Positions 1 through 64,000 of a stretch of DNA of 64,000 bases are shown here, piece by piece. The position numbers and the translations under genes were made by a program. Under the pieces are notes generated by a model that worked only from the letters and a program-made list of their open reading frames with translations, made no database searches and was not told the origin of the DNA. How positions within the stretch are numbered: the stretch's first letter is position 1; the number at the start of each line of letters is the position of its first letter. The DNA is taken from NCBI GenBank assembly GCA_900618425.1, contig UZAN01039381.1, positions 106,680-170,679 on the forward strand, read 5' to 3'. The stretch is from Echinostoma caproni. Its lineage: Eukaryota; Platyhelminthes; Trematoda; Plagiorchiida; Echinostomatidae.

Positions 1-3000
1 TGTAAACATGGCACGCAAAGTTGTTTGCGTTACACTGTTGTTCTTGTGTATACGAATTCACTGGCAGATAAACTGAAGCATCCGGAAGTAGCTGTTGTAG
101 CTATTACAATGGTTGACCAAATGCACTCTAAAGTGGGTATTTGAGTCTATGACGCAAGTGTCACCCGTTTATCAAGTGGGCATGAGAAAAACGGCATCCT
201 ATGCTGCGATAAACCTGATTTAAACAAGAGGCATAGTTGATCCTGTGTTTTTTAAAACACTATCGGGTAATACTGATGGCTCGGCAATAAGCGGAATGTT
301 GCTTGTTCTGTTACGTCGCCAAAAAGCTGTTGGTACTATCAATCCACTTATATTGGAGTTTACCATACACTCCTGTTTGTGACTCATAGTTTGCATCTAC
401 AAGTCTATGTACAGCAATTGTTCACTCCGATGTGCTATACATGTGGCTGGTTTAACGTCAACATTTTCGTTCGAGTAGGCAAAGTGTAAACATCTCACCA
501 TAGCTGTCTTATTTCGGTAATATTGCAAGGAATAAAGGAAATTCAGTATTTCAACGACATAAAATTACCGTGAGTAAGCTTTGAGCACCTGGATACGTAA
601 TCAGCAGTTAGATTTTCTTATGCAATTCGTAAATCATTGGTAGACGATTTCACTACACTTTGACCCAAAACACAGATAATTTCAAACGATATCACACATT
701 AGTCAGGCATCGCCTTTTCCCTATAATCCATCTTTTGAAAACATGCAAAACTAACCGTTATAAGTGAGATGTGTATTAAAAATAATTCTTGTGCCTAATA
801 CAACAATGAAGTTGACAGCAAAAGACGCACTTAATGGATTTACGGTCAGGTCCGACGCTTGACAGACCGCTAAATGTACAAATGCGCTGTGGTAGATCAT
901 CTATACTCAGTTAAATTTTGCCATAGCTGTTTATTTCACTAGAGGTTCCGCAAAACGCAAACTGGAAAAGGGAGCTGGAATTTGATTACTGATCACAGTC
1001 CTGAAAGTTCCAAACTCCCGATATTGGAGTATCATCTCCGTTTCTAAACGTCCAGCAGTGCCAATATTTGCTAAAATGACAAAATTAAATCCCTTAATTT
1101 NCTTAATTTCTATTGGTTTTCTGTTAGTGATTAAAAGTAAGTATTGTTTGAAATAATGAATTGGCAAGGGTGTCTTCAGTCGCAGCACCTTCGCCCCGCC
1201 GTTCGATGGAAATTCAGTAAATTGTTGTTTAGAGTGGTTGTTTCTTTTCAAAACCTGTAGATGCCGTTTTTGCATGCTTCCTGAGAGGTTTCGAGACATG
1301 TCCTTGTTGATTCGCAGCAGTTCTCATTTAGGGTGATGGCCTTTGCATTGCCTTTGATTTGTGAATTCCCTCAGGTTACCATGAAATAAACTTTCTTGAC
1401 GTTTAGGTCATGCCGTTGATTCAACATTGTCAAACAATAACCTGATCAGATTATAGTTGTACACTGCGGTATCATACTTCATGAATACGGTCGTTCACTA
1501 ACAATTCAGCAGCGTTATCACCATTAGATATCTTTCAACCGTGAGAACATACGCATCAGAGTTTTGGACTCCATGCAGAGTATAGGAATGACTTGAACCG
1601 TGAACCAAAAGATGCATCACATATCAGCCAAAAATATCTATCACTAAAACGTTAATTGTATATAGTACTGTTCGCCCAAACCCGTATCATGCCAACAGCG
1701 ATTGAGCAGTTGATTCAATCAAGTGAAATCGCTTTTTATCACTTAAATGGACACCCTTTTAATTTGTTTGACCCGCAATAAACCAGCCATTATTTAGATT
1801 GTGGTCCACATTAGGCGTCTTTTTCAATTCTCCTACTTACTCCGTGGTAAGTTTCCCCGAAATGAGAGCAGAAAAATTAAATCGAAAGATCGAATAAATT
1901 TCCAAGACATAAGAAATGGGATGCGTGGCCAAACGTAATTCGCTCCTTAGTTTCTCTGAGAATTTTGGCTTTTCGCTTCTGTTGTGGTCGCCTGTAAGGG
2001 CACAAAGAGGTAGGCCTTTGTTGGATATAACGCTAAACTATCTTTTGAATAACGCACTGATTTGATGAGACGGTTCGGCTGAATTTGTCTGGATGTCTGT
2101 AAGTGTTAGCCAAAAGGTCAGGATTGGGATAAGTTGGGTCCGGGGAAAATGTAGCTGATTATGGACATATAAGCATGCCCGGAGTGTACATGAAACATTT
2201 TTCTGAATCACACAATTCCAGTTTTTTTGCATCACCTGTCTTTCAAGTTTGCACCCTCTCTCGCGTTCAGTGTCGGATGCAGAAGGACAGTTCCGGGCAT
2301 CCCCAAAATGTGGTCTTCGGAAACAGCTGTTGTAAAGGATATATACTCCGTTTGAATCGAGCCCGATAGGAAAAGACTGTTTTGTGGCGGTGTAAATTTA
2401 CCATCTTGATCAGGTTGAAGATGATTTAAAATTTAAAATTTTGGTTTTCCCATTGACTATTACAATAAAATTGTAAACTTCTCAGAAATGAGGGTACTGC
2501 AAAAGGTGCATGAAACCATTGACTCAAAATCCGTAAATCCCAAACCTTCGGGAGGTTATTGTTTGTATGAACAAACAAAATGACATAAATAAGATGGCAA
2601 TTTTTTTTTATTATTTCAGTTTACTTAGTTTATTCCTATATTGAACAGTAATCTGTTTATTCATTGAAATTTTTTTCTACAAAAGTGATCCAATGGTGTT
2701 CTGATTATCGCTAAAATCTTGGCATAATAGAAATCGCACAAGTCATATTGTGCGTTGCAATTGAATGATGGGCGAAGCATCCGTTAAATGTCGTAAAGTC
2801 ATTGCTCGCCAGACAATAACGATGATACACAACATAATTCACTGCTTATATTGTGTGCAGACATTTGAAATTATGGTCCATGGTAAGCCTCCTCATTTGG
2901 GTCACAAATTTTATCGAGGTGTGTATGCGTGCAGAATATAATTTGGCCATGCCGATTAGTGGTGTTCAAGTTCAATAAACTCGTGAATCGACTGGACTAG

Positions 3001-3395
3001 GGACCAATGGAACTGCTTCGTTTATCGAGGGCTCATCAACTAATTACTGTATACAAAAAAACAGGACGTTCGCAAATACGCACGCATGTTGTCACTCTTA
3101 GGCAGCTGAACTTCAAAATCTTCCACTGGAAATGCAATCCGTTGTAAAAACATCTGTAAGTCAAAGAGTACTGAAGGTGGGGGTTATCCGACCACGAAAC
3201 AAATGCTTTTTTAATGTAGTGATCGAAATGGATTGCCACCCAGAGAGTTAAATTTCCAAAATAGTTCCCGAGTTCAGTTTATTGTCGAAAAATATGCATC
3301 AGTCAAAAAATAAAAGCAACTATGCATTTTTTTCCAGGCCATCAAATCATTTCAAGAAAACGGCATATAAGACATTCGCATAAAAACATTATTTA
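1..3395. other. non-coding flank, no gene supported
   Basis: Left end of the window, upstream of the first Ig exon found. Open frames are short, overlap on both strands and show no recognisable domain or splice context. The missing first half of Ig domain 1 and the signal-peptide exon should lie in this stretch or left of the window; I found no exon with a phase-0 donor and an Ig B/C-strand pattern here. One N base sits at 1101. Confidence 0.5.
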
Positions 3396-3535
3396 TTGGG
3401 GTGGTGACCAAGTGATTAGGTCACCAACTATTGGCCTGGGTGTCCCAGGTTCAAACCGCACCCTCGGGCAGCCTTTGTATGGCCCTAACCCCAATGCTGA
3501 AAGTTGACTGTACATTATTATATTCAATAAATAAA
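3396..3535 (+). mobile_element. tRNA-derived SINE copy
   Basis: The segment starts with a tRNA-like 5' part. An A-box-like stretch (TGGTGACCAAGTGATTAGG, about 3402-3420) is followed at tRNA spacing by a B-box-like GGTTCAAACC at 3448-3457. A GC-rich body (3457-3500) follows, then an A/T-rich tail ending in AATAAATAAAAG. This order (A box, B box, unrelated body, simple tail) is that of a tRNA-derived SINE with an internal RNA polymerase III promoter. It would be transcribed on the plus strand, like the Ig gene, and lies upstream of the first exon found. Target-site duplications are not obvious, so both ends are approximate. A decayed true tRNA is less likely because the acceptor stem does not pair. 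Confidence 0.55.
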
Positions 3536-4921
3536 AGAAGGAAGTAAAAATACATTTTATTTTAAAAAAAGTGAAAAGATTTTTAATTTATATTCAAAAT
3601 TAAAACAGCATATTTCAATATAAAGTAAGATTTGGGTTCCTATTGCGCCCAATGACTGTTCGTGGCGAAAAGGACACGTCATTTATACTAATACCGGGAT
3701 AATTGTTTAGGGAGTGCATTAATTAAGGCAGCCTCATTGAGAATCTCAATTATGTACTAGTGCTGGCAATTCCTGTTCCATACAATCATATGTAAATTAC
3801 TTCGCCTAAGAAGAGTGTACATATTTTGTCACCTAATGAGAATCTGTTTAGTTTCACTCGAGATAAAAATGAAATGTTTTCATTCCACAAGATGATGTTT
3901 CATTTTTGGTTTCACTATTATCCTTCCAAATATGAAAACTATTTTAATTGCATCATTTGTTATTGTTAGTTCAAAGAATTCACTAGGAAAATCTATCAGG
4001 ACACAGTCGGGGCTTATTCCTGTGGTCCACTTAAAGGAAACGAATTCTGGTTAGAATTTTCCTGTGATAAAGGAGACAGCATCACGTAAATAGAGATTGT
4101 TGGATCATTAAGGGATTTCGCAACTAACGGTTGAGCAGTAATGCATGGTTATAACTCTTGAGTGCACCTTTCGGTGCATTCAGGCACTCATTAAAGAATA
4201 AACTTTTGCAAAAGCTTCAATGTCATGTCGCATACAAAACTCTATTCATATTGCTCGTTTGATAATCGAGCCAAGTATTTGAAAGCCTGGGCCAATTCGG
4301 AAGAATAGTCTGCTAATCCCAAAATAACCAAACAAAGTCACACAATAGGAATCAACTGACTGGGATTGTGAGTTAGCAGCAGCTTCGGTACGGTACGACA
4401 GGACTTGAGCATGAGTTTCAGCTGACTTTTATCTTCGGGTACGCATGGGTGGTTTAAACGGCCGACAGTGCCGGTAGATATGCTAGAGCCGCCATTAAAA
4501 CAGACACCAACCATTATTTGAGGATAAGAGGGTCAAACTTTTGCGACAAGGTTTCAAATAACACAATTGTTTTGTCCCAGTCCAAAGACACCGAAACTTT
4601 GGTCACCAGAGTTCTATGAATGCATGTATGCTATGCCATCCACGGTTAATTTGGAGTGCAAGATTGTTCAGTACTAAAGTTTAAACAGTGGTATCCCTTT
4701 TACAAAACTTTTANACTTTTAATGTTTTCCTTTGTTATTTTATCCCCATCCTGTGGTGGTACTTATTACAGTTTTTAGCTCAAAATTCATATACATCTTA
4801 ATCAGTTGGGCGTTAATGAGGTTAAAACGATCCCGTTCAGTGCGTTTGTTTTTACCTACTTCAAATTGGGTGCACTAATTCGCAAAACAAAATATGACGT
4901 TGTTTTTTGGTGATTTTTCAG
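3536..4921. other. intron upstream of the first Ig exon
   Basis: A/T-rich sequence with no supported coding segment, ending in the T-rich tract and AG (4920-4921) that precede the first Ig exon. One N base sits at 4714. It is presumed intronic because the exon at 4922 begins in the middle of an Ig domain. Confidence 0.5.
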
Positions 4922-5087
4922 TTTCCAAGATTGCTCATTTACACTCCAAACACGGTGCCGAGTGGCAGTGTTCAGCTGGGACTGATGATCAATTTGTCTT
5001 GGAGCGATCACCACTCAGAGATTGTGTGCAAAGCTGTCAATCGGGTCGGCATGGAACATTCGAGACCGTACCGAATTTCCGTTACAT
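4922..5087 (+). CDS. Ig-superfamily protein, exon A (second half of Ig domain 1)
   Basis: The exon is 166 bp, bounded by a T-rich tract plus AG at 4920-4921 and a strong donor GTAAGT at 5088-5093. It enters in phase 0 and leaves in phase 1. It encodes about 55 residues that form the later strands of a C2-type Ig fold. The F-strand cysteine lies in IVCKAVNRVG, the usual pattern (C-x-A-x-N-x-x-G) of adhesion-type Ig domains. NLS in INLSWSDHH is a possible N-glycosylation site. The run ends in a G strand, YRISV. The first cysteine and the core tryptophan of this domain are not in the exon, so the first half must be upstream. The partly spliced T joins to TT of the exon at 18163 to give Phe, leading straight into the next Ig domain. 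The family is clear; the orthologue is not (nephrin, kirrel and sidestep types all fit). Confidence 0.78.
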
Positions 5088-7957
5088 GTAAGTTGTAAAT
5101 TTTTGCATGACAGTTCAATGTGTTTTGATCCAGAGACGATCACTACTTGATGAGTCCCCAGGTTATTGTCTGAGGTTTTAAATAGCAATTAAAATCACCA
5201 TAACGGGAAACTTATCTATATGAAATTGTATTATTTCTGTACTTTGAGAATTATTTACATGTATTAGTTACCGGCGGTAAAACTTCATGACGTACAGGAC
5301 GAACTGTAGCGGCAAATAACAGGAATTCCCAAAAGCAGGTGATTAAATTGGAAATGCTGAAATTTCTCGGTGGACGGCATGATCATACGATAGCCCCTTA
5401 TCGAATTTCAGAACAAATGAGTATATACGAAAACAGCATTTAAAATGAAACTATGAACTCAGATTTTTTAGTTTCTCACAGAAGTCAAACATGTTTTATT
5501 TTTTGTCTTTTACGACTCAACAAATATGCACCCAACCGAAATGATGCCTTAGATGGACAATGGAAACTGGTGGAAAACGAACGAATTTCGCAGTATGATG
5601 TCCGGGAAATAGATTGCACTTGGGCCCTTTAATTTGACTGTTTCACTATCGCCACATCTGATGAATGAGATTTGTGCACACCAGGTGTGCAATAAAATCT
5701 GAAGCGGAATGTCGATTCATGAAATAAATAAAAAAGGGGGACTTGGTGAATAATCAATTACGTATTTCACTGAGGATAAAAATGTCAATTATCTGCTACA
5801 TTTCGACTGCCGTTAAATAAATCAGTGAATTCTAGCTGGATAGCCATATGGCGTTTAGAGGATTAAAGGTTAACCAATGATTCATTTATCTAATGTTTTC
5901 ATTTCACATGAAAGTATAAAGATCCTGTAAACCTTCATTTAGAGATTAAGGGTGTTAGTATTGTAATCACCCCAGAATCATACTGTCAATTTTTGAAATT
6001 ACAACGCATGATAATGAAGCAAAAACCAAGATGAATTTTAGACAAAACTAAAAGCAGCGGTTGCCAGAGGCTGTGAATCGTAAAATGAACAGCTCGACGA
6101 ATCAAAATACACCGCGCATTGAGGTTCCAATCAAAGCTAACGGAATGCAAACAGTTTCAGTTCTTAAGTGCTATCATAATTTGTGTTCCTCGTGCTGAAG
6201 ATGGTTGTCAAATTGGAGGTATTTTAGGATTTGCTTCTCATGCAAAAATGAGCAGGCGGAAGTATAGACAAAAGAAAAAGGTACAAATGAGAGGGTACGT
6301 CTGATTGAGGGATCTGTAGGTACAGAAGAACACAAAAATGGTGATCAGCTCTACAGTACGTATGCATTTTGATCTGTGGTGATGTAAAATGTCGATATTA
6401 TTGTTTATAAACGAAGAGCGTTCAAAAATCAACTTCTACGACGCATCATTCAGTTGTTCCCTATTCTTCTGCCTATCCTACAGGGAGAAGTTGAAGCCAT
6501 CGTTTCGCACGAGCAGGTCCTCAACGTTTTGATTTAACCAAGTGTCTTGTTTATATAAAATAATGTGGGGGAATTATTGTTTCCTCAGAATGGAGGTTAA
6601 ATCCGAAAGCTTTCCGGATAGTGAGGGGATTTCAGGGCTGACCAATGATAACAGTCATTTGGGCTCGAGGGGTGCAAGTAAGTCTGCCATCCGACCGGCA
6701 TGCGTTTTTTGATTCAAGCACCTGTATGAGTTTCACCAAACAAATTAATTGCAAGAAGATCAAACTTCACGATATTCAGTCGGAGTTTGTCCTGACGGGA
6801 ATAATTATAGACCTTGGACATTCTTAACATCGATATACGGACAAAACATTCGGATTCTGCAGCCTCTCTCACAGCGACCGGTAGTGATAAATCAAGTCAA
6901 GAGTGCACTTTATTAGTGCAATGTGGACAGAATTTTCAGTGAAATGAACGTTATCACTTTTGCTTTGGTACCCACGCAATTGAGAAGGACTTTAAAGATA
7001 TGAAAAATAGTTAATTAAAATATAATGAAGAGAACACCGATAACGCGTAAAAAATGAAGAAACTATCAGCATGAAAGTTTACATTAGACTGTGTTTGAGT
7101 TCGTGTGATATTCGTTTCTCTGAAAACCAACAAACATGAGAAAATAGTAAGCGAAAAATAACAATTCAACACAATGATGACATCTGTAATTTACATCTTT
7201 AATTTCATTTTTATAACTATTACTTGTCCTTGTTAAAGAATACCCTGATGCCTTTGAGTGTTTTTATGTATCTTCATTCAATAGAGGAAATATCGGATCT
7301 AAAAAAGAAGACATACTCAATCTTGAAATCCGGCACAAAGTGGCTTGGTCAATATCATTTGGCTTTTTTATTTTATTTTACTTTTGTACAGTCATGATGT
7401 GTAGCAAGATGATCGTCTGTGCTCTCTTATTCCGAGAAGAAACGTCCCCCGATTCACGAAAATCTACAACTGAAACCTGAAGTTGCCTTTCGTAGTGTGA
7501 TGCTCAGGTGGTCCAGAGATTGAATGCGCTTGTACGGGCAATCTTGACCTGTAACGGCAGGAGACATCGCAGTCCTTACAATTGAGCATCACAAATGCTG
7601 ATAATATAACAAGCCTAAAGGGAAATCAACTCTGTCTTTGACTGAACCAGGGATTCAGTAGAATATGGGATCGTTGTTTTTGGTAATGATGGTGCTTGTG
7701 CTCCACTGAATACGACCAACTTAATCTGAACAACTGGAATTATGTTTATCACTGTAAGAGTAAGCAAAGAATACCAATTTAAATGTGGTATTTTAATGTT
7801 TGTCATCTAACAATTAAAACCCATATGCAAGGGCTATACAAGCAATTAGCTGTATCACTTAACGCTTATGACCAGCTTTGACACATGTGGCAGACTTGAG
7901 CTCGAACAAGTGGTTAAAACTGATGTTCCCCCGAAGTTTTGAAACTTGAAATCAGTG

Positions 7958-8145
7958 TCGGGCATCACGAAAGTTTTGTAAATGATTGCGGATCAGCGCG
8001 GTCTGGTGTTTTTCGCCAAAGCACAATTCAATAACATGAGAGGAGTGAGATTGGCGTGAGGTGATTCGATGTAAATGGCGAGCGAAATTCGATCCGATCC
8101 GATTCGATCGGCCGCGTCGCGATCGGAAGAGATACATCCGGTCGG
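7958..8145. other. CpG-dense patch
   Basis: About 22 CpG dinucleotides fall in fewer than 200 bp, in an otherwise A/T-rich, CpG-poor neighbourhood. The densest part (about 8085-8142) is built from repeated GATCCGATCCGATTCGATCGG-like units around CGCGTCGCGATCGG. No domain is recognisable in any frame. It could be a young repeat fragment, a local regulatory element or part of an unrecognised transposon. Confidence 0.4.
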
Positions 8146-10248
8146 GTGAAACTTTTCTTGTATCTCACTAGCATCTACATCCTACATGAAAAATATTGGA
8201 TATTGGGGGTAAAAAGCCCTCGCAGTGGACTTCTTTTACGGAACCCATGAAGCGAAAGACATGATATAATCAGACAGCGTTGTAAAACTATTGCAACATG
8301 TAATAGCTTTTCGTTTATTTCACAAATACATACAATGTGCCTTTTTTATTTTCACGGAGCTGTTCCAAATGATTGGTATACATGCCAGTCGCACAGTGGC
8401 AGAGTATCAATGATAATTAGTCAATTGAAGATGAACAGCTGCAATATGTCAAGGTACAATATAAGTGTTGGACAAATACACATTAGTGTGTGTTTATCTT
8501 CATAGACTTTGTTAAGGCTGTATCAGTTTTATACGACTGGAATTCTATTATTATTTTTGATAGGTTTCCTACCATTTTCATGTGCACAAGTCAGCCACAA
8601 ATGCAACGGATTCAACCAGAAAGCTAATAATCAATGGGGGACACGGTAACTGACGGTTTTTAGCACACGATTGTTGTTGATTGGTCACTATTTCACGCGG
8701 CTCCCAGTACGTATGTTTTTTAGATTGCATTCCATAAAAGCCATTTGTAGGACCGAAAATACTTTCTAACTGTGAATAGGAATTTCGCGACAGGAAGTTG
8801 AGAAACTGCAGCCCAAGGGTACGGGTTTATTAGTTTAGCAGACCTTCCCCGTCTTCTTTGGTTGACTGTTGTGGTTCTCAGGTGACAAATGCAGACATCC
8901 GTCTGAGACCACGACAGTCGTGCAATTCGTGCCAGACTGCTTCATCACACAACTTTCTCACCAGCAGTAGTCCAGAAAATCTAAGTTTTCGTAACCAAAC
9001 TCAGAACGAATTAAAATTAAAAATTATGTATTCCGAGAAACAAAACCAATCAAAAGAGAAGTGAAACTTATTTTGAAAATGCAGTTTTTTTAGTATTAAT
9101 GATTTTAGTTGAGACATAAATAAACTGACAAAAATGGGGTTATCACGGTGTACTATATTTTTTATTACCTAAATTACCTACTACCTAAAGGGGTTATCAG
9201 GTTTTATTGAGAATGACACTTCACAATTGTTTGAAGCAAAGTATATCCACCAAGTTTAAGTCTACTAAAAATACCTTATATTACTAGTCTATAGACTATC
9301 GATTGAAACTTTCTAATAGATGTCACGCAATGTGTCAAATGTTATTGCTCAACTCCCACCGATCTGCAAACGCTTCATCAACCTACATCCATGTCTCAGA
9401 TATCACTCCAAACAATATATCTTTAAAAAAATGATGCTCGTGATGAGAAGCGTATCTAAAAGTATGAGATTGTCAGTGTCACTTCCAGATGCCAAAGAAA
9501 AATATGCTTATTAGATTCGTCATGACAACCAGAAAATTTAAGATGGAAGAATACATTTCTATTTGTAGAGTATATCGTTATGGTTTAGATTAGTGTCAGT
9601 TGGAAGTTACATTGTGTGGAGTGTTTGGAAGATTGTTCTTCGTTGCCTCAAAAAAGATGTAACTCATCAGAATGCTTGAGGCAAAGTAAATTATATTTGG
9701 TTAATGGGCTGTGTAATTGCGATAAAAACTGCATAACCTCCTTAACGCATAGAGACTTAGTGTTTTCTTGCGTTTGAAAAACCCATCTCCAAAGAGAAAA
9801 AAATCAAGAAAACGCAATAACACCTTACTTCCGCCCTATAATTTACTATAATGGCACTATGGATGGCACTTGGCATACTACTTCTGAGCTGACTACCACG
9901 TACAAGACATTCCCTTCCAGAACCAAATACCAAGAGAGTTCATAATTTGTCATCAAACAGTTAATGGATTAGCTATCACACCTAATTTATCCACGTATGC
10001 GTGTTATCCGGTTCTTAATCTTTGTTCACAAGTATCTTCATTTACTTCCTAGGCCTTTTACAATTGTCGTGCCGAAATTCACCCGACTAAACAGTCTTGG
10101 CCGGTAGTGAACCGTCCGTTTTAAGTCCGTTCCTCAGTCAGCATGCCCTTGATAGTAAAAGTTAAATGTTCTAAACAATTATTAAGTTAGTATTCAAACT
10201 GTTATTGGGCAGATTCTAAGTTTGTATGACGATTTTGAAACGGTCAGT

Positions 10249-10329
10249 AGCCTCGGTGGGATTCGAACCCACTCATGAAAGCCGCCTAAGCTTTGTACGC
10301 GCACGCTGTACCAGCTGAGCTACGAGATC
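10249..10329 (-). repeat. tRNA-like SINE head or tRNA pseudogene
   Basis: On the minus strand there is an A-box TAGCTCAGCTGGTA and a B-box/T-arm in which GTGGG and CCCAC pair perfectly around TTCGAAT (10256-10272). The acceptor arms GATCTCG and CGAGGCT pair at four inner positions, with G:T wobbles further out and one A:C mismatch. The D stem has one mismatch. The middle part is about 9 nt too long and forms no anticodon stem, so this is not a working tRNA. It is best explained as the tRNA-derived head of a SINE or as a tRNA pseudogene. No body or tail of the kind seen in the SINE at 3396 is recognisable downstream. Confidence 0.6.
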
Positions 10330-11994
10330 ATACCGACAGCACTGATCTTTTCACATTCGAAGAACACATCCAGTTTACAGAGGAATATGGCATCCGCCAG
10401 GTTGCATGTAAGCTGACTGCCCGGATTACGTGCGAACATCACTGATAGGAAGATATTTCTTGTGAAAACATTGTACGTATTAGGAAATGTAATGCGGTTG
10501 CGAAAAGATCGCTGATTATTCTACTTCAAAAATGGATGAATGTTTATTCAAAATGAAAACACAACTATCCGTGTTCAGCTGATTCAGCTTTACTTGACGT
10601 CTACACAAATCCCTTTTTCGCTTGAATTGCAGTTACCGTATCGTCCTAATTCCCTTGTGTCAAAACATATTTATCTATAATCAACAAGCATGAAAACTGA
10701 TGAAACGACTTACATCTTTCAATAGACCTACAATAACCAAGCATGGTTATATCTCTTAAACATTGAATGAATCAGAAACATGCAAGCGGAAGGCCGCTGA
10801 ACAGCGTGAAGCGCAACCGATTTGCATTTCCTTTCTGATTGGTTGTTTTACCAGGAATTTCCCGTTAAAAAAGACTGGAGACGTCAGTGTTCTTTCCACC
10901 TATGCGTTTGCTAATGTGCTACTGCTGAATGCTTGCGCACACTCTAGCCTCGTTCATGACCGAACATTAAATTCTTGCGCTGGAATCTCTTCAGTATGTC
11001 ACGTTTCAATTTCAACAGTATTTGATTATCAAACTTCTGCGATCCATCCGGATCTTGTGCCTAAATATTAGGCGGCGTTTACAATAACTGCGGAGCAATC
11101 TTGTGGGTTAGTGAAACTGAATTATTCCTACTTTGCTTCATTACAACTAACGAGATTTAAGTCTGATACATAAGCAGTTGTGCTTTGCATAACATCACTC
11201 AGTTGACATAGTTTGTGCGTTCATAGTTGACCCTTCTCAGTCTGTGCCAACAACTGATATTCAACAGCAAGCCGCATTCGTCGTGTTTTACCCATAATTT
11301 AACCTGTGCTCCATATGAATGAAATAAAGCTACCACAAATGTGAAAATTTCACAGGAGAAAAAGGCACAAAGAACTGAAAATGGAGTGACCCATCTTCAA
11401 ACTCCTAAGTGTACTAAACATAGTTATAACCATAGACTTCAATTTTACCTTTTACGTGAAATATTTTTTTCGCTTTCATCTTCTCCTGCAGCCTCATACC
11501 CTTCTCTTAACACATCATTGTTTCACTCAAGCAATTTCACTACAATAATCTCCATCCATTTTGGAGGATCTCTTGCTAAGTAATATCTGTACGGATGGAC
11601 ACCATATACTACAATTACGGTACAAAGGATTTAAATCGTAAAATATTAACATTGATGCATAAAAATAAGGTTGAAGCTTGAAGACAGTTATTTTCGATAT
11701 ATTGCTTTAGGCATTTACATTTATAGTTCGATTAGTCAGTAGAATAAAACAAGGCCTAGGCTGATGTTGAATGGAGTTCTGTGCAAAATGTTTGGTTGAA
11801 AACAAGCTGTGGGATCACGATAATTTGAAAGAAGAAAGCCAAATAAAAATGTGTGAAGTGGATATGAGAGGTATTAGTAAAGAATGAATAAAAACAGGTG
11901 TGAAAGTGTGTGAAAAAAGACAGTAAATGAGAAGCGAGAGAGAGAACAGAAAGTGTCACATAGAAATATGGGTAATTGTTTTTATGGCTATGTT

Positions 11995-13290
11995 AACAGC
12001 AGCGCTCAAACCAGATTACGTTGCTTGTGCAACTTCGGCTTTATGATCCTTATTGCTATAGATTCCACAGCACTTAGGATCTTTTTACGTAATCCTTTGG
12101 TGTTGTTCTTAAGTGCAGTCAGGAAACGTGTAAATGCTGTTTCTGTGTCAATCCTGTGCCCACTGTCGACCAAATGTAGCAGGAATGAGCTGGCCAAGCT
12201 CCTCACTGCTTTTTTTGAAGAGCGGCCGGACAATGTTCAGATATTCTCTTGGACGGACGCCTCGTTGTGTGTCCCACAAACTGAGCACTTCTAGTGCACG
12301 TGAACTGATATAGAACAAAGGATTGCGACTGGTGAGGCAATTTATCCTTAAGCTATTGAACAATGAAAAGCTTTGTTCGCGATGAGAGCCTTAAATGCTC
12401 CGCGGGAAAACGGTTGGCGATGAATCTAGATAGCTGATATTCCAAGATTTCTAATGCCTGTCTCCCTTAAAGGAAACGTTGATAAACAACTCTTTCTTTC
12501 TACCCAGTTGTGTGTTTCATCATCATCATTGTACAGTCTTTGGTTTCAATTCCATATACCGTCGAACAAACGCCTCTGTAAATCCGTTGTTCCTGAGATG
12601 TCTCTTACATAGGTCAGCTCTTTATCCAGGGTTCCCGGACTACAAATTGTCCTTGCCCTGTATGTTACACACCTTACTAAATTACGTTTGTAAATTACGT
12701 ATTGTCCAATCCAAATGCATTTACGGTATACTGCTCGTTCGATATAGCCATTATGTGTACCGCGAAGACAGATATCCAGAAAGGCAATATTTGTCTTTTT
12801 ATATATTCATTGTAAATCGTATATGCAGATGAGCGTTGTCAAAAATTTGAAGTAACTTAATAATGTCCATTTTGGATTCCCAAATGATGAACGTCTTATC
12901 CATATATCTGGTGTATAGATCTAGACTCAGTTGTATTCCTCAATGGTCCTTCTTTGAGCTACCCTAAAAATGTATCTGCCAAGAGAGGGTCAAGCGGTGC
13001 GCCCATTGCTACACCATCCTACACCTGTAATTTGGAAAAACTGATTCAAAATACGTTTAGACCTTGAGACAATTTCAGAATGTGATGTCGCTTAGGTCGT
13101 TTAGTCTTCCTGAGAATTATATGTAGATTTATCTATTCGATGAAAGAAAGGCAAAGGATAAGATAAAATACGTGTCTGGCCGCACGCCCAGCACGTTCAA
13201 TCGGTGTGCACCCGGCTGATGGATCCGGAACTCTGTGGAAGTCGTGTTCCCTCTTTCAAATTGATCAGTTTAGCGCAGCATAACTGTTTG
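11995..13290 (-). mobile_element. decayed Penelope-like retroelement (RT plus GIY-YIG)
   Basis: Read on the minus strand in several frames, the segment contains reverse-transcriptase pieces in the right order. A LPQSSGSISRVH-like stretch lies near 13240 and LNQFFQITG near 13035. DGVAMGAPLDPLLADTFLG (13018-12962) is the Penelope-type motif DGVAMGxPLxPxLA. TRYMDKTFI (about 12905) stands where the catalytic YxDD should be, with the second Asp lost. The fingers/linker region follows (near 12500-12650). Next come the start of a GIY-YIG endonuclease (SFVLYQFTC then QFVGHTTRRLV, about 12330-12240) and its C-terminal part with SAVESIAIRIIKPKL (about 12090-12010). Penelope-like elements encode exactly this RT to GIY-YIG order. 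At least several frameshifts and stops make it inactive. It lies antisense within intron 1. The outer limits are estimates; no terminal repeats were identified. Confidence 0.8.
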
Positions 13291-14158
13291 GAGTGTTCTT
13301 TTTGTTTGACTCATAATCAGGGGAGCGTTCTAAATACTCATAGCTGTTCAACCTATGCAGTCTACAATATGCGGCTCTCAAATTTTGTACGCTGGATGAG
13401 TGCTGTCATTCAGGTGAGAAACAACAATTTGTTTTTCTCTTTTTCACCTGTTTGCTACCTCAAAGTATTCGTTGTCCGTCCGTAGGTGTATTGACATTTT
13501 GAGTAAGTTTTAAGGAGACATTTATTTTACAACCAGCTTTTTGTCTCCATGACGCAATAAACGTCCGTCAAATGTTTGACCAGGCTGACTGTAGGTTTTG
13601 CGAACATCCAAATAAGCTCATTTGGAGGCAAAACGATTTATTAACCTCACGTTGCTCAGTTTTCGCAGCACACTGTGTTTGTCAGAAAATCAACCCGTGC
13701 GGTTTGAAGTGAGATTTAAATATGTGCCTAATGTGTCCCACTAGTAGGTTACTGAGTGTAATCCCCAAGTAATCGGTTGCAACATATAGCCTTTTAGCTA
13801 AAGGTTCATACTGATGATTTACAAGTACGGTCGGTACTATATATGGAGCATTATTTGTGAGAAAGAGTGTATAATATATAGAGACGCAGGATTCCTTCCT
13901 GTATAGTTTTTCAAATCTAAATGAAGCACAAATTTAAAGGCTCAATTACATTCCCAGAACCGGTCTGTCCGAGAAATCCGTCTCATAAAATGTATCTTCG
14001 TCGCTGAGTTACGATAAACAGAATATTCAAAACGGGTTACAACGTTAGTTCTGTCGGAATAAGGTATACTTAGCATATTATGAATGGAACGGGTTATCAG
14101 ACCCATTAGATTCTACTTTTATGGATCCTCAGATCGAATTAAACAATGTGAATTTTGT

Positions 14159-14170
14159 GGGGGGGGGGGG
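14159..14170 (+). repeat. homopolymer run of 12 G
   Basis: Twelve consecutive G bases in an A/T-rich intron. It could form G-quadruplex-like structures and is a likely site of length errors in sequencing. Confidence 0.9.
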
Positions 14171-15046
14171 TATTGCAGAATATTTTATCCACCAGTGTTT
14201 GTTCCCTTGCTTGCTGGTGTTCGGATACAATAGAAGTTGTTCTTTGTGCGACTGTACACACGACCGTATCCATGTGGTTCACGATTCATTGAAATACCTT
14301 CTAATTTCTTCACATCTATGGTCTGTGTATATCAGTATCGAGTAGCTTTATCATCCTCCGGCATGCATCGGAGCCAAAGGTGCATACATTGGCGACACAA
14401 ATTAACCGATTTATAGCACAGTTGCTTCATCAGTTTTGTTCGGAATCGCCATCACTTTATATCCATCAAGCCAGTACCGGCCTAGATCCGACCGTATTGG
14501 ATTTTGAGTTCTCATACGGTACCAGTTGACACCTCGGGCTAGCTTCAACAGTCGAGTTCCTGCTAACACTACTGATGAATCCTTCCAGGGCCGTCAGCGA
14601 CGTTTGTCAGTAATCACACAGACTAAATCATGAATTACAATTTTTCGTTGAAATTATTGTGGATTTCATAAATTAAAGCTGTTTATCTAGTCCAGTATAG
14701 TCAGGTTATCCAACTCTTGAAGTGCCTTCGGTATTTAGTTAAAATTTCGGGTGAATGGTAAAAACAAACTGCGGTTTCGAGTACGGAACATGGATACAAA
14801 GTGTGTAAAATCAATGGCCGTACTCAGAAAAAACCACCAACTACTCAAAGTAAATCAAGGAAGAAAAAGGAAAACGAAACCGTAGTGTTAGAAATTACTG
14901 CCTTTTTACAATGCTATTTTTAATACGGAGAAAATAATTCGCAGGAGATGAGGGATAGACCAGACTTCCTGGCTCCATGGTGACGCCAGCTCCTGCGTTC
15001 AGGTTGATAAAGGCCTGGCCGTTAACCCCTAACAACCACTCCATCG

Positions 15047-15760
15047 TTGAAAACAGTGCAGATGAACCTGTATGCAGATAGATGGAAATTAAAATACAAA
15101 ATGGGGAAATGTTTTATATATGACAGGGAACATAAAAAGAAAATTTCTCAAGGGATTCGAATGATTCTAGTGATTATCAAGTCCGAAAAAATGCGGAGCT
15201 ATCCTTTCGTGAAGCAATTTCGAAGAGGCGGAAACGTGATTCGGTTCACGGATAACCCTGATTGCTTCAAGCTACTTCAGACAATTGACCAGATAACTGT
15301 TCAAGCAGCATGCAACTGCACTACCACTTCTGTACGCGACTGCATGATTCACCATCATCACGGTCTATTCATGCGAATGCGGAGAGGCGAAAAACAACAC
15401 CTTCGCGAAGCGTGTCCAAATCAGACCAGACAGGAGCCAGATGCGCAACACAAACCACTCAACGGATGCTCGTCCCCCGACAAGTCCGTTAACTTGCCAA
15501 TCGATTGGATGCTGTTCACATTCAACGCAAGCATGAAAGATCAGAGACAGAATACTCTGTATTGGATCAACGGTCCCAACTCGGCTACAAAATCGAACAG
15601 CGAGCCGGTTTTTAACGCCCATTCAGCCGGATGTCAGAAGCAAGAAAGTCAATCAACCATGAGTCTAAGATTGAAAAAGGTATTGCTATTTAAAATGCAT
15701 CATCCTGTTCTAAAAATTAAAATTTTGTCCAACACCACTTGTTACAGTCGAAGCAATTAG
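15047..15760 (+). CDS. unrecognised 237-codon ORF, possible exon
   Basis: This is the longest plus-strand open frame in the window and lies in a GC-richer segment inside intron 1. I do not recognise a domain. Residues about 90-125 are rich in Cys, His and Arg (AACNCTTTSVRDC, then a run of four His). Residues 165-215 are polar with NxT/NxS sites. A possible donor, AAAAAG followed by GTATTG near 15679, and several upstream AGs would allow an internal exon of roughly 400 bp, but no partner is known. It is not needed to join Ig domains 1 and 2, which connect well directly. The opposite strand is also partly open here (85 codons at 15365-15622), so base composition alone may explain the length. 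It could be an alternative exon, a separate gene fragment or chance. Confidence 0.25.
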   Translation: MKTVQMNLYADRWKLKYKMGKCFIYDREHKKKISQGIRMILVIIKSEKMRSYPFVKQFRRGGNVIRFTDNPDCFKLLQTIDQITVQAACNCTTTSVRDCMIHHHHGLFMRMRRGEKQHLREACPNQTRQEPDAQHKPLNGCSSPDKSVNLPIDWMLFTFNASMKDQRQNTLYWINGPNSATKSNSEPVFNAHSAGCQKQESQSTMSLRLKKVLLFKMHHPVLKIKILSNTTCYSRSN

Positions 15761-16522
15761 TGGCTGATTTATATTTGGTGGTAGCAGCCATTGAGACATA
15801 ATTTTTGTGATACTAATCTAAGTAGAATAAATCGTGGAGTTACATTTGTAACCTGTTATCCGAGATAGGTTCATTCGATTTTAAGCCCGCCCCCACCCTT
15901 CCCAACATCTGGAATGCATCAGAATCGCGTGAGTTTCACCAATCTTAACGGGTGCAACTCTGATCTCTACAATGGCCTGCTAATAATGCCATAGTTGATG
16001 CATATGAAACTGACCAATTCGACAACAATGACACAAGTCACATTTATTTTCGTTTTCATTCCTTAACTTTTGGATTAGAGGCTCGTAAAACTGGGTTTTG
16101 ATCCTAAAACTGAATATAAAGCATTTTAAATCTGAACACGTATATCAGAATTCGAGCAATGTCGTCAAAATACGGAAGAAACATTAGATCACGTCCGACA
16201 GCGAAAGTTAACATTTTTCAGTCAGGGATCATTAGAATTTGGATAGTCAGAGCCTAAGTTCCAGTAAAGAAGATAAATATTTTTCCCTCTAAAAATATAG
16301 AAGAGGCACCGATTAGGAAGCCAGTGGTATGAGCCTACCAATGCACCCGTTAATGGCTCACCAGAAAGATGAATTGTGATTTGTTGCGTTTCCAAACCCA
16401 AATCGGGATCACCACAAGCACAAGAAATCAGATATATTTCAAGTGAGTAATGGAAAATTTGATTCAATTTCAAAGGTGAATTCGTCGTGTATATAGCAAA
16501 TGAAGCGTGAACTACAAAGCTA

Positions 16523-16572
16523 GGAAGCACTTGACAGCGTTTCGACCTGGTTGGGTCTCATCAGCAGTACGA
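16523..16572 (-). ncRNA. hammerhead ribozyme (type I layout), nearly intact
   Basis: Minus-strand order: the stem I 5' strand, then the core CTGATGA (16558-16564), stem II as GACC and GGTC (perfect 4 bp) around the loop CAACCA, the core GAAA (16540-16543), a very short stem III ACGCTGT (A:T and C:G pairs around GCT), and a GTC cleavage triplet ending at 16533. The downstream AGTGC can pair with GTACT upstream of the core, giving stem I a mismatch only at the first position. All conserved core bases are present. The tiny stem III is typical of retroelement hammerheads, which often work better as dimers. Activity is inferred, not shown. Confidence 0.75.
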
Positions 16573-16668
16573 ATCCATCGACCTAAATGGCGATCGAACA
16601 AGGGACCCCACGGGCAGAACGCTAGTGTGCTACGCACTCGGTCACTGGGCAGCTCATGAGACCATGTT
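16523..16668 (-). mobile_element. tRNA-derived SINE carrying a hammerhead ribozyme
   Basis: On the minus strand an A-box-like TGACCGAGTG (16635-16644) is followed 33 nt later by a B-box-like TTGTTCGATCG (16591-16601), as in tRNA genes. After a further 26 nt comes a complete hammerhead core (16523-16572). The order of pol III promoter then hammerhead is that known for the schistosome Sm-alpha type of SINE. It lies antisense inside intron 1 of the Ig gene, about 1.5 kb before exon B. The 3' end beyond 16523 is unclear, so the element may extend to lower coordinates. Confidence 0.7.
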
Positions 16669-18047
16669 TTCATTTTCCATTTACACGAGATATATTCACG
16701 ATGTATTCACCCTTTAAACCGGATATAGTAAACTTCAGTTGAATAAATATTCCGTTTTATGTTTTCTGATCAAAAGTACTGACAGTTTTCACTTCAGTAC
16801 GTTCAGTTTTCCACAAACAACTGGTACGGCCCATAATGGTCAGACTGAAAATAACTGTAGAGGACGAGCTAAATTTTGGGATATTTTAGACATCTGTCTT
16901 TACCGCATTACTTTTTTGTCGACACGTGTGATATTTGTCATAGCATCATTCAGCTGGATTTGAAAAGTTGTACTTATGCTACTTAGATTATCAAACAACC
17001 ATACATATAGTATTCATAAGTAATTGTAAATGAAATGTTTTCGAGTTGCATTGCGTTCTTCAGGTACGATCATTTGGGAAGGGCAATATCAGTTAATTAA
17101 TTTGAAAACCTCTCGCCGATTAACTGGATAAACTGAATAATATGTCTTTCATTTGGACTAAGCATTCCACCGACATCTTAATTTTGCACAAAACTCAGTT
17201 CACACCGTGAACCATCCAATTAAGACGCATTCGAACTCAGCTCAGTTTCATCCGATCTCCTCAATAATGCTCCTGGTCCGGGATTGGAACTCCTGCTTTT
17301 CGTATCGAAAGTTCCTGTCGTACCTGTATGACAATCATAAGAAATTAAGTTATCGTAGCAGTACAGATTAGTATTTATTTCGTTGCTCCTACCCCCTATA
17401 GTCGTCTATCAGATGTGGACAGAGCAACGACAAAGCATACACCGGATTACTGTACATTGCTCTGGACACAGAGCTATGCCTTGAAATAAGATTAAAAATA
17501 TGCCTATTTGGGAGGTTAAATATTTTATATTTCGACAGCAATAAAACTTCACTAACTCGAATATTTTCGTAGACCTGACCGATTGCGTCGCTGGATACAT
17601 CACGCTACGCTACCATTACTTAACTCTCATTGCGTGTCTTATTGCATCTTCAAAGATAAAAGCAAGTATGATACTTTAGACATGAGAACAGAATATTCCA
17701 TGTATACTCGTGTTTGCCCATACATCCATGTGTATATTCATATATTGACGTTCGTACGTTGCTTGAACCATTCACATAAAATACTAATTCATATTCCAAA
17801 ACCTAATTAGGTTCGAGTACACCGAGAACAGAACCTTTTACATAATGTCATTTCTGTTTATCCTACGTATTGTTTGTTACAGCGTCATTTTACTACATTG
17901 GTAAAATGCCAATTTATTGTTCTTACAATGCCCGTTTCGGGTTCTTTCGCCTACCCACCTCTCTCTCCGTCACTTCGCCCCACAACCCAATCTCTGGTCA
18001 TCATCTCGCACTACACCCAATCGGCCTGTATCATTTCTCATACCGGA

Positions 18048-18084
18048 CGCGCACACGTACGCACTCACACGCACACGCACACAC
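18048..18084 (+). repeat. CA-rich imperfect microsatellite
   Basis: An interrupted run of ACGC/ACAC units that ends about 80 bp before the acceptor of exon B, in the place where a pyrimidine tract and branch region would be expected. Confidence 0.8.
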
Positions 18085-18162
18085 CACTGAACCAACCGCA
18101 ACTGGTGGATGAATGGACCGATTGAACAAACAAAAAACAAACAAACGCGTCGTCGAAACCAG

Positions 18163-18300
18163 TTTCCCCTCGAATTCGGCCGTTCCGATACAACCCATGG
18201 ATCTTGGTACGCGACATGTCGACGCAACTATTCTGTGACGTTGTCGCTCATCCTTCAGCCATCATCCAGTGGATTGGACCGAACGGAAAACAGCTGTCCA
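18163..18300 (+). CDS. Ig-superfamily protein, exon B (first half of Ig domain 2)
   Basis: The exon is 138 bp, phase 1 to phase 1, with donor GTACGT at 18301. It encodes about 46 residues. An A-strand lead-in (SPRIRPFRYNPW) is followed by the B-strand cysteine in LFCDVVAHPSA, and then by the C-strand tryptophan in IIQWIGPNGKQLS. These are the first cysteine and core tryptophan of a C2/I-type Ig domain. The frame upstream is closed by a TGA at about 18110, and the only AG between that stop and the domain is the one at 18161-18162, so this acceptor is forced. It is a poor one (CGTCGAAACCAG, no pyrimidine tract). Its final A plus GC of the next exon gives Ser. With exon C it completes one domain. 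The exon is more CpG-rich than its surroundings. Confidence 0.75.
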
Positions 18301-21300
18301 GTACGTTAATTCTTAAGCGTGCACTATTTGCCTGAGGGTGCCCGATGCGATATACGGTGCATGTGACGACTGCCCCGATATTCGCTGGTTATGTATAGAA
18401 TTTAATGGACCATGGTCACAGAAAACCACAACAGCATTGCAGTTTCTGTTACCATCAGATTGGCTAAGGCCCCCGTAAACAAATATTATCTCATTTTTAC
18501 GTGATATGATTTGAGGTCAATCAGCCTCCCGTCCATCTCCCCTGGCGAGCATATTTTGCTGGGGTGGGAAAAGTTGCAGCTGCCACATAGCCTACAAATT
18601 GGGTCAGTCTAAACTGTCTTGCTGGTGCATGGAAGCAAGAGGGATCGGTGAAAACAGGAAATGCCTGTCCATGACCGTTCGGGTTAGTGTTTACATGGCT
18701 AAACGTGTTGTTCCATTTGACCTAATATATGTATTACCATCTGTTCAGTCTCCCACACAAACAAGGGTTATTTCAGGGGGCCTGTTTTGATTGAGCACAG
18801 ATCTAGCTTCGGGCCGGTAACAGGCAGAGGCGAGGGTGTTCAATTGGTCTGGTGGCGATCTTTAGTGAAATTGATTCGTTTCGATTCGCCTGAAGGAGAT
18901 TGAAATGAGGGCAAGCTTGAAATGTGTCCTCACCCATAATACCTAAGTGACGGAATACAACGAGGAACTGATTACCTAGAGGTAGGTTATTTATCAGGTA
19001 AAGAAATCTCAGCATGTGTTTCCGTGATCGAAACGAAACGTGTATACGGTCACAGGTCACGTTTTGGCCTGAGGGTGCAGTGATAGATTTCAGTCAGTGT
19101 GCATCGATTACCAACTTGCGAGAATATTGGCGAGGGTAAACTAAAGGTGAACTGAACAAAGCAATACGAAATTTATGGGAAATAATTTTAATAATGCCGT
19201 GAATACAGAGCCTAGTTCCATAAATTCTGACACGACTAAATTTCAACAGATTAACTGGAACCCCATTATTGCTATTACTACCATCAATTAGCCGCATTCA
19301 CTTAACTATCTTCTATCGTTTAATCTTCTGAATCGCTGATAGAAATCGGACAAAAATACTCGCCCGTTAGGTCGCTTACAATGTGAAGGGATTTGAGTCT
19401 AGGGAGAGGTATGGTCAAAAGGTCACATAGGGCAACCACCCAATTGAACATGGGGCAGGGATCACTGTCCTAAGACAGTGTTACACGACTAATGACAAAA
19501 TGGTAATAGCTTCTTGAGGCTGAACTATAGGTTTCGAAGGTAGCATCCTTGTTTCACTGTGTTATGAGATGATTGAATTACTTACACATTATTACTCCGA
19601 TGAATTTTCTTGTCTTTAATCATGAATTGGAGTCTATTAATTGGTACAGGTTTGTGATCTGTCCGAATCCCATTCCATCGTACTTGAAAAATTTGGAACG
19701 ATGCACTTCTTCCACAGGACTGGGGCAAATTCATTGGTGCAAAATTCGATAGCTGCTTTTTAACAGAAGATTGGAAATTCCATCTTGGTTTATTATCACC
19801 ATAAGTTCGGCTTTGTGTTAAGACAGTCAAATCACGATGGTTCACAGACTATGACCATAATTATAGTAACTTTACAGACCAGGTTCGAGTTGAAATTAAA
19901 GGTGTAAAATTCATGGCCTAAGCTCACGATAGGGATAGACAAAAGTGCGAATGCCGGGAAGTCCACGTAAACAAATGGGTGCAAAAATTGCCTCAGTCGT
20001 CCACACAACTAACGCACTCAGATAACCTATTCTGATGAACAATGCGGTTTTTAAAGGAATAATTTTCCCGGTATTGAAATGAAACTTCCGGAGTGTATAC
20101 TGATTGGGATTGAATTGTCACGATTTAGTGTATTTTGTTGCGTGCTTATGCCCAGTTATTGATCGATTCTTTCAGGGTGTGCAACTGTCAGTTTGGCTAT
20201 ATGACTCATGTCTAAGCGATTGACGTTACTCTCTGTCGGTGCATTTATATGGATTCATGTCCTGGTGAGGAAGAACTTAGAAGTAAACTTCAAGGGCTGG
20301 AGGCGGCTTTATTGGAGTATCATGTACACATAATTGAAGAATCGTGTACTTGAAAAGTATGTGTACATTCTAAACTAGTTTGACCGGTTGTCTATAACCC
20401 GTAAATGATGGCGGTATTTTTCAACTGAAGGTAAAGCAACGTGGTTGGTATTGCAATTATATATGAACGACATCTCACTCGGATATTCTAGGCAACATTC
20501 TTGCCGGAAAGACTGATGAACCATTTATTTTCTAACTGTACACAAATATTGACCAAACTCGTGTAACAGTAACTTTCAACACACTTGTTACTCCAAAGCT
20601 TTTATAAGTGGTTGCCCCTCCTGTCGTAATATTTTGAAATAAGTGTTGGTTATGTGTGGCTTTCGTGTTACTTAAAGATACCTGAGCCCATGGGGTTGCA
20701 CTTCCTCTGAACAGATCGTTCGACTTCTGGATACCAGGTATTTTGCAAAATCTTGGGGTATCAAATGCAATACTAAATGATAAATTAAATTTTGTTGAAT
20801 CACGGTGCATAGATTCTGGGGAGAAACCTTGCTACATAGCGGCATACTCTTTCATTCATGTAGGCATGTTGTGTTAACAAACTGCTAGGCAATGGTGTAA
20901 CTATTTGCATTTGTTTTCTCTGTTCCCCACTGTGAATTTAGAATGGTATAGTCTTGCACCGATTACAAAAAACATAACTAAGCCGATATGTTACTCAGTT
21001 TATCATTGAGCCCATTACAGACATCCCTTTTGGGATGCCAAAGACAGAAATACACGGTGATTATTATTCATTCGTAAAATGTCCGCTTCATTCTTTTTCA
21101 CCTCTTAAGAAAACGGTAAGATAGATTTGTTTGGACTGGTTTGCGTAGCCCAACCAAGTAAACTGGGCAGTGTTTTCCTGTTGAGGACGAAGATGATGCC
21201 ATCTGGAGTGAGAATAAGAAAAACCGCCAAACGAACAACCCAGGAAATAGAGCTCCAATAAAGTACACTCGTCAACGAAGTGCTCGTCATTTTGAAGAGG

Positions 21301-24300
21301 AAAAGGTTTGCCCCGCAACACCTCTGATTATTAATCTGTCGACGATGAGCTTAAAATTCTGACGGTTATCGTAGTCCAATTTTGTTCGGATGCGCTGCTC
21401 TTCTACAACCACACAGCAACTGGCATCGACTCAAATATGGAAGCAAAACGGAAACAAACATTATCAAATGAACAATAAATGCAGAAATAAACCGATTGTG
21501 AAAGAAAGCAACTCTGTGCATACTTCTGATACGTTGTCTAAGAGTAAAAACACAGCACATATTTGCCTAGAAGGTGTATCCCTAAAAAACAAATAATCGA
21601 ATTCATGTTGCTTCACGTCACTCTGGATGATGTCACATTCGTAACAATTTGCCATCAGATGGTTGGCGTGAGTAACATAGGCAACCTAACTTCAAAGATG
21701 TGTTTAATATCGCTAAGCTTTTATTCATAAGGATTATGTTACTGTAAAGATTCATTACAACTGACTTTGAACGATGGTGTTTGGTAACATGACGATCACC
21801 GTCCACGCACTGCATAAACTTAGAGACTGAAGCTAGTTTGGCCATCGTATTTTCGTGCATATCCTGAATATCGAACAAATAGAAGGATTGTTCACCAAAT
21901 AAATCTTAAAAAAATATGATACAATCATCCATGTAAAGTTCTGAATAACTGAATGAAAGGTTTTATGTCACTTTCAGTTGATTGGAAAATTATACATTCC
22001 TGGTTGTGTTCAAGCTTTAGTCAGTAATATAGAAGCTTCCGGCCGAAAAGTGTACATTTACTGATCAAATCCAACGTGAACGGATTTCGTTTGAAGAAGA
22101 AAAAAAGCGAATTAGTCAAACTCTTTCTTGCACTTGTGTGTCTGCTACGCTTGGCCTGTCAATGACTTTACTAAATGCGCGCCCATAAGTTGAAGGTTGG
22201 GAACATGATAACGGGCGTTGCTAAGTAAACAATTCTCAATAATTCCCTTGTAAAGATAGAGTGCCGAGCTTCTGAGAAATCATTTCAACCTTCCAGGTTT
22301 ATCTGAAATTACTCTCGTTCTTGTGAAACTCTTCGGTGACAGGGTACAATACGCTTTCGTCAGTTTGGTTTACATAGGAGCATGTATCTTCGGCCCAATT
22401 TTACCACTTATCTGCGTTGTTCCTTGGCCACGGCCCGTTCGTAAAAGATCAGACAGTTCAACCATCGCTTGTGTGTGATAACTCACGTTAAGTCTCGGCT
22501 GTGCTGAGTAAAATGCTACGTATACTGACATTAGAATTTATGGTTGAATTTCTAACATAGACCCGTTGGCGTTGCTCATCAGTGAACACGTAGCGTTGTC
22601 ATGGTTCATTTGACTAGGTTAAATAGTCTCCTTTTGCAATTATTTGTAATAGCTGTTTTAGGTTGGTTTTGTTTGATCCATCGTTTTACAAATTAAGTTG
22701 CATGAACTCTGGTTTATTTGTTCCCCCATTAACGATTGACAGACGCTGCTTTTGAAACAAAATACAAACTAATGAGTACGACTTGTTTTCAGTGATTATT
22801 TTTTGTGGCATTGCAACTGATATAACCGGGTCAAAATAGAAGGGATCGACCATCGTTTGCAAAGAATGAAATAACTAAAGTTTAGATATTGTGCCTTGAT
22901 CCCGTTTTGGTGTTTATACCGAGTTTGGTGAAAACTAGGCCGGTTAAATCACAACAGACTGAGCATACAGCCATGGAAGGCGGTGATTTCACGCGTTGTT
23001 TTTGCGCACAATGGGAATCAGGAATGTGAATTCCCACTGGTACACTGCGAATGCAAAGCGTTGTTCAATCCGCTTCGAATGACATTCACAGATCTGGTGT
23101 AAAGAGGTGGAAAACACTGACAGTTACACTGGGGGACTTGGCTCAATACGGTGTGAACAAGTAAAGCTTGCACTTGATGTTGTGAATCGAGTGTGCAACC
23201 AGGATGGATAATGATTGTGAACTCACCGAATCAAGTAGGGTGTTTCGCAGGAAAATTTAAAAATTAAATGAAAACATGTGTTTACAGAAATAGGAACTTT
23301 ACGCCTGACTTTATTTCTTAGGGCAGGCATAGACACGAGCGTTAGAATATGTTTAGCCACATAGAACGTTTAGTTTACAGCGTTGTTCAGCGTTCTGGTG
23401 ACCAAATTCGGCACAGTATCGCCCTTATATGACAGTGCTTTGTAAACTGGATTGTATTTTTGTCAAACAGTTTTCACTTCATTTTCTGTCGTTTGTTTGT
23501 GTTGTTTCTCCATCAGAAGTGAGGCAAGACTACTCACAGTTCATGAATCTTGTCATCAGAGCAGACTTAATGAGCTATTTTGTCAGGAGGCCGAATGAGA
23601 TTCTGCTTTATTCCAAGTAGTATGAAATTTTTAAATCGAATTCATTCATTTAACTACTTTTAAGAAACGGGCCTTTATTTAATTTATCTTTGTGGTGTTT
23701 TAAGCAAACGTTAAGAAAACCTGCGTACTATATGGCATTTAACGCATTTTTAAATGTGATACCCTTCCTCTCTTCTCTAAGTCAGTTACGTAACCATAGG
23801 CCATAGGCGATAAATCGCCGAAAGCAAAAGATGTTTTGTTCAAAGGATTCTAGTATTCCAATGGGGTCATTCAAACTATACTTTTGCATGCAAATTCACC
23901 GTAAAAAGCAGTGTCTTCTTTCCGGACCAAGTATAACTTCAGAGCAAAACAGAGTAAAAAGAAATCAGGACTTTTTGGTTGTATTAGTCTAACATGCAAA
24001 CCGTGATGATTTACATTAAAAAAATTATACTATCTTTCAATTTTATCGGTTGTTTCAGGAATACTTTTGGTTTGATATAATACTAATAATTTCTAACTAT
24101 TCTATTCTTCCGTCAGAAGGAAAAATCCGAAATTCTTTTCTTTCAATCCAAACCTGCAATTAAAAACGTTTCGCTTGCTGATGCTTTTTGTGTTTATATT
24201 TTACGTCATGCACTGGTCATTTTTCGGCCTGATTAAGGGAACAAACTACGGTTTATTTCTTTTTATGGCTTGGAAACGCATTTGTTCGATGAAAAACATT

Positions 24301-24371
24301 TATTTTGTTGCTGAGATATCAGTTCGGTGCAACATACTGAAAAGTGCTCATTTATTTCCATTCCAACCCAG
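18301..24371 (+). other. intron 2 (6,071 bp)
   Basis: Inferred intron that splits Ig domain 2 between the C strand and the later strands. It runs from GTACGT to a C/T-rich stretch and AG at 24370-24371. It contains a short perfect hairpin, CACTGTC/GACAGTG with a 4-nt loop (19463-19480). I see no supported gene or transposon in it. Confidence 0.65.
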
Positions 24372-24518
24372 GCTCAGCCATCCTTGATTCGAGTTCATTA
24401 TTCAGCTCCTTAGCAACCAGCAGAGAGGCTGGTCATCCAGAGTGGCGTTTCAATATTACATGTATGGCCAGCAACCCACATGGTATGGCTCAACAAACGC
24501 TTGCAATCGAAGTTCACT
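24372..24518 (+). CDS. Ig-superfamily protein, exon C (second half of Ig domain 2)
   Basis: The exon is 147 bp, phase 1 to phase 1, with acceptor TTCCATTCCAACCCAG and donor GTGAGT at 24519. It encodes about 49 residues: a variable loop rich in Ser, then the F-strand cysteine in RFNITCMASNPHGMAQQ and a G strand, TLAIEV. NIT next to the cysteine is a possible N-glycosylation site, a common placement in adhesion Ig domains. Joined to exon B it supplies the second cysteine of domain 2. Its last T plus CA of the next exon gives Ser, producing the typical linker EVHSPPIVV into domain 3. This reading is well supported by splice signals and by the domain pattern on both sides. Confidence 0.82.
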
Positions 24519-27117
24519 GTGAGTTTATACGATTTCATACGATTTCAGCAAACGCCAATTAGTCACATATCGAGATTACCGTGGCCCAACGATACGACAT
24601 AACTGACCGTTGTTCAGACAATCAAACGATGATTGATTGATCGTGTTAAGCTATCAGTTTAATTAAGTGATAACAGTGATGTAACCCCTTCTTCTATCCA
24701 CCGCGGTTTATTTTATGAATCATTACTCTTGTTTCAACTTTTTGATTGCATATTAATGCAGAGGCTTGAGAATGAATAATCAAATAGAGTTTTTCACTTC
24801 ACTGGTTTTTTCAAGGCGATATCTTTCACACTTTATCAGTTCGTTGTAAAAGCGCGCGGAATTGACAGTGAAATATAAACAAGTGTGTAATTCATACCTT
24901 ATCTACTACTTTACTAATATCTACTACATCTCAAAAAATCACAATTTGATTACACTTTAAACCAGAATGAAAATAAATTGAAGAAAGAAAAATTAAAAGA
25001 ATGAAATGGGTTCGACGGTTGACACCCTGGCTACAACCTACTTGATTAGGTTACTTATAATGATTACTGCATTTTCTCAAGCATTACCACGAACCGATTG
25101 AGAAAAACACAACGGGAAAAATGAAATTCGCAAAAGCTTTAGAATCAACTTTATGAATCCCTTGGCCAGATTTTGTACACACCGAAGTCCTCCCCAAATA
25201 CATATCATCTGCTGCGATTTATCTGCACACAACTGTATCATGTACGCCAGTATAAACGTCACTTTTCTTATGCTCAGCCTGAGCGTAACATGTCCGAGTA
25301 GTGGTACTGGTAGACAAGGCCGAGGTACACAGATGCAGAAATCTAGTCATGAGAAGCGCACCGATTGGAGTTACGTCATTTTCAAAAACAGCACGCTTTT
25401 CAAACATTTTACTCCAACTCAGATTGAGTGTCCATTGTGTGCATCACGTTTTACACGGGAAACCGAAAATCATCATAAGTCCCCGAAGGGTAGTTGTTTC
25501 CAACGTGTCTGTTAAGCCAACAGGAAATCTGACCAAAACACGATATGATCGATTGATTATATGACCAGTCATAATCATTACTACGTCTACGGGAGAGGAC
25601 TCGTCGGCATCCGTAATTATTCCGTGAGTGCGATGATACTGCGCTTGACTGTTGCCGTCATTGGATGAATAGCATTTAGTGATCCGCGGGAGAGTTTCTA
25701 ACGTATAACTTTGCTCCAAGCTACTGGAGTGATTCAGTAGACGTTTTACACTTTCTGAGCACTAATTTGCATATTTGAAATTGTTTGGGGAATGCAACTG
25801 AGTTCATCTAATGGAGGAAAGAAAATGCTAGTCAGATGTTTCACTTACCATGCTTATCTTTGCGGCTTTGATCAGGCGCGGGAATAAAATGATTTGGGAA
25901 ATTCAATTTTCCATAAATGAGTCGTGCGTGCGGCTGCGAAGTTCCCACGTTGCTAAATGAAGATAAGATTTCCGTCAACGGGTGAATTTTCATTAGCATA
26001 CTCCTATTTAGAAAAGTACAGTTCAGAGAAGCTACTGCTCACACTTGGGCAAATCAATGCCTAAGCAGTTCACAGTTTAGGGTTAACGATCAGACAACTC
26101 AGCAAATAATTCCCCCGATGGACAGATCAAAGCGATATGATCATTAAAATTGCCAGATGCCCCTTCAGTTCAAACGGTTCAATCAACCATTTGGTGCATA
26201 TTTCCCCGTCGGCTTGAAAAGTCACTTATTCTGTATTCACAATCTGTATCTCAAGGATTGTTGCTTTCTTTTAAGTTGTAGAATAGTGATTAAATGATTG
26301 GTAGTAAGCAATTTTTCCTAATTACGTTTGCATTCCTGTACACTCTCATAGTTTACGATGTTCCAGATATGATGACGTAACACGAATAATTAACTGCCAT
26401 ACGATAACAGTGCATTTGCAAACCGTCTGGAGAGAAAATTACCTAACGATGGTTTCACAACTTTTGAAAAACGACCCGAATTGAAATACAATTTAACTCG
26501 AACTGGTAAACGAATACATAATACAGTATCCATCGAAAGAAAATTGAATGTAGCTATGCGTACAAAAGTTGTTGAATTTTCATATAAATTACAATAAACA
26601 AGTGGATTTGTCATCTTTTTCGGTGCTGATCAATTCGGACCAGAAACGGATATAGTTTCATTCAGCTTGCGGTATTTGAAAATTTTGATAAACATTTGAA
26701 AAAGTGGGATATAAAGTGGTATTTCCTAGATTTTCTAGAACTTCATATACAGTTTATCCAACGGATATTTTTACCACACAAGATATTGATGGTTTCATTT
26801 CATCGGATTATCAATCGGTTTATTAGGAGCACCATCTGCAATACATCTACTCTTCCGGAGTAAAAATCTCACAGTACATTTTGTAATTCAAGTTGTCCGA
26901 TTATCATTTCAAGACGTCCGGGTATAATTACAAGTTTATTGAACATCGTTTTACGATGTCTGCGAATTCTTGCAAGCTGTCTCTTTGGCATCATCGTTTC
27001 TGACAGTCCTCTGTATTGTTCAAGCCTCCCAGTGATGTCTGGATGATCGCCATGCAGCATCATCATCATCGCAGTGCAATACAGAGAAGCGAACTTCACT
27101 GATCGCTACCAAATTCC

Positions 27118-27500
27118 CAATGCATATGCACTGGGGTTTCATGGACGGGTACTGCTAGGGTGTTTAGCCATCAAGCAGGAGAACGATTAGGATTCTCAAC
27201 CAAGCCTTTAGTTCTGACAAGAACCTAGCCGCAAGGCATCGGGTAACGCGAAAGATAGGCCCATTTACTTGGATCAATTACTCCTCCACTATGAAAAGTA
27301 AATTCTAGTCGAACCCCCAACCTGGAGACCAAGAGGCTAGACTTCGTCCGACCTCTACCCTTCGACCTTCCTGGCATGATCAGATCTTCCACTTGACAAA
27401 AGCCATCTAGTGTAGCTCCTTGGGTCAAAGAGGTACACAAGCCATCACACCACGTCAAGGTGCAGCACGGATTTCTCTACCTCCGATAGAATCGCAGGAC
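27118..27500. repeat. GC-richer interspersed-repeat candidate
   Basis: About 380 bp clearly richer in G and C than the flanks, with sharp compositional edges and one long open frame on the minus strand (27225-27458, 77 codons) but no recognisable protein domain. It looks like an inserted repeat, possibly the untranslated part of a retroelement. Identity is unknown and the ends are approximate. Confidence 0.35.
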
Positions 27501-29659
27501 AGGGATAGACTGTAAAACCTGCCTCCGTCAAACACCCAATTTCCATAACATACGTATTGGTTGTCACTATATTTCACCACCCCCCCTTCTCCCTATGTTG
27601 AGGTGATATACATTATTTATGAAAACACAGAATCACGTCGTTTAAATCTAAGTGACAGAAATCAAGCTTCCCAGTTTCACCATGTTTTCGCAATTACTCC
27701 TCCAAAGCAGGGAATCGTTGTGAAATTTTTCATAATTATAACTCCTACTTGTTTCGAGTAAGGCATGATTTCCTAAGGCCTACATTCTGCCCACCTAGGG
27801 TGTATAGCTCGATTTGCGCACTGTGCAATCTCAATTAACCAGAACGATGTTCGTTATTGTGGCTTGCTGCAGCGAGAGTTTGTGTTTATACACTAGCCTA
27901 CCAGATGGATCCATTGCTGTTAGGTATGAATAGACCAATATCACTCATAACCGTAGTGATCAGTAATAGCTTCGCTGCCTCTTCGTTATTGACTAGCCCG
28001 GTGGATACAAACTACCGAACCTCTTTTCAAGATTCCACCATTCCATTGACGAGCGGTTTTTTCAACTGCACACCAAATATCAGTTATGGGAAAATAATCA
28101 TATCTTGCAATGCCTTAATGGTGAACGTTCGTAAAAATAATTTTAATGTTATCTGTATTATGAAGATTACATCATAAAGCAGTGCAGTTGTTCTGTCATT
28201 GATATCAATGGATCCATTCAGTACAAACGGATATACATTTTGTTTCCTCGCATTACATGCACGGAAAATGGATTATTGAGCAAACCTCACAAGTGCTTGA
28301 CGGAGAGATTGAGTGGAGACCGGGATTAACCAGTCTATTTCTGCAGTGTGATACAAACAGCGCTGAAAGCAAAGGTTTACCTAACAAGCAACACCAAGTA
28401 GGCTGAGACAAAGTGACTCCATTTGTATATTATCACATCTCGATGAAAACTGATTATTGTTTAGAAAACCCACAATCTCCGTGTTTATCTGCTTATTTCA
28501 GTTGATGAAATTCTACCGGTTGTAATTTGACCGACGTTTCATCCCATCCAAGATTTTTGATGGTTCTGAACTGTAATTTATTGGAAAATAAATCGTCTAT
28601 AATTGCTTTTGGTAAATTTCTCTAGTCCCAGTTTCCAAAATCTAGAACAATAGCATGAACGAAATTTAGTCGGACCACATCAAATAATCTACTTAATTGA
28701 TTCAAATAAAATATGCTCTATTTGGTGGTGGTTTAATGCCAAAGAAAGTTAAAATCTTTAATTAATGTTAGTCTCAAATAATGCTAAAATCTTTGTGGAT
28801 TGCACGGAATGAAAAACGCAATTAGAGAACGCAAAATGTTAGAGGCATCGGACACGTTAGAACCTGGATATGTATTCAACTTCAGTGTTCCGCAAATGTG
28901 TTCAATTAGGAACAACATCAGATTCAAAACGGTTCGGGGAGATTATTTTAATCCAGGTAGCTTTAGTCATTCACACTTTGTTGATTTCTGTCATAAATAT
29001 AATCGGTTACCGCACCCATGACATGTAGTGCGTAAATACTGAGAGAGGGAACAAATTACATATATGGAAGCGGCGACTATACAAAGAATGTGAGGTTTGA
29101 ACCTTGACAAACACAGGTGGGTTAAGTGAGACCCACATGCTTAAATGCACCTTTTACCTAATTTACGAATCAATCTACAACCATTTATTCTGAAATGTTT
29201 AACTGGTAAATGGTTACTTGGTCATGTCAATTATTCATCAGAAATGTTACGATGAATAACGAACCCGTTTCGTTACGTTTCGGAGTAGATGTTACAACGC
29301 CACTCAGTGTTTCCCTTTTCCCAATTTTCGCGAGAAACACTTCAGTGGAACAAAACACCATGTCTCCTTTGTTGTTTTGCTTCAGACTTGTAATAGCACC
29401 ATTCATCCGTAGCTGTATTATCATGTCCCAGTGACATCTCGGTTCCGCTTTTTAGACATGTTCGTAGGTCGTTAGCATTTCAATTTCATAGAAGGTCGAG
29501 CCATACTGTTTGAATCTGTCTATTCGATTCGATAGGCACTTGACATTGCGAAAGGTATTGTTATTCTTGTTCTGGTTAGGGATTTCACTCCTCAGGGTGA
29601 CTATTAATCTGTCACATGTGAAATAACTTTTTGTACGATAAAATTGTGTGATATCGGAA

Positions 29660-29692
29660 GATACTCTTCTTGTCCTTGTTGAAACTCATCAG
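29660..29692 (-). ncRNA. decayed hammerhead-like motif
   Basis: On the minus strand CTGATGAG is followed by a stem II-like GTTTCAACAAGGAC (G:C, T:A and two T:G pairs) and then AAGAA where GAAA is required. The flank CACTG before CTGATGAG resembles the ribozyme copy at 16.5 kb. Loss of the GAAA core would make it inactive. No pol III boxes are visible upstream, where a microsatellite now lies. It could be a relic SINE or chance. Confidence 0.3.
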
Positions 29693-29695
29693 CAG

Positions 29696-29731
29696 TGTAT
29701 TTGTTTGTATTTGTATTTGTTTGTTTGTATT
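29696..29731 (+). repeat. TTTG/TATTTG-type simple repeat
   Basis: Alternating TTTGTTTG and TATTTG units directly beside the hammerhead-like motif. It may be the remnant of a retroelement tail or an independent microsatellite. Confidence 0.8.
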
Positions 29732-31464
29732 CCTGTAGCTACTTAAACCAAGAAACTTTACTTTCTTACAAAGAGCAAACAGCTGTTCAGTGAGATTCTC
29801 CTTTGAATATTCCATAAATCGAAGGCTAAAACTCCATTTACTATCTATCTGGAAATATATGTGCTACGGATAAAAGGAATGCCGACGACAAACGAATCGC
29901 ACAAAATTCGGTGTTGCCATAATACAGGTTAACTGTATATTACAACACTAATTAGGCGTTTATAGTTTTGAGGTTCAAAAGGGTAAAAAAGTATCCTTAC
30001 TAGTAAGTTCTTCGTTATTCGGAGTTAAGTGATCACTACAGAGCTTCCAAGCTGGTACTTTGATATACCGCTAAACGTTGTTTGTCACTCACAACTGAAC
30101 ATCAGAAATGAGCTTAAAAATACGTAATGCTTCCGACGTACAACGAAAATCATTCCGCCTGCAAACGTAGCACCTGAGTGTTAGAGAAAATAACCTTTGA
30201 AACACATGAAATGGGTGCTTTGTGATGTGCAGTGCTCGATTCGATCAATCGAACTCCTGCATGATGTTTCTTGTCCCATTTTGCTAATGGAATTCTTAAA
30301 TGACGCTGCGGTTTTTTCATTTTTCGCGGAGAATTCTCAGAAGTGCAATAGTCTGAGATGAATTATAAATCCTTTTTGCGGCCGTAGATCAGCGAGTCTA
30401 CAAATGTCTGGGAAGACCGGAAAATCAGTGCTATACCTTCTGAANATATCAAGCTGGTGAGTTCCAAGTGTGACGCAGCAATCAGTTAGTATTATATCTT
30501 CTTACAAAATACATTTAAGTTAACATCAAGAAAGTTGCATCACCTAACGCTGTTCAGGCGTATTAGAAAGTTATACGATTCACACTATTCATAATAACGG
30601 TTAGGGATCTGTTTATTAGAAAACTGTAGTTGAATTCGATGTGTCCAGCAACAAAATATCACACAGTAAAGAAAGGGGTTAAATTTCATGCATGCTTTAC
30701 TTATTCTGGGGATTATATTAACTGACAAATGATACTTAGTTGCTTGGATTTAAAGCGATGAGATAGTAGCAAATAGAATCCCAAAAATACCCCAATTGCA
30801 ATAATAATTGATCATGCTCATTTAGTTTGAGGTGTTTAAACTTCTAAAGGTAGAATATCTGAGTTTTCCAATAGGGAGCTCACGATTGGTTGTTTCTACC
30901 CAACTTACATTGGTCAGAATTCATATTTAGAATTTTACCACAATGCAGGTTTAGGTGTAGTGAGTTACATCATACACTGCTGCACAAAATCATCTTTTAA
31001 AAAAACGGATCCGAAATTTAAACTATGTATCCACCTTTACCAAATGCTAACAGGTGTCGTTTGTCCGAAACTTCCCAAGCTTTATCATAAATGTACGCAA
31101 GTATGACTTATTGATTTGATAAACATTTTAAATCGTCTGCTTTTTGTCTGCCCAATAGGACGCTTGTTTGGTACGAGCATCTTAAGATGTTCCCCGTTCT
31201 AGTCAGATCACTTGCAAGAACAATAATGAATCGCAACACACTGGTTACTGATCCTTAGCTGTACTGTTGATTTGACTTTCGTCACTGATGGATAGTTTCA
31301 GATTAGCTTTTCTCAATGAGGTCTGGGTTTGGGTGAGTGGAACAGCTTGGTGTTCCCGATTTTGCGTGACTGCTCCAAATCGGTTAGTTTGTAGACTGTC
31401 TGCATCTGCTCAGTGGCCGCGTGAGATGCATCCAACCATGAAAAAAATGTTGTGAACACATTGA

Positions 31465-31490
31465 CGTGTGCGCGTGCGTGTGTGCGTGTG
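31465..31490 (+). repeat. TG/CG dinucleotide microsatellite
   Basis: An imperfect alternating purine-pyrimidine run of GTGTGCGCGTGCG type, a classic Z-DNA-prone composition, in intron 3. Confidence 0.85.
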
Positions 31491-34400
31491 ACGGAGAATC
31501 CGAAAAACTGTTCAACTGGTTGAAGACAGAACAGATGGGTAGGGTCAAACAGAATTTATCGAGGATAACAATAGATTGTTTTGTGTTTCATGTAGCATCA
31601 TTTTGTTATTCCTGAGGTGATCTGAGCTGTTTCTGGATTACGGAACAATTCTAATAAAAATATTTTTATACTTTATGATTGGCACACGCGTTTTGGGGAA
31701 ATTTATTCACTTTTCGAATGAATAATTATCCTCAACAGTTCGGGATTTAGGGAATGGTCCTTTTCTGGTATTGCAAGCAAGTTGACTGCAGAAATCAAAC
31801 GCTTTCTCAGCGAGCCGTCCTAGTATATATACCTATATATACTTCCTGGGTACAGGTATATGAAAAAACTGACGAAAGATTACCAGATGCGCATGCCTGC
31901 CTAGCGGAAAGAACAGCGGAACCGGTCGTGTGCTTCAAGGCAAAGTTCGTTCAGCCCTTCAGATACTGCTTATTATGAAACATATGTAAATGTGTGCTGT
32001 CGACGATAATTTCGGTAAACGCTGTCTACAAAACGTTTTGTAGGAAAACAGCAATGATTAAAGATAAGTAGTTCCTCATTAATGTTAAAATCAGTGGATT
32101 TTTCTTTTTTTGTTTGAGAGAGAGACAACGTCTAAAATGGAAGTAATAATCGCTCTAAGTCGGTCTTTTATAGATCAGTCTCTGAATATAACCATCTATG
32201 CGATGTTTTAACCTGATACTGAGGAAACAGATCCCGCCATCAAACTCACTTCCCAAAAGAAACCCTGATGTTGGAATGAGCGGAATTAAATTGCTTAAAC
32301 GAGGTAGATGCCTGTCAAGAAAACACTAATTCGTCAAAATCTCGTCTGTATCGCTTGCATCGTTTAATTGTGAGCTTCTGTCTTGAATGTGAACAAATGC
32401 GCAAGTAGAGCTATGAACAGGAATTCCATTGCTACTCCAGCCCTCTGGTGATAGAGTTGGTCGTTGAATGTTTTAACAACCATTCTTTGTGCAGAACTAC
32501 GGTAAGTTCCAGGGGTATTGTGATTCCGATATTGTTTTCTTGCATTTGGTCAAATAACTAATCAGCGATTGGTGTCAATGGCAGACCAGTAAAACGTGAG
32601 CTATTAACCATGGACACAATTTGTTAGTCATCTACACTTGCGTTCCAGATTGAATCTATCAAGAAGATGGAGTCCAGTAATATACATCTTATGATAAACT
32701 CCGTACAGAACATCGAACACGAACTTCGGGACCAGTAAATTGTATCCGATCGCGAAATACTTTAAATGCACACATGATACAAGGGGTCGCTGAGACCAAT
32801 ACAGTTACATACTTGTTGGAATTTGTTTTGTTGGAACATATCACTAGGTATCAGATGTCCAACTTCAATATGAAATTCGTAATAAGTTACCATCTTTCAA
32901 AGGTAGGAATGTTAATGAAGTATCACTAATAACGTGTTTTCTTCGGAAAAAACCTAAAGTTAATACAGTAGTCAGAAAGGAGGCTGAAGTTAAAAACAGA
33001 TCGTAGTGTAAAACTGAAACAGTAGTGCATCGGCTTCAGAATCTGAAAACAAGGCAGCTTGCCGACATCCAGTACCACGTGAAAACCACCTGTCAGTTAC
33101 CCGCATTGAATAAAAATATATGCAATTCGGAACCTTCGTAATCTCACCATAAATGTAATCTTCCTGTGGATGAAAGTAAAAAAAATTTTTCTATCACGGA
33201 AAATTTGTGATTAGTGTTCGCTGGTAGCAAAACGTTCTCGCCATTCTGTTCCATGCTATGCTAAAAATGATTTAAAGATAAACAAATGCCAATTGTACAC
33301 AAGCCGTTTATTTTCGTATATAATCCCATCTCGTGATACATTTTATCATGAACTTCTTAGTACGGGCACCATGTACGTGGTGTGTTGTGCAGGTGAACCT
33401 AATTCGGTCAGTGATTCTATACGTTGCATCAATGGATATGAAAACTCACTGTCAGCTACAAGAGAAAGCGTGGATTTAGTGAAAGGCAGATTTGGTTGGA
33501 TGGTGATCGTGGCAGAAGGTACGTGACCGAAAGGAGACGTAAAACGATGGCATAGTAGGTTCATCCGTGGTCACTTTAATTCAATGTGTAATTAATGTGT
33601 AATAAAGTACATGGCTTATTCCTCTTTACCTGGGAGAGATGTGCCAAAACTTTTCGATAATCAACGGAATTTCTGCATAGATCTGGTTAGTCCTGTCACT
33701 GCAAAAATAAGTAAAAGCATCTGAGTAACTGTTTTTACGTGATGCAGTGAATCTTTTCTTTTGCAATTTGCGTCGGGTATACGCTGTCTATACTTTTATT
33801 GAGTCTTGCATCAATGTTAGAAACAGTATTGTTTACGATTTGATAAGTGAGAAGCTTTGAAAATGTAGCTACCGTCCGGAACACGTCTTCCGGAAGTAGG
33901 TCGAAAACTGAAAACAACACTCTTGTTTCCAGATGTTTATTATTCGCCATAAATGCTAGCGAGTATTTCTACTCAATTATCTAGGTGAAATCCAATGAGA
34001 GTTACCAATGTGCCGTAGCCTGTATACGAATGCTTTGCAATGAACCTAATATGTGAATACTTCATGTATTCGTTAGGTCAAAAAGCATCCTTCCCCTGGC
34101 CATATTTAAATATCACAACCAAGGGGAATCAACTTCCCGCTGTGTTTTCGGTCTGTGTTCCATATGCAATGAAGGGTGAGACCGGCATATGACGGTGATC
34201 ATTATCATTGAAGCTACTAACGAAACGGCTGTAAATCCAAGCAACCGCATTACATTAAGAAAACTAAAGTGCTTCGGACATCATGTCCCCGATTGAATCA
34301 GGTCTATCAAAACCTCGTCCTGTCGGAATGATGGAACTTCTACACAGACATCAATAGGCAGCGGTGGACGACTGGTAACGTCACCAGATTATCGCTTCAG

Positions 34401-34539
34401 GTGACACATTTTCGAATTCCACTCACTGATTCCCTATTCCGTGTTGAATGACAGCCCTTTGATTGGCTACCTCACCCTTCCTGAAAAATGTATCATCGTA
34501 AATTCAATGAAGAGAGTAATTGTTTTCAATAACTCATAA

Positions 34540-34660
34540 TCATGCCATTACAGCTATACGTTGTCCATAGCCGAGGCCATCTGTGTTAAACAGTTGACCC
34601 CAGAACTACGTGCCCAGAATCGTCTTATCCAAGCTCTCCATATCCCCTTGGTTCGCGAAC
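34540..34660 (+). mobile_element. Penelope-like element tail fragment (GIY-YIG C-terminus)
   Basis: The plus-strand frame reads LSIAEAICVKQLTPELRAQN and then RLIQALHIPLV. This matches the C-terminal part of the GIY-YIG endonuclease of Penelope-like elements (pattern AEAIxIxxxxPxLxxQ) and parallels the SAVESIAIRIIKPKL stretch of the element at 12 kb, on the opposite strand. I see no reverse-transcriptase part upstream, so it is a short 3' remnant. A CA repeat starts just after it (34684). The match rests on one motif of about 30 residues. Confidence 0.5.
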
Positions 34661-34683
34661 CCACTCCTGACCTCTCACTGCCG

Positions 34684-34829
34684 ACACACACACACACACA
34701 TTTTCACATAATAGCACCGATCCCTCAGAACTGGGTCACAAAACCAACGTGATCTCAGATCTGTGCTTCCGGGGTTTTCAGTTATGTGACAACTGAATGC
34801 GGTGTGCAACACACGCACAAACACACACA
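34684..34829 (+). repeat. CA microsatellites
   Basis: A pure CA run at 34684-34700 and a second, interrupted one at 34809-34829, both downstream of the Penelope-like fragment. Confidence 0.85.
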
Positions 34830-37800
34830 AGTGAACGATTACTGACATTTTATTGTTATCCTCCCATCCCCTAGGTATTTGCCCCTCGTATAAACTGATT
34901 ATGGGTTATCGAAAGCATTTGTTCGGCTAAAATTGTTTTACAACGGAGTAAAATGGGAAAAGGCCTTTTTGTGTCTGAGTTCTTAAACGAGACCAAAGAT
35001 TCAGTGAGGTGTAGATTGTTTGTTATATCATTGACCTTGGATTGAGTGAACTTTAGATAAGAATGAACGAACCCGGTGGTAATTGACCTAGGTTGGAGGG
35101 GTAAAGTGTGACCGCTACATCATTTCACATCGTCTTGATCTTCTCATCCGTAACCTGAAACAATCAAATTCCCTCTGGCCCTCTGTGCAATCGGATTGAA
35201 TCAGATGGTTTTCCCCCAGTTTACGCAACTTGGCATCTCTCCACCGGACACGAAACTGTCTGATCACCACCTTGTAATGTTTGTGATGCTATTGTTGTCA
35301 CTGGTCAGTGCATCGCTCCGTTACTGATTCTCCGAATCTCCCAAAGCATCTAAACAGTACAAGGTTCATAGACTACCCTCCGATGGGGGTCCAAAAATCA
35401 CTCGAACTAGCGGTCGAATGGACCAGCTGATACAGGAGATTGGTGCTTGAACAGCTTACGCGAGGAAAACCCACACCTTATCCACATCTTCCAGACTTTA
35501 ATGCCCAGTAAACTTCAACTGTGCACAACAGGAGTGAGGTCATCGCATGGCTGGACAACAAGTGACAACAAAAGTACCACAAACAGATTCGCGTCAAGTG
35601 GACAGATTCCAATTAGCGCGAACCGCGGAAAATTCATGTGATCCAATTAGCTTACAGAGGGGGGTAGGGGGAATTTTATAGTTTCATGTCAAGAGTGAGA
35701 GGTTCAAGGTGATGTAATACGATGGAACGATCACACTGTAGGTAAATCGGGTACTTTGCTCAGGCATGAATGTTGGTATGAATCATGGCACTTGTGCGTT
35801 CAGTAGCTTAGTGAGTAACTTTAACCACGGCCGAGGATTTTGTAGAATAATATCAACTTCCTTAAACCAGATACAATTGCCTACATGTTTTTGGTACTGC
35901 AAAGCACATTTGGCAGTTTCCTTAGCAAGTGTTCAAGTATAGAGTGAAAGAATTAACAGTATTCCACCTGAATCTCAAGGGTAAATTTGAACTCATCCCA
36001 TGGCCATTATAAATCACATTTTTCCCAGATTGACTACTGCATTCTATAAACGATGCCAATAGCAACAACCTGATATCTACAGGTACTCCCTCTGTTACTC
36101 AACTTCGTAGCAGAGATTCTTATCCTTGTGGTGTCATTTTTCATCCCGGTCGCTTTTATTCATAGCTTTATTTCGTCTATACGCTCCTTATAATTCGGTG
36201 TTTGAGACAGGTATTGATAAGAATATATCAGTTATCAACCAGCCCACCAATGACGATAACCTTCATGTGCTAATTTTTGAAGTGCGTACGTTGAAATTCC
36301 CTTGGTTTCTTTATTACCTTTCCTACTTGGGAATGACTGGCCCTCATGATGAGCCATGGGGTCAAATTTTCTTTGAATAATAAGTGTATTCCTCTTATGA
36401 TTAATGGACTGAGGTTTATCACAGTTACGACTTCGTCGGACTGCAATATCTTGACAACGTGTATCATCCCCAACGAAGACAAAATGAGTCATAAATATAT
36501 ACAACCGTGGTGAACTATCGCCAGGTTTGTTCATTCTCATCTAAGGTTCATTCCATCACCGGTCAACGATATGACGTTCCCGGGGGACGGGGAGGAGGGG
36601 GGAACTAACAATCCTAAGTGAATTTTTACACCTCCTCGGTAACCGATCAAAAAAGTGCTTGTTTGTTTATGGAGAAATAATTCATTCCGACTGGAGGAAG
36701 TTTCGATAGACCCCATCCAATCGGTGACATGTGATGTCTTAGCACTTCGTGGAGTTCTCAGTGAAATGAGGTTGCCTGGATTCATTTGAAGTTACAGCGG
36801 ATGATCCGAAGTTGGAAGGGTATGGAATGGTCCTCTTTATGTAATTACCCATCTTACTTACACATCCGGACCGCACCACTTAAGTCAACCGCAGAAATCA
36901 TACTCCGCCTAGCCGGAAACAGTCCCAAATGGACCCTAAGAACATATTTTCGGTAACACTACGTCACCGACTAAGGATACTCAGGGGGCCACCGCTAGCT
37001 CCCTGTGGCTTAAGAACTTTTACGCTTGGGCTTCCAACACTGTGACCAATCATATGTAGCTAAAGACATGCGCATGGAAACGGTTTTACATCTTGATGAG
37101 AATTGGTAATTCGTTTCGGATTTGTCAATTTAATTTATTTTTACACCTCCACAACCGATAAGGGTTTACAAAAGTATTCGTTAGATTCTATCGCAAAAGT
37201 GACCACACTTTGTACTAGACAAATTTCTGATTACTACTTGTGAACAGTGTACTTTTCAATATCACAATTGTCACACCAACACACATCGACTGTCTTTATT
37301 TACAATCAGCTTTTAAAAGCTAATTTTTGCAACCACCCGGAGTTGCTGCATATGGTGAAGCAGAATGGAAATATAATGCTGACATGACAAACTATTGCTT
37401 CCAGTCAAACAGAATTTTCGGATGTAAAACAACGTCTCAATGCTTAAAACGTTGTGGTGTACTGCAAGTTGGTACAATCAGATTTAGTACTGCGTTTCGT
37501 TCATTCCTGTCCAAATGCATTGGGGATCTTATAAATTATGAAAACTACATAAATGCTAGCTTGTTTAACAGTCTGATGAATTCATGAGTTACTTAATTAC
37601 AATTTTCATACACGGGATTCGTAACTGGGTGAAAACGGTACGTTTTCAGATAGAAAAAGCTTTTTCGAGAACAATCGTGTTCCAACTAAATTTACATTTT
37701 AGAACAGCTGATGAAGTAATCATCTACATGCTTAACCCGTCGCTTTGTTCCTAAAAGTGATTTGCCAATGCACTTCAACTGACATGGATCCGAGTTGAAT

Positions 37801-38160
37801 GAATTCAATCGCATGACTAAAAATGTCTTCTACCATGACCCGATGAACTTTTCAATTATTCCAATAATCTTGACTCTGTCCGTCATGTGCCTGTTCTTGA
37901 TTAGCATCCATAGAACATTCACGGCTGACTAGAAGAACTGATGGTCTGGAAGACTTTAAATGCACATCAACACTCAATTAGTTTGTAAACGATAGACAGT
38001 CAACTAACTATATTTGCCAACTAAGTCCTCATCCACATCAAATGTGATATGCCTGTTGCGCGTTTATGTAATCTTATTGATTAGAAAATGCAGTTATCGA
38101 AAATGAACTTGTTCACTACAAAACTCATGAAATTATTCTTCCCCTTTTCTCTCCGTCCAG

Positions 38161-38535
38161 CACCTCCAATTGTGGTCACCAACAGATTTGTATATGCTCG
38201 CATTGGACAATCGATCAGGCTGCATTGTGAAGCAGTGGCCAACCCACCGGTAACTAGAATATTTTGGGACAGAAATTCGTTGCAGTCGGACAGCAAAATC
38301 ACACACCCCGGTTTACTGTTTCCATCACAATTAAACGACAGTGAATCCGTGTACCGACCGGACATCACAAATCGACAGGAGCCTCAGTACTGGTTTAGCC
38401 CAACTCTGCAAATCAACTCCATCACACAGGAAGATGCAGGCACATATCGATGTGTGGCAGAGAATACCGTACATGGATCCGGTGACCAGCCAGTGCCCCG
38501 GAGAGGTGAAGACTTTTCCACCATTTATGTTTATT
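38161..38535 (+). CDS. Ig-superfamily protein, exon D (complete Ig domain 3)
   Basis: The exon is 375 bp and phase 1 to phase 1. The acceptor CCCTTTTCTCTCCGTCCAG is strong and the donor GTAAGT starts at 38536. It encodes about 125 residues that form a whole I/C2-type Ig domain. The lead-in PPIVVTNRFVYARIGQ is followed by the B-strand cysteine in IRLHCEAVANPP, the C-strand tryptophan in RIFWDRN, and the LQINSITQEDAGTYRCVAEN signature carrying the second cysteine. The tyrosine-corner pattern D-x-G-x-Y-x-C is perfect. The loop between the C and E strands is longer than usual (about 45 residues) and has a possible glycosylation site (NDS). The last T plus AT of exon E gives Tyr in the linker VYYPPEQP. 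This is the best-supported exon in the window. Confidence 0.92.
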
Positions 38536-41500
38536 GTAAGTGTTTGGTTTCTTAAACGCTCCTGCCTCTTTGGTTGATATCCAATGGGTCTTCACATATT
38601 CTACGAAATTTCCGAAATGTTCAGCTATAATATATTGTCTAATCTGAAATATGGCATTTTAAGCCGTTGATTTGTGACAGCGAAGAAACCTGGAAAATAT
38701 GTTAGGCATATCTTGGATATAGTTTTATTGTGCTTCATAATGTCTAGGGATGAGTGAGTATTTGAAAACACCAACAGATTTCTGTTTCAACAACCACTGG
38801 AAAATATCAATGTTCCAAAGTAAACGTTTAAAATATATCACTCAGTATCGTCAAGACAGCGAAACGTCATGCATTTCAATAAAAAGCAACACATAGAGAA
38901 AGAATTGAAATATAATCACTGCGTGTAGAAAAATACCATAAACAAGTTTTGAAATTCACAACTTATTTAAGTTGTCCAAAGCGATTCATTTCAAATTCAG
39001 TTATATTCATAAACTGGGAACATACAAAGCCCATAGAAGAAATCTTACGAGCTGTTTCAATAATGTATGACGAAATTCCCGGTGTTAAGAGTCAAGCACG
39101 GAAGCACTTCCTGCTGTTCGGTTTCATCGGCTTTGCAGATTTATCAACAAAATTAAGTATCTCATAATTTGGATTTCATAATGGAGATGCAAACATACTA
39201 CTAGTCTGGCCACCGAACGGGTAATTGTAACACGTGGCCTATATAGGAATTTGCATAAAGTGGTTTCCTAGTGATAAAGAGCTTCAGTTCAATGAACTTA
39301 CAATGATTTGATCTGATCGGAACCAAAACGAGATATGAACTTATGAAACCGGAGTTTCTATCGTATATAACCACTTACCAAGTTTTTTTCTCAGAAAAAG
39401 TGCGGTGTGTTTGATGGTAATTTGAAACTACTCTGTTGTCACCCATGGACCCTTGTCCTTCTCATCAAATTCTATATATGCTATCTCACGACCTTAACAC
39501 CCACCGAGCCCCTGGGTTAGTGAATGCTTCCGGAAGATTAACGCTAACACAATCGCCCTAATACTTTTGCAAATATTTCTTTCATCAAGAATTAAAATGT
39601 GACCATTACAGGACTCTTCTCCAGTTGTCTTTTGAGCACATCGTGTCAAAATATGTTTGTCAACGCTAAACCGTTTTACGAGACTAGTACTGAAAAAAGG
39701 TTCCCTGTCGCAAAGAGAAACAACCTCTTCCAACAATGACGAATTTTTCGAATTAAGTGGATAGAAACCAATACACAAGAAAGAAGAGTCTGCCTATTGA
39801 ACTCATGTCTAACACGAAACGAGGGAAACTGGGCTCTCCTCAAGTTAGAAAAGTTCACCAATAAAAAGCATTGGTAATCGAGCACACTTAGCGCCGCCTT
39901 GCTTTCAACAACCGAAAGACGAAGTTCATTGAACGTGGAAAGGAATCGTTTAAACTAAAAACAGTTATCAACACGGAGCTCACCTCTGTCATTCGGAAAC
40001 AACTGATCCATTAAAACAAAGCAGATTGAAAAAAAATAACAGGAAACATAGCCGGTGCTTTTGACTACTTCTGACTGCTGTAGATTATGCTCATCATTGG
40101 TTAAGTTGAAACCGATTGACCCACAGTTTGAGTTCTGTACCGGTGGTTTACTGAATTGCAGATATGAATATCAAGTCCATCAATTCCAGATAAAGAGAGT
40201 TCTGTAATCTGTGTGTACTACAAGTACGAATATGTATGAATCAGTAAGGTCCCATTGATAGAAGCGGAGTGTATAACGTCAAGCAGTAACGTTTACGTAC
40301 TAGTCTTCAAAAGGGTGCTTAAATTGTACAAAAATAGCTGCAGTTAGACAATGGATCACCAGTCAGAGTAACTTGGTAGTGAAGGTAGGGTATTTGTCGA
40401 CACAGTCTCGCCTTCAAAAGCGAACAAGATATAACGATAGGCGAAGTGGATTAACAGGGTAAACGATTATCTCACTATTAAATTAAGCGACCAAGGAACT
40501 AAGGAGCGGCACGATACTACGATAATAAATAGCACGGGGAAGACAAACAGTCAACGTAAACCAGATGGAATGAAGATTGTGATCCTCACAACATAGAGAA
40601 GACATGGAAACAAAGAAATGTAAGCATCAAAGGATAGGCAAATAATTGATGTATATCCAGGTGCGGTGACGATTAATTTGTCTATGTATTAGGGTAGATG
40701 TACACGGTCAAAACCAGGGTCAGTTGTGGTTCTCGGGAGTTATGCAGAAGATTTCGGAAGTCATTTGAATAGACCAAAACACTGTGTGCAATATCTGTCT
40801 TCACTAAATTCCTAAGCGGTATTAAGCATCCTTTTTAAGGCTATTAGAAAAGAGCTTTCAAGTTACTCAATAACATTTGCAAGGAAGTTTCTCATAGGTA
40901 TTTCAAAGCTATTACGTAAATAAAATGCGATCTATTTTGGCATGGGATGGAAGCTCATTGTACCTGAACAGGAAGTTACCATATCGATGAATGAGACACT
41001 GAATGTCAGTGCATATGCAAAAATGTGAAGACAACCTTCTGCGTACGATTGGACTTGAGTGAGAAGCTCCAACTCTGCATGAATCCGATAAGGTAGGTCA
41101 TATATAAACGGTGATGAACGTTGGAAGCGTATGACTTGATCCTTAGTTCAGTGCTTGTGCACTCAAACAGTACTTTCCAATAATACATGGTATCAAAAAC
41201 ACATGACTGTATGTCACTTGATGTTTAGTTAGTGTCCCATTTCCTATTCATGTCAACATTTATCATTGTGGTCACACAGTTCTATTTTATCACAGAGTCC
41301 AGTCTATCTCTCATTTGAGAAATGCTTGTAATGAGGAAGAACAGAAACACAACATGCAGCTAAATTTTCACAGTTTTTGCTTGCAAGAGAATCCACGCTA
41401 TTAGTTATCTGTTTATTTGCCCTCTAAAGGAAGACATGCGGTAAATAAAACACACTTCACTGCATTGCAAGGACAACCACAAAGAGTGTCCACGCCAATA

Positions 41501-44500
41501 GAATACCGTTTTTTCACTCGGCTATTTGTCATGAATGAAAATCTAATTCTATCGTCTTTAGTGAAACGCCAAAATGATTAATCAGTACGGCTTGGTCTAT
41601 TTAACTTATCTCACCACAGTTTCATGATGAATCGGTTATCATAGGATATGGTGTAGCTGTTGCTCTTACTTAGCGGTGACAAATCATTGCACGAACATGC
41701 ACACACAAGCAGAGATATCAGGGATAGGTACAAAACGTTTCAACGGGTTACAAAGTTGAATTGTCATGGGCGGAAAATAAAAACGTTTAATTTAATAAAT
41801 TCGTTTCTTTGCGTAGTGCCACTCTTCCAGGTGGGCGGCAACGTTAACTTGGTCGAAGCATAGGGTCGTAATAAGATCTGGCATTGGACCACACATGCCA
41901 CGTGAGTGAAATGAACACACTCCTGGCCAGTTTTTGTATAAATTGATAAGCGTACTCATTTGGATCAAACTATTCGTCAGTTTCCTAATTTGTCATTCAG
42001 ACATTCATAGCTTATCAGTTCATCGAGAAGCAGGAAGGTTGGTTATTTCCTTTGAAATTTTCGTAATGTGTAAGGAGCGTGACCTAATTCGCTTATAAAA
42101 CATGCCGGCTCACCCCCGCCCCTTATTGAGGAGATTTCAGGGTAGATGGTGGGTAGGAAACTACATCCGTGTTGGAAATGTCATGGTGAACGTCTAATGA
42201 AACGCATCATTGATTTCGATAGTTGAAACTGTTTAGGCCTGAGGATTTGCATGCATTTGACTAAATGTTTATGTGTAATTTGTACTTAATTCAGTAGTAA
42301 GGTAACTTCTCTAGCAAAATCAATAACAACTACAATCATTGAACCCGTTGACAGTAATAAACGTAGCCTTTCATTTTTCTCCGTTGTTCTTATCAGAAAA
42401 ATATTCTAGGGTTTAGTCAAATATCGCTATCTAAATATTACAGCATTGCAGAGAAGTCAAACACTGTTCGCGGTGAACAGTTGAAAATCGATATTCGTCG
42501 CTGCGTCTCAACGTGCAAGATCAGGCGATTCATAACCACAGTGAACCGAATCATTGTCATCAATTTTCACGAGAAGCATACAAATATCAGCCACAGACAA
42601 GCATCTTCTCTGAAGGGATTAGATTTAACTTGTACCATAATTACCGTACGGTGATTGCTTGTGAGCACAATCAGTTAAGCGAAAGCGAAAATCGGAAATT
42701 TGAGTGTTGACTACTGTGCGTAACTATTCTTCTATTAATCTGGATCACTTCACATGAACGTCTTTGGCATGTAATAAAAACCGCTTCCAGATAGCTCTAC
42801 AAAAATAACCTTAAATTTCTTTTAGTAAACCGTCCTACACAAGTGGTTTATTAAGAAAAAAGGCGATGGAAGAATGAGTCTCCACAAAACGCAAACTCTG
42901 TCAGTTTTTGTGTAACCCACACTTCTTCTGCACGAAAGAGCTAGTGTGCACAGAAAACAAAATATTACCGAGAAATAAAACACGTTTTGAACTCCGTTCA
43001 GTGTGAAATTTGAAGTTAACTGAGCACACTGCTCATTTATGCCTTACATGAGGACGGGTGGGACCTTAAGTGAGGATTGCTAAACGTTTCCCACTTGAGG
43101 AATCGTTAACAGTTTAACTCCGTCGGTTGCATAAGCCGAGGAGTTTTTAAACACCAAGATGTTTCACTGCTGATAATGTTTGTTTACCTTGATTCAAGTG
43201 TATTTCTTTGGTGACTTTTGATTTCCGGTCTGCTGCTATGAGTAATAACAATGTATAGCGTTCCTGAACTAGTGATTTGTAGAACTAGTCATATTTAAAT
43301 ATAAATCTGCTACACGTTTCACCTATGGAAGCCCCAATATTCTGTTTTCTCTATCCACAATGTTAGCTAACAATTGTGTTCAAGGGATTTATGAAATACA
43401 CAAATTTTTAAATTATGTGCACATTTGATTCTTATCGGTTGTCATAAGGTTAGATCGTTGTATGCGAAACCTGTCAGCATTCAGCATTCAGGATTCATAC
43501 AAATTGAAAAACTTACCCCGTGGTGTTTCACATAAAAAGGGGGGGTGGGGATATTCGTCAAACACCATGTGAATAAAATGTTTCATTCCAGCCGATATAT
43601 CACGGGTCGTTCTCCAAAAGTGTACCGCTATATCCCTTGGAAAACACACCGCTAAATTTTAAATCCCTCATTTTTATTTCCCCTTGGCTAAATGTGATCA
43701 GTTGCTAATTAATCGGATGATACTGCTGATGGCTGACAAGACCTATCAAATGTCAACCTGTCGAAACTAGTCCAATGTTTGGTAAAAGATATTTCACGAT
43801 GATACCCTGCAATCTAACCTTTGATGGTTCATGCACCCTGCGCTGAAATACGTAGACGGCGATCGGCATTTGGTGCAAACAGTAGTTCTTTTTTTTTCTT
43901 TTGTTTTCAATGAAATTGCACTATATATTTGCCGTAGAATTTACCGTGATTGCGCAACTTCTTTGCAATGGCATACTATTCAACCTTTTCCCCTGAATTG
44001 ATATGAATCGTTCAATTTGAAAGAACTGCGCAAAATATTGCCCATTAAAAGTGAGACCATGTCATGCCGAAACTCGTGAAGCCAACTTGTTCCCAGGGGA
44101 ATACACCCAATATTTCCTAAAACCTTTTCACTGCAATTCATGTATCGATTGCACATATTGACTAACTACAGTGAACAGTAACTTATTTCACATGTCCCCT
44201 TGGAATTCTGGAATCGTTACAAATAGATATTGGGTTCGTTTTTCAGTGCATTAAAATAAACCACTTACCAATCGTTACCCAATTGCAATAAAATCCCCCC
44301 CCCGCCTTCCCGCCCCCAGTGCCCAGTGCCCACCCGCTTGTGTTGAAGCAGATCATGTGCAAATAAACCTGATCTACATGGTCACCAGCAACGTGAGACG
44401 ATCAACTAGTGATCTGAATGATGATGACGATTTGGGCAGATTGTTTCAGAGTAAAGACTTGTTTAACCACTTCAGAAAATCACGAAAGAATGGTTCTGAA

Positions 44501-44553
44501 CTAACTAATTAATTCATGTTTCCTTCCGCCCTCGTCCATCTCTATTCCATTAG
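38536..44553 (+). other. intron 4 (6,018 bp)
   Basis: Inferred intron between Ig domains 3 and 4, GTAAGT to TCTATTCCATTAG. It contains a C-rich tract at 44295-44338 just before its 3' end. No supported gene or recognisable transposon is seen. Confidence 0.7.
44295..44338 (+). repeat. C-rich tract with short tandem GTGCCCA units
   Basis: A run of nine C is followed by CGCCTTCCCGCCCCC and two AGTGCCC units. It lies about 215 bp upstream of exon E, further away than a normal pyrimidine tract. Confidence 0.8.
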
Positions 44554-44646
44554 ATCCTCCAGAACAACCTGTCGTGAGTGCCCATGTCCCACAGGAGCTG
44601 AACATCGGTGTCCCCCTCAAACTCGAATGCTATCCCAACTCAATAA
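44554..44646 (+). CDS. Ig-superfamily protein, exon E (first part of Ig domain 4)
   Basis: The exon is only 93 bp, phase 1 to phase 1, with acceptor TCTATTCCATTAG and donor GTAAGT at 44647. It encodes about 31 residues: the linker PPEQPVVSAHVPQEL and the B strand IGVPLKLECYPNSI with the first cysteine of domain 4. The domain is cut just after that cysteine, before the core tryptophan, whereas domain 2 is cut after its tryptophan. The intron positions in the two split domains are therefore not equivalent. The last A plus AC of exon F gives Asn (SINPGLPAP). A microsatellite of TGTGCG type lies about 60 bp downstream. Confidence 0.82.
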
Positions 44647-44704
44647 GTAAGTGTTTTTTTACTCACACGAAGTGCTATCTGTGTTTCACTCCCTCCCTCT
44701 GAAT

Positions 44705-44726
44705 GTGTGTGCGTGCGTGCGCGCGC
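44705..44726 (+). repeat. TG/CG microsatellite close to exon E
   Basis: An alternating GTGTGCGTGCGTGCGCGCGC run starting about 60 bp after the donor of exon E. Confidence 0.85.
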
Positions 44727-47700
44727 AATAATCGCACACTAAGAATCGGTGTGTGACGGATTATTAGATAAATGGATTACATAGTTTACGGAGGACTGTA
44801 CACACTTGCACTGTTGCCAAACAGGTATATTGTTTTGACAAAAGTGTAACCAGTTTGCTGCGAAAAATGAATTTTGCGCTAAGGTTTACAGGGTTTTCGA
44901 ATCGGTGTTATCTCATCCTTTTCTGTGGTAACAATTTGTACGGCGAAAAAGTGTTCATCGTACAGTTTGGGTTCCACATTTGATAAAACTCGTTCCGAGA
45001 CCAAACTGTCGTCCATGTTTGCTTATGTTCATCAAGGTGACTTTCATCTCGCACCTCGGCAGCAAGTTACTTCACACTACACTTCAATCTCTATCTTCGC
45101 ACATCCATCTATTACCTCCAGTTTGTCGGTTCCTGGCACACTCGGACACGCATGTATCCCACATCTTTGCACATAGATAACTGTGATTTCAAAATGGTAA
45201 TTGTTTACTGCTCAAAATTAAAAAGTTCCAAATGTAAACTACACTTCCTGTTCAAAATCGACTAGCACTGTAAGGTGAAGTCTGGAACAATTTAACACAA
45301 GCTCATTAAATATAACTGCACAGAAAAAGGCCCATGGAGTTGACCCAATCAGCAAAACAATCTCGATTACTTCCAATTTGCTTAACAGTAGCCACTAAGA
45401 ACAAAATTGGAAATCTGAATATTGCAATGTATTTCACAGAAAATTTATATTCCTCAGGTCCTAATCCACTTGGGTTTTGGTTACGTCGAATCTCAAAAGC
45501 TAGGAAACTGTTTGAATTAACGCCCGTTCAGTTGATAAACTGCGTAGTTAGACAGTTACTAGAATTACTCGCTTCCAGCTAGCGGTCACAAACTTCCACC
45601 GGGTAGATTGACTTCTTAAGTGTTGGTTATACATATCTAATCCCATAATATTTGTTGCATCAGAACAAAACATATGACAGCAAACTATCCATATGTAATG
45701 TGAGCATACCTTTCCATAATTGAACTCCTTTTAACGGATGTAAAGGCTTTTATCTGGTGGCATATTTCACGGATCACCTCCACCCCCGTCCTTGCTAACC
45801 CAATCCCAACTGATCTGTCTGAAGATTCTGTCCGGTAATAAAACAGCTGCAACCGGAAATCAGTGACAGAAAAAAGGATTGAAAAAAGGTATCCAGAATT
45901 TTAAATCAACCGAAGAAGCAGCGCAACTGATTGGGACATTGGAGAAGTGGTCTTTGTTCCGGTCGAGATGAAGGGGTTTTTCCAGGGATGTCCCGTTGTT
46001 ATAGGTGCAGAAAACTCGTTTGTGATTCTCTTATGAGAAATATCTTGTGTTGTTGAAGCCTGGTTGCATACAAATCGATGTGGGCAGAGCGGGCAGATAG
46101 AACCGAATGATCCTTTAGTTCCACCACGTTAGGCACACAAATTCATATGCAACTGATTTCAAAAAGAGAATCGGTTTTTGAAGAAGAAAAACCTTCGTTT
46201 TGTTGATATGCCGCGGTAGTTATTAAACTGGCAACCGTTCGATTTGTTGAAACCCTTTCTGAGAATCATTTTGGGACTACAGATACCCAATAAAATGGGT
46301 GTTAAAGAATATTCATTAGAGAAGAAAGCGTGAAACATTGTTTGAACAGATTACAAATTATGCCCACAAAAGAATGAAAGCCGGTGCCCTGGTTACCGGT
46401 TGCATTAGCCAGAGGCTGTATTGGAATTGGAGCTGGCAAATGCTCAGTTGTATTTGTTTGCAAGGTTTGGAGTGATTAGATTCTCCAATGATGTGACCTA
46501 TCACCACTGGGTATGAATGACAAACAATGTTCAGTACCACTAAGCGAAAATCTCTGACTTTCCGAAATCAGTCATATAAGGTCACATATATTGAGCCCAA
46601 AAGGAATGAACAGCATTCACCTCAGTAAATCCGCGCTCAACTCCACATCTGAATCGTCCGTTCCTAATAGAGCGTCTATAAGCCATATAATGACTAAAAC
46701 CTAAGGTCAGCGTTCGCAAGTTCAAATCCGGGAGTGAGATTTTGCTCTTAATTTGGGAAATTAGCTACATTAGTTGGTTTTAGACATCAATAAAGGTATA
46801 ACTAAGACAGCTGAAGCGCTTGGATTCACTGAGATTTTTATACAGATTAGGATTGAGGGTCTGCTAGAGGTATAATAGTGATCAATTCCATCGCCGCGAC
46901 TAAATCCCCATTGTGGCTGTTTGGCCCAATTAGTGGGGTGATTGGGTCGATAGGTAATTACACATTTATTTTCTGCGTCAATTGTAGGGTTACAATCAAC
47001 AAGGTTACTTAGGAGGAAAATAGACATGGCACCCACATTTGATGAGTGGACCACTTCGTGGTATACTCGTAATTACCGTATGATAAATCAATCATCATGT
47101 ATTTGTCCAGTTCGACACAGTCTAAGTGTTAGGGTCCTTAGTATAAATTCAGGAGATATCTTCAAAAATTACCTGTAAGAAAAAGGATAGTCTATCAAGT
47201 TGAGACTGATTTAGCCACGACTCCGAGAAACGAATTATTTTTTTTTAATTTGGTACTTTAATGACCCAGGCTAAGTGCTTATTTGATTGTGGAAAATCCC
47301 GCTCAAAGGAAAACGGGTGTTGTCTCCATTTCTGTTCTCTAGGTAATCTGCTGAAGGATGACCACTAGGTTGCCTCAGGGGATCAGTCCAAGGTTGAAAG
47401 AATGTGGAATTAAGAATTGACAGATACCATCGGTGTAATTCTCACTCGCATCCGTCACCCCATTCATCGCGGAGTGCAAACGAAAACCGGGTGGCCCAAA
47501 TGCTGCGTCAACCGAGAATGAATCGAACGCAAGGTCAATTGGACTCTGCATGATATCATATAACTTACTAAGGGTTCATAGACCACTTGATGCCCTAGGA
47601 ACACTGATCCAACGAACACGCAGTCTCCTCCCCTACCCTCGAATAAGTGAATGAAAATCTGTAGTCAATGGTTCAAGCATCTGTATTGCTTTGTCGTGTC

Positions 47701-50700
47701 TGTGATCTATAAAAGCATGAATGGGAACTAGTGAAGTAATTGCTCACTCTCAACTGTCTGCCATCAATGTGCCAAAGTGAACCTCACTTTGAAATCATGA
47801 GGACAAAATACAAAAATCCTTAAATAGTATCTATTTCAAACTGCAACTAACAACAATTTGATAAGCAAACTGTTATCAATCCTGTTCTCGTTTTCTGCAG
47901 ACTCTTGATAACGAGAAAGACTTCAAATGATCACCAGTGACTCAGTGATGATAAAACATATTGTCAGATAGATAAACCAAAAAACCTATGAATCCGACCA
48001 CGGAACGCTGATTAGAAAACATGTCCCGGGCGTGTGTGAAACGCTTTTAGCCCAATCACCAGGCGAAGATATCCAAGTGGCTCCAAAACATTTGGATATT
48101 TGTGATTTCCGACTAAAAAAAGATGAGCTCTTTTTCATCATTGCGATTCCGGATTGGGTGAACAGGAAATTGGTTCTATTCGTTGAGAATAACTATCTGT
48201 AGCTCATAGAAGAGATATGTAATTATTGCGCGCATACGGACGGTCTTTGTCTACAGTAGGTAACTTCGTGGATCGACACAATTTACCAAACATTTCTACT
48301 TAGGATACAAAAATAGTCAAATGCTTTTTATTGATTAAATTTGATTTCACCGGGTCTTTAACTAAAGTCATTTATTAATGAGTGAAATTGTAAACACAAA
48401 ATTTAAATATTTTGGCAGTATCGTTCACTCTGTAAAACACCACCTTCTGAATACTTTTCTAACTGACAGCCCCAATGCTATATATATTAATATATATGTG
48501 GCTTAATCCGATTACTTGCTACTCATCATCATATTTGTCGAACGCTTCAACGCTCATGGTTGTACCTTTGTACCCTATAAATCATCAAGCAACAGATGAT
48601 GTTTTCAGTGAATCACCTATCAACGTCACCCACTTCATTTTTCAGTTGTAGCCAATCAGCCGTTCAAAGGTCACTGTGATAGCTTGGCAGCGAGAGGAGA
48701 GTATCCCGTTTTGCACTACCAGATCACAATGCCTCTGAAAATGAAATGAAATACCATATGAAATTTGGTAATTCGGGGTCGGGGCAGATTGGTTTGAAAA
48801 TTGAGTATCAGGCACCGAAAATCCACTTAAAATCGCAGCAGTGTTTCGTCGATAGGTGCTTCTTGATTGGACATTCTTAAGCAATAATCAATATTCACTT
48901 GGTCATTCATCCTTTCTAGATAATCGATGGTTGTGCTACATATGATGCCTTCTACGAGATGTATAAGTTCGTACACAGGCTGTGCTTTATTCCGTTGCAT
49001 TCTGCTTTTCGGCGGGTGCACGTAGCACTACAAGCACGGCTTGACGATCAAACTGTTACAAAAGAGGGTTGTGCAAACTAATGCTGTTCACTACTGAAAC
49101 CGGCAACGAACCTGTAAAAGAGCACAAACGTGAGCTATATTTCAAGTTTTCATCCACGTTCACGATTTGTGGAAAGTCTCTATTTTAACCATGGGAGATT
49201 AAACATTGAAATGAACATAGCAGGAAAGTAAGTGACAATTTGTTCGTTCAAAACTGATATTGAAATCATCTATACCAGCTGTTTACAAAAGTTTTGATCA
49301 GTAATTTCGGAAACTATTTTCACGCCATCAGGAACGCGCGTTTTAGAAAACCTGTTGGGTGTCTTCTTTTTCATCTGTCTTTTAATGAAACCAGAAGCGC
49401 AGAAAATAACTTCAAATTTGCATAGCACTGCAGAGAAGGCGAGCGCCGAAGTATTTTCAAGTTAACTCTGTAGAACAGAGATGAGGAGGAGGATGCTGTG
49501 GTGACTCAAACGTCATCCTGCTATTCATACGAGACGATTCAACGCCATTCATCGTTTACTCCCTTTTCCCATGGCAGATAGCTATCACTGATCTAACTAT
49601 TTTCGATGCCATTAGAGGTATACGGACAGGGCACGCCTATCCAACAAATAATGCATCCCACTGGAACCAGTTGTAATAGCAATAATGTGTGTCAATAGAA
49701 GTACCATGGCATACAGCTTATTTCAGTCCACTATGCCACTTTGGTAATGTTAATGTAATACTAATGAAGTGGATGGTAGATAAAATCAGACTGCACTGTC
49801 TGATTCAAATGCATACGCATGTTCCATCAATCGATCGAGAACGTGGCTCATGGGACAGAAAATAAGCAATACTTTGCTGATAGGAGGTTCCGTCATTTTC
49901 TTCTTATGGTATTGAATACTTTATCTCTATGTATTTTATGTGTGAGTTCAGTAGTTATCAAGTAACTTACAGTAGTCGTTCGTTTACATGATATGAGTGT
50001 ATCATCATCGACCAATTATTGATTTAAAGGGAGAAGAGAGATCAGTATCACCTTTTAGCAATGCACGTACGCAGCGGCAAGTCAGTTGGACTATTTTGTT
50101 TCCTGGAACATTCCAATCATAACTCCGAAGGTCCGGATCACTGACAGTAAGAAATCGTGCACTGCGATCTTGGTTGAACTGTTTGTTTGATGAATATAGT
50201 AAGAGAAAGTTCATGAAAAAAAGCCATCTGATATGACGGAATCATTCACCATCCTGCTAGTGTAACAAGAAATGTCATTGATGTTCCGCTCAAACGAAAG
50301 TAACACAGGAAGTCGTCTTTCAAACAGGGTTGGAATTTGAAGAAAGAAAATCACAATCTATTCATATAGAATAAATAATTAGTCTGTATTCAAACTAATC
50401 GGGTTTGGGGAAAACAAATGCTCCATGTAACGGAACTTATCCAAAGCATTGATTGATAAATTTAGTTGACTGTTTGTGTGTGTGAGGATGCAAACCTGAT
50501 CGTATAAAAAACAGGCCAAGGGAAATATAATGCGTAAGTGGGTAATCACGTTCGGAGAAAATAGAAATCAGAGTATTTCATTTATTGAATCATGAATATA
50601 CCATAAATCTGGCTTTTGCCAATCCAGGAAAGAATACCAATCTATTCCGTGCAAGAACTTAAGTGATTTAGTACCAAAACGTTTTATAGATTATTGAATT

Positions 50701-52139
50701 GTGGTTCATCAGTTAACTGTTTTTATCGATATGCACATGTATACATATACATCAGGCTCGATTGTGATTACATCCGGAGCTTCTGTGGAATTTGAGCTTA
50801 TGCATGAGCTTCAATTCACTTTCTATGCCTTCCAAGGAGAAGTATTATTTCCTACTAATTTTCCTTCGTTAGTGCACAAGTTGAACGTGTACAGTAGTGC
50901 AATTATAAATATGTAGGAAGTTCATTACCCTTTTCGGCCAGTTCCTGTTGCGTTACCTTATTATGCCTGTTTTTCTTAGTCCTTTGGAAGTCCACGTGTC
51001 AGAACAACGCACCTGTACGATGTGTCATAATTCGATTCCACAAGATAAGGCTTGATATGTTCGGATTCATGAATCAAAATGAGCGGAAGCACTTCAAATC
51101 CGGCCGGATTTTTACCCTTTGTGTAGCAACCGTTCGACATAATCCAACCACTTGATATAATACTTCCCACTTCCTCTATCACAAATCAATAAACGTAATA
51201 CTCTGAGAGATCATTACATAGCCATGATTTATGAGGCAGATTTTATGTATGTTCACTTGGTTAACACTCGGTACTGCTAATTATTATTATCAGTATCCGC
51301 TTCATACACGTCCCGTTTTTGTTTACATCATTTCTGATTTATTTAGCTGAACAGGTATTCATCAAGTACAGCTTTGAAGTGTTCGTAATGTATGAACCAA
51401 GCAATTCCGAAGTTTATTCAACTTAAGTTGACTTCATTCAAGCGTCACAGCACGAGGTAAGCAACTATTGGACTAAATTCAGCTAACTATGCCAACTTTC
51501 TGACTGGGAGTGCTTTCCCAATAAACTGACAAAAAAACCACTAGATTCTAATTAATAAGTCCTTCTATAGCTACAGTCCATGACACTCCTTTGAATTCGT
51601 CAGTCGCGTCAGTCTCGCCCGTCAACTGAACCGAACATCGGATGTTCTCACCGGGATTTACCAAAGTTGTGCTCAAATAGACCAACGAATTCATGGGACA
51701 TTATGTTGTGAACTTCAAAATCCTCTCATATGCTTGTCGACGAACTCTTGCAATTTCACTTTGGGTGCAGAGCACATTATCTCAGTTTCTTTAGTGAATA
51801 TCTGAACAGAACAATTGAATAACCGTAGGACCTCTTCTGGGACATAGTCTCACAGACAATTTTGCAATTGGATTAGAGAATAGAGTGTTTATAAAATCCA
51901 TTCAGCAATCTATTCTGCTAAAGTCAAATGTCCGCGAAATTGTTTGTCCATAAAGTGCTGACAAAAATGAGATTATTCTGTTGACAAAATTCAACGAAGG
52001 CCACTTGAAAACACATTTAACACGAGGAAACAACCCACTGAATTGTCTACGTATCTGCATGCGTTCCTATCACGACAGCCGGATGACTTGATTTGTGGAC
52101 TAATTCACCATGAATGAACCCATCTGACTGAGTCTAATT

Positions 52140-52260
52140 CCACGATGAATGTGTGTGAGGTTTTCCGCCCTCCCTGTTTGCTTGCACCAGGTTTGATTCC
52201 CGGTGCACTGGGTATCGAAGCGGTGCTGATGATGATGAGTAACAAGGATGAAAATTCATA
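52140..52260 (+). mobile_element. SINE relic with hammerhead-like remnant
   Basis: A good B-box, GGTTTGATTCC, lies at 52190-52200. Exactly 25 nt later comes TGATGATGATGAG followed by TAACAAGGATGAAAA (52226-52253). The spacing from B-box to the TGATGAG core is almost the same as in the ribozyme SINE at 16.5 kb (26 nt), and GAAA follows the stem II region. Stem II is largely lost and the core is duplicated by a GAT expansion, so cleavage is not expected. No clear A-box is seen, and the outer limits are approximate. Confidence 0.45.
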
Positions 52261-55200
52261 CGGTTCTTCCGAAGATTTTCACTAGCCAGGTAAAATATTC
52301 TTCCTATTTGACAAGTGCATCTTCAAAGGAATATTATTGAAATAGCTCTAGTCCCAGATACCATAAACTTTCGAAACGCTTGTAGTGCATTTTTACAGCC
52401 CCGCCCCCAACCAACACAATTTTATGGGCATGAAACAGCTTATGAGAACAGTGTCCTACAAGGTCCACATTCTAAGGTCTGCAGACGCAACCCCTGTCAA
52501 ATGAATATTTGAAACCTCTGATTCGCATGGCCATTAGCAAAGTTGCAGAATTCCCATGTGATCCAGTCATTGTGTATTTAATGGTCCCCATGCTTGGTCT
52601 ACCGCAACATCTGCTGCAATCAGCCAGTTGCGAAAGCCCCATACAGGCTTTAGATCAAATAGTATAAATTTCTCTAGATAGTAAGGAAACAATTGACTCT
52701 TCACATACATGAAACATTATTCTGTTGACATCCTAAAATCCATTTTCGCCGTCAATACCCCTGCGCTCTTGGTTTTGATGAGGCAACGAAACTATGGCGA
52801 ACTATTTTGTCTTTTGGATAGAATAAACTTAAAACGCGAAAATCAAGTTGTATGATACTCAGGAGTAGTGAATGATTTGGTTTGATCATCTGCTTTATTT
52901 AGTCGTGTGCCGAGCAAGTGACTGCATACTTCTATAAAATAAGCAGTGTCCCACGATAACTTTGTTACCATTGATACAAATGCTCTGACCTGTTAGGATC
53001 GGGAGTGCAGTGCTTACCGCCAGGCAGATGGTTACAGAGTCCTTTGATCGCATATAAATTAATCGCCTATAATAACCGGACTAGTTTCTCCTATAAATTA
53101 TGACGGTTTGCTACCAACGGATTTTCGGTTTGTCATTGTCTAGTTCCGTTTCACATCTGGCCCAGAGTTTTACCGCCTGCTACGCATTTGTATTCTGTAT
53201 CTGAGTTTGAGATCACTGCCCGGCAAACAACAAACATTAAAACCTATAAATCCAATTGGGATGCATAGAAACGGTCCTGGAATTTAAATAAACGGAGTCG
53301 ATTTGTCGTGATGTTAAACGGTGTTATCAAAAATTGCCTGTTCGTGAGTTCCTGCTTTGTAGGGATAAACAGGATCTGCATGTGGTTTAGCCGCGGCCTT
53401 ACCCAAAAGTGGTCGTCAATAAAAATGTCTCCGTATTTTTTTCTATTAATTTTCCTGTCAGTGTTTCCACACAACCTATTTGAAAATGCTGTTTTTGATC
53501 AAAAGTGATCGACATCAGTTGCAACACGGTTACTTACACAGCCAGTCATTGGCTGCAATTTAGATAGCTTCTTTGAAATAAAAACCATAAATATATGGGA
53601 GGGATCAAAGACGAAATACACTGAGCGGAGTATCTAGTCGGAGTAAAACGCGTTACGTTTTACAAAGTTGAAAACATTATTTATGTGAACAGCTGAAAGT
53701 GAAAATTACCCGATTGTTGAGCCATATATTGGATTGAAGCCAATTCAGAGATCACATTGGTTTCCTTTAGATCGTACTGCGCACCCCACCAGTGTTACGA
53801 GAACCCAATACTGAACAAAAAAAGCCAAACAAACTAGTAATCATTGACTTGAAATATTACGACGGAATTGCATGAAACATGATCAGTCAAACATCTTGGT
53901 TTCGTGGAAGTTGCGGTTGAAACACAATTCGGCTTTCTTGGCATGAAGTAAATTATGCCCTCTGAGGTTCGGTGTGGATTGCATAAATGCACGAGGCTAA
54001 GAACCAATAGATTTTCGTCAACAGACAACGGTTTTGCCGGCGGATTAGTATTTTCTTTGCTGTGACCCGTATAGAAGTGCTGAACTCTCTTCTTAATCAA
54101 CTTCATAGTGTAAGCAAGAAAGAGGTATGCTGAGACGGAAGATCACAAGGTATTTTTTCACTCAAAGAAATGTTTTGTTCATGCATAAGCTCATACGTGC
54201 TACTGCTTTTTGGTGGATTATAAAGTAGACCTGAAGTAGATGCTGAGAACAACCTGACTTTACTACAAAATTATGATATAACAGTACCATTCATCATCCA
54301 CCTCAAAGCCATATTTTGAACATGCTTACTAGTATTCTTAGACCATATATTTACAATGGATTTCAGAATCTGAAGATATTTTGGGTTGTTTTCTTGGGAC
54401 CATACACAATGCGAAAACTCACTCATAGTCATAATCACAGAAGTAAAAAGACAGCACGAGGTGATAAGATCTCCTCATTTCATAATTTTGTTTTAATTAT
54501 ACTTTAGTGTGACATAACCGAAACACATTTTATTGGAACAAAATGTTATGTTTGACAAAAGTTAAATGATTTACGGTTCTAGATTTGTACGACCAGCCGA
54601 TTTTGATAACACGCAGCTTGACCCTCGTTAGACCTCGTGCCTCAGCTATCAACTTTCGTTTCATCGCTATCAGTCCTGTGGCTTAGACCACCACCATGTT
54701 TGCTAGCTGAACATTTGGGTTATTGATTAGCTAATAAATACAACCTGGGATGGGATGACAAGTTTGACATAGCTTCGCTTTCACCTAAATGCAGGCGCTC
54801 TTATTCAAATATTTATTTCAGATAGTTTTCTGATGAATGTTGAGTTTAGTCAATTTCGTAAGCCTTTAGAAATACTGAGATACAATAGGTAAATGTATTT
54901 GAGAGGATTAAAAACATGTGAATGGGTAATTTAGTCAGATAAGTGTAACGCTTTTGAAGCGATCCATGAAAATGTGACAGGTAAGCTACTTTTGGCTGTA
55001 GTCTAAGCTCGTGCGTCAAATTTTAAAAGAGCGCAGATTTTGATAGAAAAAATAAACGCACTGTAAGATCACAAAACCATACAAGAGACAGTTTGCTAGT
55101 GATGCTCAAGCATGTGCTGTTTTGTCTGGGCTTAACGATTTCGCACGTCCGATATTAGAACTTAAAGCTATAGAAGGCGTGAGTTAGCTGAAATCCACTG

Positions 55201-56715
55201 CAAAGATATTGCTTGCTGGTCCGTAAAATGCATAAAAACGGCTATTTATGTTGTACTTCACCATAGTTATATCACCAATAATACGATATTCTGTCAGCTT
55301 CAGCATCCTGCCGATCACTGCGAGGTCATGCGAGGTCTTAGGTGGTCTAAATTTTGAGCGAATTTCAAAATCCTGTTTGTTGACAATTGCCCACATGACG
55401 AAGGCAATGCAAATGTAACCTAATATAAGGATATTTTGGCATTGAATCCGATAATTCTGTGGTTTTCTTTGAGCATAGAGCAAAGGACGGATAAAATGAA
55501 ACTTTAGGAGCAAGGGCGTTGCTGTGACCATCTTTCTGGTTTACAGCAGCAACAGCCCAAGAATCCATCGGTTCAACTGAGGACCTTGAATTTGGCTGCA
55601 GTACTCGTAACAAACCGATAACGAAATAGCTTGTGCTATACCTCTTATAGGTAAAATGAGAAGAAAAGCAGTCTTATCAGCTGCAGTCAAGTGAATGGTT
55701 TGCCTGCATTCTACCTGCAAGGCCCCGGGTTACATGCCTAATTAGGTCGATGGCTTTGCACTGCTAATAATGACCAAATCAGATCGACATAACTAAACAG
55801 TTTTTCAGTCATTTCTTCGTTTACTGATCGTAAAATGAAACTCATCGTGGAGAGAATCATCCCATCGGTCAGCAATGTATCTACTTCAAATGAACCCATG
55901 GGTTGTAATGGACTACAGTATGAAAGACGAATTGCGAATAACGCTTGCGGATTACAAAACGGTCTCAAAAGGTAATTTATTTTGCAATGAAGACGCTCGC
56001 TCGCATCCAGACAGTCTCTCTGGACGGAAAACTTCAGTCTGGGGTTGAATTTGCCTCTGAAATTCGATACTCCATAGCTCTAACTGAACGGGAGAAAAAA
56101 TGATCTAAATTCTATTTAACCCAATAGGAAGTACGGTTGGAGAATAATGGAATACGTTGTTTGTATGTAAACAGTGAGTTGCGCAGCAAGATATTGAGTA
56201 ACCTAAACGCTTCTCCAAGGATTCAAAATCACCGAAGGAGCATAAAGAAGTCCGTAACATGCGAAGATTATATATTGCTAGTTTGTTAATTTCCTTTTTT
56301 GTCCATTCTGCAGCCGTTTCCATTGAGCTCTCTGTTTTGCGTTTACTTATAATGACTTTATATCAAAACCAGGAGGTTTGAATCTTGGTAACTAAATTTA
56401 TTGACCAAATTAGATTGAGAAATGTTGATACTTTTCAGAAATTGGTAACACAATAACAAATGTTGCTCATCTTTGCAGTTTTCCCAGTTTATCAAAAAAT
56501 AATTTTACCCTTGATAGAGGCTTTCATTACTTTCATTACTTTTACTTTTATGAACGTCAGGTAGAAAGAAGTCACTTAATTGTTGCCAATATGTTATTTA
56601 TGACCAAATGTGAAAGTGGATAGACTCTGCCTTGTTCTTAACTCAGATACGGTAAAAATACACGAGTAATAATTATCCCTGAATCTTATGAATGTGGGTT
56701 TTACATATGAAAAGG

Positions 56716-56759
56716 TCGTTTGATGAGCTTCACACTAGAGTGTGAAGCTCATCAAACGA
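56716..56759. repeat. perfect 21-bp inverted repeat, 2-bp spacer
   Basis: Arm 56716-56736 (TCGTTTGATGAGCTTCACAC plus T) is the exact reverse complement of 56739-56759; only AG separates them. No homopolymer or microsatellite is involved. Such a palindrome can extrude as a cruciform, or can be made by a fold-back copying event or an assembly artefact. It lies in intron 5, about 830 bp before exon F, and is not part of any open frame I can support. Confidence 0.95.
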
Positions 56760-57175
56760 AGTCTTTGATTTACACACAATTGTTGTTGACTTCACAGGCT
56801 ACAACGATCCACGTAGACTGACGCTCAAAAAACCCGGAACACGGTGTCTTTCAACAAATGGGTTTCTGCTACAAAAGTGGTACTAAAATACAGTTTACAA
56901 TAGTGAAAAATATGCTAACTTCAAACTGTGGCACTAGCCGGTTAACAAACATCGGAATCTGTGAAGCCGGTAATTCGAGAAGCAAGAACTGCGAGCAAGC
57001 AGGCGCGCAGTGCGATAACAATAGAACGAATACACCGAACAATGTCGAACATGATCACATGAATCTGTGGTGGTCAATAGTGAGAAGCGACCTAGAGGGA
57101 ACCAATCACAACACAGTGGGTGTAAATGTGTCATCAGGGCCCGTCGCGACTGGACAGTGCGATGAATCCGTGTAG

Positions 57176-57200
57176 GTGTGTGCGTGTGTGTGTGTGTGTA
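57176..57200 (+). repeat. TG microsatellite
   Basis: A GTGTGTGCGTGTGTGTGTGTGTGT-type run in intron 5, about 390 bp before exon F. Confidence 0.9.
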
Positions 57201-57587
57201 CACAAGTGTCAGACTCAGTCGATCATGGGGACGGGTCGATGGGACGGTGAGACCGATAGAGGTCAACGTAATGGGGCAAACATACTAATAGTGCGTGTGT
57301 GTAAACGGCGTGGAGAACAGTCATAGGCACGGATCAATGAGGGGATGAAATCAACAATACACGGTCAAAGGAAGGCCATGGACAATAGCTGGGTGTGCAT
57401 ATGTGAAGAGTGTCGAAATGGGGCAGAATTTATTCTACAATTGTCTAATGTTACACTTCTGGGGGTTAACGATGGAAACGGAAGGCTTTACATTGTTAAC
57501 GGGAACACTTTCCTTACCTTGATAATACAAACCAAAACTTAGCCGGGCTCGAATGATTTTAATCTATTCTTTCTGTTTAATTTTCAG

Positions 57588-57821
57588 ACCCAGGTCTCCC
57601 GGCTCCCACATTGCGTTGGAAGTGGCGGCCCCGATCATGTGCTTCCAACCTACCATTACAAGATAGATCACCTGAACAAACTGTGTGGAACTCACTGTCT
57701 ACGGAGGCTAGTATACTTGTCATCCCCGCTCTGCAAATACGTGATGATGGTTTTTACGCTTGCGAAGCACAAAACGGAATGGGTCAATCTTTGAGTTTCC
57801 CGCTATCAGTGACTGTAAATG
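57588..57821 (+). CDS. Ig-superfamily protein, exon F (rest of Ig domain 4)
   Basis: The exon is 234 bp, phase 1 to phase 1, with acceptor TTCTGTTTAATTTTCAG and donor GTGAGC at 57822. It encodes about 78 residues. The C-strand tryptophans lie in APTLRWKWRPRS. A loop with a third cysteine (SCASN) follows. The classic end ASILVIPALQIRDDGFYACE carries the D-x-G-x-Y-x-C motif and the second cysteine, and AQNGMGQSLSFPLSVTV is the F-G hairpin. Joined to exon E it makes domain 4 complete. The donor leaves one G for the next exon; a candidate is at 58106, and otherwise the gene continues beyond what I could find. Reading through the donor meets a stop within five codons. Confidence 0.9.
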
Positions 57822-58105
57822 GTGAGCCTCTATAATCGGTTCTGCAAGTATCACATCGCTGCTAATTGATTCCTAGAAGATAGAAATTTCGAAGCAACTT
57901 GAATCGGTGAACATGGTAAACGTGTTGGCAACGTTAAAAGTCAAAAAGCATGCGTCTGTTTGGACTGATTTCGATCGGCAAAGCATTTTCCCCTCATACA
58001 AAAAGCCACCGTTTCGTTGACTTTGCAATTATTTCTGTCAAGCTGCATTAAAGAAAGCCTAGTCACGATAACCCCCATTATGTTTATACATGAACGTATC
58101 ACCAG

Positions 58106-58290
58106 GCCTTCTAAACAAACATGAACGAAATTTAACTATGGAGAGTCATAATCGACGTAAACAAAATGAATTTGCCGATGAAGAAAGATCCGTTAGGAGC
58201 AGTTCAAACCACATAAATGTGTTCGCCTTTACGGAAGCAAATACACGGTTGAGCGATCACAACACTGAGAGTAGTGTTTCAGAAGAGTAA
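58106..58290 (+). CDS. candidate terminal exon (cytoplasmic-tail-like), uncertain
   Basis: An acceptor-like CGTATCACCAG ends at 58105. The following frame starts in phase 1, as exon F requires (G plus GC gives Gly), and stays open for about 61 residues to a TAA at 58288-58290. The peptide is strongly hydrophilic (LLNKHERNLTMESHNRRKQ, then Ser-, Asn- and Glu-rich, ending SSVSEE), like the cytoplasmic tail of an adhesion receptor. No membrane segment lies between it and Ig domain 4, so splicing directly would give a secreted form. The implied intron of 284 bp is far shorter than the others, and the acceptor is weak. It may equally be chance. Confidence 0.2.
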
Positions 58291-58812
58291 CACTGACGTT
58301 TTCAACACTAATATACATTCCGGCAATAGATGAATATCAGACGACGAGATCTATTTAGACCGTTTGTGTGTTTTACTTGTGACTTATTAGAAAATATTCT
58401 TGCCTATATAAGATTGATCTTTCTCTTGGTGTGTCTTTGGAATACATTGGCATTCGCGCACATGGATTAAAAAATCTAAAACACTGTATTACATTTTACT
58501 TAGTTTAATACATGCTAAAATGTATGGGCATGGCAAAGAAATACTTTTAATTTTTGGTAAAAATATTCTATCTCCCTGCCTCCATCTGGAGACAAAATGT
58601 AAAAGGGGATTTTAATGAAATTAATAGTTTCCCTAAAAACAACAATTGTGGTTTCGCCTATGAAAATGCCCTGCATGAAAACTCTCGCCTCTGATGTTAC
58701 ATTTTAAATTCCACCTAATGTCACCCCTAGATGAACTGATCCAGATAACTAAGTTTTATGGTAGACAATTACAATAATCAGAACGTACTCATTTGTTTAA
58801 ATACTTGCGTAA

Positions 58813-59337
58813 ATTTACCGGTTCCATTGCGCGTTTGATGAAGCTCAGAAATCGCAAGCAAATGTCTGTCTGGAATTGCACTATGACAAGCAACCACATA
58901 TTCTGGATTTTTGATACCCGTGGTTCCATCGAGTTCTCACAAAGCAGGAAATGCTTTGGATTTCTGATCCCTATCAAAATAGTCCAAAGTTTCTGGTGGG
59001 CAATAAATTACCGAATCGCAGCAGTTATTCATGTTGTTTTGCTACGACTGATTCACCCATTGTACTATACTATGATATGCAAGACTGGTTGCTGCCTGTT
59101 CGTAGTTTGCTTATCACAGTGGTGTATGAGGTGATCTTGTCTGGTTGGACTGATCCGAGTCCAAGATATCGACCATTCGTGGAAACAATGAACAACTTAT
59201 TTTGGCTATGCCCATGTAGCAAACACCTCTCCGATAATCAACGTACGTCTGATACCGTTTCATACACAAACACAGAACCGAATGACATGTTACATGTGAG
59301 TAACGAAAAGGAACGACTTTTGGATAGGAGAAAGTAG
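58813..59337 (+). pseudogene. membrane-protein relic, possibly BK-channel beta-subunit-like
   Basis: One frame is open from 58813 to a TAG at 59335-59337 except for a single TGA at 58912-58914. Upstream of the TGA it reads FHCAFDEAQKSQANVCLELH. Downstream come YPWFHRVLTKQEMLWISDPY, then SYSCCFATTDSPIVLYYD, a hydrophobic segment (WLLPVRSLLITVVYEVIL) and a hydrophilic C-terminal tail of about 60 residues ending in LLDRRK. The spacing of cysteines and the order FxC, C-hydrophobic-E/Q-hydrophobic, a DP turn, F/Y-x-C-x-F and then a membrane helix resemble the extracellular loop and second membrane helix of calcium-activated potassium channel beta subunits. This match is by eye and weak. The TGA suggests a pseudogene or retrocopy; an unseen intron or a sequencing error is possible. 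It is intronless here and lies 1 kb after the last Ig exon, on the same strand. Confidence 0.35.
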
Positions 59338-62162
59338 CAAAAGGTAACATTTTCAACAAGCGGAGCTCTCAATGGAAGTAATAGGTATTTGAAACCACAC
59401 AAATGTATCTACTTGGAAGTTTCACATGGTAAATGAACAATCAAGCCCTATCTCACCTAGTCCACTATGAGCTTCTTGCGTTTCTCAATGAAGAGTTAAG
59501 TGGCCCGGCAAATATAGTGATCGAACATTTGTTCCGTAATATTGTTCCTCAGTTACTTCCTTTATATCAAATTCATTTTTCTTTGCTTTGAAAGAAACTG
59601 TGTCTCATTGGAACTCATTAACCAAAGTTGCCTATGTATACCCCACCACCACCACCGTTTTCTTACTTCTCTTATTTTGTTGATTAATATTAGGAAAACC
59701 CACGCCGCTCAACTAAAAAGCTGTCTACCTCGACCACGCGTTCGGTATCCCACAGACTAATGAAGACTGTTGATTTAGCAAAAAATGCATCATGTACATT
59801 GATTCATGGAACTCTTTTTGTACCTTTATTTGAGACTCGTCAGATCTTTCGCTTGATACTGACTAGAACAGAGAGTGGAGAACAAACAGATTTTTAGTGG
59901 TTCTTAATCATGTAACTACATCATTATCTGTATACATAATAGTACACAACTATAAACACATTGTTTTGGGAAAGAAAAAAACACATCACAAATTATTTAA
60001 TGTCAAATTGATCTACTTGCCCCTCCAAGTCGCCTTCCCATCAGTGCACCCAAAAACAATGTATGCAGGCACCTAGGCTCGCCTGGCCCCGGGTGTAGTT
60101 GAGTAATGATTATATATAGTGTTATTTGTGATATATTTGCATGATTACAAATCACAGAAAACGATCTCGTTCACTACTCTCTGTTTTATTTGAACTGTTC
60201 TGTGGTACTGTTTGAACAATTTTACGGCCTACTCTGATGACAAAAATAAAGGCACACAGTTTCGTAAATCCAGTTTATCTTTTAGATAATGGCAAGCTCT
60301 CCACCCAGTTAGTAAAAATGAGAGTACTTAAAAATGTTAATGGAGTTGTGCAAAGTGGATTGTTTTGTGTCAGATTTGATCGTGTCTTCATTTACGCTAG
60401 ATTTTGGCATTAAAATCAATTTACTAATATTTGTTTGCTGTTAAGACCGGGAAGAATTTCAAGTTTGAAGTTTATACGATTACACTCTAGCAATCCCGAT
60501 ACGAGCAAGATTCAGTCTCTCAATTTGGCTCAACAGTAGACGTATTCACTTTGACCAAGTGCTCATTTGTATTTCATAGCTATGCCTCTAATGGAAAACC
60601 ACATTATCCAAGTTAACATTCTATTCTAAACTTGATGGACTTGACGCCACAAATGTAAGATAACGTCCCACAGAACTGACGATCCGCATGCAAATCGTAC
60701 ATTGAGCAACATATAGTGTAATAAGTACATACCCACTGCACATAACTCTATAAGCTGAGTTAAGCAGTCTGATGGTTGCTTTTAATTACACTGAGTGGTA
60801 CTTTTGGTAATTTAGTGTATAGAATTGTTGACCTCTCGCGAGGAAAACAAAGATTGTTCTTTTAGAGTTTTTTTTAATGAAGCTATGCATCAACAAGGAA
60901 AGGTGGAATGCTTCGGGTTTAGTTAAATATCTCTTGGAAAATAAATAATCTCAATCAATTAACGAGAGATTAACCGATTGTACCCATTGTAACATTGGTC
61001 AACGCACGACGCTTGAAATTCAAGGAAACACTCATAACTTCGCTCAATCTATTTAACACAAATAAAAGACTTGTAAATGGGACGAAAAACTGGTGACACA
61101 AAAACACGCACCTCAACAGGTCTGATATCTGGAAATAGTCTACACTGGGTCAAAGCACACAACAGCACATTCATGTTATTTTATTTATCAGGGACCCTCT
61201 TCGCGAACGTATTATTTCCCCAATCTGTAGAGAAAGATATCAACTTCTCTTATTTATATATTAACCTTTTTCGTTGTATCTACTTCGAGAAACATATTAC
61301 GAACAACCTACCATGAATACCAAGCACATTTACTGCAAAACTGGACTGTGACACAATTCACATTGCTCAGTAGTCTTTGCACGATATGGAATGCCACGCT
61401 CCCAAACTAAAGTTTGCTTCTATTTTTACAATGAATAATACAGACATGATTCCACTGAATTTGGACACTCCAATCCAATTAACTACAAAGGTGCGCATTC
61501 TTTTTGTTGTAAGTGCACATGCTTTTTCTGATAGAATTCTGTGTTTTAGGAGAAGCCACATGTCAATTTACGTATGTAAATGTACTTTTTGACGAATTGA
61601 TTAAGGTAGTGTTTGCCTCTTTAACACTCATTTTTCTTTGCATACATACAAAATTGTAATGTAGTTTAAATGTAATCCGATTCTCAAATTGGACCATACA
61701 GCCCGTCTTTGTGGATCTGTTTCGATGATTGGTATTCGTTGCTTGATTGGCATCGGTAGAACAAGCGGTAATGTCATGCAAATTTTGTCTATGCAGCACA
61801 TGTTTAGGGCTGCATTCTTGTAAAACAGTTTGAAGTTGACCTCAAAGTTGCCCAAATTGTTATTGCACGTTTTCCTTTTTTGAAACATTCCAATGCCACG
61901 TCACACTAAGATGGAGATGGCTAAGGTGCAATGACCAGCACTGTGAGTTCAATTCGAATAGTCTAATTCCTCGAGTGCATTCTATCTGCCCCATTCACGG
62001 TTATCTTCACACAAGCTTTTATCCACTAAAGAGTCTTTCGGAGATACTGAAAGTGAATTCGTATACTCGATAAGACAAAATCTTCAGTGTCATTTTGGCA
62101 GCGAGAATAATATAACTCCATTGTTTTTTAAATCAAGCTAAGATAGTCGTAAATTCCACACC
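59338..62162. other. intergenic or intronic, no gene supported
   Basis: Mostly A/T-rich sequence with short open frames on both strands and no recognisable domain. Near 61915-61965 there is a weak tRNA-box-like stretch (GATGGCTAAGG, then GAGTTCAATTCGAAT) close to the 3' end of the retrotransposon; it is too degenerate to call. Confidence 0.5.
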
Positions 62163-62516
62163 TTACTTTTTACTTTTGATCGACCAACTCCTGCGGGAGG
62201 ATAAGTCGGCTTTCTGGATGTCTCTAATGATGGCGGCCCATTCATGACGATCGGTTGCAAGGTTGGCGAAGTGAGAAACCCAGTTCCGGTTCCAGTTGCG
62301 AACTTCATATACGGATTGAAGACCCAGTAATTGCAAATGCGCTTTGATCGTGCTACTCCAGGTTTTCAGTTGACCACTGAGTCGGCAACGCCATTCACGG
62401 CACGGTGCGGAGGCTACAGCCTGTCGCGAGAGTTCAGTGTCGTGCCTTCGGGGCACATGGCCAAACCACTGAAGGCGCAGGCGTTGTAGCATTTTTGAAA
62501 GCTTGTCAATGTTCAA
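62163..62516 (-). pseudogene. C-terminal region of the LINE ORF
   Basis: Open frame of 117 codons with the conserved RLQWFGHVPRR block, SGQLKTWSSTIKAHL and a distal LATDRHEWAAIIRDI. These blocks follow the reverse transcriptase in many metazoan non-LTR elements; their role is not well known. The same frame continues upstream through two stops into FDHRCLRRILKAN, which shows that the first Met here is not a start. It ends at a stop at about 62163, the probable natural end of the ORF. Confidence 0.8.
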
Positions 62517-62592
62517 GCAACGCCGTCAAACCTCATCGTTGGGAATCCGATCTCTTCAGTTTGCTTTCAAAATGCGGCGTAAGCACCGATGA

Positions 62593-63456
62593 TCAAAGAC
62601 TTCGAACTTCCTTGTATCTTGTATTCTTAGTGGCCAGTTTTACAGCCATAAGTGAGGATGAGGCGGATGGAAGCCTGATAGACTCGAAGTTTATTTCGCA
62701 TCGATTCCACAACGGTTCGAGGAGTTGTCGGAAGGCTCTTCTAGCTTCATCTACACGGAGTTGGATTTCATCCTTAGCCTGGCCGTTTGGACTCATCGTA
62801 GAGCTAAGATTCTTGAAAACTTCGGTTGATTCAACAGACTCCCCGTTAATCAAAAGGGGTTGTGTCATGGTAGAAGTTTCGGTGGAAAATGTCTTCGTTT
62901 TCGACGTGTTGATCTCCAACCCAATGGACCGGGCAAACTGATTTATACGACTGACAATAGGCTGGAGGTTGTCCATGCTGTCTTCAAGTACAATGACATC
63001 ATCCGCAAACTCGAGGTCCACAATCCATGTACCCGGGCCAAGCTGCACTCCAGGGTAGTTGATGAGTGCTTGTCGCATTATCCAATCTACGGTGTACTTG
63101 AATAACACCGGCGATAGTGGACAACCTTGCCTAACTCCGGAACTTAGGGTAAACTCAGCCGATTCTTCTCCATAGGTACGGACGCGTGTCCGGGTTCCTG
63201 AGTAGTATGACTTTAAAAGCCTGATGAACTTCTCAGGTATCCCATCAGACCGCAATATGCACCACAAGGATTCTCTATCGGCAGCGTCAAACGCAGCGCG
63301 GAAGTCAATGAAACATGCATTGGTAGGCTGTTGAAACTTGTAGAGGAGTTCCAGAATTCTACGGAGAGTGAAAATTTGTTCAACACAGCCTTGGTCCGGG
63401 CGAGGGTGTGTAGCCTTGACAACTGCGAAGCGATTAGGTAGCATCACTGCAAGCAA
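62593..63456 (-). pseudogene. reverse transcriptase fragment of the LINE
   Basis: The open frame has 287 codons. It holds FIDFRAAFDAADRESLW (residues about 49-65, first catalytic Asp), SGVRQGCPLSPVLF (about 106-119) and LEFADDVIVLED (about 148-159) with the catalytic FADD intact, followed by the thumb-like INTSKTKTFSTE. The sense frame also extends upstream of the first Met (CENHRGISLID), so that Met is not a true start. The RPDQGCVEQ junction (residues 20-26) lacks about seven residues that relatives carry between these blocks. After about residue 268 the frame leaves the conserved path: LLPYGCKT-like and WPLRIQ-type continuations are found in the other two frames. The fold is well supported, but the protein is not functional in this copy. 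Confidence 0.88.
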
Positions 63457-63523
63457 TTTGGCCGCAATATCAATCAGGCTAATACCCCTGTGATTTTCGC
63501 ATCTAGATCTGTCACCCTATTTT

Positions 63524-63835
63524 GTGTTGTATTGTATTGTATTATGTATAACTTTTGCAAGCACTGGAGCTCACATTTCAGTTAAAAAGCATACACGCTA
63601 ACCGTCACAATGTACATAATCAACGGGGAGAAAAGTTTTCGCAGGCATGGAGACATTCATAATCCAAGGTTAAGACAAAGTTCACTCATTGTTCACTCTT
63701 TGTTTGTGAGTAGACGAGCAAGATACGGTATGGGTGAATTGCGGTATGCATTAATTCGAGATAAAATTTGGCGGAATGGGGAGCGTGTTTAATGATGATG
63801 GGAATGACAAAGTGTCAGTTCTGCATACAATGGGT
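63524..63835. mobile_element. about 310-bp insertion inside the LINE
   Basis: The retrotransposon frame breaks off just before GDRSRCENH on one side (63523) and after FPKDWTASILVPV on the other (63836). Related proteins join these two blocks through only a few residues. The sequence between shows no match to the element. Its left end is a GTATT simple repeat (63525-63545), which on the minus strand would be a 3' tail of the type found on non-LTR elements and SINEs. No internal pol III boxes or clear target duplication are visible. It is a nested insertion of unknown identity. Confidence 0.6.
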
Positions 63836-64000
63836 GGGACAGGGACTAAAATTGAAGCCGTCCAGTCTTTTGGAAAACCTTCTCCCAAATGGTATGGAAA
63901 AGAGAGTGCAACAGGTCGATTAGAGTTGGTTAGTAAGCTTTAAATAACTCTGGTGGTATCCCGTCTTCTCCAGGGGCCTTCCTGTTTTTCAGAGAAGTGA

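Follow-up and report, generated by a model that had tools for sequence, protein, structure and literature searches.

The window analysed here is a stretch of 64,000 nucleotides from the trematode Echinostoma caproni (contig UZAN01039381.1, positions 106,680 to 170,679), which carries on its minus strand a copy of a SINE with a type I hammerhead ribozyme motif. This SINE belongs to one of three families in the genome, here termed A, B and C. Positions within the 363-nt unit of family A are given with the prefix u, where the first base after the ribozyme cleavage site is u1; the reference unit was cut from locus L167. The features of the window that bear on the SINE and on its possible mobilising partner are as follows.

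16439..16687, minus strand: 5'-truncated copy of the hammerhead SINE, family A, 249 bp (BLAST u204 to u98, 85% identity)
16688..16696, unstranded: target-site duplication on the 5' side of the element, AATATATCT in the minus-strand reading (direct repeat)
16430..16438, unstranded: target-site duplication on the 3' side of the element, AATATATCT in the minus-strand reading (direct repeat)
About 16634..16644, minus strand: A-box-like part of the tRNA-derived head, placed by eye (unit A box, u251-261)
About 16590..16600, minus strand: B-box-like part of the tRNA-derived head, placed by eye (unit B box, u295-305)
16527..16570, minus strand: type I hammerhead motif, cleavage predicted between 16533 and 16532 (RF00163, 34.5 bits)
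16439..16469, minus strand: optional 3' tail of 31 nt, corresponding to u64-94, which is AC-rich in the young unit (77% identical to the tail there)
55631..55809, plus strand: second family-A copy, strongly decayed and with a mutated core (67% identity)
17147..17334, minus strand: weak remnant of a family B hammerhead SINE (nhmmer 22.5 bits, E 5e-6 in 264 kb)
12233..12352, minus strand: remnant resembling the GIY-YIG part of the genome's Penelope-like elements (tblastn 41% over 41 amino acids, E 4e-5 in the fetched set)

A first-pass annotation of this DNA had described a hammerhead with a complete conserved core and had proposed a covariance search as a check. The Rfam type I hammerhead model RF00163 matches 16527-16570 with 34.5 bits against a gathering threshold of 34 (E 7.4e-5 for the entire window against all Rfam families), and up to E 5 no other hammerhead place is listed for the window once one lower-scoring overlapping match of the same clan is set aside. 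Allowing up to 3 mismatches, a pattern derived from the motif occurs once in the window and in none of 100 shuffles. The covariance match, the single place in the window and the empty shuffles together establish that the motif is real. All three core pieces lie on the minus strand (CTGATGA at 16564-16558, GAAA at 16543-16540 and GTC at 16535-16533), and the 4-bp stem II is present as GACC/GGTC, both as originally described. Stem I had been called mostly paired, and GTACTG/AAGTGC does form five pairs, but one of these is G-U and a G.A mismatch adjoins the cleavage site; the corresponding stem in the family copies is GCACTG/CAGTGC. Stem III, ACGCTGT, is one base short of the family sequence ACAGCTGT. 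Judged by this mismatch beside the cleavage site and by the missing stem III base, the ribozyme of the window copy is damaged and the copy is a marginal one.

The copy covers about u209 to u94 of the unit and is 85% identical to the young 363-nt unit, i.e. about 15% diverged, from which it is taken to be old. It is flanked by a target-site duplication of 9 bp, and its tail is well above chance resemblance to the young tail: among 400 random stretches the maximum identity was 68% and the 99% point 65%. No tRNA is called in the head of this copy, where the boxes are recognised by eye only. The copy had also been placed within an intron, a claim that found no support: three-frame scanning of the plus strand from 6501 to 16499 returned no Pfam family, and the sole plus-strand coding exon located is an Ig-domain exon at 38085-38552, for which the best-scoring solved structures are contactins.

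The genome that was searched for further copies, as the annotation had also suggested, comprises 426.5 Mb in 12,689 contigs. The open pattern CTGATGA-N(5-25)-GAAA occurs 18,247 times (8,904 + 9,343), compared with 3,734 times for the same pattern read backwards, whilst the strict family-A core CTGATGAGACC-N6-GGTCGAAA has 954 occurrences genome-wide (458 + 496) and none when read backwards. Families B (GCTC/GAGC) and C (GTAC or GTCC/GGAC), which have other tRNA-like heads and other stems, were recognised among the copies caught by the open pattern. A DNA search with the window copy gave 1,523 candidates, of which 40 were scored; among these the non-self matches are 84-86% identical, many with equal scores. 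By contrast with the window copy, 8 of 12 fetched places (L167 among the 12) are 99-100% identical to the L167-derived unit over their main segment, and family A is therefore considered to have been active recently; the window copy is confirmed as an old, decayed member of it. With RF00163, young copies of the 363-nt unit reach 49.9 bits. Across 16 further loci this model gave 10 matches in 9 loci (40.1-49.9 bits), and the 7 loci that fell below gathering were L133, L127 and all five family-B loci scanned. A freely varying core had been named in the annotation as a refuting observation. The core is kept in 11 of the 12 young loci, with L178 having GAGA in place of GAAA, and old copies vary in the core, as in the second copy of the window at 55631-55809, which is as expected of dead SINE copies. 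Most other copies were picked by the core pattern, so that their invariance in the core arises by construction.

Support for the ribozyme fold was also sought in an alignment (A1) of 26 hammerheads from families A, B and C. In this alignment 92.0% of cells are paired, compared with 17-39% for slid structures; 23 cells are changed on both sides, compared with 5.9 in shuffles, and the covariation score is 0.273, compared with 0.127 (neither reached in 500 shuffles). There was no excess in the number of pairs showing two-sided change (5 against 4.0 in shuffles, 163/500) or in further pair types (13 against 12.3, 216/500). In stem I the double changes affect the two innermost pairs, mostly as G-C to A-U; in stem II they affect two pairs and in stem III the third pair. 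The 26 sequences were hand-picked from 45 copies, each of which had to have an intact core and no fewer than 3 of the 4 stem II pairs. This selection partly accounts for the invariant core and for the paired share of stem II, but not for the compensatory differences between families. That the motif is hammerhead-like by chance, as a window score only 0.5 bits over gathering could suggest, is scarcely credible in view of the E value of 7.4e-5, the 954 family cores set against none backwards, the 49.9 bits of the young copies and these compensatory changes.

The organisation of the unit has been defined from the young copies. Its two alternative ends lie at u63 and u94, the A box at u251-261, the B box at u295-305 and the ribozyme from u325 round to u6. 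A tRNA-type head in front of a type I hammerhead had been claimed for this locus, and this is borne out both by the boxes upstream in the window copy and by young copies, where ARAGORN calls tRNA-Gln(CTG) in 4 of the 6 scanned family-A loci of the 12 fetched places; no tRNA-Gln was called in ten other loci (two older family-A loci, L127 and L130, and eight of families B and C). The unit has no reading frame of its own for a reverse transcriptase (RT) or GIY-YIG nuclease, as 363 nt leaves no room for one, and it is not itself a Penelope-like element (PLE). Stem III is the 8-nt palindrome ACAGCTGT in young family-A and most family-C copies seen, and from its sequence it could pair between two molecules, although whether such pairing takes place is a matter of inference. 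The suggestion that the ribozyme acts as a dimer is hence plausible for the family, whilst the window copy has lost the palindrome by deletion.

The layout had been likened to that of schistosome SINEs, and with good reason. Like Sm-alpha and Sj-alpha, the SINE described here has a type I hammerhead after a tRNA-derived head and thousands of copies. The S. mansoni SINEs similar to Sm-alpha are traced to tRNA-Gln-TTG in the part of PMC2770079 that deals with them, and the young heads here read as tRNA-Gln(CTG). The annotation had noted a different stem II and loop; stems I, II and III and the loops depart from the Rfam consensus, the unit is 363 nt, and the likeness seen to Sm-alpha is one of layout. 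PLE-type insertion marks, which are present in the SINE here, go unmentioned for Sm-alpha and Sj-alpha in that part of PMC2770079.

It is this insertion grammar, missed in the earlier annotation, that is the most informative feature of the family. Most copies with a placeable end stop near u63 or near u94, i.e. about 63 or 94 nt past the cleavage site, and the 31 nt between the two ends constitute an optional tail. The A+C content of the unit is highest in the part that holds the tail (74% compared with 50%; rank 11 of 363 windows, the richest starting at u69). The 5' ends are variable. L171 starts at about u59 and L175 at about u27, and both run round the unit to u94. They thus take in sequence from upstream of the promoter, for which the RNA must be multimeric or circular. 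L167 carries two units with cleavage sites 363 nt apart inside one 12-bp target-site duplication. With one hammerhead per unit it has the tandem structure by which a non-LTR retrozyme is recognised, most of the fetched copies being other than full tandems. Exact direct repeats of at least 9 bp surround 9 of 36 inserts, compared with 0.5% in mismatched flanks, and 27 of the 36 have no duplication of 9 bp or more. Examples are the single insert L173, which ends near u63 (13 bp), the tandem L167, the window copy, and the inverted inserts L137 (13 bp), L178 (12 bp) and L180 (11 bp). The insert counts leave out five loci that each duplicate another (L176, L163, L166, L164 and L120), the open-pattern loci L113-L119 and the PLE or GIY-YIG loci L193-L196; the duplication count also leaves out L197, stretches whose matches are below 100 nt and inserts that come within 25 nt of the end of their locus.

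Many inserts consist of two arms in a head-to-head orientation. Twenty-three of these were found, 17 complete and 6 flagged as running off the fetched stretch. When the tail was recognised by up to 4 errors in 18 letters (a rule that matches 32 of 4000 random 100-nt windows), it was present on exactly one arm of 12 complete inserts, on both arms of none and on neither arm of 5; the cut inserts had one tail in 2 cases and none in 4. By unit coordinates, 12 of the 17 complete pairs end in the windows of the two sites (u50-72 and u86-104), and all 12 are mixed, for which the chance is 0.0015 given 12 short and 12 long arms; over all 17, the chance of there being no two-tailed inserts is by itself 0.10. 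In the remaining five (L143, L181, L183, L184 and L192) at least one arm stops elsewhere. The sample was not random, since several inverted loci were fetched for two closely spaced cores, and the inverted share is consequently no estimate of frequency; we see no reason why picking by close cores should affect the one-tail rule. There is one doubtful tail-to-tail case (L186), and head-to-head matches are also found in 3 of 8 strong family-B loci (L122, L141 and L160).

These structures bear directly on how the SINE is likely to have moved. Many copies end in inverted repeats, as would a foldback or MITE-type DNA transposon with terminal inverted repeats and a built-in hammerhead, yet arm lengths and junctions vary by copy, single-arm and tandem copies exist and the duplications range from 9 to 13 bp, which makes such a transposon very improbable. 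A more familiar route would be that of an ordinary tRNA-derived SINE moved by a LINE, with the inverted copies due to twin priming and the hammerhead incidental. It is generally known that a tRNA-like head and duplications of 9-13 bp are usual for LINE-moved SINEs, and the window itself contains a non-LTR-type RT fragment (62596-63516). However, 12 of the 17 complete inverted inserts share the 3' region on both arms, which end near u63 on one arm and near u94 on the other, and in twin priming from a single linear RNA the inverted part would be an upstream one; some copies, such as L171 and L175, include u95-u250 upstream of the promoter, which is absent from a linear one-unit Pol III transcript; and a choice between two ends some 30 nt apart has been published for Penelope elements. 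A LINE-driven origin is accordingly regarded as unlikely.

Penelope-like elements themselves are present in this genome. Five GIY-YIG places over the cut-off were returned, of which those on C7900 (locus L193), C4470 (L195 and L199) and C4019 (L197 and L198) are mutually close and clear PLEs; that on C155 is a distant relative, and that on C8570 has no match to the PLE protein. P0139, a relative of the L193 protein, combines RT, GIY-YIG and PF26215, and C4470 has an RT with a YVDD motif plus a GIY-YIG part. The inverted arms of C4470 stop 70 and 134 nt past its own hammerhead-like GTCGAAAC(A/G)TC site within a 12-bp target-site duplication, giving a tail of 64 nt as compared with 31 nt in the SINE. 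With its two ends, inverted arms and duplication, this autonomous element therefore shares its insertion grammar with the SINE in one genome. A duplication was looked for at L193 and none was found. On C4019 the 3' part of a PLE joins directly onto a SINE unit that starts at u63; the junction is either a template switch or an insertion, and it is given little weight because a run of N follows. Besides this junction no sequence similarity was found between the SINE and the few PLEs fetched and compared, the initiation region included. The hammerhead region of C7900, C4470 and C4019 reads TTGATAAAGGCC or TTGAAAAAGACC ... GGGTCGAAA, a core that departs from CTGATGA, and these PLE hammerheads are possibly inactive or atypical.

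A published counterpart of these structures is found in Penelope and Poseidon elements, which likewise show partial tandems, inverted head-to-head arms, an optional tail and target-site duplications, as described in sections of PMC3846280 and PMC11167929, along with internal initiation downstream of the hammerhead. Indeed the account of bdelloid Penelope elements in PMC3846280 includes partial tandems and inverted head-to-head pLTRs, duplications of 8-10 bp in the cases shown, and a 31-bp tail that is optional on one inverted pLTR; across the relevant parts of the two sources the optional tail is put at 31 bp or 30-40 bp. The SINE is unlike these elements in that it has no ORF, a canonical and not a minimal hammerhead, and a Pol III type head. 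A PLE protein from Anolis has been shown to cut and extend both strands, with synthesis starting inside the RNA at two sites, the interval between which is the tail (PMC11167929). Counted from the beginning of the ORF, the hammerhead of that element cuts at 26 nt and synthesis mainly starts at 111-118 nt (PMC11167929), which by arithmetic gives a cut-to-start distance of 85-92 nt as compared with 63 and 94 nt in the SINE. RNA well beyond the start site is required, and no difference in start site between the strands was seen in vitro (PMC11167929).

Read from the insertion structures, the family is probably an Sm-alpha-like or retrozyme-like, tRNA-Gln-headed hammerhead SINE mobilised by Penelope machinery, and the Penelope-type structure of its insertions appears well supported by the arrangement of the copies. 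RNA polymerase III would transcribe the SINE from its A and B boxes, and the hammerhead would cut multimeric transcripts into units, perhaps joined to circles, as the retrozyme literature would suggest. A Penelope-like RT/GIY-YIG nuclease would then insert the RNA, with synthesis beginning internally on one or both target strands; the insertion structures place this start at either of two putative sites 31 nt apart, downstream of the ribozyme. Insertion of this type would explain why there are two 3' ends and variable 5' ends and why partial tandems contain upstream sequence, and likewise the one-tailed head-to-head arms and the duplications of 9-13 bp. Weighing against this reading are the 5 of 17 complete inverted inserts that depart from the one-tail rule, the 27 of 36 inserts with no duplication of 9 bp or more, the 64-nt tail of C4470, the failure to find similarity between the SINE and the fetched PLEs outside the C4019 junction, and the equal treatment of the two strands seen with the Anolis protein (PMC11167929). 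The ribozyme may contribute by cutting multimers and closing circles, which would supply an RNA that extends to either side of the internal start, something that a monomeric copy ending at the start site could not by itself do. In the Anolis element, hammerhead mutants had no effect on insertion in vitro and uncut RNA was the main substrate (PMC11167929), and this insertion without cleavage speaks against a necessary role for the ribozyme.

The family might also be viewed as a non-LTR retrozyme with a circular RNA that is served by some other RT, in which case the Penelope-like marks would be common to any circular template. The likeness to metazoan non-LTR retrozymes is considerable, as units of a few hundred nucleotides, type I hammerheads, tandems and duplications above 4 bp are among the properties given for these in part of PMC7229834, where LINEs and PLEs are both left as options. 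They differ from the SINE here, which has a recognisable tRNA-type head and visible marks of the mobilising enzyme, and whose sampled copies are single, inverted or short tandem; animal retrozymes show no conserved motif that betrays their partner, according to the section of PMC7761336 on this subject. A circular template alone explains neither the two fixed ends nor the one-tailed inverted arms, and the PLE C4470 of the same genome has the same structure, so that a partner of another kind seems distinctly unlikely.

Under the preferred reading of a Penelope-mobilised SINE, these observations reach beyond one locus. Neither PMC7761336 nor PMC7229834, in the parts that discuss it, settles which element mobilises the hammerhead SINEs and retrozymes of animals; in the latter PLEs are called a strong candidate on account of shared hammerheads, tandem copies and host genomes, with LINEs also left open. 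Among the matches listed in a search of open-licence PMC titles and the starts of abstracts, none describes insertions of this kind for hammerhead SINEs. Resolving the insertions to the base makes the partnership with PLEs a testable claim with exact initiation sites, and if it is true, a tRNA-headed SINE would depend on the Penelope class and not on LINEs. Whether the hammerhead SINEs of Echinostoma caproni, and perhaps Sm-alpha and animal retrozymes generally, are non-autonomous partners of PLEs is a wider proposition to which we would give an even chance.

Several other sequences were encountered alongside the SINE. Relatives of it were looked for in viral contigs, where 94 stretches had hammerhead-like cores and none had the SINE body pattern, and in a genome contig collection, where 18 stretches had such cores and none was related; in BLAST, the SINE matched these 112 loci at the ribozyme core and, at E 6.6, in a few scattered short stretches. 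One of the loci, L104, had a eukaryote-like appearance, but its context is read as bacterial coding sequence. A repeated hammerhead-like motif, CTGATGAGACCTAMTGAGGTCGAAACATTGAGCAG, is present in several IMG/VR contigs (L010, L011, L013 and others). The RT fragment on the minus strand of the window at 62596-63516 (RVT_1, E 2e-23) has relatives in Spirometra, Sparganum, Schistocephalus, Opisthorchis and Dicrocoelium, and in one nematode; it was rejected as the partner of the SINE, its named relatives being mostly flatworm RT proteins and none being listed with GIY-YIG. Finally, a tRNA-like element lies on the minus strand of the window at 10247-10329 (Rfam tRNA 30.7 bits; ARAGORN tRNA-Cys, anticodon aca). 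By eye it resembles an inverted head-to-head pair at 1381-1657 of L195, the arms of which are 83% identical and which has no hammerhead core, and the two are possibly members of another SINE family with Penelope-type inversion.
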